DNA from: Zymoseptoria tritici IPO323
Lineage: Eukaryota > Ascomycota > Dothideomycetes > Mycosphaerellales > Mycosphaerellaceae
Reading direction: 5' to 3'
Assembly: GCF_000219625.1 (NCBI RefSeq)
Contig: NC_018215.1
Span: forward strand, 1,240,001-1,304,000
DNA: 64,000 bases
Shown here: positions 1 to 64,000 of the stretch, piece by piece
Numbering within the stretch: position 1 is the stretch's first letter
Layout of the letters: every line of letters begins with the position of its first letter
Program-made: the position numbers and the translations under genes
The notes under the pieces: model-generated
The model's input: only the letters and a program-made list of their open reading frames with translations
The model's database searches: none
Told to the model about the DNA's origin: nothing

Positions 1-2059
1 TCCTCGGAATGCTGAGTGGTAACGCGGAGATCACCTCGCGCGAGGTTGAGGCTCCCGTGAAGTTCCACGACAAGATCCGTCGCCACGTTGACCGTCACCA
101 CCAGTCGTTGGGCGAGGGACAGATCCCGACTCAAGTCAGCTTCGGTGGTCCTCGTCAAGCCGCGCAAAGACGCAACCCAGGTCCGACCGTCAGTCTGCGC
201 GGACCTCAGGACTCAGTCGACACGCTGATGCAAAGTCTGCTGGCCTTCATCGAGCAGGAGAAGCAGGATGAACTTGAGCGTGGCTTCACATTGACATTCG
301 ACTTCCCGCAACAACATGCAAACCATCTCATCGGACGCAAGGGCGAGAACATCAACCGTCTCCGCGAGGAGTTCGATGTCGACATTCAGCTGAACGACGG
401 AAAGTGCGAGATCAAAGGTCCCGAGGCTAAAGCCAATGCTTGCAAGAAGCACATTTTGGAGATGGCGAAAAAGCTTGAAGACGAGACCACTCACCACCTC
501 AACGTGCCAGCCCAATATCACAGGGAGCTGATCGGAGCACAAGGCGCCCAGGTCAACCGTCTGCAGGACCGCTACAACGTCCGCGTAAACTTCCCTCGCA
601 ACAAGCAGGGCAACGATGACGATGGCGATGAGGGCGGCTCGCGCCGCAAGGACCAGCAGCAGCCAAACGAGGTTATCATCAAGGGTCCCAGCAGGGGCGC
701 CGATCAATGTCGCGACGAGCTTCTGAGCCTGCTCCAGTACGTCAAGGACAACTCACACACTGCTACCGTGTCCGTCGCACAAAATCAGCTGCCGTCATTG
801 ATCGGATCTGGAGGCAAGGAGATGGAGGCTCTGCGTCTCGAGACTGGCGCGCAGGTCGATGTTCCCAGCGCCCGTGATGCTGCTAGCGAGAACGGACGTG
901 CAGAGATCAAGATCAAGGGCTCGAAGAAGGCCGTTGAAGATGCCAAGAAGATGATCGAGGAGAAAGCCAAAGTGTTTGACAACACCATCACTCGGAATCT
1001 CGAGGTTGAACGAAAGCACCACCGCCTCATCATCGGATCTGGGGGTAAGTCTGATATTGAACTGAAGCATTGTGTTGCTGTACTAATATAGTCACAGGCT
1101 CGAACCTGCGAAACATCATCCTCCAAGCTGGTGGCCCAGAGGAGCAGCGCCTTCACAACCGCATGATCCGCTTCCCCAAGACTGACGTCGAGGGCAACAC
1201 CATTCGCGTGGAGGGTCAGAAGTCTGTCGTCGACAAGATCTGCTCTGCCATCGAAGCCCTTGTCAAGGACCAAGAGTCGCAGACCACTGAGAACATCGAA
1301 GTCAAGCCAGAGAAGCACCGTCTACTCATTGGCCGAGGAGGCGAGACTCGCCGTAACCTCGAGCAGCAATTCGGCGTCCAGATCAACGTCCCTCGCCAGA
1401 CCGACACCGGCCCAAATCGTTCTCAGGTGCGGATCCAGGGTCAGGCCGAGAACGTCGAGAAGGCCAAGGCACACATCATCGAGCTCACCAAGGACCTCGA
1501 GGGCGAGACCGTCTCCATTCCCCGCCGCTTCCACCACGTCATCGCGGATAACGGGCAATTCTTCCGCCGTCTGCGCAACGACCACAAAGTCACCGTCGAC
1601 CACGACGGCCAGCGCCCTCCACCAAAGACGACCGCTCCCACCCCAACCCGCGCCAACGGCGGCTCTATGCCTCTCATCACCGACGAGCCCGGCTCTAGCA
1701 GCCACTCCTGGGAATCGCACGATCTCAACTCCTCCACCGAAGAAGGCGACATCCCCTGGACTCTCTCCGGTGCCAGCCCTGAAGCCGTCGCTGGCGCGCG
1801 CGCCAAGCTTGAGAAGGCACTGGAGGAGGCCCAAAGGCAGGACACCATCGGCTTCCTCATCCTTCCGGACCCGCGTGCGTACCGACACGTCATCGGACCG
1901 GGCGGCAGTGAAATCAACCGCATTCGCAAGAAGACGGGCACGAAGATTCAGGTTCCACGGGATCAGCAGTCGGGCGAGGCGATTGAGATTGTGGGATCGA
2001 AGGCTGGGGTTGAGGAGGCGAGGGATGTGATTTTGGAGATTGTGCAGAATAATGCTTAG
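1..2059 (+). CDS. scp160: Vigilin / Scp160-like multi-KH RNA-binding protein (5' partial)
   Basis: The reading frame is already open at the window edge, so the N-terminal part of the gene lies upstream. Exons are 1-1044 and 1098-2059; the 53-bp intron has GTAAGT, a TACTAAT branch site and CACAG, and joins the frame inside a KH loop. Seven KH modules are visible by their GXXG loops: IGRKG, IGAQG, IGSGG, IGSGG (the one rebuilt by splicing), IGRGG, a degenerate IADNG, and IGPGG near the C-terminus. An acidic, Lys-rich insertion splits the second module, and a Pro/Ser-rich linker precedes the last. Vigilin family proteins bind RNA and associate with ribosomes at the ER; that role is known for the family, not shown here. 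Family assignment is firm; the exact orthology to yeast Scp160 is likely. Confidence 0.88.
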
Positions 2060-2626
2060 TGCAGAGGGAGAGTCGCATGTGGAGGTCGAATAAGATAATT
2101 GGATCGAGATAGTGTTGTTGCTGTTCCTGCCGCGAAAAAGGCGTGTAGATCAGATGTATCTTTAGATTGAGTGGACGTTTTAAAAGCGAAGAATGAGAAT
2201 ATTGTTTACTGTCACCGTCACTTGCAGTTGTCAAAAGCCACGAGTTGTGAATGAGTTTGTCATGCTTCGTTGATATCATACTTGATTGTTTGCAGCTTCC
2301 TTGCTTCTGCTGTGAATACTTCCGCCCATCTTCTGCTGCTGCTGTCTACTCTTGAAGCAGTCCGGTGGCCGCGTCCTCTTTGACCATGCTAAACTTGCTC
2401 GTACGTAACTCTTGCCATTTCGAAGCGTACTCGAAATTGATTGATGCGCGGAAAGTAATCGAAGAGGACAAAAGGACGTGCGCCTGCTATAATCAACTTG
2501 TGACTCTTCTCTGTCAGTGCCAGAGCTAGATCCAGCCAAATCTCCCAGCCTGGAGGATGCACTATCCCATGTCCGTACCCGACCTTTTGCTCAAAGCAAC
2601 CACGTTCCGGAAGACTCCTTGAATCT
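2060..2626. other. Intergenic, convergent 3' ends
   Basis: This gap lies between two convergent genes and should hold both 3' UTRs. A minus-strand reading frame at 2276-2539 has no recognisable motif. I see nothing else. Confidence 0.5.
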
Positions 2627-3751
2627 CTAGTATCTCCGCTCCCTCCTCTGCTTGTAGACCTCCGTCCTCGGCTTCCTCACCGGGAACTCTCTAGGGTGAC
2701 GGGCATGATCCGGAAACACCTTCGCACCACGACGAAAGCCACGTTGCCCACGAAGCGGCTTGCTCGCCCTGTGCGCGGCGTAGTTCTCCTCGCGCTGTTT
2801 GTGCCACAGCTCGACCTCTGCGCGAATTTCACGCTCCGGAACGGTAGTGCACATACCGAGGACGCTGTCGAGAATGGTGCGGCCCTTGAGGATGGCAGAG
2901 GTGGAACGGAAAGTGTCCATCTCTGGGTTGCTGATGTCGAATTTGGAGTCGTGGGTGATGTCGATGATTTCGATGCCGGAGGCTTCGGTGAGGTCGATCA
3001 CCTCAGGCTTAGTGTTCGTCTTCGACCACGCTCGTAGTGCTTTCTGATCGTCCATGTCTCGGTTTTGAAGTGAGAGAAAGAATCCGAGAACTTGATTCGC
3101 GACTTTGCAGGTACTTACATCCTTCGCCACAAAGGCAGAGGCAATTTTTGCTGCCAGTGCAATCTTCGTGCGGCTGAGCGACCACTTGCGACCTGGATCG
3201 TAGTAGAGTTGCTGCAACAACCTCAGCTCGAGGTTGAAGCCTGAACCGGACCGCATGCCAGCCGCTTGCTCGATCGAAGGATACAACTTGTACAGTCCGT
3301 TGCTGATCAGAGCATCGAAGCTCGCGGTACGGGAGTCGCCCTTCACGACCACGCTGTCCATTGTCACGAACTCGGCGAGCCCGCGAGGTGTGCCATCTCT
3401 GTCTTTCTTGAGGGCAAGGCCTAGCCTTGCCGCGAAGGAAGCGACGGATTCGAATTGCAGAAGTCCGCCAGCTGGCGTACGAGAGGCTTTGACGTCGAGA
3501 AAAGCGATGCGGATATTGATTTCGCCTGCCGCTTGTCGCTTGTGGGCGAGTTGGAGCGCGAGGTGCAGTGAGATAGTCCAGAAGATGTAGGGGTTGTGCG
3601 GAGCAATTAGCTTGCCGGAGAGTGCGATGATGAGCTGCGCTTCGAGGGTCATGCCTGGTGCTGGACCGAAGATTGCAGAGGCGGGCTTGAACTCGAAGCG
3701 GTCGTTGAAGCCATTGGACTGATCTGAGTAGACTCGGAACAGGTACGCCAT
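2627..3751 (-). CDS. DUF7587-like domain protein
   Basis: The predicted protein has 374 residues if unspliced. Residues 1-120 (starting MAYLFRVYSDQSNGF, then an NPYIFWTISLHLAL helix and an IAFLDVKAS strand) resemble the fungal DUF7587 domain, which has an ADP-ribosyltransferase-like look; I recall this from the family and could not check it. No catalytic residues are claimed. The C-terminal 60 residues are very basic (Arg/Lys-rich), which could serve nucleic-acid binding or nuclear entry. A perfect donor GTAAGT at 3118 and a CAG at 3044 define a possible 75-bp intron that is a multiple of three with no stop, so spliced and unspliced forms would both be open; the protein would be 349 residues if it is removed. 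The gene converges with the KH gene. Function unknown. Confidence 0.6.
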   Translation of the reverse strand: MAYLFRVYSDQSNGFNDRFEFKPASAIFGPAPGMTLEAQLIIALSGKLIAPHNPYIFWTISLHLALQLAHKRQAAGEINIRIAFLDVKASRTPAGGLLQFESVASFAARLGLALKKDRDGTPRGLAEFVTMDSVVVKGDSRTASFDALISNGLYKLYPSIEQAAGMRSGSGFNLELRLLQQLYYDPGRKWSLSRTKIALAAKIASAFVAKDVSTCKVANQVLGFFLSLQNRDMDDQKALRAWSKTNTKPEVIDLTEASGIEIIDITHDSKFDISNPEMDTFRSTSAILKGRTILDSVLGMCTTVPEREIRAEVELWHKQREENYAAHRASKPLRGQRGFRRGAKVFPDHARHPREFPVRKPRTEVYKQRRERRY

Positions 3752-4050
3752 GATAGCGGAGGGGACCGATATTTGTTAGAGGTGATGCAAAGGCGTTCGT
3801 CGGTGAGCAATGAGAAGAAAAAGGTCAGATACTTGTACCGTTCGTGGTGAGGTAGCAGCGTCATGATATCTTCTTCACATGCATGCTTTAGCAGCTGAAA
3901 AGCGGCTGGAATTCACCTTGCCTCTCAGTTCTGGGGTGATGAAGCACCAAGAGCGGCGGCATCAGCGTGATCGCGGTGAAATGGCACATGCGTGAGCAAG
4001 GTGAATAGTTCAGTAGTCCAATAGGCGTGTTTTGTTGCTACTATCACATG

Positions 4051-7000
4051 TCAGTCGCTTTCCAACCAGTCAGGCTCAAGTTCGTCGTCTTCGGAATCAC
4101 GAGATGGCAGAGAGTCTGCGTCGCTGCGACTGGCTGCTGCCTCATTGGCATTTTCATCCATAGCTTCGTCATTGTTCCTGCCGTTCAGAGCGACTTGAGC
4201 ACCATGTCTCTTCTCCGCTGGCCGTGAACTGCTGGCTGGAGGCGCTATGCGTGAGGAACCCGCGGATGAGAGACCTCCCAAGGTCTCGGACACACCATTG
4301 TCGTTGATACCGTCAGCGTCGGCGTCTTCTTCTACAATAAATCCCCCGCCCTGACCATCCTCAAACGCGTGGTCAAAATTCGCATTGGTCGAGTGCGAGC
4401 TCTTCTGATTGCCCACGTCGGCATCCGGAAGGAAACCGCCGGTTGATCTCTGCTCGTCGTTGCCGTCAATAATGAACCCACCGCGTTGCCCGTCCTCGTC
4501 TTCTACGGGTCCAGTATGGTCCGCAGAAGCGGTTTCATCCTCGTGCGTAGAACCGGCCGCGTCGGGTAGGAAACCACCACCTAAATCCTGATTTCCAGTT
4601 TCCTCGGCGAAAAACCCTCCTTGCTGGTCGTCGTCATGTTCCGAGGTATGTTTTGCTGATCTTTCACCGTAGCCAGTCGGCTCAGTGTCGTGGTCAGTAA
4701 CAAGGCTTCTGTCGTCTTCGCTGTCTTCATCGACGACCCTGCGCTTCTGTCGTGCAGCTTTGGGCTTTGCATTCAGTTCCCCCATTGAAAATTGCCCAGC
4801 AGTGGGCAAGACATCATCTTCAGCGGCCCCTAGAAAGAACCCTCCAGGCTGGCTATCACGGTCATCCATCACCCCATCAACGTTGACATCGTCAAGCTCT
4901 TCCTCGTCATCATTCTTCCCATCACCGTACGCACTGACTCGCTCTGCAATCCGCAGACCCACCAAGAAGCGTTTCCACTGCTGCAAAGCCATCAGACTGC
5001 GCGCACGAGACTCCTCTTCTACTTGAGCATCCTCGAAGCCATCAATTACTGCCTGCACAGCATCGGCGAACTGCTGAGCCACGATGATGCCTTCCACGAT
5101 GGCTGTGCCATGGCGACCCTTGAATTGGAATCCGGTCACAGCCTCAGCATAGTCTACCTTGAGCAGCCGAGCGGCGTCTTTGGCCAAGCGATGGCGAACG
5201 TGTGCGCCTCCATACGGTACCATGGATGGGACGTATATGTCGAGGTTTCCATACGCATTCCTCGGTACTCTGCCTCTTTCGACAGGCGGTGGAACATACA
5301 GCTGCGTTTGATGCGGCGCGTAGAGAGCTGTAGTACTCGCAGGTCCGTCGCCATTAAGATCATCAATGTCGACTGAGCGTTGTCGTCTGGACCGTGCAGC
5401 AACATGCTTCAGAGGCTGCTCGCCTTCTTTGACTTCCCGACCACAGCGGTACCATTTGTCAGCGCTCTTGCAACTCAGCAGATCTTGTCTTCGATACACG
5501 GACTCCATTCTCGGCTTTGCAGCAGTTCCAGCGTTCACTTTCCCAACCTCGCGCATGGGATAGATCACCTCGTTGCGTTTCAAGTGTCGTTCCAGAGCGT
5601 AGTATGGATGGTCCTTGAAATCCAGTACATTGGCAGGCATACCTTCGCGGGCCTCCTTCTGTGCTAACTCGGCATCCTCGACCTGATCTCTATCGAGCAG
5701 TCCACCCCGTCGGCGAAAGATGCGCATAGCCTTTTTGAACCACTTTGCGCCTTCATGCGACGACTCCACTCGAAATCGGCGAGTCTTTGCATTGTATGCC
5801 TTGGCATAGCGTTTCGTCACATCGCGAGCAACGCCGGTATCTTCAACAGCAATGGCGTACGTAAGTTGGTTCAAGTCGTAGGAAGATGGTGGTTCCAGCT
5901 TGAAGGCTTTGTTGACGGTGTGAGTGACGATTGGATCCACGGGTAGCCACTTCTGCTGCGCCTTGTTGAATGCTTCAACCCAGTATACTGGGTATGAAAG
6001 CTTCTGCACCGGCTTCTCCCGTTTTGTCACTGGCGCTGCGTCCGACTTTGAAGCAAACGCAGGCCTTCCCAGCCGCCTCCGCACAGATGGGATCTTGCCT
6101 CTGCTTCCAGACCCTTTCACGGCAATATCTTCGGGATCGCTAGCAGACTGATCGGTGTTCGATGCCGTCGCAAACACTCGCTGCCTGACGGGTTTTCGTG
6201 GCGTCGCACCTTTGGGTACACTGCCGAAAGGCAGTGGCTGGAGCGAGCAGACTAGTCGAGTTTGAACTCCGACCGCACGAAGCAAAGCACAGAAGAGCTG
6301 ATTGCCGGTGTCTTGAGAACCCTCCATAGCTTTGGCAGCTCGTATGAAATCAGATCTGTCCATGGGCTCGGCATATTCCCCCACGATATCAGCATCTTCT
6401 TCCACAATCCAATGTGACTTGCTGAGTCCTTGAGCAGTCACCCGAAATTCTGCTGTGAAAGAATCAATGGCCTGCTGAAGTCCGTCCACGAATGATCTGT
6501 TGCGCTGGAATTGAGAGAATTCCGCCTTAGGGTTCAGGTATGATATGGTCTTGGAAGTGAGTAGAGGACGTAGATGACGTTGTACGACGGCGTTGTTGCA
6601 CCATGCGTTGAGATATTTGATGTGTCCTAGAAGACAAAGGACGTGTAGCTTGTGAACTATCAGTCGCTGAGCTTTTTCAGCAAATGTCGCAGGCTTCCTC
6701 CGGTTCGTTTGGCGCGATCGCTTTGAGATGTCCTCTGGCTTGATGGAGATGGCGAGGTCTTCGATGCCGTCTGCTTCGGAAGAGCTGGAGTACTTCTCTG
6801 CCTGGCTGAGGTCGACATCTTCGAACTGAAAGTCACTGACCTCAGATTCGGAGGAATCCTCGACAGTCTGCGGGTGCTTGGCATGGCTTGCTTCACTCCT
6901 GGGCTTGCTCACGACCTCGTTCTTTGCGGTCTTCGGCGCTTGCTTGGGACTCTTCTCCTGCGCGATCCTTCGTCTCTTCGTGGGCGGACTGACGTCGTCT

Positions 7001-7140
7001 GGGAAGCTCTCAACGTCAGCCTCGGCCAGCATGGACTGGAACACATCGGGAATGTCGTTATGACCTCCACGGGAGCGCGCGGATCGTCGAGGCGGAACAG
7101 CTTTGGGCCGATCTCTGCCTTTCCCTCTACTCGGGGCCAT
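4051..7140 (-). CDS. rad4: DNA repair protein Rad4 (XPC homologue)
   Basis: Single exon, 1029 residues. I chose the ATG at 7140 (MAPSRGKGRDRPKAVPPRRS) rather than the in-frame one at 7293 because a basic, Ser-rich N-terminus is usual and the extra 51 residues look like 5' UTR. The order is: disordered acidic N-terminus; transglutaminase-like fold (around FCALLRAVGVQTRLVCSLQP and YPVYWVEAFNKAQQKWLPVD); BHD1 (DHPYYALERHLKRNEVIYP); BHD2; and BHD3 (RNAYGNLDIYVPSMVPYGG). Rad4/XPC recognises helix-distorting lesions and starts global-genome nucleotide excision repair with Rad23 in the nucleus. The C-terminal 250 residues are acidic and carry six spaced GGF[FIL] motifs (about 4320-4860), described in the findings. 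Assignment is firm. Confidence 0.95.
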   Translation of the reverse strand: MAPSRGKGRDRPKAVPPRRSARSRGGHNDIPDVFQSMLAEADVESFPDDVSPPTKRRRIAQEKSPKQAPKTAKNEVVSKPRSEASHAKHPQTVEDSSESEVSDFQFEDVDLSQAEKYSSSSEADGIEDLAISIKPEDISKRSRQTNRRKPATFAEKAQRLIVHKLHVLCLLGHIKYLNAWCNNAVVQRHLRPLLTSKTISYLNPKAEFSQFQRNRSFVDGLQQAIDSFTAEFRVTAQGLSKSHWIVEEDADIVGEYAEPMDRSDFIRAAKAMEGSQDTGNQLFCALLRAVGVQTRLVCSLQPLPFGSVPKGATPRKPVRQRVFATASNTDQSASDPEDIAVKGSGSRGKIPSVRRRLGRPAFASKSDAAPVTKREKPVQKLSYPVYWVEAFNKAQQKWLPVDPIVTHTVNKAFKLEPPSSYDLNQLTYAIAVEDTGVARDVTKRYAKAYNAKTRRFRVESSHEGAKWFKKAMRIFRRRGGLLDRDQVEDAELAQKEAREGMPANVLDFKDHPYYALERHLKRNEVIYPMREVGKVNAGTAAKPRMESVYRRQDLLSCKSADKWYRCGREVKEGEQPLKHVAARSRRQRSVDIDDLNGDGPASTTALYAPHQTQLYVPPPVERGRVPRNAYGNLDIYVPSMVPYGGAHVRHRLAKDAARLLKVDYAEAVTGFQFKGRHGTAIVEGIIVAQQFADAVQAVIDGFEDAQVEEESRARSLMALQQWKRFLVGLRIAERVSAYGDGKNDDEEELDDVNVDGVMDDRDSQPGGFFLGAAEDDVLPTAGQFSMGELNAKPKAARQKRRVVDEDSEDDRSLVTDHDTEPTGYGERSAKHTSEHDDDQQGGFFAEETGNQDLGGGFLPDAAGSTHEDETASADHTGPVEDEDGQRGGFIIDGNDEQRSTGGFLPDADVGNQKSSHSTNANFDHAFEDGQGGGFIVEEDADADGINDNGVSETLGGLSSAGSSRIAPPASSSRPAEKRHGAQVALNGRNNDEAMDENANEAAASRSDADSLPSRDSEDDELEPDWLESD

Positions 7141-8341
7141 GGCTGAGCATATCGTTGATTGCTGATGTGTCTCAGTGAGGTGTTGATCAGCAATCGCACG
7201 GAAGCAACTCTTCCCAGCGCATGATGACGTCGGAGCTTTGTGAGGCTCGGCGGTCGGCTCAGCAGTACCGAAACGGGCCGTCCCTAGCCTCAACTCAAAT
7301 CATAGCACGTCTCCACTCTCCAGCACGTTCGGGCTGTCGCCCCTAAGCTCTGTGCTCTGCAACAACGATTCAGCTCCATCCCAGCAACCACACCGATCGT
7401 CGAGTGGACCCCACGGAATCGTAACCTTCACCATCAGGATTCGCGCATAGCCCGCCAGATGATATCGCTGTGCGAGTGACCTCACGCAGATACTCAACAA
7501 GACTCGCCTCGGATGCAGGCACGCGGATCTTCGCGCAGCGCACGGGCATCGAGCCTCACACGAAGACAAGGACATTCGCGAGATCAGAAGCCGCAGCTAT
7601 GTGCTCGCCCTGTGCAGAGCGCTATACATCGGGACGTTCTTCACGTAGGAGCAATTCCCTGGAGCGGAGCATGTGGCGAGACTCATTCGTGAGCTCTGAA
7701 TCCATTCGACTCTCGCCTGGCTCATTGAAAGGTGAAATTGCTAAGGTCCTCTATTATGGACGGATACCTTGCGCATCAGGCGCCCTGCTCCTTCTCCCGG
7801 ATCATCCTCTACGCGCATGGATTCGCCGTTCAACGCAATGAACGTGAATCATGCTCAAGGGAAGATCTTTCACCCATGGACTGAGCATCTTATAGATGCA
7901 AGCCCTGCAGGTCAGGATACAGCCATCTCTTCCCAATCGCACTGGACTGATGCATGCAGAATCTCATCAATACTTGCCATACCGCGCCCTGGACCCTGCT
8001 TGGACGGGAGACGACAGGGATGATAATCTTGGCTCGCATGTGTGCACTACGCGCGCACAGCACGTTGTCTGCTAATTTGCCTATCAATTTTACCCTGCAT
8101 CTTTGCTACCTGTCCCAATGGGGATCTTCCCTCTCCTCGAAGCTGTAGCCCGGTAAAGGATTGGTTGACTTCGACCAACCGCAGAATGAAGGTTTCATAA
8201 TGTCGCTTTCAGCCGTGCCAGCAAACACGACATGACTCTGTTGTTTGTTGAGGACACTTTTACGACCAAGACGCAGGTGACGATGCCTCGCGTACATCGG
8301 GGCCAAAGATCATTCGTCGCCGCGGGCGCGCTTCACATGTG
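7141..8341. other. Intergenic between rad4 and the transposon island
   Basis: About 1.2 kb of normal-composition DNA upstream of rad4, so the first few hundred bases should be its promoter. Short frames on both strands (for example 7300-7575 minus, 7470-7841 plus) show no motif and overlap each other. It ends at the left target-site duplication of the hAT element (8334-8341). Confidence 0.5.
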
Positions 8342-8802
8342 TAGGGATGGGCGCCCACAATCCACACTATGGCCATACACGTGTATACCTACGCGGACGG
8401 TGTGTACTAAAGAATTGGTAGTAACCGTCTATAAGGGTAATAACTTACGCGTTACCTGTATTAGCATAGTATATCGCTGCATTATCGGTCCTTCTTATTG
8501 CCGCCGTTTAAAACGACGCTTCTACTGCACCTCTTATTATTTGTAACTGCTCTTACTACTCTTAAAGTCGACTAATCGAATTATAGTGTTTATAAGGCTC
8601 TAAATAGCTCGTAAGGTCTGTATTCGATAGAGCTATAACGGTAGTAATAACAGTATAATAGAAGGGTTGCTAGATCGTATATAGAAGGAGGCAGTCTCGG
8701 TAGAGTCGTTGTTAGTAATTAAAAGGATAGTAAGTCGCTGCTGCAATATTAAGTTAATTACTACTTCTTTATACCTCTAATTACTCTTAAACCTTCTATT
8801 TA

Positions 8803-10980
8803 ATGCCTAACTAACGACGACGCTCTACAAAGAGGCGTATAAGGACTAAGGATAGCTACTAGCTTAAAGTTACTCGCGGCGTTCTTAAGGAGGGCAAGCG
8901 ACACCCTAATGTCGTCTATATCTACTACAAGGACGAGTAGACTTCGAATAAACGAGGGCGTGTTATTAAGTATCTAAGAAGGTGTCCGTAGCTTCCGGAG
9001 CATCTATAGAAGTAGTATTAGTCGGAGCGAGTACTAGTTAATAAGGACGCTACTATAACTAGTTTCGAGACCGCGCCTTTAACTTTAAGCCCTTTACGCT
9101 ACTGTTAGCGAGGTATGCTCTAGTATGCTAATGCTATAGATAAGAAGGAGTCTAAGGCTGCTATTAATAACTGCGGTTAGTAGATCTTTAGCGCCGGTCT
9201 ACTATTAAGCACTGTAGAAGATCCTAGGTTTCTAAGGTTTTATAAGCGTCTACGTCCTTCCTTTACGCCGCCGTCGCGCAGAGCTCTTACCGGCACGATA
9301 CTACTACGCTAGTACACCGCTATAAAGGCTACGATCGATAAAGCGATCCGGCGTAGTAACAACGTTACGTTAGTAACAGATAGATAGTCGAATCCGCGTA
9401 GTAAAGTAATTGTTAACTATCTCGTAGTAAGTTAATTAGTTAGTTTAGTATCGAAAATAAAGCCTACTAACTAACGTTTGTAGGTTACCTCTCGAGCGCT
9501 ATATTTCCTTAGCTCCGTAGCTACGAAACTCGACTGCTATACCGGCGAGTATCTCGCTAACGGTCTCTTAGATGTAATCTAAGAATATCCTAGAAAAGTA
9601 GTTACGTTGTGCACTAATAATACCTTAAATATAAGGTCTATACGCTCGAGAGTATGTTAGACTTTCTTTAATGCTAAGTTACTTCTAATTCCGGTTTAGC
9701 GCTACTTAAATCCGGGGGCGGAAGGGGCGGCACGCTCTATCGATAAGCTATTAACTAATTAACTAACGCGCTAGTAGGTCGTAAGGCTACATCCTTAAAT
9801 CGTTAGAATTAGCTACTATTCTTACAACTTTAACAACCTTATGCTCGACATTTATAAGGACGACGACATTACACTAGTATTCTACGGCATTAAGGAGGTA
9901 GCTAAGTACTTTAAGAATTATCCCTTCGTAGTTAAGACCCTCCGGCACATCGCTAATAGCCTAATTACTACCTTCTAGCTACCTAGCAAAACGCGCTAGT
10001 AGGGCAGACTAAACTACGCAAAAGCTATTAATAATAACCGCCGTTACCTTTAGACCCTTACTAACAACATAGATAAGTACAAGGCTATGCTGCTTAGACC
10101 TAGAGCCTTACTAGATGCACGAGAAGCGTAGCAGCGTATCTTTACTATCCTCGAGCAGCCGACCTTTTAGTCGGATTTAAAGAGCTACCTTAAACTAATA
10201 ACACCCTTCCTTATAGTTACACTCGCATTAGAGACAGACCGGCTATCGCTCTTACGCGTCTACGGCTACTAGAAGATGCTCTTTAATATATTATTTAACA
10301 CTAGCCTTATTAGTTAAGCTGTTATTAATAGTAAGCTCGAGCACCGATATAGATAGGCCTACTATCCCCTTATAGTTGTAGCCTACCTCGTAGACCCCTT
10401 AGTCCGTAACTATAAGGACTACCGCTTTATCCTTATTAATAACGAGACCCTCGACAGTCTGCGGCTATAGATCTACTAGTATTGCTACGACATCCTTACT
10501 ATCGACAAGACCGCTAAGTTTAAGACGTTAGGGACTAATAAACGCATAGCTCTAACTAATAAACTAATAGTAGAGGTAGTAGCCGGCCTTACGCTTCTTT
10601 GCTTAAAGTAGGGACTATTTAGTAATAGGATAACCTAGCAGGCACACTACTAAATAACTCCCGTATAATAGTAGCAGAACTTCTTTTAAGACAGCTATCT
10701 AGCTCTAACAGCTCTCGCGCTGTTAGCACTATCTATTGCACTAACGACCGGCACCGCCGAGCGCAATTAGTTAGCCTATAGCTTTATTTATAACCTCCGC
10801 CGCAATAAGCTTACCTACGCTACCGTTAAGATACTTATGTATTTGTATTAGAACCTCCGTATATAACGTAAGCTTGCTTACAGCTCTAAGGGACTCGAAG
10901 ACGACGAGGGGGACTAGTTTAATAGCCCTAAGGCTATTATTAATAGCGTATTTATATAGGACATTAGTAACGAGGCTTAA
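8803..10980 (+). pseudogene. hAT transposase relic (DUF659 and C-terminal dimerisation domain)
   Basis: One frame runs about 726 codons with no frameshift found, but contains roughly 44 TAA/TAG codons (hand count) and no TGA. The stops sit where Trp or Gln is expected, as RIP (TGG to TAG, CAG to TAG) would give. Visible parts: a BED-finger-like start; a DUF659-like piece reading VTLVTDR then a stop then SNPRSK; the second acidic region now reads LCTNN instead of an expected D-N; and the hallmark hAT dimerisation region near the end (ALSIALTTGTAERN followed after a stop by LAYSFIYNLRRNKL). An acidic tail follows to 10980. The true start may lie upstream of 8803. It cannot make protein as it stands. 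Confidence 0.8.
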
Positions 10981-11102
10981 GGTAGAAGGAAGTGTAGAGG
11001 TTTATAACGTAGTAGATTGTATATACGTAACTAACTATTCCCCTTTAGGTTATCCTTCCTTACAACTACTATAGACTCTATAGTAGAATCTATAGTGTAT
11101 AT

Positions 11103-11115
11103 ATACACTTTCCTT
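11103..11115 (+). repeat. Target-site duplication of retroelement copy 1 (left)
   Basis: The 13-bp word atacactttcctt recurs exactly at 12022-12034, on the far side of the CAAA tail. A duplication of this length with a simple-repeat tail on one side is the signature of target-primed reverse transcription. Confidence 0.85.
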
Positions 11116-11195
11116 GGTCGGCGACGAGGAACACCTGTACGTGGTGCCGGCTACGAACCTGCGACGATACCGTCGTTGCAGAGCCAAGTTTCCTC
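11116..11195 (+). ncRNA. HDV-like self-cleaving ribozyme at the 5' end of copy 1
   Basis: Hand folding gives: P1 GGTCGGC (11116-11122) with GCCGGCT (11146-11152), two wobble pairs; P2 GAGGAA (11126-11131) with TTCCTC (11190-11195); P3 ACC (11133-11135) with GGT (11143-11145); L3 TGTACGT; P4 CTGCGACGAT (11159-11168) with GTCGTTGCAG (11172-11181), loop ACC; J4/2 AGCCAAGT, whose C-N-A-A-G motif would hold the catalytic cytosine. P1 begins on the first base after the target-site duplication, where such a ribozyme would cut. P1.1 is not obvious in this copy. See copy 2 for covariation. Confidence 0.75.
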
Positions 11196-11586
11196 CGGAG
11201 GATTGGAGAGGCCGTCGATCCCTCTTCCCTTACAACAACAACACGACCTAGAGGTACGCCTCCTATTGAAACACAAGCTACAGAACAACACGATTCGAAC
11301 GCCTCTACGCTACAAACGCTACAAACAAGAAGAAGAAGAAGAGGCAGTCCACTCTGTCCTATACGCGCACCTCCTCGAAATCCGAATCGAAATCGCATGT
11401 CCCTTCTCTAGTAGAGACGTCGTTGCCCTCGAAAGGAAGCATACATGCACTTCAAAGAGCTAGAACAGTTAGTGGAATCTATAACTCTACGATTAACCTA
11501 CGTAGCAGTATACGTTTAGAAGCGGCATACAGTTCCACAAAGGCATATTGAGGATAAGAGAAGGCAGCGAGTTGGACAGCTGCTTC

Positions 11587-11703
11587 TGCTTTTGTACTGC
11601 TTTTGCATAGCATTTTGCACTACTTTTGTACGGCATTTTGCACTGCTTTTGCACGGCATTTTGCACTGCTTTTGCACGGCATTTTGCACTGCTTCTGCAC
11701 TGC
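11587..11703 (+). repeat. 23-bp minisatellite in retroelement copy 1
   Basis: Roughly five imperfect copies of ctgcttttgcacggcattttgca-like units (23 bp), each made of two half-units ending ttttgca. Copy 2 of the element has only about two units at the same place (12594-12647), so the array changes length between copies. Confidence 0.8.
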
Positions 11704-12021
11704 ATTTCGAATTTGCAGCGTGCGTGCGTGCGAAGCGGAAGGATCCGCTGAAAATTCTGCAAAAGCTTGGCGCGAAAATTCTGCAGCCCCGGCTGCACGA
11801 CACTCGTTGGATTTCCTTTGTTTTGCGCTGCTTTTAAAGTCCTTCGGTAGATTCTGCTTTGCAGACTCTACCTTAGGCACGGGGTTTTCCCCTAAGGTTA
11901 AAGAATACCGAAAGAATTTGATTGTAAATAGATCTACTGCCTTGCGCGCAAGGCCGTCCTACATAGTCTTAGACTCCGAAAGGACGTAAATGGAACAAAC
12001 AAACAAACAAACAAACAAACA

Positions 12022-12034
12022 ATACACTTTCCTT
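12022..12034 (+). repeat. Target-site duplication of retroelement copy 1 (right)
   Basis: Exact second copy of the 13-bp word at 11103-11115; the following 26 bp (12035-12060) are the displaced right end of the hAT element. Confidence 0.85.
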
Positions 12035-12060
12035 ACATCCGCGGTAGAAGAACATCCCTA

Positions 12061-12284
12061 TATATATGCGCTACGCAGATCGGCAACCTATAGAGAACGG
12101 CCTAAGATTTGTAGCGGGTCTACTACGATAATATACGTCCGACGTATATATCGACTATCGGAGTTAAGGTCCGTTTATAGCTTCCGCGAGCTAAACACGA
12201 TAACTATAGAGGGCCTTACGGATACTAATCGCGATTTATCTACATCTACTAAGTTATCGAGTCCCTTACTATTAGTATAAAGTA
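12061..12284. other. RIP-altered DNA between the two retroelements
   Basis: TA-rich, CA/TG-poor sequence to the right of the hAT end. It could be the edge of another degraded repeat or flanking DNA reached by RIP leakage. No frame or terminal repeat is recognisable. Confidence 0.5.
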
Positions 12285-12299
12285 GAGAGGCAATCTTGT
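12285..12299 (+). repeat. Target-site duplication of retroelement copy 2 (tail side)
   Basis: gagaggcaatcttgt recurs exactly at 13042-13056. The last three bases may belong to the tail (TTTG on this strand), so the duplication is 12 to 15 bp. Confidence 0.85.
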
Positions 12300-13041
12300 T
12301 TGTTTGTTTGTTTGTTTGTTTGTTCCATTTACGTCCTTTCGGAGTCTAAGACTATATAGGACGGCTTTGCTATAAAGGCAAAGCAGTAGATCTAGTTACA
12401 ATTAGATTTTTCGGTATTCTTTAACCTTAGGGGAGACCCCGTACCTAAGGCAATGCTAAAGGACTTTAAACAAATGCGAGACAAAGGAAATCAAACGAGT
12501 GTTGCAGCCTAAGGCTGCAGAATTTTCGCGCTAAGCTTTTGTAGAATTTTTAGCGGATCCTTCCGCTTCGCACATACGCTGCAAATTCGAATGCAAAAGC
12601 AGTGCAAAATGCCGTGCAAAAGCAGTGCAAAATGCCGTACAAAAGCAGCTGTCTAACTCGCTGCCTTCTCTTGTCCTTAATACGCCTTTGTAGAACTATA
12701 TGTCGCTTCTAAACGCATACAGCTACGCAGGTTAATCGCAGAGTTGTAGATTCTACCGACTGTTCTAGCTCTTTAAAGTGCTTCGGTTCGGATTTCGAGG
12801 AGGTGCGCGTATAGGGCAGAGTAGACTGCTTCTTTCTTCTTCTCGTTCGTAGCGTAGAGGGCTATTCGTTCGAATCGTGCTATTGTTCTGTTGTAGCTCG
12901 TGTTTCGAGGCGGATTTCGAGAAGGATTTCGGGCGGATTCGAGAGGTTTTCGAGGAGGTTTCTTCTAGACTGTCTTAGTTTCCCTTCTAAGGAAGGTACT
13001 TACGACGGCCACCGCGTGAAGGTGCAGTCTGTTCGGCCGTC
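12300..13041 (-). mobile_element. Non-autonomous non-LTR retroelement, copy 2, ribozyme-headed, (CAAA)n tail
   Basis: A 742-bp insertion in reverse orientation to copy 1, tail to tail with it and about 280 bp away. The tail reads (TTTG)n on the plus strand (about 12297-12323); the head is at 13041. It is similar to copy 1 over most of its length, including the ends, the ggacgtaaatggaac block before the tail and the minisatellite flanks, but it is shorter, has fewer minisatellite units and has diverged, partly by C-to-T type changes. Its 5' end is a ribozyme (12967-13041). No reverse transcriptase is encoded. Confidence 0.82.
12967..13041 (-). ncRNA. HDV-like self-cleaving ribozyme at the 5' end of copy 2
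   Basis: Read on the minus strand from 13041: P1 GACGGCC with GGCCGTC (7 Watson-Crick pairs); P2 AGACTG with CAGTCT; P3 ACC with GGT; L3 TTCACGC (7 nt as in copy 1); the GT after P1 could pair with AC in L3 to form P1.1; P4 CCTTC-CTTA-GAAGG; J4/2 GAAACTAAGA with the C-N-A-A-G motif. P2 shares no sequence with P2 of copy 1 yet both pair fully, P1 replaces a U.G by A-U, and P4 differs in length and sequence. The first base of P1 is the first base after the target-site duplication. Confidence 0.8.
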
Positions 13042-13056
13042 GAGAGGCAATCTTGT
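13042..13056 (+). repeat. Target-site duplication of retroelement copy 2 (head side)
   Basis: Exact repeat of 12285-12299, directly abutting the first base of the ribozyme. Confidence 0.85.
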
Positions 13057-13570
13057 ATATATATGTAGCTATCTAAACAGGGTCTACATACTGTCCTTAG
13101 CTTCGGACTCTTTATATAATACTTATGTCTACAACCGTAGGAGAACTAATCTATTACTCGTAGACTAAGTCGCTATTAATATCTCTATGTACGTCGCTAG
13201 CAACTCCTCTCGCGCGAACTTACGTAGACGCATCGTACTATAACAAACATGCTATATATAATATCTAGGTGCTTATTTATCGTAGCTCTTACCGTTTAGC
13301 ATCGTTAACGAAGCGTTATATCGGTATAAGAAAGTTTAAGCGGCTAAGGCTAGCGTCTCTTATATAGGTACGTTTAAGCATAATCGACCTTAGTCTTAGT
13401 GCCTTAGTCTACGCCTAGTTAGCGCGGATTCGACGCCTACTGTTCGTGGTCTAAGGGTCCGAACGCCGAATTTAGGAGATAGAGCGTAGCATTAGTATAG
13501 AATTTATACCTTAATAAAGCGTAGTATCGTTTCGGCCCTAAATACGAGAACGTAACAACGAAACTAGTTA
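13057..13570. other. RIP-altered DNA, unassigned
   Basis: Sequence rich in TA with few CA or TG, continuous in character with 12061-12284. I could not read a transposase or reverse transcriptase through it. It may be a fragment of a second, older repeat. Confidence 0.5.
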
Positions 13571-13822
13571 TTAAAAATCCGGCACTATAACTTTGTAGAG
13601 CCGAGTCTTACGATTCGAACGGTATATTAATTATTTAAATCCGACGTTAAACGAAAGCTATAATAGAGCTCGCGCAAATTCTTCGGAATTCTAATTTATT
13701 AGGCGAAAAATAGGAAAATGCGAGCTCTATTAGGGCACGCAAAACACACTTAAATTTTCTATGCGATACGCCGTTCGAATCGTAAGACTCGGCTCTACAA
13801 AGTTATAGTGCCGGATTTTTAA
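13571..13822. mobile_element. MITE-like palindromic element with perfect 52-bp terminal inverted repeats
   Basis: 13571-13622 (starting ttaaaaatccgg) is the exact reverse complement of 13771-13822 (ending ccggatttttaa). A second, inner pair of 13-bp arms (taatagagctcgc at 13661-13673 and its complement at 13720-13732) is nested inside, so much of the 252 bp can fold back. No coding capacity. Ends read TTAA, but no clear target-site duplication outside the arms could be fixed, so the superfamily is open. Confidence 0.65.
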
Positions 13823-14180
13823 AAAAGGTCGTTGTTATTGCGCTGTCGCGTGCTGCACTGTATCTGCCAAAAGCCGCTCTTACGCCCTCAGACCCTCTTA
13901 GGCGAGGCGCTCGAAGAGGTTAGTGCTCGCCAAGAGGGTCTGTGCTTCTGAGACTAGATCGACCTGCAGCTAATACCGATTCAGCCATTACACTGCAAAG
14001 CATAACCTTCTGACGATCTCTTCATTCAACGATTCGGACATTCGACGAATCTACGCCCGGTGAGTGCGCATATTCCTACTTCGAAAGGAGGATTGCACAT
14101 CTATCGACGATTATGAGTGGCGGCGCTGCCGGAACAACACAGTACGCAGCACTGTCGTAGGGGAACACGCAGGTTGTGAA
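13823..14180. other. Edge of the repeat island and upstream region of the peroxidase gene
   Basis: Composition returns to normal here. An imperfect inverted repeat, cagaccctcttaggcgag (13889-13906) against ctcgccaagagggtctg (13926-13942), has one extra base and a 19-base loop. No gene seen. Confidence 0.5.
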
Positions 14181-14188
14181 TATATAAA
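14181..14188 (+). promoter_or_regulatory. TATA box of the peroxidase gene
   Basis: TATATAAA lies 94 bp before the ATG at 14282, followed by a pyrimidine-rich leader, a usual layout for a strongly or inducibly expressed fungal secreted enzyme. The role is inferred from position. Confidence 0.55.
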
Positions 14189-14281
14189 GGTAGGCAGATG
14201 TGCTCTCCTGCCCTAAAATCATTCTCACCATCACCCTTCTCCTTCCCTCCCGGAATTACTCCCCTCCATCTTCCACTCACA

Positions 14282-15672
14282 ATGAAGACCGTATTCTCGG
14301 GGTTGGCTCTGCCTACCTTGGCTCTGGCACTCCCCCAAATATTGTCAGGTGCGAATTCGGGACAGAAGCTTGGTCTGCCCACGGTTGGCGGTCTCCTGAA
14401 CGATGTATCCGGACTTCTTGGTTCCGTTGCATCATCGATCAACCCCGACAACAAGCGACCAGAGCCAGGTTACGAGTTCATTGCACCCGGTCCAAACGAC
14501 AGCAGAGGTCCTTGTGAGTTCACGCATCGATGTTCAGCATCAACAGCTGGTGACTAACCGTCATGTTAGGCCCTGGCTTAAACCTCCTCGCCAACTATGG
14601 CTACTTGCCCCGTAACGGCCACGTCACGTCTAGCCAGGTTATCGAGGCTGTTGCACGCGGCTTCAACATGGGAGCGGACCTCGCAACGGTTCTCGCTGTG
14701 TTCGCTGTTCTGTCTGATGGCGATATCGAGACCCAGTCGTGGTGGCTGGGTGCAGGCCCGAACATCGTCGGCGGCCTGAACCGTCACTCCACCGTCGAGG
14801 CCGACATCTCTCCCAACAAAGAGGATTTCTACAATGGCTGCGGTGACAACCATCACATTTCTTCTCGCATCTTCAAGCAAAACGTGGAGTTTGTCAAGCA
14901 AGATCCAAACAAGGAGTTCAGCTACGATGTCATGCGACGACAGTACAGCGCCAATGCCGCCTTCTCGAAGCAATACAGTAAGCACTCCCCGCTATACATC
15001 CAGCATGGAATTGTCTCTAACAATTTAGTAGACCCATACCTTTACTACTTTCCATTCCCGTCAATTGTGTCGGTTGTGGCGTTCAATTTCTACCCCGAAT
15101 ACTTCTCCAACGGCACATACGGAGCAGGCGGAGTCGCCAACTACGAGTCCATCTCCAGCATTGTTGGCGCCAAGTATGACAAGAAGACAGGCGACTACGA
15201 ATACGTCCCCGAGAGGTGGCCCGAGAACTGGTACCGCCGCGCCACCCCCTACGGTGCCGTCGAGGCCCTGACCGATGGCTTCACTCGCATCTACCCTGCC
15301 AACCCTGTGGCCATGGCCTTCGGGCAGATTGGAACCCCCAACCTCAATGCCACCACCCTACTCTGCAACGCGTTTCAGGGTCTCAACTCAATCACTCCTC
15401 TGGCCATTGCAGGTCAAAGCCGTGCTGCGCAAGCTAGCCTCACTTGGGCGCTTGGAAAGCTCATTGATGTCGGTCTTGATGGCACCACCCTCGGATGTCC
15501 AAAGACCACGATCAGCCAGAACTTCTACCCTGACGGCAAGGGTGGTCCGCTGCAGCCACCACCAGTTCAGACCAAGAACAATGGCAACAACGTCTACAAC
15601 AAGGTGTACCACCGCACCGCGCCCAAGCAACCGATCTGTGACATTACCGCGCCCGCAGCGCCTGCATATTAA
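14282..15672 (+). CDS. Secreted heme-thiolate peroxidase (chloroperoxidase / peroxygenase family)
   Basis: Exons 14282-14513, 14570-14977 and 15029-15672 give 427 residues. Intron 1 (56 bp) has GTGAGT, a TGACTAACC branch and TTAG; intron 2 (51 bp, in frame) has GTAAGC and a TCTAAC branch. A hydrophobic signal peptide (MKTVFSGLALPTLALA) begins the protein. The proximal heme motif P-C-P is in RGPCPGLNLLANYGYLPRNG, with the Cys as fifth heme ligand; the acid-base region reads V-E-A-D where peroxygenases have E-H-D or E-G-D. Several N-glycosylation sites (NGT, NAT) follow. Family members oxygenate or halogenate organic substrates with peroxide, outside the cell; some act in secondary metabolism (StcC type). 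Substrate unknown. It is the first gene after the repeat island. Confidence 0.88.
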
Positions 15673-16467
15673 GATGGAACCACGAGATTGCGCCGAAGCA
15701 GCCCGTGTGCATAAGAGGTGGTGTGCAAGAGGTGGTTGTGCAAAAGGTGGTCTGATGATAAGATGATATGATCATGTTCTACGAGGTCGACAACTCTGGG
15801 TGAAGATTAATTGGCTCGTGTCAATGATCATGCCCATGTGCCTGCTTGAATTTTTCTAATGCGTGGATCGAGTGGCTTATCGCTCTGGGACCTGTGTGAT
15901 AGATGTACATCTTACGAGCAATGAACATGATGACCTTGATCTGACTTTTACTGCAACACCTACGTGAGCATTGCTTTGCTAACTTGATTGCCTCCACCGT
16001 ACGCTTGATAAGACGCTTCGCTCATTGTCTATACGATTTCCTGCACAAGCGACTTGTCATGATCACAGAGCCAACTAGCTAAGTCAATTGACTCTTCGTT
16101 TTGTCGATCCGTGATCCGTAATCAAGCGAGATCTTGAGTGGCCCGAGCAAACATTGGACTTGCCATTGTTGCGCCAATACAAGATCTCCTTCCTGCCCGG
16201 CATCTCCGAATGGATCCATGTCCAAAATGACGAAGTGATGGTAGAGGGTTTTCGTGTCAGACACGCGTCAATTTAAAGTGAAGTGAAGTGAAATCTGGCG
16301 CGCCACGCCACGTGCGGTGGGGTTCGCGAAGCAAAGATCCCGGTCTTGTTTGGTCAACAAAGTCCAATTCTCCTGCCAAACAACCTGACTCTTCTCTTCT
16401 TGTGCATGGACTCTTCGAAAATCTCTTCTAAATAACCATTCTCTCCAAAAGCACAGCGTCGCCCAGC
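15673..16467. other. Intergenic: peroxidase 3' end and cdc2 promoter
   Basis: No gene seen. The right half is the promoter of cdc2. A short GTGAA array lies at about 16278-16290. Confidence 0.5.
16263..16268 (+). promoter_or_regulatory. MluI cell-cycle box (MCB) upstream of cdc2
   Basis: ACGCGT, the core site of the MBF transcription factor of the G1/S programme in yeasts, lies 200 bp before the cdc2 start, with an E2F-like TGGCGCGCC about 20 bp further on. Six bases can arise by chance, so this is a suggestion only. Confidence 0.3.
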
Positions 16468-17566
16468 ATGGAGAACTAGTAAGTCGCTGAAGAGCGCCCG
16501 GCGGGACAAATACTGACATACGACCCCTCTACAGCCAGAAGATGGAAAAGGTCGGCGAGGGCACCTACGGAGTCGTCTACAAAGCGCGCGACCTCAGCAC
16601 ACCGGAGAATCGCATCGTCGCGCTGAAGAAGATCCGTCTCGAAGCGGAGGATGAAGGCGTTCCATCCACGGCCATTCGCGAGATCAGTCTGCTCAAGGAG
16701 ATGCAACATCCGAATGTACTGCGCCTGCTCAACATCGTTCACGCCGACGGCCACAAGCTATACCTCGTCATGGAGTTTCTCGATCTGGATTTGAAAAAGT
16801 ACATGGAGTCGCTGCCGGTGAGCCAGGGTGGTCGCGGCAAGCCGTTGCCGGAGGGTGTGTTGGAGGCCACAGGACATCTTGGGTTGGGAGCACAAATGGT
16901 ATGATTGCGCAGTGGGAGAGCTGCGGGCATAACACACTTACTGACGACCAACAGGTCCGCAAATTCACCCTGCAGCTCCTCCAAGGCATCCGCTACTGCC
17001 ACTCCCACCGCGTCCTCCACCGCGATCTCAAACCCCAAAACCTCCTCATCGACCGCGACGGCAACCTCAAAATCGGCGACTTCGGTCTCGCTCGCGCTTT
17101 CGGCGTTCCTCTCCGCACATACACCCACGAAGTCGTTACGCTGTGGTATCGCGCCCCGGAAATTCTGCTCGGAGGTCGGCAATACAGCACAGGCGTGGAC
17201 ATGTGGTCGATTGGGTGCATCTTCGCAGAGATGGCGACTCGCAAACCTCTGTTCCCTGGCGACTCGGAAATCGACGAGATTTTCAAGATCTTCCGCATCC
17301 TGGGTACACCGAACGAGCAGGACTGGCCAGGCGTTACGTCGTTCCCTGATTTCAAGTCGTCCTTCCCCAAGTGGGAGCGCAAGCAAGATGAGGAGATGGT
17401 CAATGCGGAGGGTGTCAAGATATTGGGCGATGAGGGTCTGATTCTGCTAGAGAGCTTGCTGGTATTCGATCCGGCCGGACGTATGAGCGCAAAGCAGGCG
17501 GTGCATCATCCATACTTTGACAACAACAATGGGCAGTTTGTGCTGGGGCCGCATGGGTACCAATGA
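16468..17566 (+). CDS. cdc2: Cyclin-dependent kinase Cdc2/Cdk1
   Basis: Exons 16468-16478, 16535-16898 and 16955-17566 give 328 residues; both introns are 56 bp. The first exon is only 11 bp (MEN and two bases of Tyr). The glycine loop GEGTYGVVY keeps the inhibitory Thr/Tyr pair, the C-helix holds PSTAIRE, the catalytic loop is [10 protein letters not shown], the DFG is present, and the T-loop reads [14 protein letters not shown] with the activating Thr. A 25-residue insertion ([17 protein letters not shown]) before helix D is longer than in yeast Cdc28; its last part, up to the second intron, could be shortened by another splice choice. This is the master kinase of mitotic entry. Firm. Confidence 0.95.
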
Positions 17567-17987
17567 AGGAACGAGATGGGAGAGGTGAACGTGGAATGAG
17601 CTTCATGGCGGATCGAAAGACATCAGAGACTGGGCGGGATTCAAGAGTCTGTTTCATACCATCTCCTCTGTTAGGTTACGGGCCGTCTGGATGATGGCAA
17701 TGACTTGGGCAAACGGTCAAGAAAGGCGTTATAGGGTGCAAAGCAGGGCTATGGTATGCCGCGCCCACAACGGAGGCGAAAGGCACGGGAGTTTGGATGC
17801 GAATTGCTTCCTTGAGTTCAGATCACGCGATCAACAGAATAATCACTGCAAATTTTCCGTCTACCTCCCGTGCCTTCTCATCCAATGCGCTTTTTGCTCG
17901 TAAATCTATCATTGACCCAGTGCATGACACTCGTAATTCATCCCAATCTATCCCTTATCACAGCACCGCCTTTTCGTCCGACGGTAG
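17567..17987. other. Intergenic, convergent 3' ends
   Basis: Between the convergent cdc2 and epimerase genes. Nothing but presumed 3' UTRs. Confidence 0.5.
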
Positions 17988-19112
<1,125 letters not shown>

Positions 19113-19560
19113 GATTGCGATATGTTCTCGTTTGTAAGTAAGGAGGAGACAGGATGAATTGTGTGTTGATAACAATGGCACGACCTGAGACATGATGTAA
19201 GGGAGAGAGCTGGGGAGCTTTCACAGCTTGGCCCCCACTTTGAATGGAAACCTGGAAGGTCTTTGAACGGGGCAGCCAATTGCCATCAATATTTGACGCG
19301 AATGCAACCCTGACTTTCAATGTCACTGGCCTAGACTTGACCTCACCTCCATACACTTTGGAGCACCGTCTCCGGCCAATGAATGGCCACCGCTGCACTG
19401 GGTCGCGGCCTCACTCACACGAGCAGGGTCAATCGATATTATTCCAACAGTCCTATACATTCATGCTAAACCTGAGCTCAAGCCATGTTTTACATACAAT
19501 GTTCTCTTCCACTCTGCAGAAATGAGCAATCAAGCAATGGAGTCCTCTCACGAAACCAGC
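19113..19560. other. Intergenic between epimerase and rif1
   Basis: Promoter of the epimerase on the left, 3' UTR of rif1 on the right. A plus-strand frame at 19244-19525 has no recognisable feature. Confidence 0.5.
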
Positions 19561-22500
19561 TCAAGTATCTCGACCACGCCTCTCTGCCTCAAAGATCTCC
19601 TTTCGAATCTCATACAGCACATCGTCGAACTCCCACTCATCCTCCGGCTTGCCAATGATCATCTTCTTGCAATCTGCCAACACACCTCGCAGACGGCCAA
19701 GGATACTGGCTGGCTGTACGACTTTCTTACTACGTACGGCCGCCGAGTGCTCCTGCGTAAGCTGCTTCTCTGGACTGGCGGCCTCGTGGTCGCTGTCCTC
19801 GTCGGGCTGTTGCACTGGTTGAGATTGGCTTTGCGAATCGCTGGAGCGAGTTCGAAGTGCTGATGCTTCTCCCTGCGATTGTCGGCCTGCTTTCGACTTG
19901 CGCTTCTTACGCGACTTGCCGGGAGCAGGGGTTTCCTCCACACGGCTGATGCTGGAGTCGACCGGTTCGTCGACGCTGCCTGAGCTCATAGCCGAAGCTC
20001 GTCGCTTAACACCCGACACAGACTCCGCTTCGACAGTCTTCGACGATTCTTTGCTCTCGGCCTTCCTCGCCTTCTTGGTCCGTTTGCTTTGAGAGGGCTG
20101 GGCATCTTCAGGACCCTTCTTGTTTGCGGAACTCTGCCTGTTCATTGTGACAACCACTTGGGGAGAGTATGGCTTGGTCTTCTTCTCGGGACTCGGCTGC
20201 GGAGACCGCACCACTTGGCTACTTGCGACAACGATTTCATCCTCGATATCGTCGTCGTTGTCAGCTTCCTGATTTCGGCTTAAAAGACCAGTCCAGAATG
20301 ACTTGAATGGCGACTGTTTCTGTTTCTTTGCCGAAGAAGCCTTCTCGGCACTGCGCTTCCGTTTTTTGCTCTCCCCGTGACTTTGTGGAGTGCTCGCACT
20401 GACAACGTCGGGTGTGTTATCTTCGGAGCGTTGAATCATGGAGTCTTCGATTCTGGACGGAGTCGGCGGGGTATTCTTCGGGCTTTCGAAAGAGCGGGCA
20501 GGCTCAGACGCCTCCTCGGTGGCCTTTTCGGGAGAGCTTTCCACAACAGTAGTCTCGTCGACTGCAGCTGCAGCTTCTCGTCGAAGTTGATCCGCTGGCA
20601 GCGCTGTGTCGGATGGCAAATCCGAGCCTAAGACCGCAGCTGAGGTTTCTGAGGCCGAATCTGCATGGCCGGATATCTCGTTGTCACCCTCCTCCTCTAC
20701 AGCTTCTACCTGCTCCACGACACGCGTTTGGACCCGTGGTCTGCTATCATCGTCTCGTGGAGGCGACGAAGGGGGGTCACAGTCCGTGTCATAGGCGTCT
20801 TCGTCATCATCGTCGACCTGCGCGTTGGCATCGACGACTGCAGTAGCGCGAGGAGTGGGAGATGAGGGAAGATCGTCGCTCATTGGATTCGCGTCCGCTG
20901 GCCCTGTCGGCGTCCCTTCGTTATTCTCGTTCTCTGCGTGCGGAAGGCCGGAAGTGAAGTTCAATTTCTTCGCAATGTTCTTGCGTGCAGCACTGGACTT
21001 CATGGCAGGACTGGATGACATTCCTGGAAACATTTGCGCGTCGCCACGCTGCCTCTCTTTGACCTCCTTTTGATGTTCCGTCAAGACCTGAGATTCTTCG
21101 CTGTTGTACGAGACGGGCGAAGAGTCGATGGGAGCGAACTGAATCTGAGAATCGTCATGGCGAAGTTTGGGAGCGGCCTTCGCCTTGGCGGGTGTTGATC
21201 GGGTGGAAGAGCCTCCCAACACCGCCGCGGCATCGTATGGAAGTCCATGCACGGCGAGATGCTGCTTGATCAAGAAGTTCTCAGGAGACTGATTTCGGAT
21301 CAGACGAGGGGTGGAGCGAGGTGCCGGCGAAAACTCGAAGCGAGATGTCGGAACGCTTGCTGACTGCGATTCCGCGAACACCGGGAGCGATGCTACCTCC
21401 GAATCAGCCTGCTCTTGTGGGAGACCAGGGAGAGAGAGATCCGCTTGGAGACTCCTGGCACGGAGAACAGCCACCAGATTAGGAGGATATTCCAAAGCTG
21501 TTCCATTACCGAAGGACGAGTTCCAAAAGAGTATCGAGTTGTTGACAATAACTTTGCTCGGGCTGGACAACGCAGAGACCATCAGTTGGTCGACTGCTTT
21601 TAGGAGCGCACTGTCTTGCTTCGGCATGCTCTTCAATAGCAATGCCACCTCCGACCACAGCCGGTCAACGCGATGAGCAGCGGCAGCGTTGGATGCAGCT
21701 CCAGTGATTGGATAGACTAATCGCTGCGCATCCGCAATCCACACAGAAAGTCCATTCTTTACGTTGGAGAGAGCCGAAGACAAGATTTGCGTGGGACAGC
21801 GCCGCAGGAATTTGGTGAGCGCGGTGAGGGCATCGTCCCAAAGCTTCGACGAAGCTCCAGATGCAGTGCCAGCCTCACGGTAAGCTCGTGCCAGGATCCG
21901 GTCCACTGCCTTATATACGCAATCAAATGGGTCAAGCGAGCTGTTTTTTGAGGGTTCGAGACTCACGACCCACAGTACCTTTCGGCTCGTCTCAAGCTCT
22001 TGTCGACTATGCGGCCAGACGCCATGATCCAAGAGGCCCGCCGCAATGTGCAACAGTGTCGGCACAGGCAGATCGTCGAGTGTCTGGATCAAAGACTTGG
22101 CCAGCGGCTCCATCACACCCAAGGCCACGCCTCCATTCCCTGCGTGATGCTTGGCTGATCTGCAAGCGGCCTCGAGAAGCTCACGAGCCCTTGCTAAGCA
22201 GTCGGAGGTCGCGTCCGTGAGGGCCAGTCCGTCGGAAAGTATGTTGAGCGAAGTGCGAAGCGTCAGCCCCAGAACGCTGGTATCGTGGCTGGTGCACGAC
22301 GCTGGAGGGTTGTCGAGTACTGCGATAGCTCTGTCCGCGACGCCTTGCCAGACAATGCTGGCGACACGATCTGAGGCGCCAACGCGTTGCAAGGCTGCGC
22401 AGAATCGCATCGATCGATGGAGCAAACCTAGCGTGGAAGCGGAAGAGCTCTTTGCTGTCGAGAAAAGATGCAAAAACCAGGCCACAAAGTCATCGTAGAA

Positions 22501-24762
22501 GGGGCCCATCTGGAACGCGATCGGAGGTTGATAGTAAAGTGCGTACAAGAATGCGAAGGGCGCGTGAGCGGATACAGCGTGCTTCGAGCTGCGATGTGAT
22601 GGTGTTGGTGCGGCCTCTAGCTCATCCGCGCTCGTCCTGGAAAGTATGTCGTCTCCGAAATGGCCAACGCCTATAGATGTCACCGCGCTCTCGAGCAGTA
22701 GGCGGTACCGCGCAACCCATACGAAGTCTTCCATATTCTGTTGATCCTTGGTCGTGGAGTTCCAGATGCGCCGGAAGAAGTTGACCAGTTGTGCAATTGC
22801 CTCCTTCAGTTCGTTGGATGCTTTGACTTCTTGACTTCCTGCCTCGGTCACTGCTTGCAACATGAGACGCCATGTATCATCGACCAGCTCGTTGCTTTGC
22901 GCGGGCGACCACATGCCTGCAATGATCATTGGCTCCAGTACTTTGATGATCTTCCCAAGGCGGGATCGTATCCATCGAGGGTCAAGCCTTGGAAGATTTG
23001 CCGGCGTGATGGCATCGGGCTCCATGGCAGCATTGATGTTCCAGACGCCAGTCCTGCTCTGAAGAAGTCCGTGGAGTACGCGACAGGCGTTGAGCTGCCC
23101 TCGGCTGCCAGCTTTGATCATCTTTGTTAGTATTGGTCCGACATAGAGATCCCAGGCCGGATCCAATTCCTCGTGCGACAGTGCTGGCCGTAGTGCATAG
23201 TGGAGCAAGTTGCAGTAGCTGTCTAGAGCAAATTGGCGCAGGTACTGAGCAGTCTTGTCGTTCCCGCGCTTCTCCAGCCCGACCACAATGGGCACGGTCA
23301 ACATGGACCGCATTGTCTCCGTGGTGGACGAGTCAGGCATGACTGAGAACACCAACTTGTTCCAAGCCATGTTTGCCTGATGCTTGACTGCCATGTCGCC
23401 CGAGTTCAGACACTTTTGCAAAGTCAACAACCAAGATCTGAACTTCGGCCATTTGTCGATTGGTTTCCGCTTGCAACGAAAAAACATGATAACTGCTGAC
23501 CAGATCCGAGGTACTAACGAAGCCAGCTCTTTGTCGCCACACATTTGCATCAGTCGCAGGTTGACGAAGTCTCCATAACTTCGGCCATCCTCCATCTCTT
23601 TCTCGCAAATCTCATGCAGGATCTTGGTTGCCTGCTGGTTTGTTCCCAGGGAAAGAGATGCTTGCGCGCATGCCTCGATCGCTCGAGCGCGTACATCCTT
23701 CACACTGCTCATCATACCATGGAACATGTGCTCGATCCAGTCCCGCATCCGGTTCAGCATCGTGCTCGGTGCCTTCTCGATGAGTCTCTGGAATATGATG
23801 AGACGTCCGGCGATTGCAGTATTGCCCGAGCATCGGGTCTCAACTGTTTGCAGTGCGGTGACGAGCTTATCCACCCTCGAGGCATTCAGCGTGCTCAGGT
23901 TGTATCGCTGTTGGCAGAGAATGAAGAGATGGCTCTTCACAATTGACTTGGGCATTTCCGGCTGCTCCAGGACGAAGATCGATCGGTCGATGATGAAGGC
24001 CCGGAAGTCATCGTCTAATGCCTCTGCCACCTCCACATTATGCAAGAGAGCGCATGCGAGCTGCAAAGACTGAGTGACCATGTGCGAGTCAAGTTTACCG
24101 GTGGAGTCCTTCCAAGCCATGTCTCTGGTCATGAATTGCATCAGAAGCTGGATCTTCTCCACGATGGCCTGGGGCTCTGGAACGCCGTCATATGTTCTCA
24201 AGGCTCCATTGAGCGCCAGATACGCGTCCCGTCGCCCATCACGCGAAGAACCTTCCAGGAGTCTGATGATTGACTGAAGCATTGCGCGGAAGCTGCCAGG
24301 AACCTGAGGAGAAAAGACGCTAATCTTGCTTTCGAGGTCGTCCGGAGTTAGAGGCAGAAGCTCGTTCGAAGGCTTCAGAATCGACTTCAGCGGTTTGGCA
24401 GCACGGATCAGTGACAGCTGTCGTGGAAAGTGAGGTCTCGGAGAGCCAGTGTGCGCTGTTTGGGAGTGGTACGTTGGATGAGGTGAGAAGTCGACCTTTT
24501 TCACTGCAGTCGAGCCTCGAAGCTGTGAAGATGTCGGTGATGATCTCGGTGGCGGCGTATCGGTAGAAGAGCTCTTCAATTTGGTGCTGGAGGCGTCAAC
24601 GTCCGGCTCTTGATGGCCTTCTTCGAGGAATCGCAAGGCATCATCAACGTCGGTGGAAACGTCTCTCGGTGGTGTCGGCGGCCGGGCGGACATGGAAGAG
24701 AAGACGGAGGACGAAGTGACCGGCGACGACATGTTTCCTGCGTCCAGGGCAGAAGATGGCAA
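19561..24762 (-). CDS. rif1: Rif1, telomere and replication-timing protein
   Basis: Single exon, 1733 residues; a second in-frame ATG at 24732 is an alternative start. Residues 89-92 (KVDF) form an RVxF motif and 127-130 (SILK) a SILK motif, the two docking sites by which Rif1 recruits protein phosphatase 1. They are followed by an alpha-helical HEAT-like region (about 150-1150), including the Rif1 N-terminal core around RAIEACAQASLSL and WPKFRSWLLTLQKCL. The rest is disordered, acidic then basic with many SP sites and KKRKR nuclear signals, and ends in a short folded tail (EWEFDDVLYEIRKEIFEAE). Rif1 limits telomere lengthening and delays origin firing. It shares a 339-bp promoter with ric8. 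Confidence 0.9.
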   Translation of the reverse strand: MPSSALDAGNMSSPVTSSSVFSSMSARPPTPPRDVSTDVDDALRFLEEGHQEPDVDASSTKLKSSSTDTPPPRSSPTSSQLRGSTAVKKVDFSPHPTYHSQTAHTGSPRPHFPRQLSLIRAAKPLKSILKPSNELLPLTPDDLESKISVFSPQVPGSFRAMLQSIIRLLEGSSRDGRRDAYLALNGALRTYDGVPEPQAIVEKIQLLMQFMTRDMAWKDSTGKLDSHMVTQSLQLACALLHNVEVAEALDDDFRAFIIDRSIFVLEQPEMPKSIVKSHLFILCQQRYNLSTLNASRVDKLVTALQTVETRCSGNTAIAGRLIIFQRLIEKAPSTMLNRMRDWIEHMFHGMMSSVKDVRARAIEACAQASLSLGTNQQATKILHEICEKEMEDGRSYGDFVNLRLMQMCGDKELASLVPRIWSAVIMFFRCKRKPIDKWPKFRSWLLTLQKCLNSGDMAVKHQANMAWNKLVFSVMPDSSTTETMRSMLTVPIVVGLEKRGNDKTAQYLRQFALDSYCNLLHYALRPALSHEELDPAWDLYVGPILTKMIKAGSRGQLNACRVLHGLLQSRTGVWNINAAMEPDAITPANLPRLDPRWIRSRLGKIIKVLEPMIIAGMWSPAQSNELVDDTWRLMLQAVTEAGSQEVKASNELKEAIAQLVNFFRRIWNSTTKDQQNMEDFVWVARYRLLLESAVTSIGVGHFGDDILSRTSADELEAAPTPSHRSSKHAVSAHAPFAFLYALYYQPPIAFQMGPFYDDFVAWFLHLFSTAKSSSASTLGLLHRSMRFCAALQRVGASDRVASIVWQGVADRAIAVLDNPPASCTSHDTSVLGLTLRTSLNILSDGLALTDATSDCLARARELLEAACRSAKHHAGNGGVALGVMEPLAKSLIQTLDDLPVPTLLHIAAGLLDHGVWPHSRQELETSRKVLWVVSLEPSKNSSLDPFDCVYKAVDRILARAYREAGTASGASSKLWDDALTALTKFLRRCPTQILSSALSNVKNGLSVWIADAQRLVYPITGAASNAAAAHRVDRLWSEVALLLKSMPKQDSALLKAVDQLMVSALSSPSKVIVNNSILFWNSSFGNGTALEYPPNLVAVLRARSLQADLSLPGLPQEQADSEVASLPVFAESQSASVPTSRFEFSPAPRSTPRLIRNQSPENFLIKQHLAVHGLPYDAAAVLGGSSTRSTPAKAKAAPKLRHDDSQIQFAPIDSSPVSYNSEESQVLTEHQKEVKERQRGDAQMFPGMSSSPAMKSSAARKNIAKKLNFTSGLPHAENENNEGTPTGPADANPMSDDLPSSPTPRATAVVDANAQVDDDDEDAYDTDCDPPSSPPRDDDSRPRVQTRVVEQVEAVEEEGDNEISGHADSASETSAAVLGSDLPSDTALPADQLRREAAAAVDETTVVESSPEKATEEASEPARSFESPKNTPPTPSRIEDSMIQRSEDNTPDVVSASTPQSHGESKKRKRSAEKASSAKKQKQSPFKSFWTGLLSRNQEADNDDDIEDEIVVASSQVVRSPQPSPEKKTKPYSPQVVVTMNRQSSANKKGPEDAQPSQSKRTKKARKAESKESSKTVEAESVSGVKRRASAMSSGSVDEPVDSSISRVEETPAPGKSRKKRKSKAGRQSQGEASALRTRSSDSQSQSQPVQQPDEDSDHEAASPEKQLTQEHSAAVRSKKVVQPASILGRLRGVLADCKKMIIGKPEDEWEFDDVLYEIRKEIFEAERRGRDT

Positions 24763-25101
24763 TCAAGACAGCGCAATCATATCGAGCAAGGTCCTCTACA
24801 ACGCCTGCTGCTGGAAGTGGTGCAGGACGGAGGTGGCAGAAGGGACGATGGACGAAGAATCGAGGGTCCGCTAACGTCGCGTGAAGCGCGGATCGGGAAG
24901 ACGCGTCTCGTGATTAATTGGAGGTTGGCAAGAGCGAGCAGCGTGGGTGCCTCAGGCATCAACTGGAGACCCATCGAATAACTGCCGAAGCAAGACCCCA
25001 TTAGAACACATCAACCTCTCAGAGAAGACCCATCCGATACGCTGATTCCGGGCCTCACGAGATCACGCAACCTGTTCAGTCGCTCCAGGTTTTCCATTCG
25101 C
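24763..25101. promoter_or_regulatory. Divergent promoter of rif1 and ric8
   Basis: The two start codons face away from each other across 339 bp (369 if the inner rif1 ATG is used). No specific box could be assigned. Confidence 0.5.
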
Positions 25102-26646
25102 ATGACCGCGGTCATGCAACGCCAGAATGGAGGCACCGCTGGCACCGCAGAAGTGGACCGATTGCTGCTCGAACTTGAGAAGAACCTCGAAGGCGCGAAG
25201 CTCTCTTTGCAACGTGAGATGTCTCACTTTGTTCACTCTTGTCCTTGCTGATGACATGTACAGAACAGCAAGACCTGTTGAGTCAACTGAAGGTCCTAGG
25301 CCGTATTGCAGACAACGCCAGCCCAATCTTCACAAAGCGGGCAAGTTAGTTATGTCACAGAAACGCCTCGAGCGAATACTCATCGCATCTTCTAGGGTAT
25401 TACCGTACTTTCAAAATATGGTCTTGATCGAGACGATGCTCCAGACACATCTCGCGAAGCTCTGCGATGCCTAGCAAACGCCTTTTACCTCAACGAGCCG
25501 TGCCGTCAAACGTTCGTCGATCTTGGATATGCACCAAAAGCTGCGGAAAGGCTCAAAGTCGACAACCGAGACGACGAATTCCTCGTCGCACGAATGCTGT
25601 TCCTCCTGACATATAAAACGAAAATCGACTTTGGCGCCCTCATCAATCAACATCAGCTTGCGGAAAGCATAAATCAACATATCGCCAGACACGCCAAGCG
25701 CTTCTCGAAACCAGAGCGTACGAGCTCTGCCACCTCACCGATGCATGATATGTCGATGACTGAGACTTTGAAACTGTTGTACAACATTATACACCACTAC
25801 CCTGACCAGGGCTCGAGGTTCTTGCCATCGATCGAGCCTTTGATCAACATCATCTTGTATTTCCCTTTACAAGAACAACCTCTTCAGCCCCCGATCACAT
25901 CCGCTCTAAATGCGTTGGGAAAATTGGATCTTCAAGCCACGGAACCTGGAGCGAAAGTGGAGCAAGAGTCGAGTGTGAGTCCTTTGTTCCCACAATCTGA
26001 CCCGAAGTCCGTGATCGAGCGCTTGACTTTCATCCTGGACGGCGCCATCCGGCATCAAGCCGAGAAGGACATTGATGAGGCTGCAGCAACCTTGTGTGCT
26101 TTGTTGATACTAGGGTATGAGCTTGGAACACAGGAGACAAAATCATGGATGCAACAACTTCTTCTTCCAACCAGCGAAGATCGCGAGAGGCCACTCGGAC
26201 AAGGCAACACGCTGGCCTCTCGTCTGCTGCGACTTTCATGCTCGCCAGTCCTGCCGAGGCTACGCATTGTTATCTCAAGCTTGCTGTTTGAGCTCAGCGA
26301 CAAGGACCCTGACAGGTTCATCAAGAACATCGGCTACGGCTTTGCATCAGGCTTCCTCACGAGTAAGAACATCCAGATACCACGCACTGCTATGGATTCC
26401 GGCAGCACAGAAAGTGACGGCGTTACGGGAACTGGGTTCGACATCAATCCCGTTACCGGTCAGCGACTGAGCGCAGAGAGAGCGAATGCACCAAAAGTCA
26501 AAGAAATGACGGATGAGGAAAAGGAGCGCGAGGCTGAGAAGCTCTTCGTTCTCTTCGAACGACTCAAGGCGACCGGTGTCATGAACGTGCAGAATCCTGT
26601 GGAGCAGGCTATCCAAGAAGGAAGATTTGAGGAACTGGATGACTGA
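25102..26646 (+). CDS. ric8: Ric8 / synembryn, G-alpha chaperone and exchange factor
   Basis: Exons 25102-25213, 25264-25340 and 25396-26646 give 479 residues. Intron 1 is 50 bp (GTGAGA, CTGAT branch). Intron 2 (55 bp) fits only with a GC donor: exon ends CGG, then GCAAGT; using the GT three bases on breaks the frame. A later start at 25114 is possible. The helical-repeat protein shows REALRCLANAFYLN, RMLFLLTYKTKIDF, and the conserved tail FDINPVTGQRLSAE, MTDEEKEREAEKLFVLFERL and NPVEQAIQEGRFEELDD. Ric8 folds and activates heterotrimeric G-alpha subunits at the membrane and cytosol; in filamentous fungi it is needed for growth and conidiation. Firm on family. Confidence 0.92.
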
Positions 26647-26864
26647 ACTCACTGGACACGAGATCATTGAGTATTTGAATATTCATACTTGGACTACACT
26701 TTCCCATATTTACCTTGGAGTCAAGGATATACACACATTGTGTCGTCCACAGGCGCATCTCATGTCTGATCTATGCTCTTCCGGAATCCTGGGGAAAGCT
26801 GCGCAGTGCCTCCCATTTGCGGATTCGACGCTTTTCTGGACCTTCGGCAACCATGCTGCGGCTA

Positions 26865-27755
26865 TCACACAGCCCAATGGACTCCGCACGCCATTCGTCG
26901 GTCACACTTGCTCCAGCGCTGTAGGAAAACTTCTGTACCTTCGATGAAGCCATGGTTGAAAGCGGCTGATGCAATCTCGGCCTCCTGATTCTCGACCGTC
27001 TGCGCCGATGGGACTTCCCTCTCAGAATTGTCACCGGGCAGTGCCTCGACCCAGTTCTGTATTGGAACACGATCAACGAAACCTGCGATCTCTGCCTCCT
27101 GACTGAGACGATACCCATTATCGGCGTAATCGAGGAAGCCAGACTCGAGGTCATCGTCGCGCGCAAGTCGTAGCGTCATTTCCGCAATCACATTCAGGTC
27201 AATGAAAGCATGAAGGAGATCCGATCCCAGCTCGGCGCGGATGTCAGAAAGATTTGCGCACGACTCTTCCCACTGCTGCTCCAGTCCCTCCATCTCTGCT
27301 TCGATCTTGGATCTTGCTTTCCAGGAGACGGCTAGCCTGGCCCGTAAGGCCCTGACCTCTGGCTCCGGCAGACGGTTGTCTTTTGGACGGGTTGTTCCAT
27401 CGAGGTGATAGTCGTCGTCATGGATTTGGCTATGGAGTGCTTGCAGTCTCTTGTCAAGCGCTCGAAGTCGGATTCGAGTGTGAAGCGCTTGATGCTCTTC
27501 TTTTTGGAGGACTAGCAGCTTTTCAGCGAGAAGGCCGGCTTGGTCTCGAGAAATCACCACTCCCTTTCCTCTGAGGCGCGGTGACCGTCTCCAAAGCTTG
27601 TGGCTCCTTCTCTCCGGCCGGCTTTTGGTGAGTCTCATGGGTTTCTGCTCGGCGGTGGCGGCTTTGCTATGAGTAGAGGCGAAGTTCTTCGCGACGGCAA
27701 AGCTCTTCTTAATTGTCTGGAGCGCGGCTCCCGCAGCGGCTCTGCAACAGTTCAT
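26865..27755 (-). CDS. Coiled-coil protein of unknown function, frameshifted paralogue of the next gene
   Basis: 296 residues as it reads, rich in Arg, Glu and Leu, helical in the middle (about residues 75-180). The part LESGFLDYADNGYRLS followed by GFVDRVPIQNWVEALP matches the neighbour at 28101 (LESGFLDYPDDGYRLS, PVDHVRIANWIETV). After about position 26909 the similarity continues in another frame (AESIGLCDSRSMVAEGPEKR, stop at 26771) while this frame ends in unrelated residues. One extra base near 26901-26909 would explain it; no intron with the right phase was found. Thus the true C-terminus is probably altered or the gene is a recent pseudogene. I do not recognise the family. Confidence 0.55.
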   Translation of the reverse strand: MNCCRAAAGAALQTIKKSFAVAKNFASTHSKAATAEQKPMRLTKSRPERRSHKLWRRSPRLRGKGVVISRDQAGLLAEKLLVLQKEEHQALHTRIRLRALDKRLQALHSQIHDDDYHLDGTTRPKDNRLPEPEVRALRARLAVSWKARSKIEAEMEGLEQQWEESCANLSDIRAELGSDLLHAFIDLNVIAEMTLRLARDDDLESGFLDYADNGYRLSQEAEIAGFVDRVPIQNWVEALPGDNSEREVPSAQTVENQEAEIASAAFNHGFIEGTEVFLQRWSKCDRRMACGVHWAV

Positions 27756-28100
27756 TGCGAGGCGGACGATTAGCTCGACGGAGTCTCAGGTCTCTGTCAC
27801 GAGCTGGCAATGCGCAATGATTGTGGGCTTGGTAAGTTCTGTTATGTCAAACAGAATGGACCGAAACATTGGACTGACGAAATTTTCCAGAACCATGTTC
27901 CGTTTTCTGAGCCTCTCGAACAAAGCTCAGGCTATACCACAGGATGTGTCGTGCACGCTTTGTCTATGGACACGTGAATGCCATGATATTCATCAACCTT
28001 GTGTTCGATGCAAGGCATCGATAACAACTTTCTGGACTGGACGATCACGAGAATACGACGGTCTGATACATGATATCGACGGTATATGGCATAAATTCTG
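27756..28100. other. Intergenic between the two coiled-coil paralogues
   Basis: Promoter of the first paralogue and 3' end of the second. Nothing further seen. Confidence 0.45.
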
Positions 28101-29501
28101 CTATGGACGAAAGAACGGCAAGCAGGCAAACAACTCCACGGTGTGCACCGCATCCTCCTCAGTATATTTCTGACCCTCAGACTTGGCTTCCAGAGAAGCG
28201 CTAGGTCTCTGTCCAAGCCCCTGGGACCGCAACGATGCCTCCCACTTCATGATTCGACGCCGCTCAGGACCTTCCGCCACCATGCTCCGGCTATCGCACA
28301 TCTCAATAGACTCCGCATCCCAGTCCTCGATGGTGCCGGCTGCCTCACCCTCGATCTGGTCTTCGATCTCAATCTCATGCGACGAGACTGTCTCAATCCA
28401 ATTCGCTATTCGAACGTGGTCGACTGGACCTGCATCATCCTTTGCCTCGCTCAGACGATAGCCGTCATCCGGATAGTCCAGGAATCCGGATTCGAGTTCG
28501 GCATCTCGTAAGTCGAGCCCGGCAGCTAAGGCAGCATCTTTGGCCTGATAGTATTCCTCTTCTGCTTTGGCAAACTCCTGCGTGAGGCGTCGAGTCTCGT
28601 TGAAATGGCGGAGATACATCTCCTGGACATCCTCGACCTCTTCTCCGGCTTCAAGCTTTCGCTGATGCCGAGCTTCCTCCTCCTCGAACTTGTTGAATCG
28701 AGCTTCGAACGCCTGGTCTGCTTTGTCGGCTGCGGTCGCCGCGTTCCCGAAAGCGACTCTGGCCCAGAATTGCTGGTGGTCCTTCTCCTTTTCTCGGAGT
28801 CGCTCAGGGTAATCTTCCTCATGGTCTGAATTTTCGGAACGTGACTCTGGTCCAGAAGCCGCGTCTGAACAGTCCGTCCCGAGGTCCGGAGTCGACAAGC
28901 AGACTCCTAGGCTCACCGTGCCCTCTGGTAGACCTTCTCCTTTCGTCGGCGGGGCCGTGGTTTTGATCATCCCTTGTTCAACCAGACTATCTCCAAGGAG
29001 CTGGCACAGCTCTGCTCTCAGAGGTTTGAGATCTTCATCGAGGAGCTCTATCTCATACATCACATCTACCTGCTTGGCGTCGAATTCCTTCCTCTTCCGG
29101 ATGATCTTTTTTATCTTTTTCGAACTCAACTCCTCCGCCATCGTCTTGGCTTCGGCATTACGAGTCTGCTCAAGCTGGTCGTGCGTTTCAAGATAGGCAT
29201 CCCACAATTGCGAGTTTCCCTCTCGCAGAGCAGTGAGCCGTCTATCCAATAGATCGCGTTCACGTTCGTGTGAGCGAATCGTCTCCGTCAGCTCCTTGAT
29301 GCGGCCGAGCTGCTCTCCGAAGATGTAGAATTTGCTGGCCTTGGATGTCTTGCTCCTCGGATGGCAGACTCGCTTCATAATACGCTTGCATCGAGCGACT
29401 TGCGCTCGTCCGCATTGCGCCATTGCGCCCCTCAGTGTCTGATCGACCATGTTCAAAATTTGCTGGATATTATATTGCGGAGGCGATCTGTCTTGCGGCA
29501 A
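28101..29501 (-). CDS. Coiled-coil protein of unknown function
   Basis: Single exon, 466 residues. Long charged helices (about residues 65-130 and 255-345) suggest coiled coil; a basic cluster (KKIKKIIRKRK) sits between. The C-terminal third carries the block shared with the gene at 26865: LESGFLDYPDDGYRLS, then NWIETV, then AESIEMCDSRSMVAEGPERR. The two genes lie head to tail, 345 bp apart, which fits a tandem duplication with strong divergence of the N-terminal halves. Start choice is uncertain; an internal Met (MVDQTLRGAMAQ) is possible. Not recognised; probably a lineage-specific family. Confidence 0.6.
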   Translation of the reverse strand: MPQDRSPPQYNIQQILNMVDQTLRGAMAQCGRAQVARCKRIMKRVCHPRSKTSKASKFYIFGEQLGRIKELTETIRSHERERDLLDRRLTALREGNSQLWDAYLETHDQLEQTRNAEAKTMAEELSSKKIKKIIRKRKEFDAKQVDVMYEIELLDEDLKPLRAELCQLLGDSLVEQGMIKTTAPPTKGEGLPEGTVSLGVCLSTPDLGTDCSDAASGPESRSENSDHEEDYPERLREKEKDHQQFWARVAFGNAATAADKADQAFEARFNKFEEEEARHQRKLEAGEEVEDVQEMYLRHFNETRRLTQEFAKAEEEYYQAKDAALAAGLDLRDAELESGFLDYPDDGYRLSEAKDDAGPVDHVRIANWIETVSSHEIEIEDQIEGEAAGTIEDWDAESIEMCDSRSMVAEGPERRRIMKWEASLRSQGLGQRPSASLEAKSEGQKYTEEDAVHTVELFACLPFFRP

Positions 29502-29963
29502 GGTTCTGGAGAAGACAAAATGCGAGCACGGAGAAGTGCTCGCTTTAATGTTTGTGGCTCTTTGTTCACGACACCCAAGAACAAACGACTTCTGCTCACA
29601 ATGTCGAGGTGTGGTCTTTGTCTTGAAGAGTGGAAAAGAAGAAGCTGCTGCTTCTCATTTGCAGCGTCGAGTGACGCACGGCACACGGCGCACGGCACAC
29701 AACACCTTGAGACAGATCTCACCCTTCAGATCACTACTGCTCCAGGCTTGGACATGCTCCGAGGCGGTGACTGGGATGAATCAGACCGTTCCATTCACCC
29801 ACGTCGAGGACTGCACGAGACACTCGACACTCGACGCATTATGGCCAATCTCATACCTTAACACTTGATTTGATCTGCTACCCTCCTCGCACTTGAAAAT
29901 GTACTGTTCAAAAGCACATACCTGCAGCCAGGGATCCAGAACTTCCCGAAGTCCAACAACAAC
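29502..29963. other. Divergent promoter region
   Basis: Separates the minus-strand coiled-coil gene from the plus-strand DUF6590 gene. Contains a short cacggc/cacggcg run near 29676-29698. No gene seen. Confidence 0.45.
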
Positions 29964-30836
29964 ATGAGCAAATCCAAGCGAAGCGGCAAGCCACCTCCGG
30001 GCGCAAGGGACTCCCAAGCGCGTTGGTTTGGCGGGATCAAGGCGAAATGGCACGGTTCTCGGGTTGAAGAGGCCGCTTTCGAAGAGCAGGAAGAGATAAC
30101 GAGTGCACGCGATGCTAGCAATGCGGATTATGGTCATGACAGCAATGTCCAAGTTTCGACAGCGTTGGCCACTGCCATCGACAAGTTAGCGCATCCATTC
30201 TCTGATCTGAGATTCGATGCCGAGACCGCTGAACAGAGCAATCGTGCGTCCAGCAACTTCTCGCGCCCCACACAGAGCAACTTCATTGTCAAGGAAAACG
30301 GCAAGACGGCTAAAACTCGAGGGACTAAGTTTCGTGGGGCTGAGATCCGGCGCGGAATGCTCAAGGTAAAACTCAAGCAGGGTGCCATCATCCGGCATTT
30401 TGAACTCGAGGCATGTACCGATCCTACCGCAGTCGCCGATGGTGTCGAAATATTCGATGGACCACAGGAGAGCGGCCTTCGCTTCTACCGCAAACTGAGA
30501 TACTTCATCGTCACAGGCGTTTACGAACAGCACTGGACTGAGGTGCCCATCTACACCTACCGCAATCGAGGGCTCGAGGGAAAACCAGAGGGGTTGAAGG
30601 CCGAACACGTCAGCATTCGTGCTTCGAACATTGAGAAGAAGACCTTCAACTCCCAGAGTAGACACCCGCATCTGAAGGTCGCGGTTTGGAACGGTGGTGC
30701 GCCCCAGTTGAAGCCAAGTTCTGTTGTCCATTTCACCAAAGACAAATCCTCGCATGCGGAAACACAGATTGAGATCTTGGGCAGTATCGATGCTTCGTCG
30801 CTGGACCGGCTGCAGAACCTCTGCAAGGAGTTCTAA
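29964..30836 (+). CDS. DUF6590 domain protein
   Basis: Single exon, 290 residues. A basic, disordered N-terminus (MSKSKRSGKPPPGARDSQ) is followed from about residue 125 by a beta-rich domain: FRGAEIRRGMLKVKL, then RKLRYFIVTGVYEQHWTEVP, IYTYRNRGL and EHVSIRAS. That pattern (a 'rr-G' start, a central 'r.fvV.....h...lPi.Ty' strand pair, then 'h..i') is what I know as DUF6590, a common fungal domain of unknown function often found near heterokaryon-incompatibility-like or signalling proteins. No enzyme function can be given. Confidence 0.65.
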   Translation: MSKSKRSGKPPPGARDSQARWFGGIKAKWHGSRVEEAAFEEQEEITSARDASNADYGHDSNVQVSTALATAIDKLAHPFSDLRFDAETAEQSNRASSNFSRPTQSNFIVKENGKTAKTRGTKFRGAEIRRGMLKVKLKQGAIIRHFELEACTDPTAVADGVEIFDGPQESGLRFYRKLRYFIVTGVYEQHWTEVPIYTYRNRGLEGKPEGLKAEHVSIRASNIEKKTFNSQSRHPHLKVAVWNGGAPQLKPSSVVHFTKDKSSHAETQIEILGSIDASSLDRLQNLCKEF

Positions 30837-31359
30837 AGCTAGACCGATCTAGCAGTTGCAAATTGAGCAGTGTCCATTCAACCAATGGTGGCTGAGGAGG
30901 ATTGTGAAGCTGATGAAAGCGGAAAGATGTTGCAATTTTGGAAGTGGTCCAAATGTTCGAACACTGGGCGACAGCAATGGGAAATGGGGATGTGGGACTG
31001 TCTTACGATGATGTGTAGAGATGATGGCTCGTGCTTCGCACCGGCGGTCATTGGACTCCTATCAATATGATAGTCTGTGAATGAATGAATGAATGAATTA
31101 TGAAACCACAAGATCCTTAACACTGAGCTGGCTTGTCAAACACATGTCATCCAGTCCAACCGAATTGCTTGATCCAACCAGTCTAGGCGAACCTCCTAGA
31201 CACCGTAGACACTACGGACGGGGGCAATAAGCCACCTCAATTTTAAGGTTTGACTCAAGCCGCGTGAAGTGAATCCTTCTGAACCCGAGCTCCGTAGACC
31301 CCTGCTCAATCTTCAGCTCACCACTCTTCCGTCTTTCCTTCGCTCATGACACGCGCACC
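30837..31359. other. Intergenic, promoter of the serine hydrolase
   Basis: Holds a short ATGA microsatellite at about 31077-31098 and otherwise nothing that I can assign. Confidence 0.5.
31077..31098 (+). repeat. ATGA/GAAT tetranucleotide microsatellite
   Basis: About five perfect tandem copies of the 4-bp unit. Confidence 0.85.
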
Positions 31360-33257
31360 ATGTTCTCAACCACATTCCCGCTGCTGGCTTGCATTCTACC
31401 CATCGCTGCTGCAACCTGCTACGAACCATCGCCAGCGTTTCCGGTCCCCAGCTGGAATAAGGAGGACCTGAAGTCAGATTTTCCGCTTATCGAGGCCAGT
31501 CTGCGAGACATACTTGATCAAGAGAACTACGAATCGTCATCGTTCTCTGTCGAAGTGACATCCAGCACCGAGACCTTGTGGAGTGCTTTCCACACGGCCA
31601 AAGTGCTCAATGAAACACGGCCAGGTGATCAGAATGTCAGTTCTTCGAGCCTGTACAGGATAGCTTCGATTACAAAGACGTTCACGACTCTCGCAATTCT
31701 GCATCAACACAATGCCGGGAACTTGAGTCTTGACGACCCTGTGATCAAGTACATCCCCGAGCTCGACTCCTCAGACTTCACTATACCATGGAAAGACATA
31801 ACGATCCGCAGTATGGCCAGTCAGCTCTCTGGCGTCCCTCGAGAATTTGGTCAGAGCGATCTTTTGAACCTTGCAGAAGATGCACTTAAACTCGGTCTAC
31901 CACCAGCGTCTAAGGAGTCTCTGCCTCCTTGTGACGAATATGTAAGAGTGACACCGTGATCCAGGGGTAACGGCAGCTGAAGTAACACAGAACAACTACA
32001 AGCCATGCGGCCGCGCAGATCTACTGAAGCGACTCAAATCTGCGAAGCCGCTTTTCGCGCCGAATCAAAAGTCGACATATTCGAATGTTAACTTCGATCT
32101 GCTGGGCCTCGTGATCGAACAAGTCACTGGGATGCCCTACGAAGAGTACATCGTCGAGGCAATCTTGGAGCCCCTTGATATGGTTTCTAGCTCCTTTGAG
32201 AAGCCATCGGACAAGCATGCAGTCCTTCCGGTCGTTCCAGGAACTGGTAATTATTGGGTGAGTTCCAGTCAATCGCTCAAGGCACGATCTGGAGCTTCTA
32301 GTTGACCATACAATTTAGGACATCGACGAAGGAGTTCAAAACCCTACCGGCGGGTTGTATTCGTGTAGCTCCGACATGAGCAAGTTTGTCCGCTATATTT
32401 TGACCCACTTCAATACTCTGGCCACTGGTGTCAACTGGCTCATGCCTGGGAGCTGGGCCACGGGCATGAACAGCTTCTACGGCACGCCGTTTGAAATATT
32501 TCGTTCCGATCGCGTACTCAAAGATAGTCGTCGACCTATCACGGTACGAATTACAAGCTAGTCGTAGCCAGTCTCTCTGAACAGATCACGAGAACTGACA
32601 AATCACCTCTTCCAGTTCGTAACAAAGTCAGGCGGGCTTCCGGGCTACTTTACCCGGATCATCATCCTCGAAGAGTTCAATCTCGGCATCACAATCCTCG
32701 TCGGTGGCAATCCGAAGCTCCTCGACAAGATCAACGAGCTCGTCACCGTCAGCGTCGTCCAAGCAGCCGAAGCCGCGATCTGGTCCAGTCTCGCTCAAAG
32801 CCACACGGGCAGCTTCACGGCCGTCGATCCCTCTCTCAACTCCTCCCTCACTCTGACAGCATCGCCCTCGAAAGGCCTGCAATTGACGGCGGCAATATCA
32901 AACAGCACAGACATCCTTAACGGCGTCCTATCAGGGAATGATGACGACTTTGGCTCTTCCGCTCCATGGCACGTCCAGCTCGTGCCGACGCTGTTGTACA
33001 AGAACGAAACGACACAGCAAGGCGAGATTTGGAGAATGTTGATCGTTCATGAGCGGGTGGAGGATGAAAAGGCGAAGCCTGTCTGGGACGATCAGTGTGT
33101 CACTGATGTGGACCAGATCAGCTATGCGGGTCTACCGATCAATGAAATTGTTTTCTGGTTAGAGGACGGATTGGTTGAGTTACCTGCTTGGAAGGTTACG
33201 ATGAAGTTGGTCGAGGAGAAGGACGACGAGGGCAAGGAGTACACGTTTGACTTGTAA
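31360..33257 (+). CDS. Secreted beta-lactamase-fold serine hydrolase
   Basis: Exons 31360-31941, 31991-32257, 32319-32543 and 32616-33257, 571 residues. Introns are 49, 61, 49-72 bp class with GTAAGA, GTGAGT and GTACGA donors; the third is in length a multiple of three but contains a stop. A signal peptide (MFSTTFPLLACILPIAAATC) leads to the penicillin-binding-like fold: S-x-x-K in YRIASITKTFTTLA, Y-S-N in STYSNVNFDLLG, and K-S-G-G in TKSGGLPGYFTR. These are the three active-site motifs of class C type enzymes. A C-terminal lipocalin-like or beta domain of about 180 residues follows. In fungi such proteins include esterases, transesterases (LovD type) and peptidases; the substrate here is unknown. 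Several N-glycosylation sites support export. Confidence 0.85.
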
Positions 33258-33514
33258 AAATGGGCGACAGCCTGCAGCAGGACAGCACGCCTGGGCTATG
33301 AGAAACTTTCAGTCAAGCCAAACGAGAGACACACAAGCAAGAGGCAAACGAACCAGACTGGAAAGTTTTGGCACGACTGAGATGCATTACCATCATGACT
33401 TCATGTTTCATTCTTCATCTGTAAAGCCCTGCTATATAGGCACATGATTCCAACGTCATTCGCTCAAGCGCTCACATGCAAATCTGACCAAATCCACCGA
33501 AATCTCAACCATGT

Positions 33515-34783
33515 TCATGCATTCCCTTTGAAGAGCGACCGGAACATTGACGGTTCCTTCGAAGCTTTCGTCTTCTTCGTCTTACTCGTCTTGCTTGTAG
33601 ATCCACTCGCCTCACTCCGCGACTTCTTTTTGCGATGCTTCTTCTCCTTCGGCTTAAGGTCCGCCTCTGTGATCTTTCCCTCCTCAATCAATGTCCGCGT
33701 CGCGCCAGGGGTGACAAAATTGCCCTCGACGCTGGTTCCGACCGAGCTTGCAGCCTGCTCGTCCGCGATACCACGACGCCACATTTCGATTCGATCAAGT
33801 TCGCGCAGCTCGTCCATCTCCTCGGTCGGACTTTCCGGGATCGCAACACCATCCTCAAGCAACTTCTTCTCATCCCTTGCTTTGATCTTCTTGATGATCT
33901 TGTAGCCGCCGAAGGCGATGATCGTGACGCCGACGCCGACACCAGCAGCGATGGCGAATTGCGGACTCGCGAGCAGAGCGAGTATAGCGGGAAAGGCGCT
34001 CTTCATCGCCATGATGGCGCCGGGACTCATTTTGGCGACGAGATTGGAGATTTCGGCAAGAGTCAGAGCAACGGCTGCGAGAGCTTCAGGGTTCTTCTGG
34101 AGGTTCTCGATTGTAGCTGTTGCAGAATGCTGTACGCAATTTGCTTCATCAAGAAGGCGTTGCAATGCAGACATTTTTGTTCGGAGCTCCACGTCCTCAT
34201 CACCCTTTCTGGCGGGAAGAGGCGGCGGTAGTTCGCCATACGCAAGATCCATGTCGATGTCATCGGCGCTGGCGCTCCGCGCGGAGCCTTTGACTCGCTT
34301 GTGGTGCAGCTGCATGCCATCAGTATGTCTCCGCGTGAGCTCATGCATACGTGGATCTTCTTCGCCGAGGGACACAGTAGAGCCTTGTCGCAGTGGTGAA
34401 GGGCCGAGTGAGTCATGCCTGACCAGTCCATCGTTGGCGTAGAAGCTGTCCGATACGCCGCGCTCGACCGGCGGTCGTTGCCTGCCACGGCTGGGAACAG
34501 GCTTTCTCCTTGTCGAACGTCCACTGTCACTGCCTCTCCTGGAGCCATGTTTCGAACTCGTATCGCTCTTGTCGTCTTCAATTGTCATGACACGAAGTGC
34601 CTTCTGTGCCTTCAGCTCGTCCTCTTCTAGATCCTGCTTCGCCTTCCTGTTGGCCTTGATCTCTGCCTTCTTCTCGGCATAAGCGCTCTTGGCCTCCTTG
34701 AAGACATTGACGATATGTTTGGAGGTTCCGACAACCTTTCCTGATTTGTTGACGATCGTGATCGTCTGGCCTATGGCGACCAT
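33515..34783 (-). CDS. Single-span membrane protein of unknown function
   Basis: Single exon, 422 residues. The N-terminus (MVAIGQTITIVNKSGKVVG, then a charged helix to about residue 65) is followed by a Ser/Arg-rich disordered region. Residues about 240-300 are helical, with one hydrophobic segment (FAIAAGVGVGVTIIAFGGYK) next to a KKIKA stop-transfer cluster. The C-terminus is highly basic (KPKEKKHRKKKSRS) and ends SMFRSLFKGNA. The layout is common to conserved ascomycete hypothetical proteins. Neither topology nor role is known; a tail-proximal anchor in an organelle or nuclear envelope would fit. Confidence 0.6.
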   Translation of the reverse strand: MVAIGQTITIVNKSGKVVGTSKHIVNVFKEAKSAYAEKKAEIKANRKAKQDLEEDELKAQKALRVMTIEDDKSDTSSKHGSRRGSDSGRSTRRKPVPSRGRQRPPVERGVSDSFYANDGLVRHDSLGPSPLRQGSTVSLGEEDPRMHELTRRHTDGMQLHHKRVKGSARSASADDIDMDLAYGELPPPLPARKGDEDVELRTKMSALQRLLDEANCVQHSATATIENLQKNPEALAAVALTLAEISNLVAKMSPGAIMAMKSAFPAILALLASPQFAIAAGVGVGVTIIAFGGYKIIKKIKARDEKKLLEDGVAIPESPTEEMDELRELDRIEMWRRGIADEQAASSVGTSVEGNFVTPGATRTLIEEGKITEADLKPKEKKHRKKKSRSEASGSTSKTSKTKKTKASKEPSMFRSLFKGNA

Positions 34784-35905
34784 GGTTCGATGCTGTTGTT
34801 GTAGGTGCAGCTTTTAAACCTCAATATGTATCCGTGTGACTTGACCAGCAAGTTGCCGTTTGTTGCAATCGTGAATGCTGAATGCGCTAGGAATATGACT
34901 GCTCGTCGTGATGTATGGGTATGTACAAGCTCCGTTGCGACGAGGTCGATCGAGTGTTGGCAGATAGCCAAGTCTTTGTTGGCGGCGGAACAAAGGGCGG
35001 GAATAGTCTGCTTGTCCGTACACACAATGGAGCTTTGATGTCTCGTTCGGCCAATTTTGAAAGCACCTAGAGCGCCAGAAGTAGATGTATGACGGGATCC
35101 AGAGGCCTGCTTCCCGCTTCGAATGTGAAGGCGAGTGACAGCGGGCGGAAGCGGAGGACGAATGCGTTTGCGTCGACGTGTCCGGGAACTATTGCGGCGA
35201 TATTGCTGTCGCTTGCAGATTGCTGGGGTTCGGACGTCGAGGACGAATGACCGTCCTGTTGCGATGCGATTCGTTCGGCGTCTTGGGCGGTAAGAGAAGG
35301 GCTCAGGCAGTGATGCGCATATGGTTGTTGTCTCGTCAGGCTCTTCGTCGGTTCCGTGTGGTGTCAAATCTTTTCAGAGACCTGGACATGCATGAGGCAT
35401 ATAGTCCAGGCCTGACGTTGGTGGCCATCGCCATGGCTAGTAGCTTGGAGCTGCGACAGGCGGTAAGAGTGCATGGCTATCGCAGCTGAGTTGGCGTTCT
35501 GAGTGGTGGTTTCGACGCCACATCCGAGGCGCAGAGTGGCTGTGCAAACGATTGAGACCGAGAACGATGAGGGTGAAACGTTGATTTTGGTGTCGAAAGA
35601 CGTTACTGGACGAAGTCATGCTGCATGAGTCGCGAGGCAGGAGTGATGGGTGACAAGTACGGTGCACAGATTGAGCGAGAAGAGTTAAAACTAGTCCGGT
35701 GTGACGGTGATGATCGTTGTCGACTTGGACAGGAGTGATTCGAGGGACACTTTGTTCATTTTGGTCGCGATCAGTCATGCTACAAGACCTGCCGATGGAC
35801 AGCTTTCTGCACTCTTTGCTGGATATATAGCTTCGCTGTCGACCATTCCAGGTCATCCATCTCTCGTGCTCATGCCTTTTGCCGTCCTGGTATTCGATCA
35901 GTCAT
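34784..35905. other. Intergenic, 1.1 kb
   Basis: Upstream of the membrane-protein gene and downstream of lysyl-tRNA synthetase. Overlapping short frames (34771-35367 minus, 35437-35856 minus, 35178-35489 plus, 35701-35961 plus) show no motif; the last overlaps the final intron of the synthetase gene. I see no gene. Confidence 0.5.
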
Positions 35906-37918
35906 CTATTTGTGTGCTGTTGTCCTTCGTTAGCAAGCCTGAAATAATTCATAGGATATGAGTATCACTTACGAATGCCCTCTTCAGGCATCGGCTCAAC
36001 ACCAGTAACTTCAGCAGCCTTGGGCTTCGGCGCAAGATCCTGATCCTTCATGAACGGAAAGGTCAACACTTCCTTGATGCTGTAGTTGTTGGTCAAGAAC
36101 ATGGTCATGCGGTCAATGCCCATTCCCCATCCACCAGTAGGTGGGAGGCCGTATTCCATCGCGGTCAAGAAGCCCTGATCCAGCGGTTGCGCCTCCGCAT
36201 CACCTTGCGCCTTCTGTCTTGCCTGCTCTTCGAAGCGCAGACGCTGATCGAATGGATCGTTCAACTCAGTGTAAGCGTTAACAATCTCCTTCTTGCAGAC
36301 GAAAGCCTCGAACCGCTCGCACAGACCGGTGTTTGTGCGGTGGTACTTGGCCAGGGGACTCATCATCTGCGGGTGACCTGTGATGAAGGTCGGGTTGATG
36401 CACTTCTCCTCGATGAACTCGCCGACGAGCTTGTCAATCATGCGAGCGTTCGTTAAAGGGGGTGTGCACTCCACGTTGACCTTCTTCAAGATGCGGCGCA
36501 AGAATTGGTTGGTCTCGTCAGTGTGCAGCTGGTCGCCCGGTGGGAACTTCTCTCCGCAGGCCTCCTCCAATGCGGGCATCATCTCCACACGCTTCCATGG
36601 CTTGGCCCAGTTGACATCGTAGACCTCGCCAGTCTGAGTGGTGAATTTAGTCTGCAGACCGCCAGTGACCTCCGTGACCATGGCCTCCACAAGCTCCTCA
36701 GTACGGTCCATGACGTCGTAGACATCAGCAAACGCCTCGTAGTACTCGCAGGTAGTGAATTCGGGGTTGTGCGTGAGATCGATGCCTTCGTTGCGGAACT
36801 GCCTGCCAATCTCGTATACCTTGTGAATGCCTCCAATAACAAGTTGCTTGAGCGGCAGCTCAGTGGCGATTCGAAGAGCCAAAGTCATCTTCAAGTCGTT
36901 GTGCTCGGTGTAGAAGGGCTCCGCGGTGGCACCACCAGCCGACTTGAGCAGGATAGGAGTCTCCACCTCGTAGAAACCATTGTTGTCAAAGTAGTTGCGG
37001 ATGAATTTGACAATGTTCGACCGTGCCTTGAACGTCTGGACAGTGCTCTTATTCATGATCAAATCCAAGTGACGATTGCGGTATCGCTCCTCCAAGTCCT
37101 TGAAACCATAGTGCTCGGAGGGAATCTGGTGTAGGCAAGGTGCGAGCAGAACCACGTTCTGAGCGAAAATGGACAGCTCACCTGGGTTGTCCTCTCTCTT
37201 CGGGTTCGTCCGTCCTGGGTAGCCAGTAACTCCGATGATGTCTCCTCTTCTCAGGATCTCGTGCTGATCGGCGAACGGGACCTCACTTGTGTTTTCGAAG
37301 TTCTGAGCCATGATTTGAATTTCTGCGCCATTGACCGAGACCTCGTAGAAACGAAGATTGTCTCCAGCAACGCGAATGTTGTAGATCCGGCATCCGATGC
37401 TCATCACCTTCTCCTTGATAAATTCGCCCTTCTTGAGGTGTCCGAACTCCTTCTCGAAGTTCGCCAGGTCATACGTAACATGGAACTTGTGCGGGTAGGG
37501 GTTTGGGCTGTTCGTCTCCTTCATGCGCTTGACCGCGCGAGAGCGGATCTCGAAGTATTGCTGAGCCATGACATGTCAGTGAAGAGCTCCAATACTTCGC
37601 TCGCGTCCTTTTGTGGGTGCAATCCACTGCAGCCTTTTGACTCACATTCGGGTTCAGTTTGGCCTCATCCTCCTCGGCGCTGCCAGCCTTACGCTTGGCT
37701 TGTGGCGGTGGTTGTCTGGTAGCCTCCTTCTCCGCCTTCTTCACATCCTTCTCGCGCTGCTTCTGCCTTTTCTTGAACTCCGACTTGGAGACCTTCTCGC
37801 CGGTCACTTCGTCCAGTACGAGGTTCGGGGCCGGCTCGGATGTCGTGAGTTGCGACACCTTCTCTGCCACATTGTTGACAGCATCCTTGACGGTGTCGGC
37901 CACTTGCTCGGCCGCCAT
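35906..37918 (-). CDS. KRS1: Lysyl-tRNA synthetase, cytosolic, class II
   Basis: Minus-strand exons 37918-37646, 37560-35973 and 35916-35906, 623 residues. Intron 1 (85 bp) joins LNPN to QYFE. The last exon has only 11 bp: GTAAGT at 35972, branch GCTAAC and CAACAG give the ending EEGIPHK; reading through gives EEGIRK. The N-terminal 75 residues are a Lys-rich helix that aids tRNA binding in eukaryotic enzymes. An OB-fold anticodon domain (GRIYNIRVAGDNLRFYEV region) is followed by motif 1 (GFYEVETPIL), motif 2 (YEIGRQFRNEGIDLTHNPEF) and motif 3 (GGWGMGIDRMTMFLT). It charges tRNA-Lys. Firm. Confidence 0.95.
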
Positions 37919-38476
37919 GTTGAGGTTTGTTGGTTGGTGAGGTACGGGCGAGGAGGAGTGGTGGGTTGTTCGAGGTAAATATTTATTGGATTTATGACTG
38001 TCCAATGGTGGGGGAAGATTTCCAGCCCCACGAACTCAGACATGACGGGAATGGGACCAAGAACTTCTTTTGGAACATGCGACATACGGTACTCTATTAT
38101 ACTGAATGCAAATATGTGCAATTCGGGTATGACATTAAAAACAAAGAATCTCACCAACGAATCGCATTGACGGCTGTTGCATTGCATTGCATACGAGCGT
38201 CGCTCCCATATATTCGAGTTCCATTTCCCACCTCATTCCATCCACCCATGCCCTCTTCTTATGTCCGTAGACACGGAGCAATTTGCAAAGGGTATCACGA
38301 AAGACTAGCAGCTATCACAAGCTGCTTCCACGAATGAACGTCAAGGATGTCCCATCCTATCTTTGAAAATCTTCTCGAACCACGCTGTCAAAGGCAGGGC
38401 ATCCTATGCCTCCCCATCCTAGGAGGTACATCCTTCTGCTTGGTTGTGCCCTGTATACTCCCCGCAAAGATCACAG
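37919..38476. other. Intergenic, promoter of KRS1 and 3' end of bye1
   Basis: No gene seen; a plus-strand frame at 37927-38337 lacks features. Confidence 0.5.
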
Positions 38477-41020
38477 TCAAGGACGCTGGCCGTACAGCTT
38501 ATCCGCAAGAGCCTGAAAGTCGGTGGCAGCATTCTTGTCTGAATCGAGGATCAGTCTCAGGTTACGAAGCTGTTCTTCAGTCAAAGTGACTGCCTCTCGG
38601 AAGATCATCTGGACGGTGGGCGCGAACTGCATGTCGCCCAGTATGCGCTCAACCAAAGGATCGGAGTGACGCTGTTGCACTGGCGGCGGCGGACCATAGG
38701 GGTTCGGCGGGAAAGCGTTGGCCTGCGGTGCACCGTATCCAGTCGCATTCGGCGGCGAGAACGTCGGATTTTGGCCGTTCAGCGGAGATCCTGACGGGCC
38801 TCCTAAGCTCTGACGCACATGCGGCGGGAATTGGCCGTTGGGCTGCATCTGAACTGGTGTCTCTTGTACAGGCACAGGGCTATCTGACGTGCGCGCGACG
38901 ATCAAGGTCGCCAGGAGCAATCTGTCTTCGATTGGCTGCTTGATACTGCAGTGCTCGAGCATCTCCACATGGGATGGAAGCTTACCGCCAACCTCAATCG
39001 GAATGATGTACAAGTCCTTGACCATGGGCGGCTTGTCCTTTTCAATGACGGCGTAGCGCTGGCGACTGTTGAAGTAGTCGAAAACTTCGTTGAAAGCCGC
39101 AGCATTGTCATATGGCTTGAGCGACAGCACAGTCACGTCGCTGCTTGAGCTCCATCGGAGACCGCACAGATAATCCTCTGCCTTTTTGATCTGGAGTCGA
39201 CCATCGATGGATAATTTGTTCGGAAGAAGGCTATTCCATGATACTGTGGGTGCGAGGTCGCGACCAGCAACGAAACGTGCATTCACAGTCGGCGCGGATT
39301 CTTCAGTGTTTTGCACGAGCTTACCGCGCCACACGATTGTATCCTCTCCAGTAGTCTCGACTGGTGCGTAGTCGTCGTTGTCCTGGAGCATGCGATCCAC
39401 GTCCGGATCGTCCATGGCTCCGTTTTGCGTTGAGCTTTGGCGGCGAGCTGGCGCCTGCATTGGTCGCGGCGCAGAGGGTGTGCTGCCTACTGTCGGCGAC
39501 TGCGCTGAAGTCTTCGCCCAGATACTGCCCATGTCGAATTGCTGGCTTGATGGGCGACGGTCGCCGGACGGGTCCTGTGATTTGCTTACGTCGACGCTGA
39601 GTGGTCGTTGGAGAGTTTGCACGGGCGAGCCACTGTTGGTGAAACTGCCACTTCTCTCATGTGACACGCTTGGTTTCTGCGCGGCTGCCTGGATATCCTG
39701 AGTTGGCTCCGCGCTTCTGGTCTCGTCCTCGATCAGTCTGTAGCCTTTGTGATCCTGGGCATATCGGGGGCCTTCTTCGACGATGGCCACGGCTTGGCGG
39801 TCAAGAACCTCCTTTAGCTCCGCGCGCTCGCGCTGCAACTCTTCGCTGGCCATGTCACTCGTGCTCATGAGCGCGAGCTCGTTTGCGCTCAGCGATCCGT
39901 TGATCAGCCGCTCAAGCAATGTCTTGTTCTGGACCAAGTTTGCACGAATAGCCATGAACTGGGTCCTGTAATCAGGCTGGCCAACACCGTGCACCATGTC
40001 GAGCTCGTACTCGATTCTCGTCGCGAGCTGATCGCCCAAGGCTTGAGCAGTCTGGCCATTCGGAATCTTGTAACCCGCCTTCGACTTCGCCTCTAGGTCT
40101 TTCACGATGACGGTCGAGATCCCTTGCGCGACGCCCTGTCGATTCTTTGGCAATTGGTCGATGCTGACGAGTGCCATTGCAGTGTCTGGCACGGCTTTCG
40201 CTGGAGACACAGAAGACTTGCGGCGTTTGTCCTGTCTGCTAGTGCGAGACGGCTTCGCGTCGGCCGCTGCCAGGTCCGTCGTCGCAGCGGGCTCTTCCAC
40301 AGGCTCCTCGCGCTTGCGCTTGTTGCTCGACTCCTGGCGGCCATTGGACGCGACTTGAGGGACAGGGACAGGTTCTGCGACCTCAGGCTTCTTCTCCTCC
40401 TCCTGCTCTTCTTGTGGTGCTGCTTCCTGGACAGGTGGGATATCCTTTTTGAGCCATGCTGGTTTGCCGTCTTCACCTGCTCTTCCCTTGCTCTTGCGGC
40501 TCTTGCTCATTTTCTTCTCGTTCAAGTATATCTTGTTGCGCGTCTCCCATATCTTCTCTCCTCGCGCAATCGCGTCAATCGTCTCTTGGTGCTCCTCGGG
40601 CCGGCACTCCTCACAGAAGTAATGCTCAGGTATGTCGTCTTGATCGTCCGGAATGCCCATGCAGATATTGTGCTGCCACACGGAGCAGGCGTCGCATCCA
40701 ATGAACGCGCGCTTATCCTTTGGGTTTGTGTTGCCGCAGATGCAGCGAATCTCATCATCCTCATCTTCTTCTTCTTCGGCTGGGTCGGGTTCGGCAGACT
40801 TCTTAGTCGACTTGGTCTTCGAGCCCTTTGTGGGCTTCGGCTGAGGCGCAGGCGAGGACGAGGCGTTCTTATGCTGCCCCTTCGTGGCCCGACCAGATCT
40901 CCGAGGCTCATCTGTTGGAATGTTAGCAAGGTGTGCTTGCGGCGCGTGGGTGATGTGGTGCGGCTTCAACGCGTCTGCGCGATTGCCGTCCACATTGAAG
41001 GGAGCATGCTTACCTGACAT
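38477..41020 (-). CDS. bye1: Bye1-like transcription elongation regulator (PHD, TFIIS-like, SPOC)
   Basis: Exons 41020-41014 and 40911-38477, 813 residues. The first exon is seven bases (ATGTCAG); a 102-bp intron with GTAAGC, branch GCTAAC and CAACAG is in frame and stop-free, so reading through would add 34 residues and hide it. Splicing gives [17 protein letters not shown], the usual start. Domains: PHD finger about residues 55-110 (IRCICGN ... [14 protein letters not shown] ... YFCEECRP); TFIIS central-like domain about 280-400 ([45 protein letters not shown]); SPOC about 550-700 (IVWRGKLVQ ... [11 protein letters not shown]). Bye1 binds RNA polymerase II and H3K4me3 chromatin. Firm. Confidence 0.92.
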
Positions 41021-41779
41021 GTTGGCGGTAGAGGTCGTGGCGCGGAATATGGCAGCAGAGTACACAACGAGTTCAAGCGCTCTCTTAGTACTTCACGCAG
41101 GATCTAGATATACGCAGCTCCACTCAGGCGCAGCGCAGGTCTGCTGATGGCAGGGAGAAGCTGCAATACAAGCTTGCGGTATAAGAAGAACACCAAGCTG
41201 ATATGGACGAAGTGATATGTCTGTGTAAAGAAGAGACGACTGCTTCGAGTGTCTAAAGCTCCTTTGCGCCGGGCAGTGGCGGTCAAGCAGCACTCGTCAG
41301 TCGCTAAAGCTGCTGGTCGTTCCGAAATGAGCGATGAGCAACGAAGAAATGCGCAGTCCACAGAGACGCGCAATACTCGCTGTCGCTCTTCGTCCACCGA
41401 GAGACAACAAAAACAAAGCTGCCGCGCCGGTCACGCGAGAGGTTTGACGCCTGCGGTTATGTGTTTTTCGAAATCGCCGAGCTCTTGCGACTCGGGTCGT
41501 TGCGATATCAGGTCGGGAGGACGTGGCGATGTGGTTGGTGAGGGAGGTTGGTTGTGAGGTTGTGGTCGTGAGGATGCTCGTGAGTCGTCGCGGCATTTGT
41601 CTTCCATGCTCTGTGCTCAAGTTCTCCGCTCGGACGACACGATGAGTAATCTCGTCAGCACGTGGACGGCCAAAAGTCCCGTCGCTCACTTCGTGACAGA
41701 ACGCTTCGTAAGGTACCTGTCTGTAAGCTAGGTAGGTAGCTTCACTTCCCGAAATCGACATCTGCACCAGACCAACATC
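41021..41779. promoter_or_regulatory. Divergent promoter of bye1 and the ZNF830-like gene
   Basis: The two genes are transcribed away from each other across 759 bp. No further element assigned; frames inside (41249-41557, 41297-41767) have no motif. Confidence 0.45.
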
Positions 41780-42643
41780 ATGGGGGACGTACGGTCAATG
41801 CTTCGACAGCAGCGTGAAGCGCGACGAATCACACATCCCCACGCATCCTACACCACGGACGGGAAGCTGTTGTGCAATCTTTGTGAACAGTTGATCAAAA
41901 GTGAAGCGACATGGTCGGGACATCTCCACAGCACCGGACATACGCTTTGGCAGAGCAGGGCGCAGGACGCTGCTGTAACGAAAGCTACGAATGGAGGCAA
42001 CAAGAAGCGCAAGGCACAGGACAGTCCGGGATTAGACGAACGGAAGAAAGCGAAGTCTGTGACCTTCTCTGCTGGAGTTGAAGAAGAAGAAGAAGATGGC
42101 GAGGACAGCATTGCCGGACCTCTTCAAGCACCTGCAGAGTCAATATCCGGTTTGCCATCGAATGGACGAATAGAACAGGCGAACACCGAGGAGCAGGAGG
42201 ATCCAGCAGAGATGGCAGCGTTCGAGCGCGAACTGGCAGAAATGGAAGCTAGTATGGCCGCGGAGAAAGCTGCAAAGGAAGCTGAACATACCATATCTGC
42301 TCCGCCAATGACTGCGGAAGAAGTCGCAGCACAAGCGAGAGAGGAGCAGAGTACACAGCGAGGAAAACGGGATGCGGAGCTGGAGGCCGAAAAGGAAGAT
42401 GCTGTTAGGATGTTGGAGGATGAGTTTGATGAGATGGAAGGGCTGGAGGCAAGAGCTCGGACATTGCGCGAACGACGCGAAGCGCTGAGACGAGGGAGGG
42501 ATGCTGCTACGGAACCTACGCCTGATGCATCGGATAGCACAAGTCTACCTATAGCGACAAGCGTTGCCGACGACGATCCAGGTGAAATTGACGATGATGA
42601 AGAAGATGACGAGGACGACGTCTGGAACTTCGGTGGAAATTGA
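41780..42643 (+). CDS. ZNF830/CCDC16-like zinc-finger splicing factor
   Basis: Single exon, 287 residues. It starts MGDVRSMLRQQREARRI and carries one C2H2 finger at about residues 32-54 (CNLCEQLIKSEATWSGHLHS with the closing TGH). Basic clusters (KKRKAQ), an acidic stretch, and a long Glu/Ala/Arg helix (about 140-240) follow; it ends in an acidic tail with VWNFGGN. This layout is that of ZNF830 (CCDC16, Omcg1), a nuclear protein of splicing complexes in animals and fission yeast. The gene overlaps no other; its 3' end converges on the TAPT1-like gene, 56 bp away. Confidence 0.85.
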   Translation: MGDVRSMLRQQREARRITHPHASYTTDGKLLCNLCEQLIKSEATWSGHLHSTGHTLWQSRAQDAAVTKATNGGNKKRKAQDSPGLDERKKAKSVTFSAGVEEEEEDGEDSIAGPLQAPAESISGLPSNGRIEQANTEEQEDPAEMAAFERELAEMEASMAAEKAAKEAEHTISAPPMTAEEVAAQAREEQSTQRGKRDAELEAEKEDAVRMLEDEFDEMEGLEARARTLRERREALRRGRDAATEPTPDASDSTSLPIATSVADDDPGEIDDDEEDDEDDVWNFGGN

Positions 42644-42699
42644 GAGGAAAATGACTTGTGAGCATATCATTGCTGCTAGATGGTCGGTCGATACCAAGT

Positions 42700-45372
42700 C
42701 TACCAAATGCGCTTCGAAGCCATCACATACCGATCCACATGATCGAGCTTCATCTCATTGCTCGCGGCTCGGGCCTGTGCCTCGCTCTCCTTCTTTCTCA
42801 ACTTTTCCAAACCCTCCGGATCGTCTTCGTAAATCCATCTCCGCTTATCCTCATTCACCTCCACTGTTCCCCAGCCACCGACTCGCCGGCCATGGGTGTC
42901 AACGCTTTCTCGCTCGCGCTCCTTCATGCCGTTATACCTACCTCGCGCATACGACAGTAGCGCCATACCAAGGACCAACTTGAGCGCAAGCATGATAAGG
43001 TAGACCGCAAGGAAGACGATCACCATTGTAGCCAGCGCAATGAAGTCGTCGATGTTCCAAGATGCGATCGATGATGGACCGCCACTGTTTCCTGCGCCAA
43101 AGGACGATCGCCCGAGTGCTCTGCGGAAGACCTGGTCGATATGTTGCAGCGCAGCAGTGGTCACTGGTGTCGAAGCAGGAGGCTCGGCGATGGACGTGCC
43201 GGCCGACGGGATAGGGACAGGCATATGCGTGGCAAGAAACATGTGATATGTCTGCATGCAAGCTCGGATGAAGAGGCAGCTCAGTGGCAGCACCGGCAGG
43301 CCAAGTCGCTTGGTCAAGTTCTGGTCTGAAAATGCATGAGAGTAGTAGTCCTTGGCAAGTACGTCCAGAAATCGGCCGTAGATGTTGGGCTTGATGTTGT
43401 TGAACTTGTTGATATAGGCATGCTTGCACCAGTCGACCAGCGCCTCGCTTCCCAGTACAATGAGGAATGGTCCGAGGACTTCACCAGTCCACTTGGGGAA
43501 GATTGTGAAGGCCTTTGGGATGACGAAGCCTGATACGAGAGGTATTCCAGTTCCATTGCTCGAAAAGGCATCCATAGGACTGCCGCCGCCGCCGAGGGCG
43601 CTTGTAATGCTGATGCTAAGACCACCAACTTCGACGATATTTCGCAGCGCGATTATGAGCAGCATCAGCCAAAGTTGAAAACGTTCGACAACGTCCGCGC
43701 AGGTAATTTGGAAAAGATTCTCCTTTTCGAACTTCTTGAACACGGTGCCTTTGATCTCGACGAACTGGTTGCTCATCAGCAAGGTCAGGAGCGCATTTGA
43801 GTACGAGTTGACCGCAACGTTCAATGTCACAACCTGGTAGAAGAAGGCCGTAGCGTGGACCACGTTGTATATCAGTGCCACCAGAAACATTCCGAGGGGA
43901 CGCAAGACCTTGCTACGTCCGTCTGTGTCGCGCTCGAGAGTCTCCTTTGAGAACAGGCACTCCAGGATGTCTTGCCCAATTGCTGAAAGCAGTCGATCGA
44001 ACACCTCAATGACATTGTAAATGACATACAGTTTGATGGCGGCCTGTCCTCTGATAGAGTGATACATACGACTGGCATCGAACCACATCAGGATCACGCA
44101 GCTGCAGATGATGAGCAGACCCTGCAAGAGATCCGCCTTATGATTTGGTAGTAGTCCAGAAGGACTCGACTGGCTGCGTCGGTGTCGGAAGCCGGATCTT
44201 TGCTTTTTGGTCGTGGGTGATGGTGGCACTACTGATACATGCCCAGGCTTGCCAGAGGATCCGGCATGGGTATCTGCTGTAGGTCGCCTGTGCTTTTCTC
44301 CCTCCGCAACGATGGGGTCTGATAGACGCCGGCTGTTTGAACCGGATGTAATTCGCTGGCGTTGCCATATGCGGCCCAGTCCACCGTACACGAAGCTCGC
44401 CAGGTCACGCACCTCCTGTGCCATAGCCATGCCCGCCCACCGCGCGAAAATCACAACCGCCTTGAGAAACCGCAGAGGTAGGATGGTGAACGTATAAAGC
44501 CACGCGTCGAGACATGCGATCGTGCCAAAGCACAACACCTGTTCAAGACTCGGTGGGAGCAGCAGAAAGTTGAGCAGACGCTCAAACTTGATTCTGGAAG
44601 ACTCGTATGTGTAGTCGGCATTGCGCGAGCGATGAATGTAAAGCGCAGAAGGTCGATCAGAAGACAACTCAAGATGTAAATACGTGGGGAGTGATAGAGG
44701 AGGGATCGGAAGCATCGATGGCATGGGCGATGGGTGACTAGGGGAAGACTTGAAAGGGCCACTCGGTCTTCTGGTCTTGTCGTCGTCGATTCTCAGAGGC
44801 GGGAGCTGGTGTTTACCCTTGCTAGACTTCAAGGAAGATCGCGTCTGTTGTTCCACTGGGTTTGAGTTGGATCGAGCCGACGCACGCGGTCGTATGATTG
44901 TGGAAGGAGTCGCCGCCAGACTGGGCTCGCTCTCCAAGAAGGGTGATGGCGGATGTGATCGATCGGGCTCGAATGGAGCATCCAACGTAAGAGACCCGGC
45001 ATTGTCGTCTGGGTCCAAGATTGCGTCATCGAGTCCTCTTAATCCATCCAGGGGCCTAAGAGGTAGCGATTCCGGTGAAGTAGTCAACTCGTGAATCTGC
45101 GTGCCGGACAGCTTGAGCGCCCTCGTTTCGCTGCTTCGTCTTCTGTCTCGTTCACGCTCGTTTCCATTGTCTTGTTTCGCTTTACTCGTCACCTGCTGGC
45201 GATTGAGGTCTGGTTTATCGCGGTCCGCAGACAGAAGCGGGAAGGTCTGTGAGCCATTGCCATGCTCGCTGATCGGCGACAGAGCGGGAGTAATTAGTTG
45301 TCCATTCTGTTCGTTGACGTCTTTCTTCTCAAGAGCTCTCTCAATGGAAGGACTGGGAGAAGGGCTCATCAT
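42700..45372 (-). CDS. TAPT1/Emp65 family ER membrane protein
   Basis: Single exon, 890 residues. A 250-residue disordered Ser/Pro-rich N-terminus is followed by the family core: YESSRIKFERLLNFLLLPP, then several membrane segments (near EQVLCFGTIACLDAWLYTF, LLQGLLIICSCVILMWF, PLGMFLVALIYNVVHATAFF, LWLMLLIIALRNIVEV, PFLIVLGSEALVDWCKHAY) and a last span at VIVFLAVYLIMLALKLVLGM. The hallmark KLYVIYNVIEVFDRLLSAIGQDI is present. Yeast Emp65 acts with Slp1 in protecting folding proteins in the ER; TAPT1 is linked to cilia and membrane traffic in animals. A Glu/Arg coiled tail ends the protein. Firm for family, role inferred. Confidence 0.9.
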   Translation of the reverse strand: MMSPSPSPSIERALEKKDVNEQNGQLITPALSPISEHGNGSQTFPLLSADRDKPDLNRQQVTSKAKQDNGNERERDRRRSSETRALKLSGTQIHELTTSPESLPLRPLDGLRGLDDAILDPDDNAGSLTLDAPFEPDRSHPPSPFLESEPSLAATPSTIIRPRASARSNSNPVEQQTRSSLKSSKGKHQLPPLRIDDDKTRRPSGPFKSSPSHPSPMPSMLPIPPLSLPTYLHLELSSDRPSALYIHRSRNADYTYESSRIKFERLLNFLLLPPSLEQVLCFGTIACLDAWLYTFTILPLRFLKAVVIFARWAGMAMAQEVRDLASFVYGGLGRIWQRQRITSGSNSRRLSDPIVAEGEKHRRPTADTHAGSSGKPGHVSVVPPSPTTKKQRSGFRHRRSQSSPSGLLPNHKADLLQGLLIICSCVILMWFDASRMYHSIRGQAAIKLYVIYNVIEVFDRLLSAIGQDILECLFSKETLERDTDGRSKVLRPLGMFLVALIYNVVHATAFFYQVVTLNVAVNSYSNALLTLLMSNQFVEIKGTVFKKFEKENLFQITCADVVERFQLWLMLLIIALRNIVEVGGLSISITSALGGGGSPMDAFSSNGTGIPLVSGFVIPKAFTIFPKWTGEVLGPFLIVLGSEALVDWCKHAYINKFNNIKPNIYGRFLDVLAKDYYSHAFSDQNLTKRLGLPVLPLSCLFIRACMQTYHMFLATHMPVPIPSAGTSIAEPPASTPVTTAALQHIDQVFRRALGRSSFGAGNSGGPSSIASWNIDDFIALATMVIVFLAVYLIMLALKLVLGMALLSYARGRYNGMKERERESVDTHGRRVGGWGTVEVNEDKRRWIYEDDPEGLEKLRKKESEAQARAASNEMKLDHVDRYVMASKRIW

Positions 45373-45663
45373 TCATGACCAGCAGCGCGCACATGCTTTT
45401 GCGTTGATGTCGAATATGAGGCGAGGTCTGGTTGAAGATGTGTACAGGTCGACCCAATTGATCAAGGGAACCATGGCTCGAATAGAGTTCTGGCGTCGCG
45501 TACTCCCGTCCTTCCCCTGTCGCGTGTCGAGATCAAGGAAGGAAGGACTTCGGCGACGAAAGTCGCAATTGACTGCAACATGGATATCTAGCAGAACGAG
45601 AACGCTTCAAGCGCACCGCTGTTCTACTGAGAAAGCTCGAGAAACTTCTGTCGAAGCAGTACA
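45373..45663. promoter_or_regulatory. Divergent promoter of the TAPT1-like and long coiled-coil genes
   Basis: 291 bp between two start codons facing away from each other. No box assigned. Confidence 0.4.
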
Positions 45664-48600
45664 ATGGATAAGAAGCCCAGCAGGACGACAAGCGACGATG
45701 CGAAGAGACAAGCCGCGACTTCATCCCGCTTGAGCTCTACGGCAACGAAACCCACGGCCAGCAGTGCGCTGTCGTCTCGCACAAATGGTACGACCATAAC
45801 GAAGCCTCCGACACGGCCGCTATCTTCCTCTGTTCGCAAGCCGACCACTACGAAATCGACCGAAGATGTCACGAAAGAGGAGAACCGACCGGTGCGTACA
45901 CCGACGACTGCCACCCTGAGCTCTCGAACGACACGGCCAGATTCGAGCGCAGAGAAGAAAAAGAAGACAACGTTGGGAAGTAGTGCGACCACGTCCGCTC
46001 CGCCCAAGCGACCTTCGACACTCTCGTCACGAGCCAGTGCCACGAGTTCGACCCGCTCCTCGACACCTACAAAAGCTCGCACGGCAATGAGTACAGCATC
46101 AGCCACTAAGATGGTACCATCAAAGACTGCTGCGCCTGCGTCGAAGTCCAGCAGCGAAGTCCCACCTAAAAGTCCTTCCGTCCGCAGCGCAGCGAGTACC
46201 ACCCGCCCTGTCTCAAGGGACACAATTCCCGAAGAGGCGGAGACAACAGCCAGCGTGCCCACACTCGATCCGCCATTTTCTCCTGCGACGCCCCGCAAGC
46301 TGGAGATCAGATCAAAGCCGGCGACTCCTACCTTGAGGACAAAGGCTTCTTCCGATGCAGAGAACGAGATCAGGAAGCAGGCCAATTTCAAACATGCTCG
46401 AGCGCAATCTGAGCAGACTGTACGGCCATCGACGGCCCCAAGCAAGGAATCTAAAGAGCAAGAGCAGAGCATGCGGGAGATGGAAGTCATGCAAAGCTTT
46501 CTGCGCGAGAGCATGGCCCGGGATACGTTGGCGGAAGAGGTTGAGGACTTGAAATCAGAGATCAAGAAGCTCGAACGTCAGAACAAGCAGCTCAAAGAAG
46601 CGGCTCAATCGTCTTCCCCTGGGAAGGCTGCCCAAGGCGCGAAAGTGGATGAGGAGGCCATCTCGGATCGCTTGCGCCAGGCGCACGAATCCCTCGTAGC
46701 ATCTTTGAAGGCAGAGCACGAGCAGAGTGTGACGTCCTTGAAGTTTTCACATTCAGGCGAGATATCGCGGTTGGAGACAGAGCTTGAGAGTTTCCGCAAT
46801 CGATCCTCCCGGCTAGAGGGGGTTGAAACGAAGATCGAGGCTGTAGAGGAGGCGCTGAAAGATACCAAGAACAGGGCAACCATGAATGAGGAAGAGCTTC
46901 AACAAGAGCTCGAAGAAGAGAAAGCTCACCGCGATCAGCTCGCCACTGTCGTCAAAGATCTGCGGGAAGAAATCGACCGATGTCAGGTCAAGCTTGATGA
47001 GGATGCCAAGGCGCAAGTCAAAGAAAAGGAGGAAGCCGATAAGACGCAGCAACAAATTCTAGAGGAGTTCGAAGCAGAGCGCCAGCGCAGTGACGAGGTT
47101 CTTGCACAAACGAAGAAGACAGTGGAGCAGCTTCAGAATGATTTGGTCGCAGCAGAAGAGCGCAACAAGGCCAATACGGCGATTTCAGAAGATCTTGCAA
47201 ACACAAAAAAGACAGTGGAGCAACTCCAGAAGGATTTAGCTGAGGCAGAGGAGCGCCATAGAGCCAATGCCGCCACGTCGGAAGATCTTGCAGCCACGCT
47301 CCGTGCGGACGCTGAACGAATGCGCAAAGAGTTGCATTCTGAGAAAGAGCGCAGTGTCACTCACTCGGAAACGCAGGCTAAACAGGCAGAAGAGACCGAC
47401 GTTGTGGTCAGCAAACTTCGTGAGGAACTCCGAGACCTCACTCAGCTGCGCGAAGCCGAACGTGCTGCGCACACGGAGTCGGATGCCAAAATGCAGCAGG
47501 TAATCAAGGATCTTCGCGATGAGGTCAGTGAATCTTACATGGCCAGAGATGGTGAGCAGAGCAACATCGACAACGTCACAGAGGAGATGCAAAAGACCAT
47601 AGACAGTCTTCAATCACAAATCCAGAAGCTCCAACAGGATGGCACTGATGGACAAGCTGTTATTCAAGATCTTCAGACTCAGCTCCGAGACTTTCAGCAA
47701 GCCAAGGAGGACGCGGCAAAGCAGCATAAAGAGGCGCACACTGGTTTCGAGACAACCATTGAAGAACTTCAGGACAGCGCCCGGCGTCTCGAGGAGACAC
47801 ACGCCGCTGCGTTGGCAGAGAAGGACAAGAATTCGCAATCGACCAGCGCAGTTGTCGAAGATTTGCAGACAAAGGTGTCCACTTTGCAGCAAAAAGTGGA
47901 GGACGAGAGGACGTCGAAGGATGAGAGCACGAGTAGGCTTGAAGGCATCATAGAGTCGCTGAAATTGGAAGCCCAAGCTAGAAAAGATATTTCGGAGCAG
48001 CAGGCACAAGCCAAGGAAATCGAGAACCGTGAGTTGAGCAAGGTGGTACAAGAGCTTCAAGACAAGATTCGAAAAGCAGGAGAAGATGCCGAAACGGATA
48101 CTAGCAATGCCAGCAAGATCACAGAAAGCTTGCAGAACGAGATGCAGGCTCTTCAGCACAAGTTGCAGGATGAGCAGGACTCCTGTGAGCGGGTCCTGCG
48201 GGAGAAGGACACCCTGCAAGAGAGTTACGAGAAGCTCAAAAAAGAAAAGGTCGAATTGGAAGCAGTTCATGAAACCATCACGAAACAGCATGACGACCTG
48301 AACAGCACTCATGGGACCCTTGTGGCCCAAGCGCAAGAGCTGCAATCTGGTCAGGCTGAGCACAAGCAACTAATCACTGCACAAGAGTCTCGCATTGAGG
48401 AAATGCAAACTTCGCTGGACGACGCGGGAAAGGCGAAAGTGGCCGCTGAGGAGGCGAGGTCAGAGGCTCGAAAGGAAACGGAAGGTCTTCACAGTGTTCT
48501 CGAAACGTTCACCAAAGATTCCGAGGAGAAGTTATTGCGCCACAGCGAAGCAATCGACAAGCTGAGGCAGGAGATGCAAGAGAGCCATGAAGCAGAAATT

Positions 48601-50151
48601 CTTACCCTCAAGAATGCCCACGCGGCAGAAGTCGCAGCTCTCAAAGAGAAGATTTTCACCAACGACGCTTCCTCCGTCGAGGACCTGCAGAAGAAACTCG
48701 AACATGCTCTGGAAGGAAAGCAAGATGCCGAGCGGAAGCTGGGTGAGATCACCATGCAGCACAATCGCGAGCTCGAGGAAGAAGAACAGAAGCACGAAGA
48801 CATGTATAAAGATCTTCAAGTGAGCTATACGCAGCTCAAAGCGAACCAGCAAAAGGGGATCAGCGAGGAATCCGCCAAGGTCGAATCTGCAGTCCGACTG
48901 GAATTGCAGAACACAATTGCAGAGCTCAAGACCGAGCACGAGAAGGCCGTCGCTGCTCTCCACGATGAGCACGCTCGCTCCACAAATGAGCTTCTGGAAC
49001 AGCACGCCTCTCAGGTCAAAGAGCTCGAAGGATCAGTCGCAGCACGCGCAAGGGCTGTGATCCTCGAAAACGAGCAAGCGCACGTAGCGGAGATCGCCTC
49101 ACTTAAGTTGAAGAATGTCAAGGCCCAAGAGGATGCGATCGCGGCCTTGAAGGTTGAACACTCCAAAACGCTCGAGGAGACGACTCACACGTTAAGTGGG
49201 GAGTATGCCAGGACGCTCGAGGAGACGATCGATGCACTGAACAGCGAGCATTCCAGGACGCTAGAAGAGGCGATCGATGCGTTGAAAAGCGAACATGCTA
49301 GGACGCTCGAAGAGAAGATCAACGCATTGAACGGCGAGCATGCTACGACGCTGGAACAGAAGATCAAGGCATTGAACGACGAGCATGCCAGGACGCTCGA
49401 AGAGACGACGTCCAGAATGGAAATTGAGAACGGAAAAGCTCTGGAAGAAGCTATAGCAGCTGAGAAAGCTCGAGCACTATCCCAGACGCAGCCTTTGCTA
49501 GCAACCCAGCAAGTGGACGAAGAATCTCCAGTACATCCAGAGGCCGTCACAGAAGACAGCCCATCGATCTTCTCGCATCCAAAGAACGACGGGCCCTCCA
49601 CGAAGAAAGGCCTCTCTCACATATTTGTCTCTCAAACCGCGGATAGTGACAATGCTATCGAGGACCCTTTCCGAACACCTTCAAATTTCGACTCGGACGT
49701 AGACGACAGTCACTCCCCAACTCAAGCTCATCGTAGAGGCGGTCCGCGCGCTGGTTCGGACGATAACAAGCTCCAGCAGGACAACGACAATCTGGCCGTC
49801 GCCCTCAAGGCCGCGCAAGATGAACTTGCCTCACTCAAATACTTTGGGGTCACACCATCCCAGATTGCGGGCGTGTCCGATGTCCCAGCGTCCCCACGCC
49901 CGCAATCAGAGACAACAGGTGATTGGTCAACATCAGATCACGACGGCTCAAGTACATCTGTCGAAGACGCTGGCGTTTCCGCAAGTCAAATGACTCTGGA
50001 GGGTACCCTCGAAAGCATCCGCATGCAAACGGAACAACTTCTCGAAATCAACGACGACTTCATGGCCGAGCAACAGAGGTGGAGCAGCCGACTTGCGATG
50101 CGCAGTCAGACGAATGTACAAAGGAGCTCGCCGCTTAGGGCTGTCTCATAG
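45664..50151 (+). CDS. Long coiled-coil protein of unknown function
   Basis: Single exon, 1495 residues. Residues 1-240 are basic, Ser/Thr/Pro-rich and disordered (microtubule-binding proteins often begin like this, but no CAP-Gly or other domain is seen). Residues about 280-1290 are almost pure coiled coil. A 31-residue block (TKKTVEQLQ.DL.AAEER..AN) is duplicated in tandem at about 47110-47290. Near the end of the coil, six 15-residue repeats of the type RTLEEAIDALKSEHA occupy 49165-49434. The last 200 residues are disordered with a short helix (LESIRMQTEQLLEINDDFM). It could be a spindle-pole, cortical or septal-pore scaffold; nothing in the sequence decides this. Confidence 0.75.
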   Translation: MDKKPSRTTSDDAKRQAATSSRLSSTATKPTASSALSSRTNGTTITKPPTRPLSSSVRKPTTTKSTEDVTKEENRPVRTPTTATLSSRTTRPDSSAEKKKKTTLGSSATTSAPPKRPSTLSSRASATSSTRSSTPTKARTAMSTASATKMVPSKTAAPASKSSSEVPPKSPSVRSAASTTRPVSRDTIPEEAETTASVPTLDPPFSPATPRKLEIRSKPATPTLRTKASSDAENEIRKQANFKHARAQSEQTVRPSTAPSKESKEQEQSMREMEVMQSFLRESMARDTLAEEVEDLKSEIKKLERQNKQLKEAAQSSSPGKAAQGAKVDEEAISDRLRQAHESLVASLKAEHEQSVTSLKFSHSGEISRLETELESFRNRSSRLEGVETKIEAVEEALKDTKNRATMNEEELQQELEEEKAHRDQLATVVKDLREEIDRCQVKLDEDAKAQVKEKEEADKTQQQILEEFEAERQRSDEVLAQTKKTVEQLQNDLVAAEERNKANTAISEDLANTKKTVEQLQKDLAEAEERHRANAATSEDLAATLRADAERMRKELHSEKERSVTHSETQAKQAEETDVVVSKLREELRDLTQLREAERAAHTESDAKMQQVIKDLRDEVSESYMARDGEQSNIDNVTEEMQKTIDSLQSQIQKLQQDGTDGQAVIQDLQTQLRDFQQAKEDAAKQHKEAHTGFETTIEELQDSARRLEETHAAALAEKDKNSQSTSAVVEDLQTKVSTLQQKVEDERTSKDESTSRLEGIIESLKLEAQARKDISEQQAQAKEIENRELSKVVQELQDKIRKAGEDAETDTSNASKITESLQNEMQALQHKLQDEQDSCERVLREKDTLQESYEKLKKEKVELEAVHETITKQHDDLNSTHGTLVAQAQELQSGQAEHKQLITAQESRIEEMQTSLDDAGKAKVAAEEARSEARKETEGLHSVLETFTKDSEEKLLRHSEAIDKLRQEMQESHEAEILTLKNAHAAEVAALKEKIFTNDASSVEDLQKKLEHALEGKQDAERKLGEITMQHNRELEEEEQKHEDMYKDLQVSYTQLKANQQKGISEESAKVESAVRLELQNTIAELKTEHEKAVAALHDEHARSTNELLEQHASQVKELEGSVAARARAVILENEQAHVAEIASLKLKNVKAQEDAIAALKVEHSKTLEETTHTLSGEYARTLEETIDALNSEHSRTLEEAIDALKSEHARTLEEKINALNGEHATTLEQKIKALNDEHARTLEETTSRMEIENGKALEEAIAAEKARALSQTQPLLATQQVDEESPVHPEAVTEDSPSIFSHPKNDGPSTKKGLSHIFVSQTADSDNAIEDPFRTPSNFDSDVDDSHSPTQAHRRGGPRAGSDDNKLQQDNDNLAVALKAAQDELASLKYFGVTPSQIAGVSDVPASPRPQSETTGDWSTSDHDGSSTSVEDAGVSASQMTLEGTLESIRMQTEQLLEINDDFMAEQQRWSSRLAMRSQTNVQRSSPLRAVS
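49165..49434 (+). repeat. 45-bp tandem repeat encoding 15-residue coiled-coil units
   Basis: Six units with the pattern [K/R/T]TLEE.I.ALN.EHA, four of them close copies at DNA level (gcyaggacgctcgargag words recur). It lies in frame within the long coiled-coil gene. Confidence 0.8.
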
Positions 50152-51353
50152 CGTGTTGACAGCGACTGTCCCATGCCTCCTGGAGGCTTGTTTACGGGGG
50201 CATTGGATATGACTGCATGGCTAGAAACGTAATGGGTAGGGAGGTGGCAAAGGTGGCTGTCGTATGAACAGCACCGCGCACGAGCGGGGTGTACAATCAG
50301 TATAGGATGATAATGTTACGAAAGAGATGGACGTGCGGAGAGAAGAAGTAGGCCTTTGACTGAACCTTATTTCATCGTTGAGATACCCATAGAAACGCAT
50401 TCTTCTACACATTGCTTCCTGAATCTGCAAGACTCCATCATCGCTGCGAAGGTAACGTAATGTCGCGGCTGGAGTGCGTTTGCGTGCCTCATCAAAGCGT
50501 TTTGACAGCCGCCCACCGCCCGCCTATCGTTCGCGAAAAACTTGCCCTCGGATTTGGTCCCGGCCTGACTTTACATCACAGACTATCAACATGTTGTCAG
50601 CATTCTGTCGCGGTCACACGCCTCGCAAGGCCGCAACCCGGGCTACTGACACAGGGAATGATGCAGCATTGACAATCGTCGCCACACCAGCATGGCAACT
50701 TGACGGGAGGCCTTGCAATAGCTCCTTTCGTTACTGATGGACCGGAAGAGCCGGAGGTCGCGGAAGTGGTGGATGGAGGCATGCTGGGCGGAGGTCGGTT
50801 GGATGTGGCGTTGGCTTTTCCTTCGCGGAGGGGCTTTCTTAGGCGTTCGAGGGTCCGAATCCGAGCTCAAGCTATTGTGTGTGTGCGAATGGGATCGAGG
50901 TCTGGTAGCTGGATTTGTCGTGCGAGGTTCGATATGTCGTGTCGGTGAATGAGAAGAAGAAGTCACTTGTCGGTTGGGTGGCTGAGGTTGGAAACGTCAG
51001 CAGCAAGCTAGTGCCAACTTGCACGTGCCTCGTCTCGTGCACTGCCTCACATATTACTTGGACGTTGTCGTTGGATCTGGCAGTAGCTACGTCGGGATGA
51101 ATGGTGGCAAATCGATGAGCAGAACTCGTTGTGACATGTAGAGCTTTTCAGAGAAGTAGAACATGCGTTTCGTGCACCTGTTTTTGCCGCACAAAAATGA
51201 CGACAGGGCATCTAGCTACAGCTTTGTTGGTATGCTAATAATGCTTGACGTGAACAACACCTGGTGAATGCGTCTATATCCTTCAATCCATCTTGAGCTA
51301 GAGCGCTTCATTCAACGAATGTACTCTTCTCAATGGAAAGGAATGCGCATCTA
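50152..51353. other. Intergenic, 1.2 kb, between convergent genes
   Basis: No certain gene. Minus-strand frames at 50643-50966 (107 residues, Ser/His/Arg-rich) and 50597-50782 (ends in a Cys-rich PCWCGDDCQCCIIPC stretch) overlap; neither has a supported partner exon. Left as unassigned. Confidence 0.45.
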
Positions 51354-52764
51354 TCAGACTTCCTTCCATGTCATGCCAGGTCTTTCGTTAAAAGGTGTCT
51401 GAACCTGATTGGAGTCACCGAACGGATCATCGTCATCTTCATCCTCCTCAACCGGAGCCTTCGATCGACTCGGAGAAGACACTTGCGGCGGCGGAGGCAT
51501 AGGAATCGATGGCGGAGCCGGCCGAGGTGGCTTTGGAGGAGCTGCCTCATTCAACGAGAGGCCGGCCAGCTGATGTTGCGTCTCCGAGGTCACGCCCTTG
51601 CTCGAACTTGATCCCTGGTCAGGCGCAGCCTCCCATGCATCACTATCGCTGTCGTCGCTGATACTTCGGTCCATGATGTGGTAGGCAGTAAGAGCGTCCA
51701 CTAACTCATCATTAGCGTTGACCAGACTACCGATCCATTCGTCCGATTCCACGTGTGCGATGAAGTAGAGGATCTTTCGCCGCAAAGATTTACACGCATC
51801 GACTCTGCGGATAATCTCAGAATTCTCGGATACTCGTTCTGTCTCGCGATTGATGAGTTGCAGTCCGTTCATAAGGTTTGTGGTTGCGATGGAAGTTTTG
51901 GCAATGGCATTGGTCATATTGTCCTTTTCTTTCGAGAGGTTAAAAGGTTTGCCGGTCGCATGACTGCTCTTTTTCTCCTTGAAGAGCTTGTGCGAGAAAC
52001 CAGATGAGGATGGGGTAAGGGTTACCGGTCTCGAGGCAGGACCAGGAGCCTGCGCCTTCGAATTTGATCTCGATCGATTCTTCGGCTCGGCGAAGGGAGA
52101 TTCGTTGTCGGCATCCGGATCGGCGGTTGAGGTGTCCCGAAGAACCTTTTCACGTGCAGCTGCCGGCCTCTTTGTTTTTGGGAACTCTTTGTACAGATTG
52201 GCGATGCGTTCCAGTCCAGCAGTCTTCTGGTAGTTATTGGCCCACTGGACGAACAAGACCTTGCACTTCTGGCGGACTACCGGATCGACCATGTCATCCC
52301 GAGCCATCAAGCGTAGTCGCTCGAGCAGAGGCTCATCGGCGAAAGTCTTCTGGAAGCGTCCTCCAGCGTTTTGGATTAGACCATCGAGGACCACGAGAGC
52401 TCGAATTTGACGATGCGCACTGCCGTATTTTCTGCTTCCGGTCAATACCGAATGTCGACTGCATCATCGCAGGACGGCTTACAGCTTCTTGCGAAGCGCC
52501 CTGGCTGCTTCTGTCGGACCTGAGGCCTGAATCCGGACGACTTCGACGAGCTCGAAGATGCCAGTCCAGTCATCCTCTTCGTATTGCTCGCTGGTCAGAC
52601 GATCGATTTGTACAGTCACAGCCGTGTATGGCTTCTTCTGCAGTCGACCATTAGTCACAGTCATGACGATGAACAAATGCTATGACTCGGTAAAGAACAG
52701 TTTCATAATCGCTTCTTCGAGCGCCATAGACACAAGATACACTTACTGACGAGCTGTTGAACAT
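51354..52764 (-). CDS. LSB5: LSB5-like VHS-GAT domain protein
   Basis: Exons 52764-52747, 52637-52483 and 52431-51354, 416 residues. The first exon is 18 bp (MFNSSS); intron 1 (109 bp) has GTAAGT, branch GACTAAT and CTGCAG; intron 2 (51 bp) has GTAAGC. The VHS domain covers about residues 8-145 (AVTVQIDRLTSEQYEEDDW, HRQIRALVVLDGLIQNAG, VLFVQWANNY). A GAT-like helical bundle lies at about 235-300 (INRETERVSENSEIIRRVD ... VNANDELVDALTAYH). A proline-rich tail (PPKPPRPAPPSIPMPPPP) would bind SH3 domains. In yeast Lsb5 links the actin regulator Las17 with endocytosis and ubiquitin-dependent sorting. Firm. Confidence 0.9.
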
Positions 52765-53230
52765 GGCTGTCAAGAGGTCGAGCTATGGCCGTGACCAGCA
52801 ACGATCCCCGATGTCGGTCTGATGGGTAGCGAGCTATTGTAGTAGACTCGACTGGGCGTTTCTCCGGATATCTCTTTGTAATCGGGGGCAGATATGACCG
52901 GTGGTAACGATATCGACAATTCGGTGCACAGAAGTTGCAGTGTTTTGTATGTAGCAAAGAAGAGGTCGAAGTCCAAGCTGCATGGTGGCTGAGGTGTGCA
53001 CGAGGCTGGCTCCTACTGCGAGCTTGCTCCGAGCCGAAGATCTGCCGCTCGCAGCATTCACTCTTTTGACCTTGTTCGCTCACCTCAACGACATCGACCA
53101 CTTTATCATCGAACATCCATCGAATTCATCTTGAACATGACTTACACATCAACAGCAGTGACTTGAGACATTCAATCGAGTACTGATCTCCCCAGTCGAG
53201 CATTGGGCCACCGTCTATCGTCTTTCCGTC
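52765..53230. promoter_or_regulatory. Divergent promoter of LSB5 and the next gene
   Basis: 466 bp between facing-away start codons; frames in it show no motif. Confidence 0.45.
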
Positions 53231-54721
53231 ATGGCTGGATTCACAGCCATAAATAATGGTCTCAGACCAGGACCTGCAGCAATACCGCCCAAGAATGCTC
53301 TAGTCAACAGTGAATCGGCTGAGAGCGAAAATACTCCGACTACAATCGCCTCTCAGTATCTCGGACGTACAAATAACGAAGTAGCAGTACCGGCGAAACC
53401 TCCTGCCAGGAAGACAAGGTCGCAAGGCAAGAAGCGGTCTTCCAACGAACGCGACTCTCGAACTCCGAAGCGTCAACGTACAAGCAGTGTCAAAGATTGT
53501 CTGGCTGTCACGAAGGCTGGTGCTGCGCCAAAGAGTGATCGGCCAGCACCTCTCAAGCCGAATCAAAAGAAGAAGCGAACCTCCAGCAAGCCTACCCCGA
53601 GCTCAACTAAAGTAAGTACCATCACAGCCGAGTCAGAAGCGACTGCCGCGAAGCCCATATCTATCTACGCCCCATCAACTTCAATGGACGCACTCGATTC
53701 AACATCGATAGCCACGTCCTACGGTTTTGTCAAGGCCAACGGAGGTTCGGGCATTCTCTATCAAGGACCCTCATCGACCGCCTCGTTCTCAAGCGGCGTG
53801 GAGAATGCAATGCCGCTGTGGGATACACATGGGACAAGCCGTCGACGTGAAGCTCCGTCGAGTTCCGCGCAACGTGGGTCACCGTCCTTCGATCACGCCA
53901 GCGACACGTCACAATTCCAGCCGGCTCATCTCATCGGCCACGACGAAGCTATTGTTCAGCCTGGAGAGTTCTACGTGAGCGACGAAGAGTTCGGCGATAT
54001 TGAGTCTGCGGCACTCGAAGAACTCGCGGACGCTATCGAAGAGACCACCATCGTCACGCCTGCAACTCCTAACAAGCGAGAACGAAAGCTCAATATGCGA
54101 GATGTCGAAGAAAATGATGACTACGGCGGTGCTCTCATGTCTTTCACTGATCGACAAATACTGGGTAGGTGAGGGAGATGGCCATCGTGCGGCTCACATA
54201 CTAACACAGAAGCAGACAATCTCAAGAAAGTTGCCGAGACTACAGTCAAACCCATTGTCCGAGAACCTTTTCCAAATGCTATTCTGGATCGATCACCTGT
54301 CCACGGTGCGTCGAAAAGTGTCGTTCTTCGCACGTGTTTCCGCGTTGGTGAAGCGATATCAGCCGGTTGTCAAAGCGTTCGCACTGGCAATAACACAATC
54401 ATTGAGCTGTACGCTCGCGTGACATCCTCGTGGCGTGAACCAGCGCCAGGGCGCAAGCAACATTTCGTCTTCAAGGATCTGTACCACGACAGGCAACCTC
54501 ATCTCGAAGGAACATTTGAGCTTTGGGGACAAGCGCCGCTGTGGGACCTTGACAGCAAACCCTTACTTTTGGCGGACACACAAGGTACGATGTGCCGAGT
54601 GATCGCCAGGATGAGACGTGACGGACAGAAGTGGCGCCTGGAAGTGTTGAGCATATGGGAAGCGAGCTGGGAAGACATCGATTTCGTCGCGGGTATTTAT
54701 GCCGGGAGTGTTCAGAAGTGA
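53231..54721 (+). CDS. Conserved ascomycete protein of unknown function
   Basis: Exons 53231-54164 and 54210-54721, 481 residues; the 45-bp intron has GTAGGT, branch TACTAAC and ACACAG. Residues 1-310 are disordered, with a bipartite nuclear-signal-like cluster (KKRSSNERDSRTPKRQR) and an acidic patch (GEFYVSDEEFGDIE). The last 150 residues are a compact domain: PFPNAILDRSPVHGASKSVV, LRTCFRVGEAISAG, IIELYARVTSSWREP, HFVFKDLYHDRQPHLEGTFE, and WRLEVLSIWEASWEDIDFVA. The beta-rich pattern could be an OB-fold, but I cannot name the family. Nuclear, possibly nucleic-acid-linked, is inference only. Confidence 0.75.
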
Positions 54722-55183
54722 TCGAGCCTGCTTTCCATGCAGAAAATGTTCGGAGGAGATTGGGGGCGTCAGTGTGTGCAAGTATTTCAGGAGGGTATTC
54801 CAGTCTCGTATTCATACCGCTCAAGCAAAGTGTCGGAGGCATCTCTAGCCGACGGTTGGTGGGGCACTCTCGTCACGCTGTCTTACCTCACGTTGGCGCG
54901 CTCCGCGTGACGTTCTGATTGGTGTTGAGGATGAGATGATTCCTCGTGCGATTCAATGCTGAGAGCAGAGTCTCGTTCGTACATGTTCAGACATTGAAAA
55001 CTCCCACTTCTCAACTCTTACACTGCTACCACACAGCATATGGCCATGTCGTTCTGACCGTGTCTTTGTTCGACCTCCACTATCAAGCCTTGGCGTAATA
55101 CAGCTAGCTACCTCTCAAGGAGAGAAGCGATCCGCCTGGCCTGTCTGTCCGGAGGGCAAATGTTACAATCGTTGTTGTAAATC
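54722..55183. other. Intergenic
   Basis: 3' UTR of the preceding gene and promoter of the next, both on the plus strand. Nothing further seen. Confidence 0.5.
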
Positions 55184-57211
55184 ATGGCAGGCCTCGTAGA
55201 GCCCATTGCACGACCATCTTCGACGCCAGGGAAGGCACATCGCAGCTTTTCCGACCCGCCTTCAAATGGCCCCAACGGGCCTCTCGCGCCATCGCCTACC
55301 TTTCGAGAACGACTCGGCAGTCGAGACGACCATGCCATTCCCACGACACCGCGACCCATTCGACGACCCGATCTCCTCTCGCGGGGATTGACCCTCCAAC
55401 TCCCTCCGCCACGTGTGACCGAAGCCGTTCCTGCCAACACGCCGTTCGCCGTTCCGCTTTCACCAAAGCAAGTCGACTCGCACACGACGTTCATGCAGAC
55501 ACCGAGTCTGTCGCACTCGCCCGCCACCAGCCTACCGAGACACTCACGTGGACTGGACTTTTCAAGAGCGAGCACCAACCTGCACCACTCCACGATCCCC
55601 GTGCAAAGCAGTCCGGGATCTTCTCCGATCATCACTCAGAAGGCAGTGCCAATACCGGGGCGGAGGCTGTCGGTGAACAGCATGGCTCTCGACTCGCCGG
55701 TTCTCAATGGACACAGCGCGCCGTGGTCTGCATTCAACCCCGACAGAGGACAAATGAGCAGTTCGATGGGCAGCGTGAATATGCTGGGTTCTGGAAGTGA
55801 CGAGAGCAGCGACAGTGACGAAGATGCTAGCATGGGCGGAGACGACAACGAAGATCCGATGTTCACCACGCCACAAGTTCACAAGCTGCAGAATCCTCAT
55901 GCAGCAGCCACGCCATTCAATCCTCAAGCAACACCTACGGCTGCCGCGAGCACGGTTTGGGGCAGCGGAGCTCATTTCTCACCTGCACAGACTTCTCTCA
56001 TGAAGACGATGAGACGATCAAGCAGGGTACACAAGACTGGACGAAGAAGCAGGAAGAGCTCAAGCAGTGCTAGCGGTAGCGGATACAGTTCTGTGGCTTC
56101 TCCACGGAATGTTTCTCCCCCGCCCATGCGGAGCATCGAGTCAGCTGCTAACGGCGGCTACTTCTCGTGGACGAATGCGGCGCGGAGTAGACGGGAGAGC
56201 TTGGCTATGGGTACGGATGGACTTCACTTGTCTAGCGGGAATGACAGCGGAGACGAGGCAGCACCGACAGCGCCATCGACTCCAGGCGTGATCAGGCGAG
56301 TGGTCACCAGGCGGCAAAATCTTCTACCAAAGACGAAAGGCTTCGCACGCATCCGCGCTGCACTGGCCGAGGAAGCTGCTCCCGTTGACAGCGAAGTGAG
56401 ACGAGAGGCCGAGACGATCCGACAGGTGCGAGAGAGGGATAGCAGCGTCGGTCCTTTTGATTTGGAGCCTCCACAAAGTATGACTGCCCAATCTTCTCCA
56501 AATCTTTTGCCTGCGGTCCCCGAATCTGCCCAAGAAGACTTCGGATTGGAGCTCGACGGCGACGCAGGACCGAAAGCAGTTCCTCCGGGAACCAATTTCG
56601 CCGCACATGCGAGTCGTAATAGTGGAGGACTGGACTACTGGAACCGGTTCGATCCGTCCATGCGCACGCCGCCTCCGAATGGTACCCCAGGATTCCTGCG
56701 ACAAAGCAGCAGCATCATGTCGGATGGCACAATGGACTCGCCGATGGGTGACTTCACACAGTGGCGGCGCCCGCGAGCTCGGTCATCTGCTTCAGACGCA
56801 TCCGAAGCCTTTGTGCCATCTGCAGCCACACCCATGCCTGCGGGTGTGAACGACGACATGCACTTGAAGAAGTTCAAGCGCCGTCGCGAAGACGACTTTG
56901 ATATCGCAACGATCAAGCGACGCGCAGTATCTCCGGGAATGAGCGCGCAGAACAGTCCAATACTCACCAACTCGCCCTCGCAACGAGATTCGACTGGGTG
57001 GGGCATGCCTCCAGAACGAAAGGATAGGACGGGCACACCTTCGATGAGCGACGGTCCAATGCCTAGCTCACAGCCTCACCAGCAGACGCGGCCGGGAAGC
57101 TCGTTGAGTATGCCTTCGGGGAGTGGGAGTCTGGTCAGTCAGGGGAAGAAGCTGGGGTTGCAGCCCATGGCTGATACGAATGATGGCTTGATGAAAATGA
57201 GCATTGAATGA
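55184..57211 (+). CDS. Disordered, probably nuclear protein of unknown function
   Basis: Single exon, 675 residues, mostly low-complexity Ser/Pro with many SP and TP dipeptides, so a likely target of Cdc2- or MAP-type kinases. Short conserved-looking islands are: SRGLTLQLPPPR (about 67), a very acidic SDEDASMGGDDNEDPMF (about 212), KTMRRSSRVHKTGRRSRKSS (basic, about 275), and a helix VVTRRQNLLPKTKGFARIRA followed by ALAEEAAPVDSEVRREAETI (about 375-415). The C-terminal LKKFKRRREDDFD plus IKRR is a nuclear-signal candidate. The helix island looks like the functional core. Not recognised. Confidence 0.65.
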   Translation: MAGLVEPIARPSSTPGKAHRSFSDPPSNGPNGPLAPSPTFRERLGSRDDHAIPTTPRPIRRPDLLSRGLTLQLPPPRVTEAVPANTPFAVPLSPKQVDSHTTFMQTPSLSHSPATSLPRHSRGLDFSRASTNLHHSTIPVQSSPGSSPIITQKAVPIPGRRLSVNSMALDSPVLNGHSAPWSAFNPDRGQMSSSMGSVNMLGSGSDESSDSDEDASMGGDDNEDPMFTTPQVHKLQNPHAAATPFNPQATPTAAASTVWGSGAHFSPAQTSLMKTMRRSSRVHKTGRRSRKSSSSASGSGYSSVASPRNVSPPPMRSIESAANGGYFSWTNAARSRRESLAMGTDGLHLSSGNDSGDEAAPTAPSTPGVIRRVVTRRQNLLPKTKGFARIRAALAEEAAPVDSEVRREAETIRQVRERDSSVGPFDLEPPQSMTAQSSPNLLPAVPESAQEDFGLELDGDAGPKAVPPGTNFAAHASRNSGGLDYWNRFDPSMRTPPPNGTPGFLRQSSSIMSDGTMDSPMGDFTQWRRPRARSSASDASEAFVPSAATPMPAGVNDDMHLKKFKRRREDDFDIATIKRRAVSPGMSAQNSPILTNSPSQRDSTGWGMPPERKDRTGTPSMSDGPMPSSQPHQQTRPGSSLSMPSGSGSLVSQGKKLGLQPMADTNDGLMKMSIE

Positions 57212-57461
57212 GCTCAGGACAGACGGGACGGCATTGTATTTAGCGAAGGCGCTCAGGTGTTCTACAGTCATACTCGAATATCAGAAGTGAAGAATTGAAA
57301 CTATTTGTCGCCGTTATTGTCCTGACCTGGTTGCGATGTTGTACGAAAATGAGTTATCGTCCTGCGCCACGGTCCCGCCGACTGTTGCGGGGTCACCGAA
57401 GCGACTTCAAGCTGAACCACACCACCATAGTCCAACCGCTTCACTTGACAACAACAGCACA

Positions 57462-58565
57462 ATGGGATCCAAAGAGGCGACTATCGCCTCATTCATCGAA
57501 GCGGCGCCGCCAGGAGAGGTTGGCACAAATACACTGCTTTCGCGCGGAACACAACACTGACAGGACCTAGCTCATCAACGTAGTCAATGGTATTCATGCC
57601 CAAGCACCTACGAATCGGCCGAAGCAATAAATGCTTACACCGTCAATCAGACATCAAGACATTAGCGAGCAACCAACCGAACCTCCTCAACTCCCTCGAA
57701 CCGGCGTTCAAGAGATACAATGAAGAGCAGTACACAACGGTCAAGCTACCGGGAAGCAGCGAAGCAGTAAGAGACGCGCACAAGATGGGCTGAAGACAAC
57801 ATGGCTGACAATGGTCAGACGATCATAAGCCAGTACAACTCATTAGGCGACGGCCGATACTTCGACACAGCCAGCCAGACCTCATTCGCCGTCGACCATG
57901 CCACGCAGGTACGGCCACTCATCCACCACCATCCCGTCCTTCACCCAGCTCACCAAATCACAGCAAGCCTCGGACACACAACAACACCCTCTCGAATCCC
58001 AACACGCCGATCTCATCCGCTCCCTCCTGAAATCCTTCTCCACCGCCTCCGCCGAACACTTTCCCTCCTCCTCCATCGGCGTCTACCCCATCTCCTCCGA
58101 CTCCGCGATCGCCCTCGCCCTCGTAGCCAACAAATACTCCCCGAAAAACATGTGGAACGGCCGCTGGCGCAGTACATACACCTTCACCCCATCATCCAGC
58201 ACGCTCAGCGGGACCGTCAAAGCAGACGTGCACTACTACGAAGACGGCAACGTGCGCATGTCGACGAGCAAGAAGTTGGAATTGAGCGTTGGGTCGTCGG
58301 GTGGGAGTGCGGAGGGCGTGGTGAGGGAGATTGCGAAAGCGGAGAACAAATTCCAGGAGGAGCTGAATCGGGCTTTTGGGACATTGGCTGAGGGGAGTTT
58401 CAAGAGCTTGAGGAGGCAGTTGCCGGTCACGAGGCAGAAGATTGAGTGGGAGAAGTTGGGGAGTTATAGGGTAGGTGTTGAGGTGTTGATTGTATTTGGG
58501 GTTTGCGTATACTGACTTTTCTCTTGCAGGTTGGACAGGACATTGGTGGTGGTCGCTCGAAATGA
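57462..58565 (+). CDS. cap1: F-actin-capping protein subunit alpha
   Basis: Six exons: 57462-57518, 57569-57587 (19-bp microexon), 57651-57766, 57819-57908, 57964-58470 and 58530-58565, 274 residues, the normal length. Introns are 50-63 bp. Together they read FIEAAPPGEL, INVVNDIKTLA, RYNEEQYTTVKLPG, then IISQYNSLGDGRYFDTASQ, ALVANKYSPKNMWNGRWRS, and end VGQDIGGGRSK. Capping protein alpha binds beta to cap barbed ends of actin filaments at the cell cortex and patches. The first donor (GTTGGC) is weak, but the frame and family allow only this join. The C-terminal tentacle follows KIEWEKLGSYR. Firm. Confidence 0.92.
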
Positions 58566-58762
58566 TTGGAGTTGCAAACAGTCGAACGGGCCCAGTCAAA
58601 GAAGTCACAGCAACTGAAAGTCGCAGACGGTGCATGATGCTTGATGCAGGATCGTTGCATGTTCTAGGAATGCTACGGAGATATGACCAGCTGTCGATAG
58701 AGGATGATCTATCGCAAAGGCATCCAAGACTTTCCACCATCGAGACAATACCCACCCTCTTC

Positions 58763-60751
58763 TCACGACTTGATCCTCGCAGCCCGAAATCTGCTGACCT
58801 TCTTCATCTTCCCGTCCCTCTCTTCCATCAACTCGCCCTCCGCATCGTCCTCGTCGGGCGTACCCTTAAATCCACCTTGCTGACGAATGATATCGTTGCG
58901 ACGGCGGTAGTACTCAGCAGCGAGTTCGCGCCGCTGCATGACTTCATCCGGCTCGTCTTCTGACGGCGCTGCGACTCGCCGGCTAGGCGTCGGGCGCTCC
59001 ATGAGTTTTTCCGCCATGATCATGCCCGCGGGACCGGTGGGAAGTTCCTCGTAATCTGTTTCAACCTCGCGGGCTTTCTTGAACCGAGATGTCTTGGCCG
59101 GAGTTGGCGCTGAGGGCAGTGTTGGTTGACGGGTAGTGGAACGCTCAGCGACAGCACCGACGATAGGCGCGGCGTTCTCTGCGCCAGCTTGGGTCTTCTG
59201 CGCCTTGAGCGCGGGTGACTCGGGCTGCGCGACGTCCAGATCATCGGCGAAGCTAACGCGCTTCTTGCTGCCGCTTGATTTCTTCTCGCTGTCGGAGCTG
59301 AGGTCGGATGTTGAATTTCTCTTCTCGCGAATCACAAGTCGTCGAATATCCTCAGGGTTGATTTCAGGATCCAGAGCATTGACATCCTCCGGCGCGGGTG
59401 CGGGCCCAAGATTGCCGATGAGTCTGCTCTCAAGCTCTTTCATCTGCTTGTGGTAATCGTCGTCGATGACACGCTTCTTGGTTCGGCCGAATTCGTCCTC
59501 ATCCTCGTCGTCAGAGTCAGAGTGTCCGCTTGTGTATGGTGTGTCCTCGTCCTGGTATTCCGAAGATGCGTGGTCTGACGTCGACACCATGTCCTCCTCG
59601 TCCAGCTCGTAGTCATCGGGCTCGAGCTCCATCTCCGCTACCACATGGCCGACTTCGTTGAGATGGTAGTCCAGCATTTCGCGACGTAGTCTGGCGTCTT
59701 CCTCCGATTCGTTTTCGGGAATCACGATTTCCGTTGATTCCAATTTTCCCTCCTCATCGAGCAAAGCGACTTTCTCACCGGGCTTGAAGTACTGTCGCAA
59801 GGCCTTTTGCATGTCGGCTTTGAGATCATCGTCAGGCGCGACAGTCTTGGCAGGCTCAGCGGGGATCTCCTCAATTTGCGGTGAAAAGGAGACAGATCTC
59901 GAATCTGGTGGCGGCGCAGACGGCATGACGGCGACCTTCTCCGCGAACGACACGCTTTTCCTGCCATCTTCTGACTCTTGACGGATAAGAGCTGGCGCAG
60001 GCTTCGTGTCTGCGGTGAACGAAACACTCTTCTTACGGATGGATGGTCCATCAGAGCCGGCCTCGTCGACGTAAGCGTGTTTGGCTTCGCCGTTCGGCAT
60101 TTCTCGCGAAGTAGCATTCACAATGGCGGATGGAAGATTTGTTGCGCCGGTCTTCGTGGCTTTGTCGTTGTCTTCATCGTCCTCGGGCTCGCTCTCTACT
60201 GCTGATGAGAGATGGTTGAGTTCGCTATCTGACAGTCCGGCTTTTCGTAGAGCATCGACCAGCTTCGTCGTGGCGGCTTCGGGTTGCGACAAGGAGCTGG
60301 AGACGACATTTCCATCTTCGTCCAATTCCTCGTGGATTTCCGTCAGTGGCAAACCAGACTTCGCGCTGTCTCGATTCGCAGCAGAATATGCCGCGAAATC
60401 CAACTCCTCCAGTTTGGCTTCCGCATTAAAGAATTGACGTTGCACAGTTTCGATGTTCTTCTGCACGTATTCCTGACGCCGTGACACCATGCCGACGATC
60501 TGTGGACAAGTGCGAGGTGAATCGGTGTTCAGTCCAGCTAAATCGCGAATCTCCTTTTCGTTGACAAGTTCGCCGCTGTAGGATTTGCTGATGCTGATGA
60601 GGTCCAGTTCTTCGGGCTTCGCTTCCTGGATTTCTTCTTTGAAGCCCTCATACTCGGCCTCCCATGTTTGCCAGACCTTCAAGCTTTTACGCAGGTTTTG
60701 AAGTGTTTGTTCGAGAGCCTGACGTTGCTGTTCAAGCCTGAGGAGATCCAT
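58763..60751 (-). CDS. bud27: Unconventional prefoldin URI / Bud27-like
   Basis: Single exon, 662 residues, convergent with the capping-protein gene. The N-terminal 140 residues form the prefoldin-type helical hairpin (MDLLRLEQQRQALEQTLQNL ... YVQKNIETVQRQFFNAEAKL). Then come acidic and Ser-rich stretches, with three KSVSF-type motifs (KKSVSFTADT, RKSVSFAEKV, SRSVSFSPQ) that resemble phosphatase-1 docking sites. The C-terminus has the DUF3835 signature (AAEYYRRRNDIIRQQGGFKG ... KKVSRFRAARIKS). URI proteins help assemble RNA polymerases and TOR-linked complexes in the cytoplasm. Firm on family. Confidence 0.88.
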   Translation of the reverse strand: MDLLRLEQQRQALEQTLQNLRKSLKVWQTWEAEYEGFKEEIQEAKPEELDLISISKSYSGELVNEKEIRDLAGLNTDSPRTCPQIVGMVSRRQEYVQKNIETVQRQFFNAEAKLEELDFAAYSAANRDSAKSGLPLTEIHEELDEDGNVVSSSLSQPEAATTKLVDALRKAGLSDSELNHLSSAVESEPEDDEDNDKATKTGATNLPSAIVNATSREMPNGEAKHAYVDEAGSDGPSIRKKSVSFTADTKPAPALIRQESEDGRKSVSFAEKVAVMPSAPPPDSRSVSFSPQIEEIPAEPAKTVAPDDDLKADMQKALRQYFKPGEKVALLDEEGKLESTEIVIPENESEEDARLRREMLDYHLNEVGHVVAEMELEPDDYELDEEDMVSTSDHASSEYQDEDTPYTSGHSDSDDEDEDEFGRTKKRVIDDDYHKQMKELESRLIGNLGPAPAPEDVNALDPEINPEDIRRLVIREKRNSTSDLSSDSEKKSSGSKKRVSFADDLDVAQPESPALKAQKTQAGAENAAPIVGAVAERSTTRQPTLPSAPTPAKTSRFKKAREVETDYEELPTGPAGMIMAEKLMERPTPSRRVAAPSEDEPDEVMQRRELAAEYYRRRNDIIRQQGGFKGTPDEDDAEGELMEERDGKMKKVSRFRAARIKS

Positions 60752-61236
60752 GATGAATGAGGGCGTTTGTGGTGTCGATGGTGGTTGTGGTCAAGGATGC
60801 GAGTGATTCATGACGACGAAGTGTCGTGCACGCAGGAAGAACACAGGCGGGAAGGTTCAAAAGGTCGTCCGGCGAACCGGACCCACAAATTAAAGCCCCA
60901 AAGCTTCTTCGGCCGAGCACAAATTGTCACGTGAAAGTGACAGTCAAGTCACACGAGTGGACAGGATGAGCAATCGAACATGTGTTCGGACGTGTTCATT
61001 CTATACTGTAGCTGTCGTTTGCTTGGGCCGCTATGCTCCCTGTCTAGACTGACCACGTGTATCTTCTTGCCCAAATGCAACTAAGAAAATGAAGCCTGCC
61101 ATGACTTTTACCGCTCATTGGAAGTCAACCAGGTCGCTTGCATAACAAATATCCCGCTAGCAAAAGCACAGCACTGCTGCCAACGCATGCTCCACCCATG
61201 CCATGATGCTACACTGACCACAGCGCGAACCAGCCA
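60752..61236. other. Intergenic between bud27 and rei1
   Basis: Promoter of bud27 and 3' end of rei1. Two CACGTG words occur (near 60929 and 61053); their meaning is open. Confidence 0.45.
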
Positions 61237-62856
61237 CTACTGCAGGAGATGGTCCCTGAAGTGCTTTTGGAAGTTGCCTCTCCGGTTATTCCCCCATTGG
61301 TAGTCGGCTTCGGCTTTGCGCTGCTGCTTCTGTAGACGTTTCTCAAGCGCCTTGACCTCACGCTTCTTTGCTTCGCTGACACCAATCATACCCATACCGC
61401 CGTCGGCCCGGCTGACAACCTGGCGGCCACGTCCGTTGCGCTCCGTCTCTTCTTCCGCATCCTCATCGTCAGAGTGATGACGGCCCTGCTCGATCATGCG
61501 CTGTTGTTGGCGCTCTTCGGCGGATGGGTAGTTGCGGAGATTCTGTCGGTAGTATTGCTTCAGACTGCGGTGACCAGCAGTACGTCCCGACGGAAGATGC
61601 AGCTCGTAGTCGTCGTGGTATGCTGCACGAGATCCTTGATGCGCATGGGAATGGAAGCCGTCGCTGTTCTTGTGCGGTCGTGGGTCGGCGTGCGAATGAT
61701 GTCTGTGAAGTCCGAGTTGCGCGTACTTGTGGTCCTTGTCAATCGGCACGGAGGTGATCTCGTCTGTGGGTACAGAGGAGAGGGAACTCGCATCACTCTC
61801 CCAGCCTTCGTCGTCTCCATCCATCTCCACATCTTCTCCATTCTCGTTTTGCACAGTCGTCTTGGCTGCTCTCTTTGCCCCAAGACTCACTCCTCCGGGT
61901 ACATCCTCGTCCTCCTCACTCTCATCATCGGAATACGTTGAGCTGAAGTCGTAGAACTCACCAATGTCCATCTGCTCGTCTTCGGTAGCATATGCAATCA
62001 TGCAATGTCCTCGATCGCGCATATGAGTTTGTACGCCAGTGTCCGTGTGCATCTGCTTGTGGCAGTACAAGCACTGGTGTAGGACGATGACGGTTTCGCT
62101 GAGGTAATTGATGAGGCCGGCCAGGTCGACGAGGTATTCCTGCTCGGGAATGAAGCATCCGTGCTGTCGCGACATGTGGTTGACGTTGAGATCCATGGTT
62201 GGCGAAAGGTAGTTGCAGAACAAACATTGCTTGACGTCGGCTTTGTGCTCGTAGTCGTCGTCATCCTCTGCGGCGTCTCCGTTTGCAACACCTTGATTGC
62301 TCTGCGACGCGGTTGAGGGAGCTGAATTCTGTGGCCGTGCCGCTGGTGCAAGAGTCTCTTCGATCTTGGTCTGCTTGACAGCCTCCACGACCTCGTCGAA
62401 ATCCTCCTCCGCCGCGGGATCCGTCTCGGTCACTGTGCTTGCAGTCTCCATTGTCTCGCCCAACGTGAACGTAGAGTCTGCCATACTCTCAGTCTCGGCT
62501 CCATCCATACCGCGATATCTTGCCACAAAGAGCTTGTGCTTCTGGCTCCCCAAATGGTTGACGTATGCGCCTTCACTGTAGTATGTCTTGTCGCATGGCT
62601 CACATCTCTTTTCGAAGCTCGCTCGGGCAGCAGTCGCAGCAGCAGAGGCCTTGTTCGCAAGAACCTTCTCGGCGAATACCTCCGAAGTGAGCGGTGGGAG
62701 AGAGGCGACACGACGCTTCAGGTTGTATCGGTGCCAGTCACTCTGCATATGCGTTCGTTGCAGGTCTCCGGACTTGAACGCGACCTGGCAGGTGTTGCAG
62801 GTGAAGGGATGGGCTGATCCCTGCTGTCCAGCAGATGTCTGTACAAGAGTCGCCAT
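61237..62856 (-). CDS. rei1: Rei1, cytoplasmic 60S ribosome biogenesis factor
   Basis: Single exon, 539 residues. Four C2H2 fingers: about 20-42 (CNTCQVAFKSGDLQRTHMQS), 85-107 (CEPCDKTYYSEGAYVNHLGS), 211-235 (CLFCNYLSPTMDLNVNHMSR) and 262-284 (CLYCHKQMHTDTGVQTHMRD). The C-terminal part (LPSGRTAGHRSLKQYYRQNL and the basic KKREVKALEKRLQKQQRKAE) is the region that in yeast inserts into the polypeptide exit tunnel of pre-60S particles. It helps release Arx1-Alb1 and recycle shuttling factors in the cytoplasm. Firm. Confidence 0.93.
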   Translation of the reverse strand: MATLVQTSAGQQGSAHPFTCNTCQVAFKSGDLQRTHMQSDWHRYNLKRRVASLPPLTSEVFAEKVLANKASAAATAARASFEKRCEPCDKTYYSEGAYVNHLGSQKHKLFVARYRGMDGAETESMADSTFTLGETMETASTVTETDPAAEEDFDEVVEAVKQTKIEETLAPAARPQNSAPSTASQSNQGVANGDAAEDDDDYEHKADVKQCLFCNYLSPTMDLNVNHMSRQHGCFIPEQEYLVDLAGLINYLSETVIVLHQCLYCHKQMHTDTGVQTHMRDRGHCMIAYATEDEQMDIGEFYDFSSTYSDDESEEDEDVPGGVSLGAKRAAKTTVQNENGEDVEMDGDDEGWESDASSLSSVPTDEITSVPIDKDHKYAQLGLHRHHSHADPRPHKNSDGFHSHAHQGSRAAYHDDYELHLPSGRTAGHRSLKQYYRQNLRNYPSAEERQQQRMIEQGRHHSDDEDAEEETERNGRGRQVVSRADGGMGMIGVSEAKKREVKALEKRLQKQQRKAEADYQWGNNRRGNFQKHFRDHLLQ

Positions 62857-63113
62857 GTTGGAATACGTCGAAATGTTGTGATGCAGAGGTAGTTGTTGGT
62901 CATCTTCACGAAGGCGTACGGACAGAGAAATTCCTTAATCATGCAAGTGGCGGCTGACTCAAACAGGCATGGCGTCATGGTACGTTTGAACGGAGCTCAG
63001 CCCGAAACTCAAAGAAGGCCCGCGTTTCAAGATGTGAATGTGTAACATCTTCACACTCGACTAAACAACGACAACACTTCTTGCATGGGCGAGGCATCGT
63101 AGCAGTCAGCGCC

Positions 63114-63986
63114 ATGCAAGGCTTCAACCGCTATGTGCCACCCGAGCTGGAAGGGACCACAAGTGGCAACGCCTTACACAAGCGACGAGCTCCAGGAACA
63201 CTCCGAAATGGCCTACAGACCGTTCGCTTCGAGATGCCATACGCTGTCTGGTGCCACACATGTAAGCCTCACGCCATCATAGGGCAGGGCGTACGCTTCA
63301 ACGCGGAGAAGAAGAAAGTTGGCCACTACCACTCGACTCCGATCTGGTGTTTTCGCATGAAGCACACCGCGTGCAGTGGGATCATCGAAATCAGGACGGA
63401 CCCTAAGAATACAGCTTATGTGGTCACTGAGGGAGGCAAAGCCAGAGACTACGGAGATTCCGAAGACCGTGTGAGAGAAGGCGAGAATGGAGTACCAATT
63501 TTGACCCCCGAGGAGCGGGAGCAGCGGCGAGAGGATGCATTTGCAAACCTCGAGGGCAAAGCAGCAGAGAAAGCTCTGGTAAAGGATAATACTAAACGGA
63601 TCGAAGAGCTATATGAAGCGCGAGATCGGGACTGGGATGACCCATGGCGGGCCAACCGGCGGGCACGAGAAAGCTTTCGCCACGACCGGAAAGTGTTGAA
63701 GCGGGAGGCAGAAGCAGATGAGGCCATCAAGACTCGCATTGGAACCGAGATGGAACTTTTACCGGAGAACGACTCCGACCGACTACGCGCAAAGCTGATA
63801 GGGTTCGGAAAAAGTGGCTCTGGTAGTGAAGGAAATGATGCTAGCAACAAAGCAGGTTTTGGCACTCCCAGGCCGAAGACAGCATCCTCAAAAACTGCGA
63901 AATCGGCGCGAGAGGCTCGCAAGGAAGCTTTGAGGCGCCAACTGGTCTCAAATACTCGGGCAGCGTTGAACCCATTCGGCGACTAA
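63114..63986 (+). CDS. saf4: Saf4/CCDC130 (Yju2-related) splicing factor
   Basis: Single exon, 290 residues. I chose the ATG at 63114 (MQGFNRYVPPELEG), the family start, over the in-frame ATG at 63081. The zinc site is built from WCHTCKPH and C(F)RMKHTAC, in a beta-rich DUF572 domain (RFEMPYAVWCHTC, GVRFNAEKKKVGHYHSTPIW, IEIRTDPKNTAYVV). A charged helix region follows (about 140-230), and the tail is basic with RRQLVSNTRAALNPFGD. It acts in the spliceosome around the catalytic steps. It ends 14 bp before the window end and shares a 257-bp promoter with rei1. Confidence 0.92.
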   Translation: MQGFNRYVPPELEGTTSGNALHKRRAPGTLRNGLQTVRFEMPYAVWCHTCKPHAIIGQGVRFNAEKKKVGHYHSTPIWCFRMKHTACSGIIEIRTDPKNTAYVVTEGGKARDYGDSEDRVREGENGVPILTPEEREQRREDAFANLEGKAAEKALVKDNTKRIEELYEARDRDWDDPWRANRRARESFRHDRKVLKREAEADEAIKTRIGTEMELLPENDSDRLRAKLIGFGKSGSGSEGNDASNKAGFGTPRPKTASSKTAKSAREARKEALRRQLVSNTRAALNPFGD

Positions 63987-64000
63987 AACAGGATATCGGC

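What the first reader, a model, noticed from the sequence alone, without database searches (positions are those of the whole stretch)
11116..11195. HDV-like self-cleaving ribozyme forms the 5' end of a fungal short retroelement (copy 1)
Hand folding of the first 80 bases gives the full nested double pseudoknot: P1 (7 pairs with two wobbles), P2 GAGGAA/TTCCTC, P3 ACC/GGT, a 7-nt L3, a 10-pair P4 and a J4/2 with C-C-A-A-G. P1 starts on the very first base after the 13-bp target-site duplication, which is where an HDV-like ribozyme would release the RNA 5' end. HDV-like ribozymes at 5' ends of autonomous LINEs (R2, L1Tc types) are known; I do not know one described on a short non-autonomous fungal element.
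Basis: partly seen in the sequence, partly recalled or inferred. Interest (0 to 1): 0.92.

Follow-up and report, generated by a model that had tools for sequence, protein, structure and literature searches.

The report
Ribozyme-headed short retroelement in a fungus
A short jumping element present in hundreds of copies in a fungal genome appears to begin exactly with a self-cutting RNA of the hepatitis-delta type, in two versions that swap between copies, which would let it cut itself free from whatever transcript it sits in.

Summary
Bases 11116-11195 fold as a full HDV-like nested double pseudoknot, with P1 on the first base after a 13-nt target-site duplication (TSD) and the catalytic-type C at 11184. 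A second copy (minus strand, 13041-12298) begins with a different HDV-like head; nine P1/P2 pairs change on both sides between the two heads. Genome-wide, 93 A and 164 B sites match the J4/2-P2 pattern; all 257 keep the C while the next base varies. Of 104 distinct copies 93 have a TSD of at least 10 nt, and in 87 its edge falls on ribozyme base 1 or overruns it by 1-3 nt. Heads A and B reassort on tails. The 3' tail is shared with a LINE in which no such ribozyme was detected. Best reading: a non-autonomous LINE parasite with an exchangeable HDV-like 5' module, probably in Zymoseptoria tritici. Ribozyme-headed short elements are known in Drosophila and trypanosomatids; my open-access searches found none in fungi. 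Self-cleavage is untested, and no Rfam gathering score is reached.

The parts
11103..11115 (+). target-site duplication, upstream copy (ATACACTTTCCTT), copy 1
11116..11195 (+). head A: HDV-like ribozyme fold, predicted cleavage between 11115 and 11116
11116..11122 (+). P1 5' strand (partner 11146-11152)
11126..11131 (+). P2 5' strand (partner 11190-11195)
   Evidence: 6 of 6 pairs changed on both sides between heads A and B
11133..11145 (+). P3 (11133-11135 / 11143-11145) and 7-nt L3 (11136-11142)
11159..11181 (+). P4 hairpin, 10 pairs
   Evidence: one pair with a change on both sides; both arms shortened in L104 and L117
11184..11184 (+). predicted catalytic C of J4/2
   Evidence: C in 93 of 93 genomic A-head sites that hold the flanking pattern
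11196..11867 (+). body of copy 1: no similarity to LINE L124 found, no tRNA found, no Pfam match in four sense frames
11868..12021 (+). 3' tail shared with LINE L124 (80% identity over 157 columns), with a compensated hairpin and an AAAC-repeat end
12022..12034 (+). target-site duplication, downstream copy, copy 1
12967..13041 (-). head B of copy 2: a different HDV-like ribozyme fold, base 1 at 13041, catalytic-type C at 12978
12298..12966 (-). body and LINE-like 3' tail of copy 2 (tail 12298-12447, 77% identity to L124 over 153 columns)
13042..13054 (-). target-site duplication of copy 2, 5' side (AAGATTGCCTCTC)
12285..12297 (-). target-site duplication of copy 2, 3' side

Best explanation
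Copy 1 and copy 2 are insertions of one family of non-autonomous, LINE-mobilised retroelements (median about 820 nt with head A, 790 with head B). Each has (i) an HDV-like self-cleaving ribozyme as its first 75-80 bases, in one of two interchangeable versions (A, B), (ii) a fast-changing body in which I found no protein domain, and (iii) a 3' tail with a conserved hairpin and AAAC repeat shared with an autonomous LINE. Proposed working: the element is transcribed from outside (read-through or host transcript) or from an unrecognised promoter. The RNA folds and the ribozyme cuts just before base 1, removing flanking RNA and leaving a 5'-OH end. The LINE endonuclease/RT recognises the tail and copies the RNA by target-primed reverse transcription up to that 5' end, so each new copy again starts on ribozyme base 1, flanked by TSDs of mostly 13-14 nt. 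Shown: anatomy, fold conservation, TSD-to-base-1 register, shared tail, reassortment of heads. Inferred: RNA cleavage, source of transcription, LINE mobilisation.
For: Double-pseudoknot fold exactly at base 1 in two sequence-divergent heads, 0 of 20,000 anchored strict shuffles for each. In 37 distinct heads 98.1% of P1/P2/P3 cells are paired, against 79.2% in shuffles and 27-57% in slid versions, with 9 pairs changed on both sides. P4: one compensated pair, and both arms shortened together. J4/2 C kept in 93 of 93 A and 164 of 164 B pattern sites, next base varying. TSD edge at base 1, or overrunning by 1-3 nt, in 87 of 93 copies with a TSD, of 104 examined. 18 of 20 copies fetched by their tail carry a complete head; among 17 of these aligned full length the head is 98.8% (4 A) and 92.5% (13 B) identical, at or above every body window. 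LINE L124 with EN and RT domains shares the tail and its compensated hairpin. A third, low-copy HDV-like sequence in the same genome scores 31.5 bits with RF02682.
Against: No cleavage assay. No Rfam gathering score reached for heads A, B or the third type. A and B are two clades, so the nine double changes may be few events; the number of doubly changed pairs and of pair types does not exceed shuffles (453 and 500 of 500 as high). Within head A alone the counts barely beat shuffles (21 of 500 as high). Head B forms one of two P1.1 pairs. The LINE also has a uniform 5' end without a detected ribozyme, so a uniform 5' end alone does not need one. RNAfold, which cannot see pseudoknots, gives P1 but not P3 as drawn for A and B, and no P1 for two of three type-C sequences. 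11 of 104 copies show no TSD of 10 nt or more, and 5 B copies carry 1-2 extra bases before base 1. The high head identity is inflated because most of those copies were chosen by head match.
Confidence: 0.87

Rival explanations
1. The head is a promoter or transcription-start cassette that sets the 5' end at base 1; the fold is incidental or has lost its activity.
For: Uniform 5' ends occur in the partner LINE without a detected ribozyme. The trypanosomatid Pr77 head activates transcription (abstract of PMC8190864 in the listing) as well as holding a ribozyme. The head is strongly conserved.
Against: A promoter does not need P1 and P2 pairing preserved across two different sequences, both P4 arms shortened together, or an invariant J4/2 C beside a variable base.
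Confidence: 0.09
2. It is an ordinary pol III-driven SINE, and the pseudoknot resemblance reflects some other structured RNA.
For: TSDs, LINE-derived tail and short length fit a SINE. A B-box-like GTTCGAATC on the antisense strand (GATTCGAAC on the element strand) is in 90 of 94 copies.
Against: No tRNA in the window; 0 of 94 copies hold GWTCGANNC on the sense strand; the HDV-specific features sit exactly at base 1.
Confidence: 0.03
3. On origin, not excluding the best explanation: it is an internally deleted derivative (SIDE) of a LINE that carried the ribozyme at its own 5' end.
For: This origin is described for R2 SIDEs, and NARTc is described as a truncated L1Tc (passages of PMC3414825 and PMC4035085). 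The 3' end is LINE-derived.
Against: The LINE found here starts CATCGACATCC in 6 of 6 junctions read and gives no descriptor hit over L124 301-1300. The body shows no similarity to L124. Other LINE families were not examined.
Confidence: 0.3

Closest known systems
R2 SIDE and R2/R1 hybrid SIDE of Drosophila (PMC3414825: passages seen)
   Same: Non-autonomous; HDV-like ribozyme at the 5' end; 3' end recognised by a LINE; in the hybrid SIDE the ribozyme and the 3' end come from different LINEs; 14-bp TSD in the hybrid
   Different: Those sit in 28S rDNA and use rRNA co-transcripts. Here copies are dispersed at many sites in a fungus, no ribozyme was detected on the LINE examined, and two heads reassort.
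Trypanosomatid NARTc, RIME, SIDER1/2 with Pr77/L1TcRz (PMC4035085: passages seen)
   Same: Short elements with an HDV-like ribozyme at the 5' end, several shown active in vitro
   Different: There the autonomous L1Tc/ingi element carries the same Pr77 head. Here head A or B was not found on the one LINE family examined.
HDV-F-prausnitzii ribozyme, RF02682
   Same: Aligns from base 1 of both heads; shares the P3-L3 motif and CNAAG in J4/2
   Different: 11.2 and 19.7 bits against a gathering score of 44; bacterial family
Z. tritici TE annotation (PMC10652580, PMC9970103, PMC7014611, PMC12612061: passages seen)
   Same: Names LINEs such as RII_Cassini and RIX_Lucy; the curated library holds 22 LINE, 1 SINE and 105 unclassified families
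   Different: SINEs average 2 per genome in PMC12612061, so this family is probably filed elsewhere (inference). 'Ribozyme' occurs 0 times in these four main texts (as a whole word only). I could not match names to sequences.

Membership tests
HDV-like self-cleaving ribozyme | P1 of about 7 pairs whose first base is the first base after the cleavage site | tested here: met
   7 pairs in A and B; base 1 abuts the TSD
HDV-like self-cleaving ribozyme | nested double pseudoknot with P2, P3 and a 6-8 nt L3 | tested here: met
HDV-like self-cleaving ribozyme | P1.1 mini-helix | tested here: inconclusive
   2 of 2 pairs in A and in the three third-type sequences, 1 of 2 in B
HDV-like self-cleaving ribozyme | catalytic C in J4/2 | tested here: met
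   257 of 257 pattern sites; 104 of 104 distinct fetched heads
HDV-like self-cleaving ribozyme | score above the gathering cut-off of an Rfam HDV family | tested here: not met
   the printed RF02682 structure line shows no P2 pairs
HDV-like self-cleaving ribozyme | magnesium-dependent self-cleavage giving 5'-OH | not testable with these tools
   needs bench work
non-autonomous LINE-mobilised element (SIDE/SINE in the wide sense) | TSDs of varied sequence, simple-repeat 3' end, no RT of its own | tested here: met
   TSDs and tail. No Pfam match in four sense frames of copy 1; other copies not tested
non-autonomous LINE-mobilised element (SIDE/SINE in the wide sense) | 3' end shared with an autonomous LINE in the same genome | tested here: met
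SIDE (internally deleted LINE) | 5' end shared with the parent LINE | tested here: not met
   for the one LINE family examined
SINE in the strict sense | internal pol III promoter on the element strand | tested here: inconclusive
   no tRNA, 0 of 94 with GWTCGANNC on the sense strand; transcription not measured

The most novel reading that the evidence does not exclude
The ribozyme is an exchangeable 5' cassette: two (or more) HDV-like heads of different sequence have been swapped repeatedly onto the same family of bodies and tails. They may derive from cellular or orphan ribozyme loci such as the low-copy third type, letting a promoterless element ride on arbitrary host transcripts while parasitising a LINE that uses no ribozyme itself.
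Probability: 0.35. Interest if true: 0.85.

Novelty: new variant of a known kind. Interest (0 to 1): 0.74.

Why it matters
If active, this extends HDV-like 5' processing of retroelements to fungi, in hundreds of dispersed copies rather than at one target site, and separates the ribozyme from the LINE that would mobilise the RNA. Two natural heads on the same bodies, with many near-identical variants, make the question of what a 5' ribozyme contributes to retrotransposition directly testable. It also suggests that fungal genomes may hold an overlooked ribozyme class, since the public models miss these heads at their cut-offs.

Tried and rejected
Rfam at gathering score: nothing. A loose descriptor alone is not specific: 23 hits in the window. 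RNAfold alone does not show the pseudoknot. Search for an HDV-like fold at the 5' end of the LINE: none on the strand tested (began one base inside the element; repeated over L124 301-1300, no hit). tRNA origin: none. Protein domains in four sense frames of copy 1: none. Paper searches bearing on a fungal HDV-like retroelement listed none that I recognised as such; one search was too broad to inform, and the library holds open-access papers only, so classic ribozyme surveys in subscription journals were not searched. One search did list a paper reporting hammerhead ribozymes in fungi (PMC3088659, listing only). The first covariance model had a mistyped P4 and was never used; the second could not be run on this genome. 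Homology of heads A and B to each other is neither shown nor needed.

Full report
Setting. The window is G000:C4:1240001-1304000 of a 39,686,251-base genome in 21 contigs. A window gene (42703-45372, minus) has as nearest named hit a Zymoseptoria brevis protein at 96% identity. Size and contig number match my recollection of Z. tritici IPO323; that name rests on recall.

Observation. The 13-nt TSD lies at 11103-11115 and 12022-12034. P1.1 (G-C and U-A between L3 and the two bases after P1) also fits.

Chance. A loose descriptor fires at 23 start positions in the window, so presence of the fold somewhere is not striking. Its place is. With P1 anchored on base 1 and a stricter descriptor, written after I had seen the fold, 0 of 20,000 dinucleotide shuffles match for each of heads A, B and the short-P4 A2; with the loose descriptor anchored, 1, 0 and 0 match. 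Rfam gives nothing at gathering score. In permissive scans RF02682 aligns from base 1 of both heads, at 11.2 bits (A, third in its list behind two unrelated families) and 19.7 bits (B). Gathering is 44.

Second head. The window's other copy (minus strand, 13041 to 12298) starts with GACGGCC..., a different head of the same fold. In an alignment of 37 distinct heads (14 A, 23 B), P1 has 3 and P2 has 6 pairs changed on both sides. 98.1% of cells are paired, against 79.2% in shuffles and 27-57% in slid versions. Cells with double changes (126 against 48) and the covariation score (0.600 against 0.269) exceed all 500 shuffles; the number of doubly changed pairs (453 of 500 as high) and of further pair types (500 of 500) do not. 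A and B are two clades, so these are few evolutionary events. Within A, P4 has one compensated pair and a version shortened on both arms; the A-only counts barely exceed shuffles (21 of 500 as high).

Genome-wide. The P3-L3 motif CACCTNNNCGNGGTG occurs 272 times, against 19 for the reversed control. The J4/2-P2 pattern occurs 93 times for A, all with C at the catalytic place and C or T next. It occurs 164 times for B (of which 100 are listed), and 0 sites have a base other than C. These patterns require intact neighbours, so decayed heads are not counted.

5' register. Of 106 head places, 104 are distinct (47 A, 57 B). A TSD of at least 10 nt was found for 93. Its right edge is at base 1 in 54 and overruns by 1-3 nt in 33. 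It falls 1-2 nt short in 5 B copies. For one A copy (L095) that script gave an odd repeat, while one search places the edge at base 1. Eleven copies have no TSD of that length. TSDs are mostly 13-14 nt, and 91 of 93 begin with A or T. As a sample not chosen by head, 20 copies were fetched by their tail (20 of the 40 listed; of the others 19 were in hand and 1 was not fetched). Of these, 18 carry a complete head (5 A, 13 B) and 2 (L106, L118) are headless. Twenty further places listed for the B body all carry head B.

Constraint. Over 44 A and 50 B full-length copies, mean identity (300 sampled pairs each) is 95.6% and 95.5% in the first 80 nt, 92.4% and 89.9% in the last window, and 47-88% between, apart from one A window of 7% with large indels. 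Most of these copies were chosen by their head, which inflates that figure. Among 17 copies chosen by their tail, the head is 98.8% (4 A) and 92.5% (13 B). The best body windows reach 92.7% and 91.8%, the worst 6% and 52%, and the selected tail 99% and 96%. So the head is well kept, but for B not far above the best body window.

Exchange. On a tree of the last 200 nt of 94 copies the head label changes 25 times; at least 8 changes are forced by well-supported branches; shuffled labels need about 31. The bootstrap had not settled, and one row (B_L097) is an outlier. Heads and tails therefore reassort, by template switching or recombination (inference).

LINE partner. L124 holds a LINE of about 5.6 kb with two long open frames; the second has endonuclease and RT domains. 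Its last 150-odd nt match the short element (80% and 77% identity), including a hairpin whose arms differ but stay paired between LINE and short-element versions (11 of 94 distinct tails did not fit the hairpin pattern used), and the AAAC end. Named relatives of its ORF2 include Sclerotinia, Bipolaris and Pyrenophora proteins. The LINE 5' end is uniform: 39 of 40 listed matches begin at the same query base, and 6 of 6 junctions read start CATCGACATCC. No HDV-like fold is found there by the same descriptor. So the short element has a ribozyme fold where this LINE has none detected; other LINE families were not examined.

Third type. RF02682 searched over the genome gave one match, 31.5 bits, E 0.0087, below cut-off, from 61 scored of 3,726 candidates; the same search rings at E up to 10 in 8 of 14 control genomes, none over the cut-off. 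The locus (L150) folds fully, with a 7-pair P2. It has two relatives (L151, L152) whose similarity spans the ribozyme and 1-4 nt before it, and P2 shows a compensated pair. P1.1 pairs there as CA with TG, against GT with AC in head A.

Mechanism. Self-release at base 1, followed by LINE-mediated copying, explains the TSD register, the kept fold and C, and the shared tail. Cleavage, transcription source and LINE dependence are inferred. The main rival is a promoter-set 5' end; the partner LINE shows that uniform ends can arise without a detected ribozyme.

Comparison. R2 and R2/R1 SIDEs (passages of PMC3414825) and trypanosomatid short elements (passages of PMC4035085) are the same kind of thing; the hybrid SIDE even joins a ribozyme to another LINE's tail. 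Different here are the host, the dispersed high copy number, two reassorting heads, and a partner LINE without a detected ribozyme. Four Z. tritici TE papers, searched by passage, do not mention a ribozyme in their main texts, and one reports about 2 SINE copies per genome.

Noticed in passing
L150:70-156 (G000:C3:3261629, +), with relatives L151 and L152: A third, low-copy HDV-like ribozyme type outside the short element; similarity among the three loci is confined to the ribozyme and 1-4 nt before it, with a compensated P2 pair.
   Followed up: partly
window 11590-11727: 23-nt tandem unit (TTTTGCACTGCTTTTGCACGGCA-like), reported as five overlapping 46-nt repeats, in the body of copy 1.
   Followed up: no
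body of the element; 90 of 94 full-length copies: GATTCGAAC conserved; its reverse complement GTTCGAATC looks like a B-box/T-loop sequence (recalled consensus) on the antisense strand.
   Followed up: no
L124 318-5909 (G000:C14): LINE with two overlapping long open frames, endonuclease and RT matches but no RNase H match, and many copies with the same 5' end (39 of 40 listed).
   Followed up: partly
five B copies (L082, L086, L111, L119, L123): 1-2 extra bases between the TSD and ribozyme base 1, possibly non-templated additions during integration.
   Followed up: no
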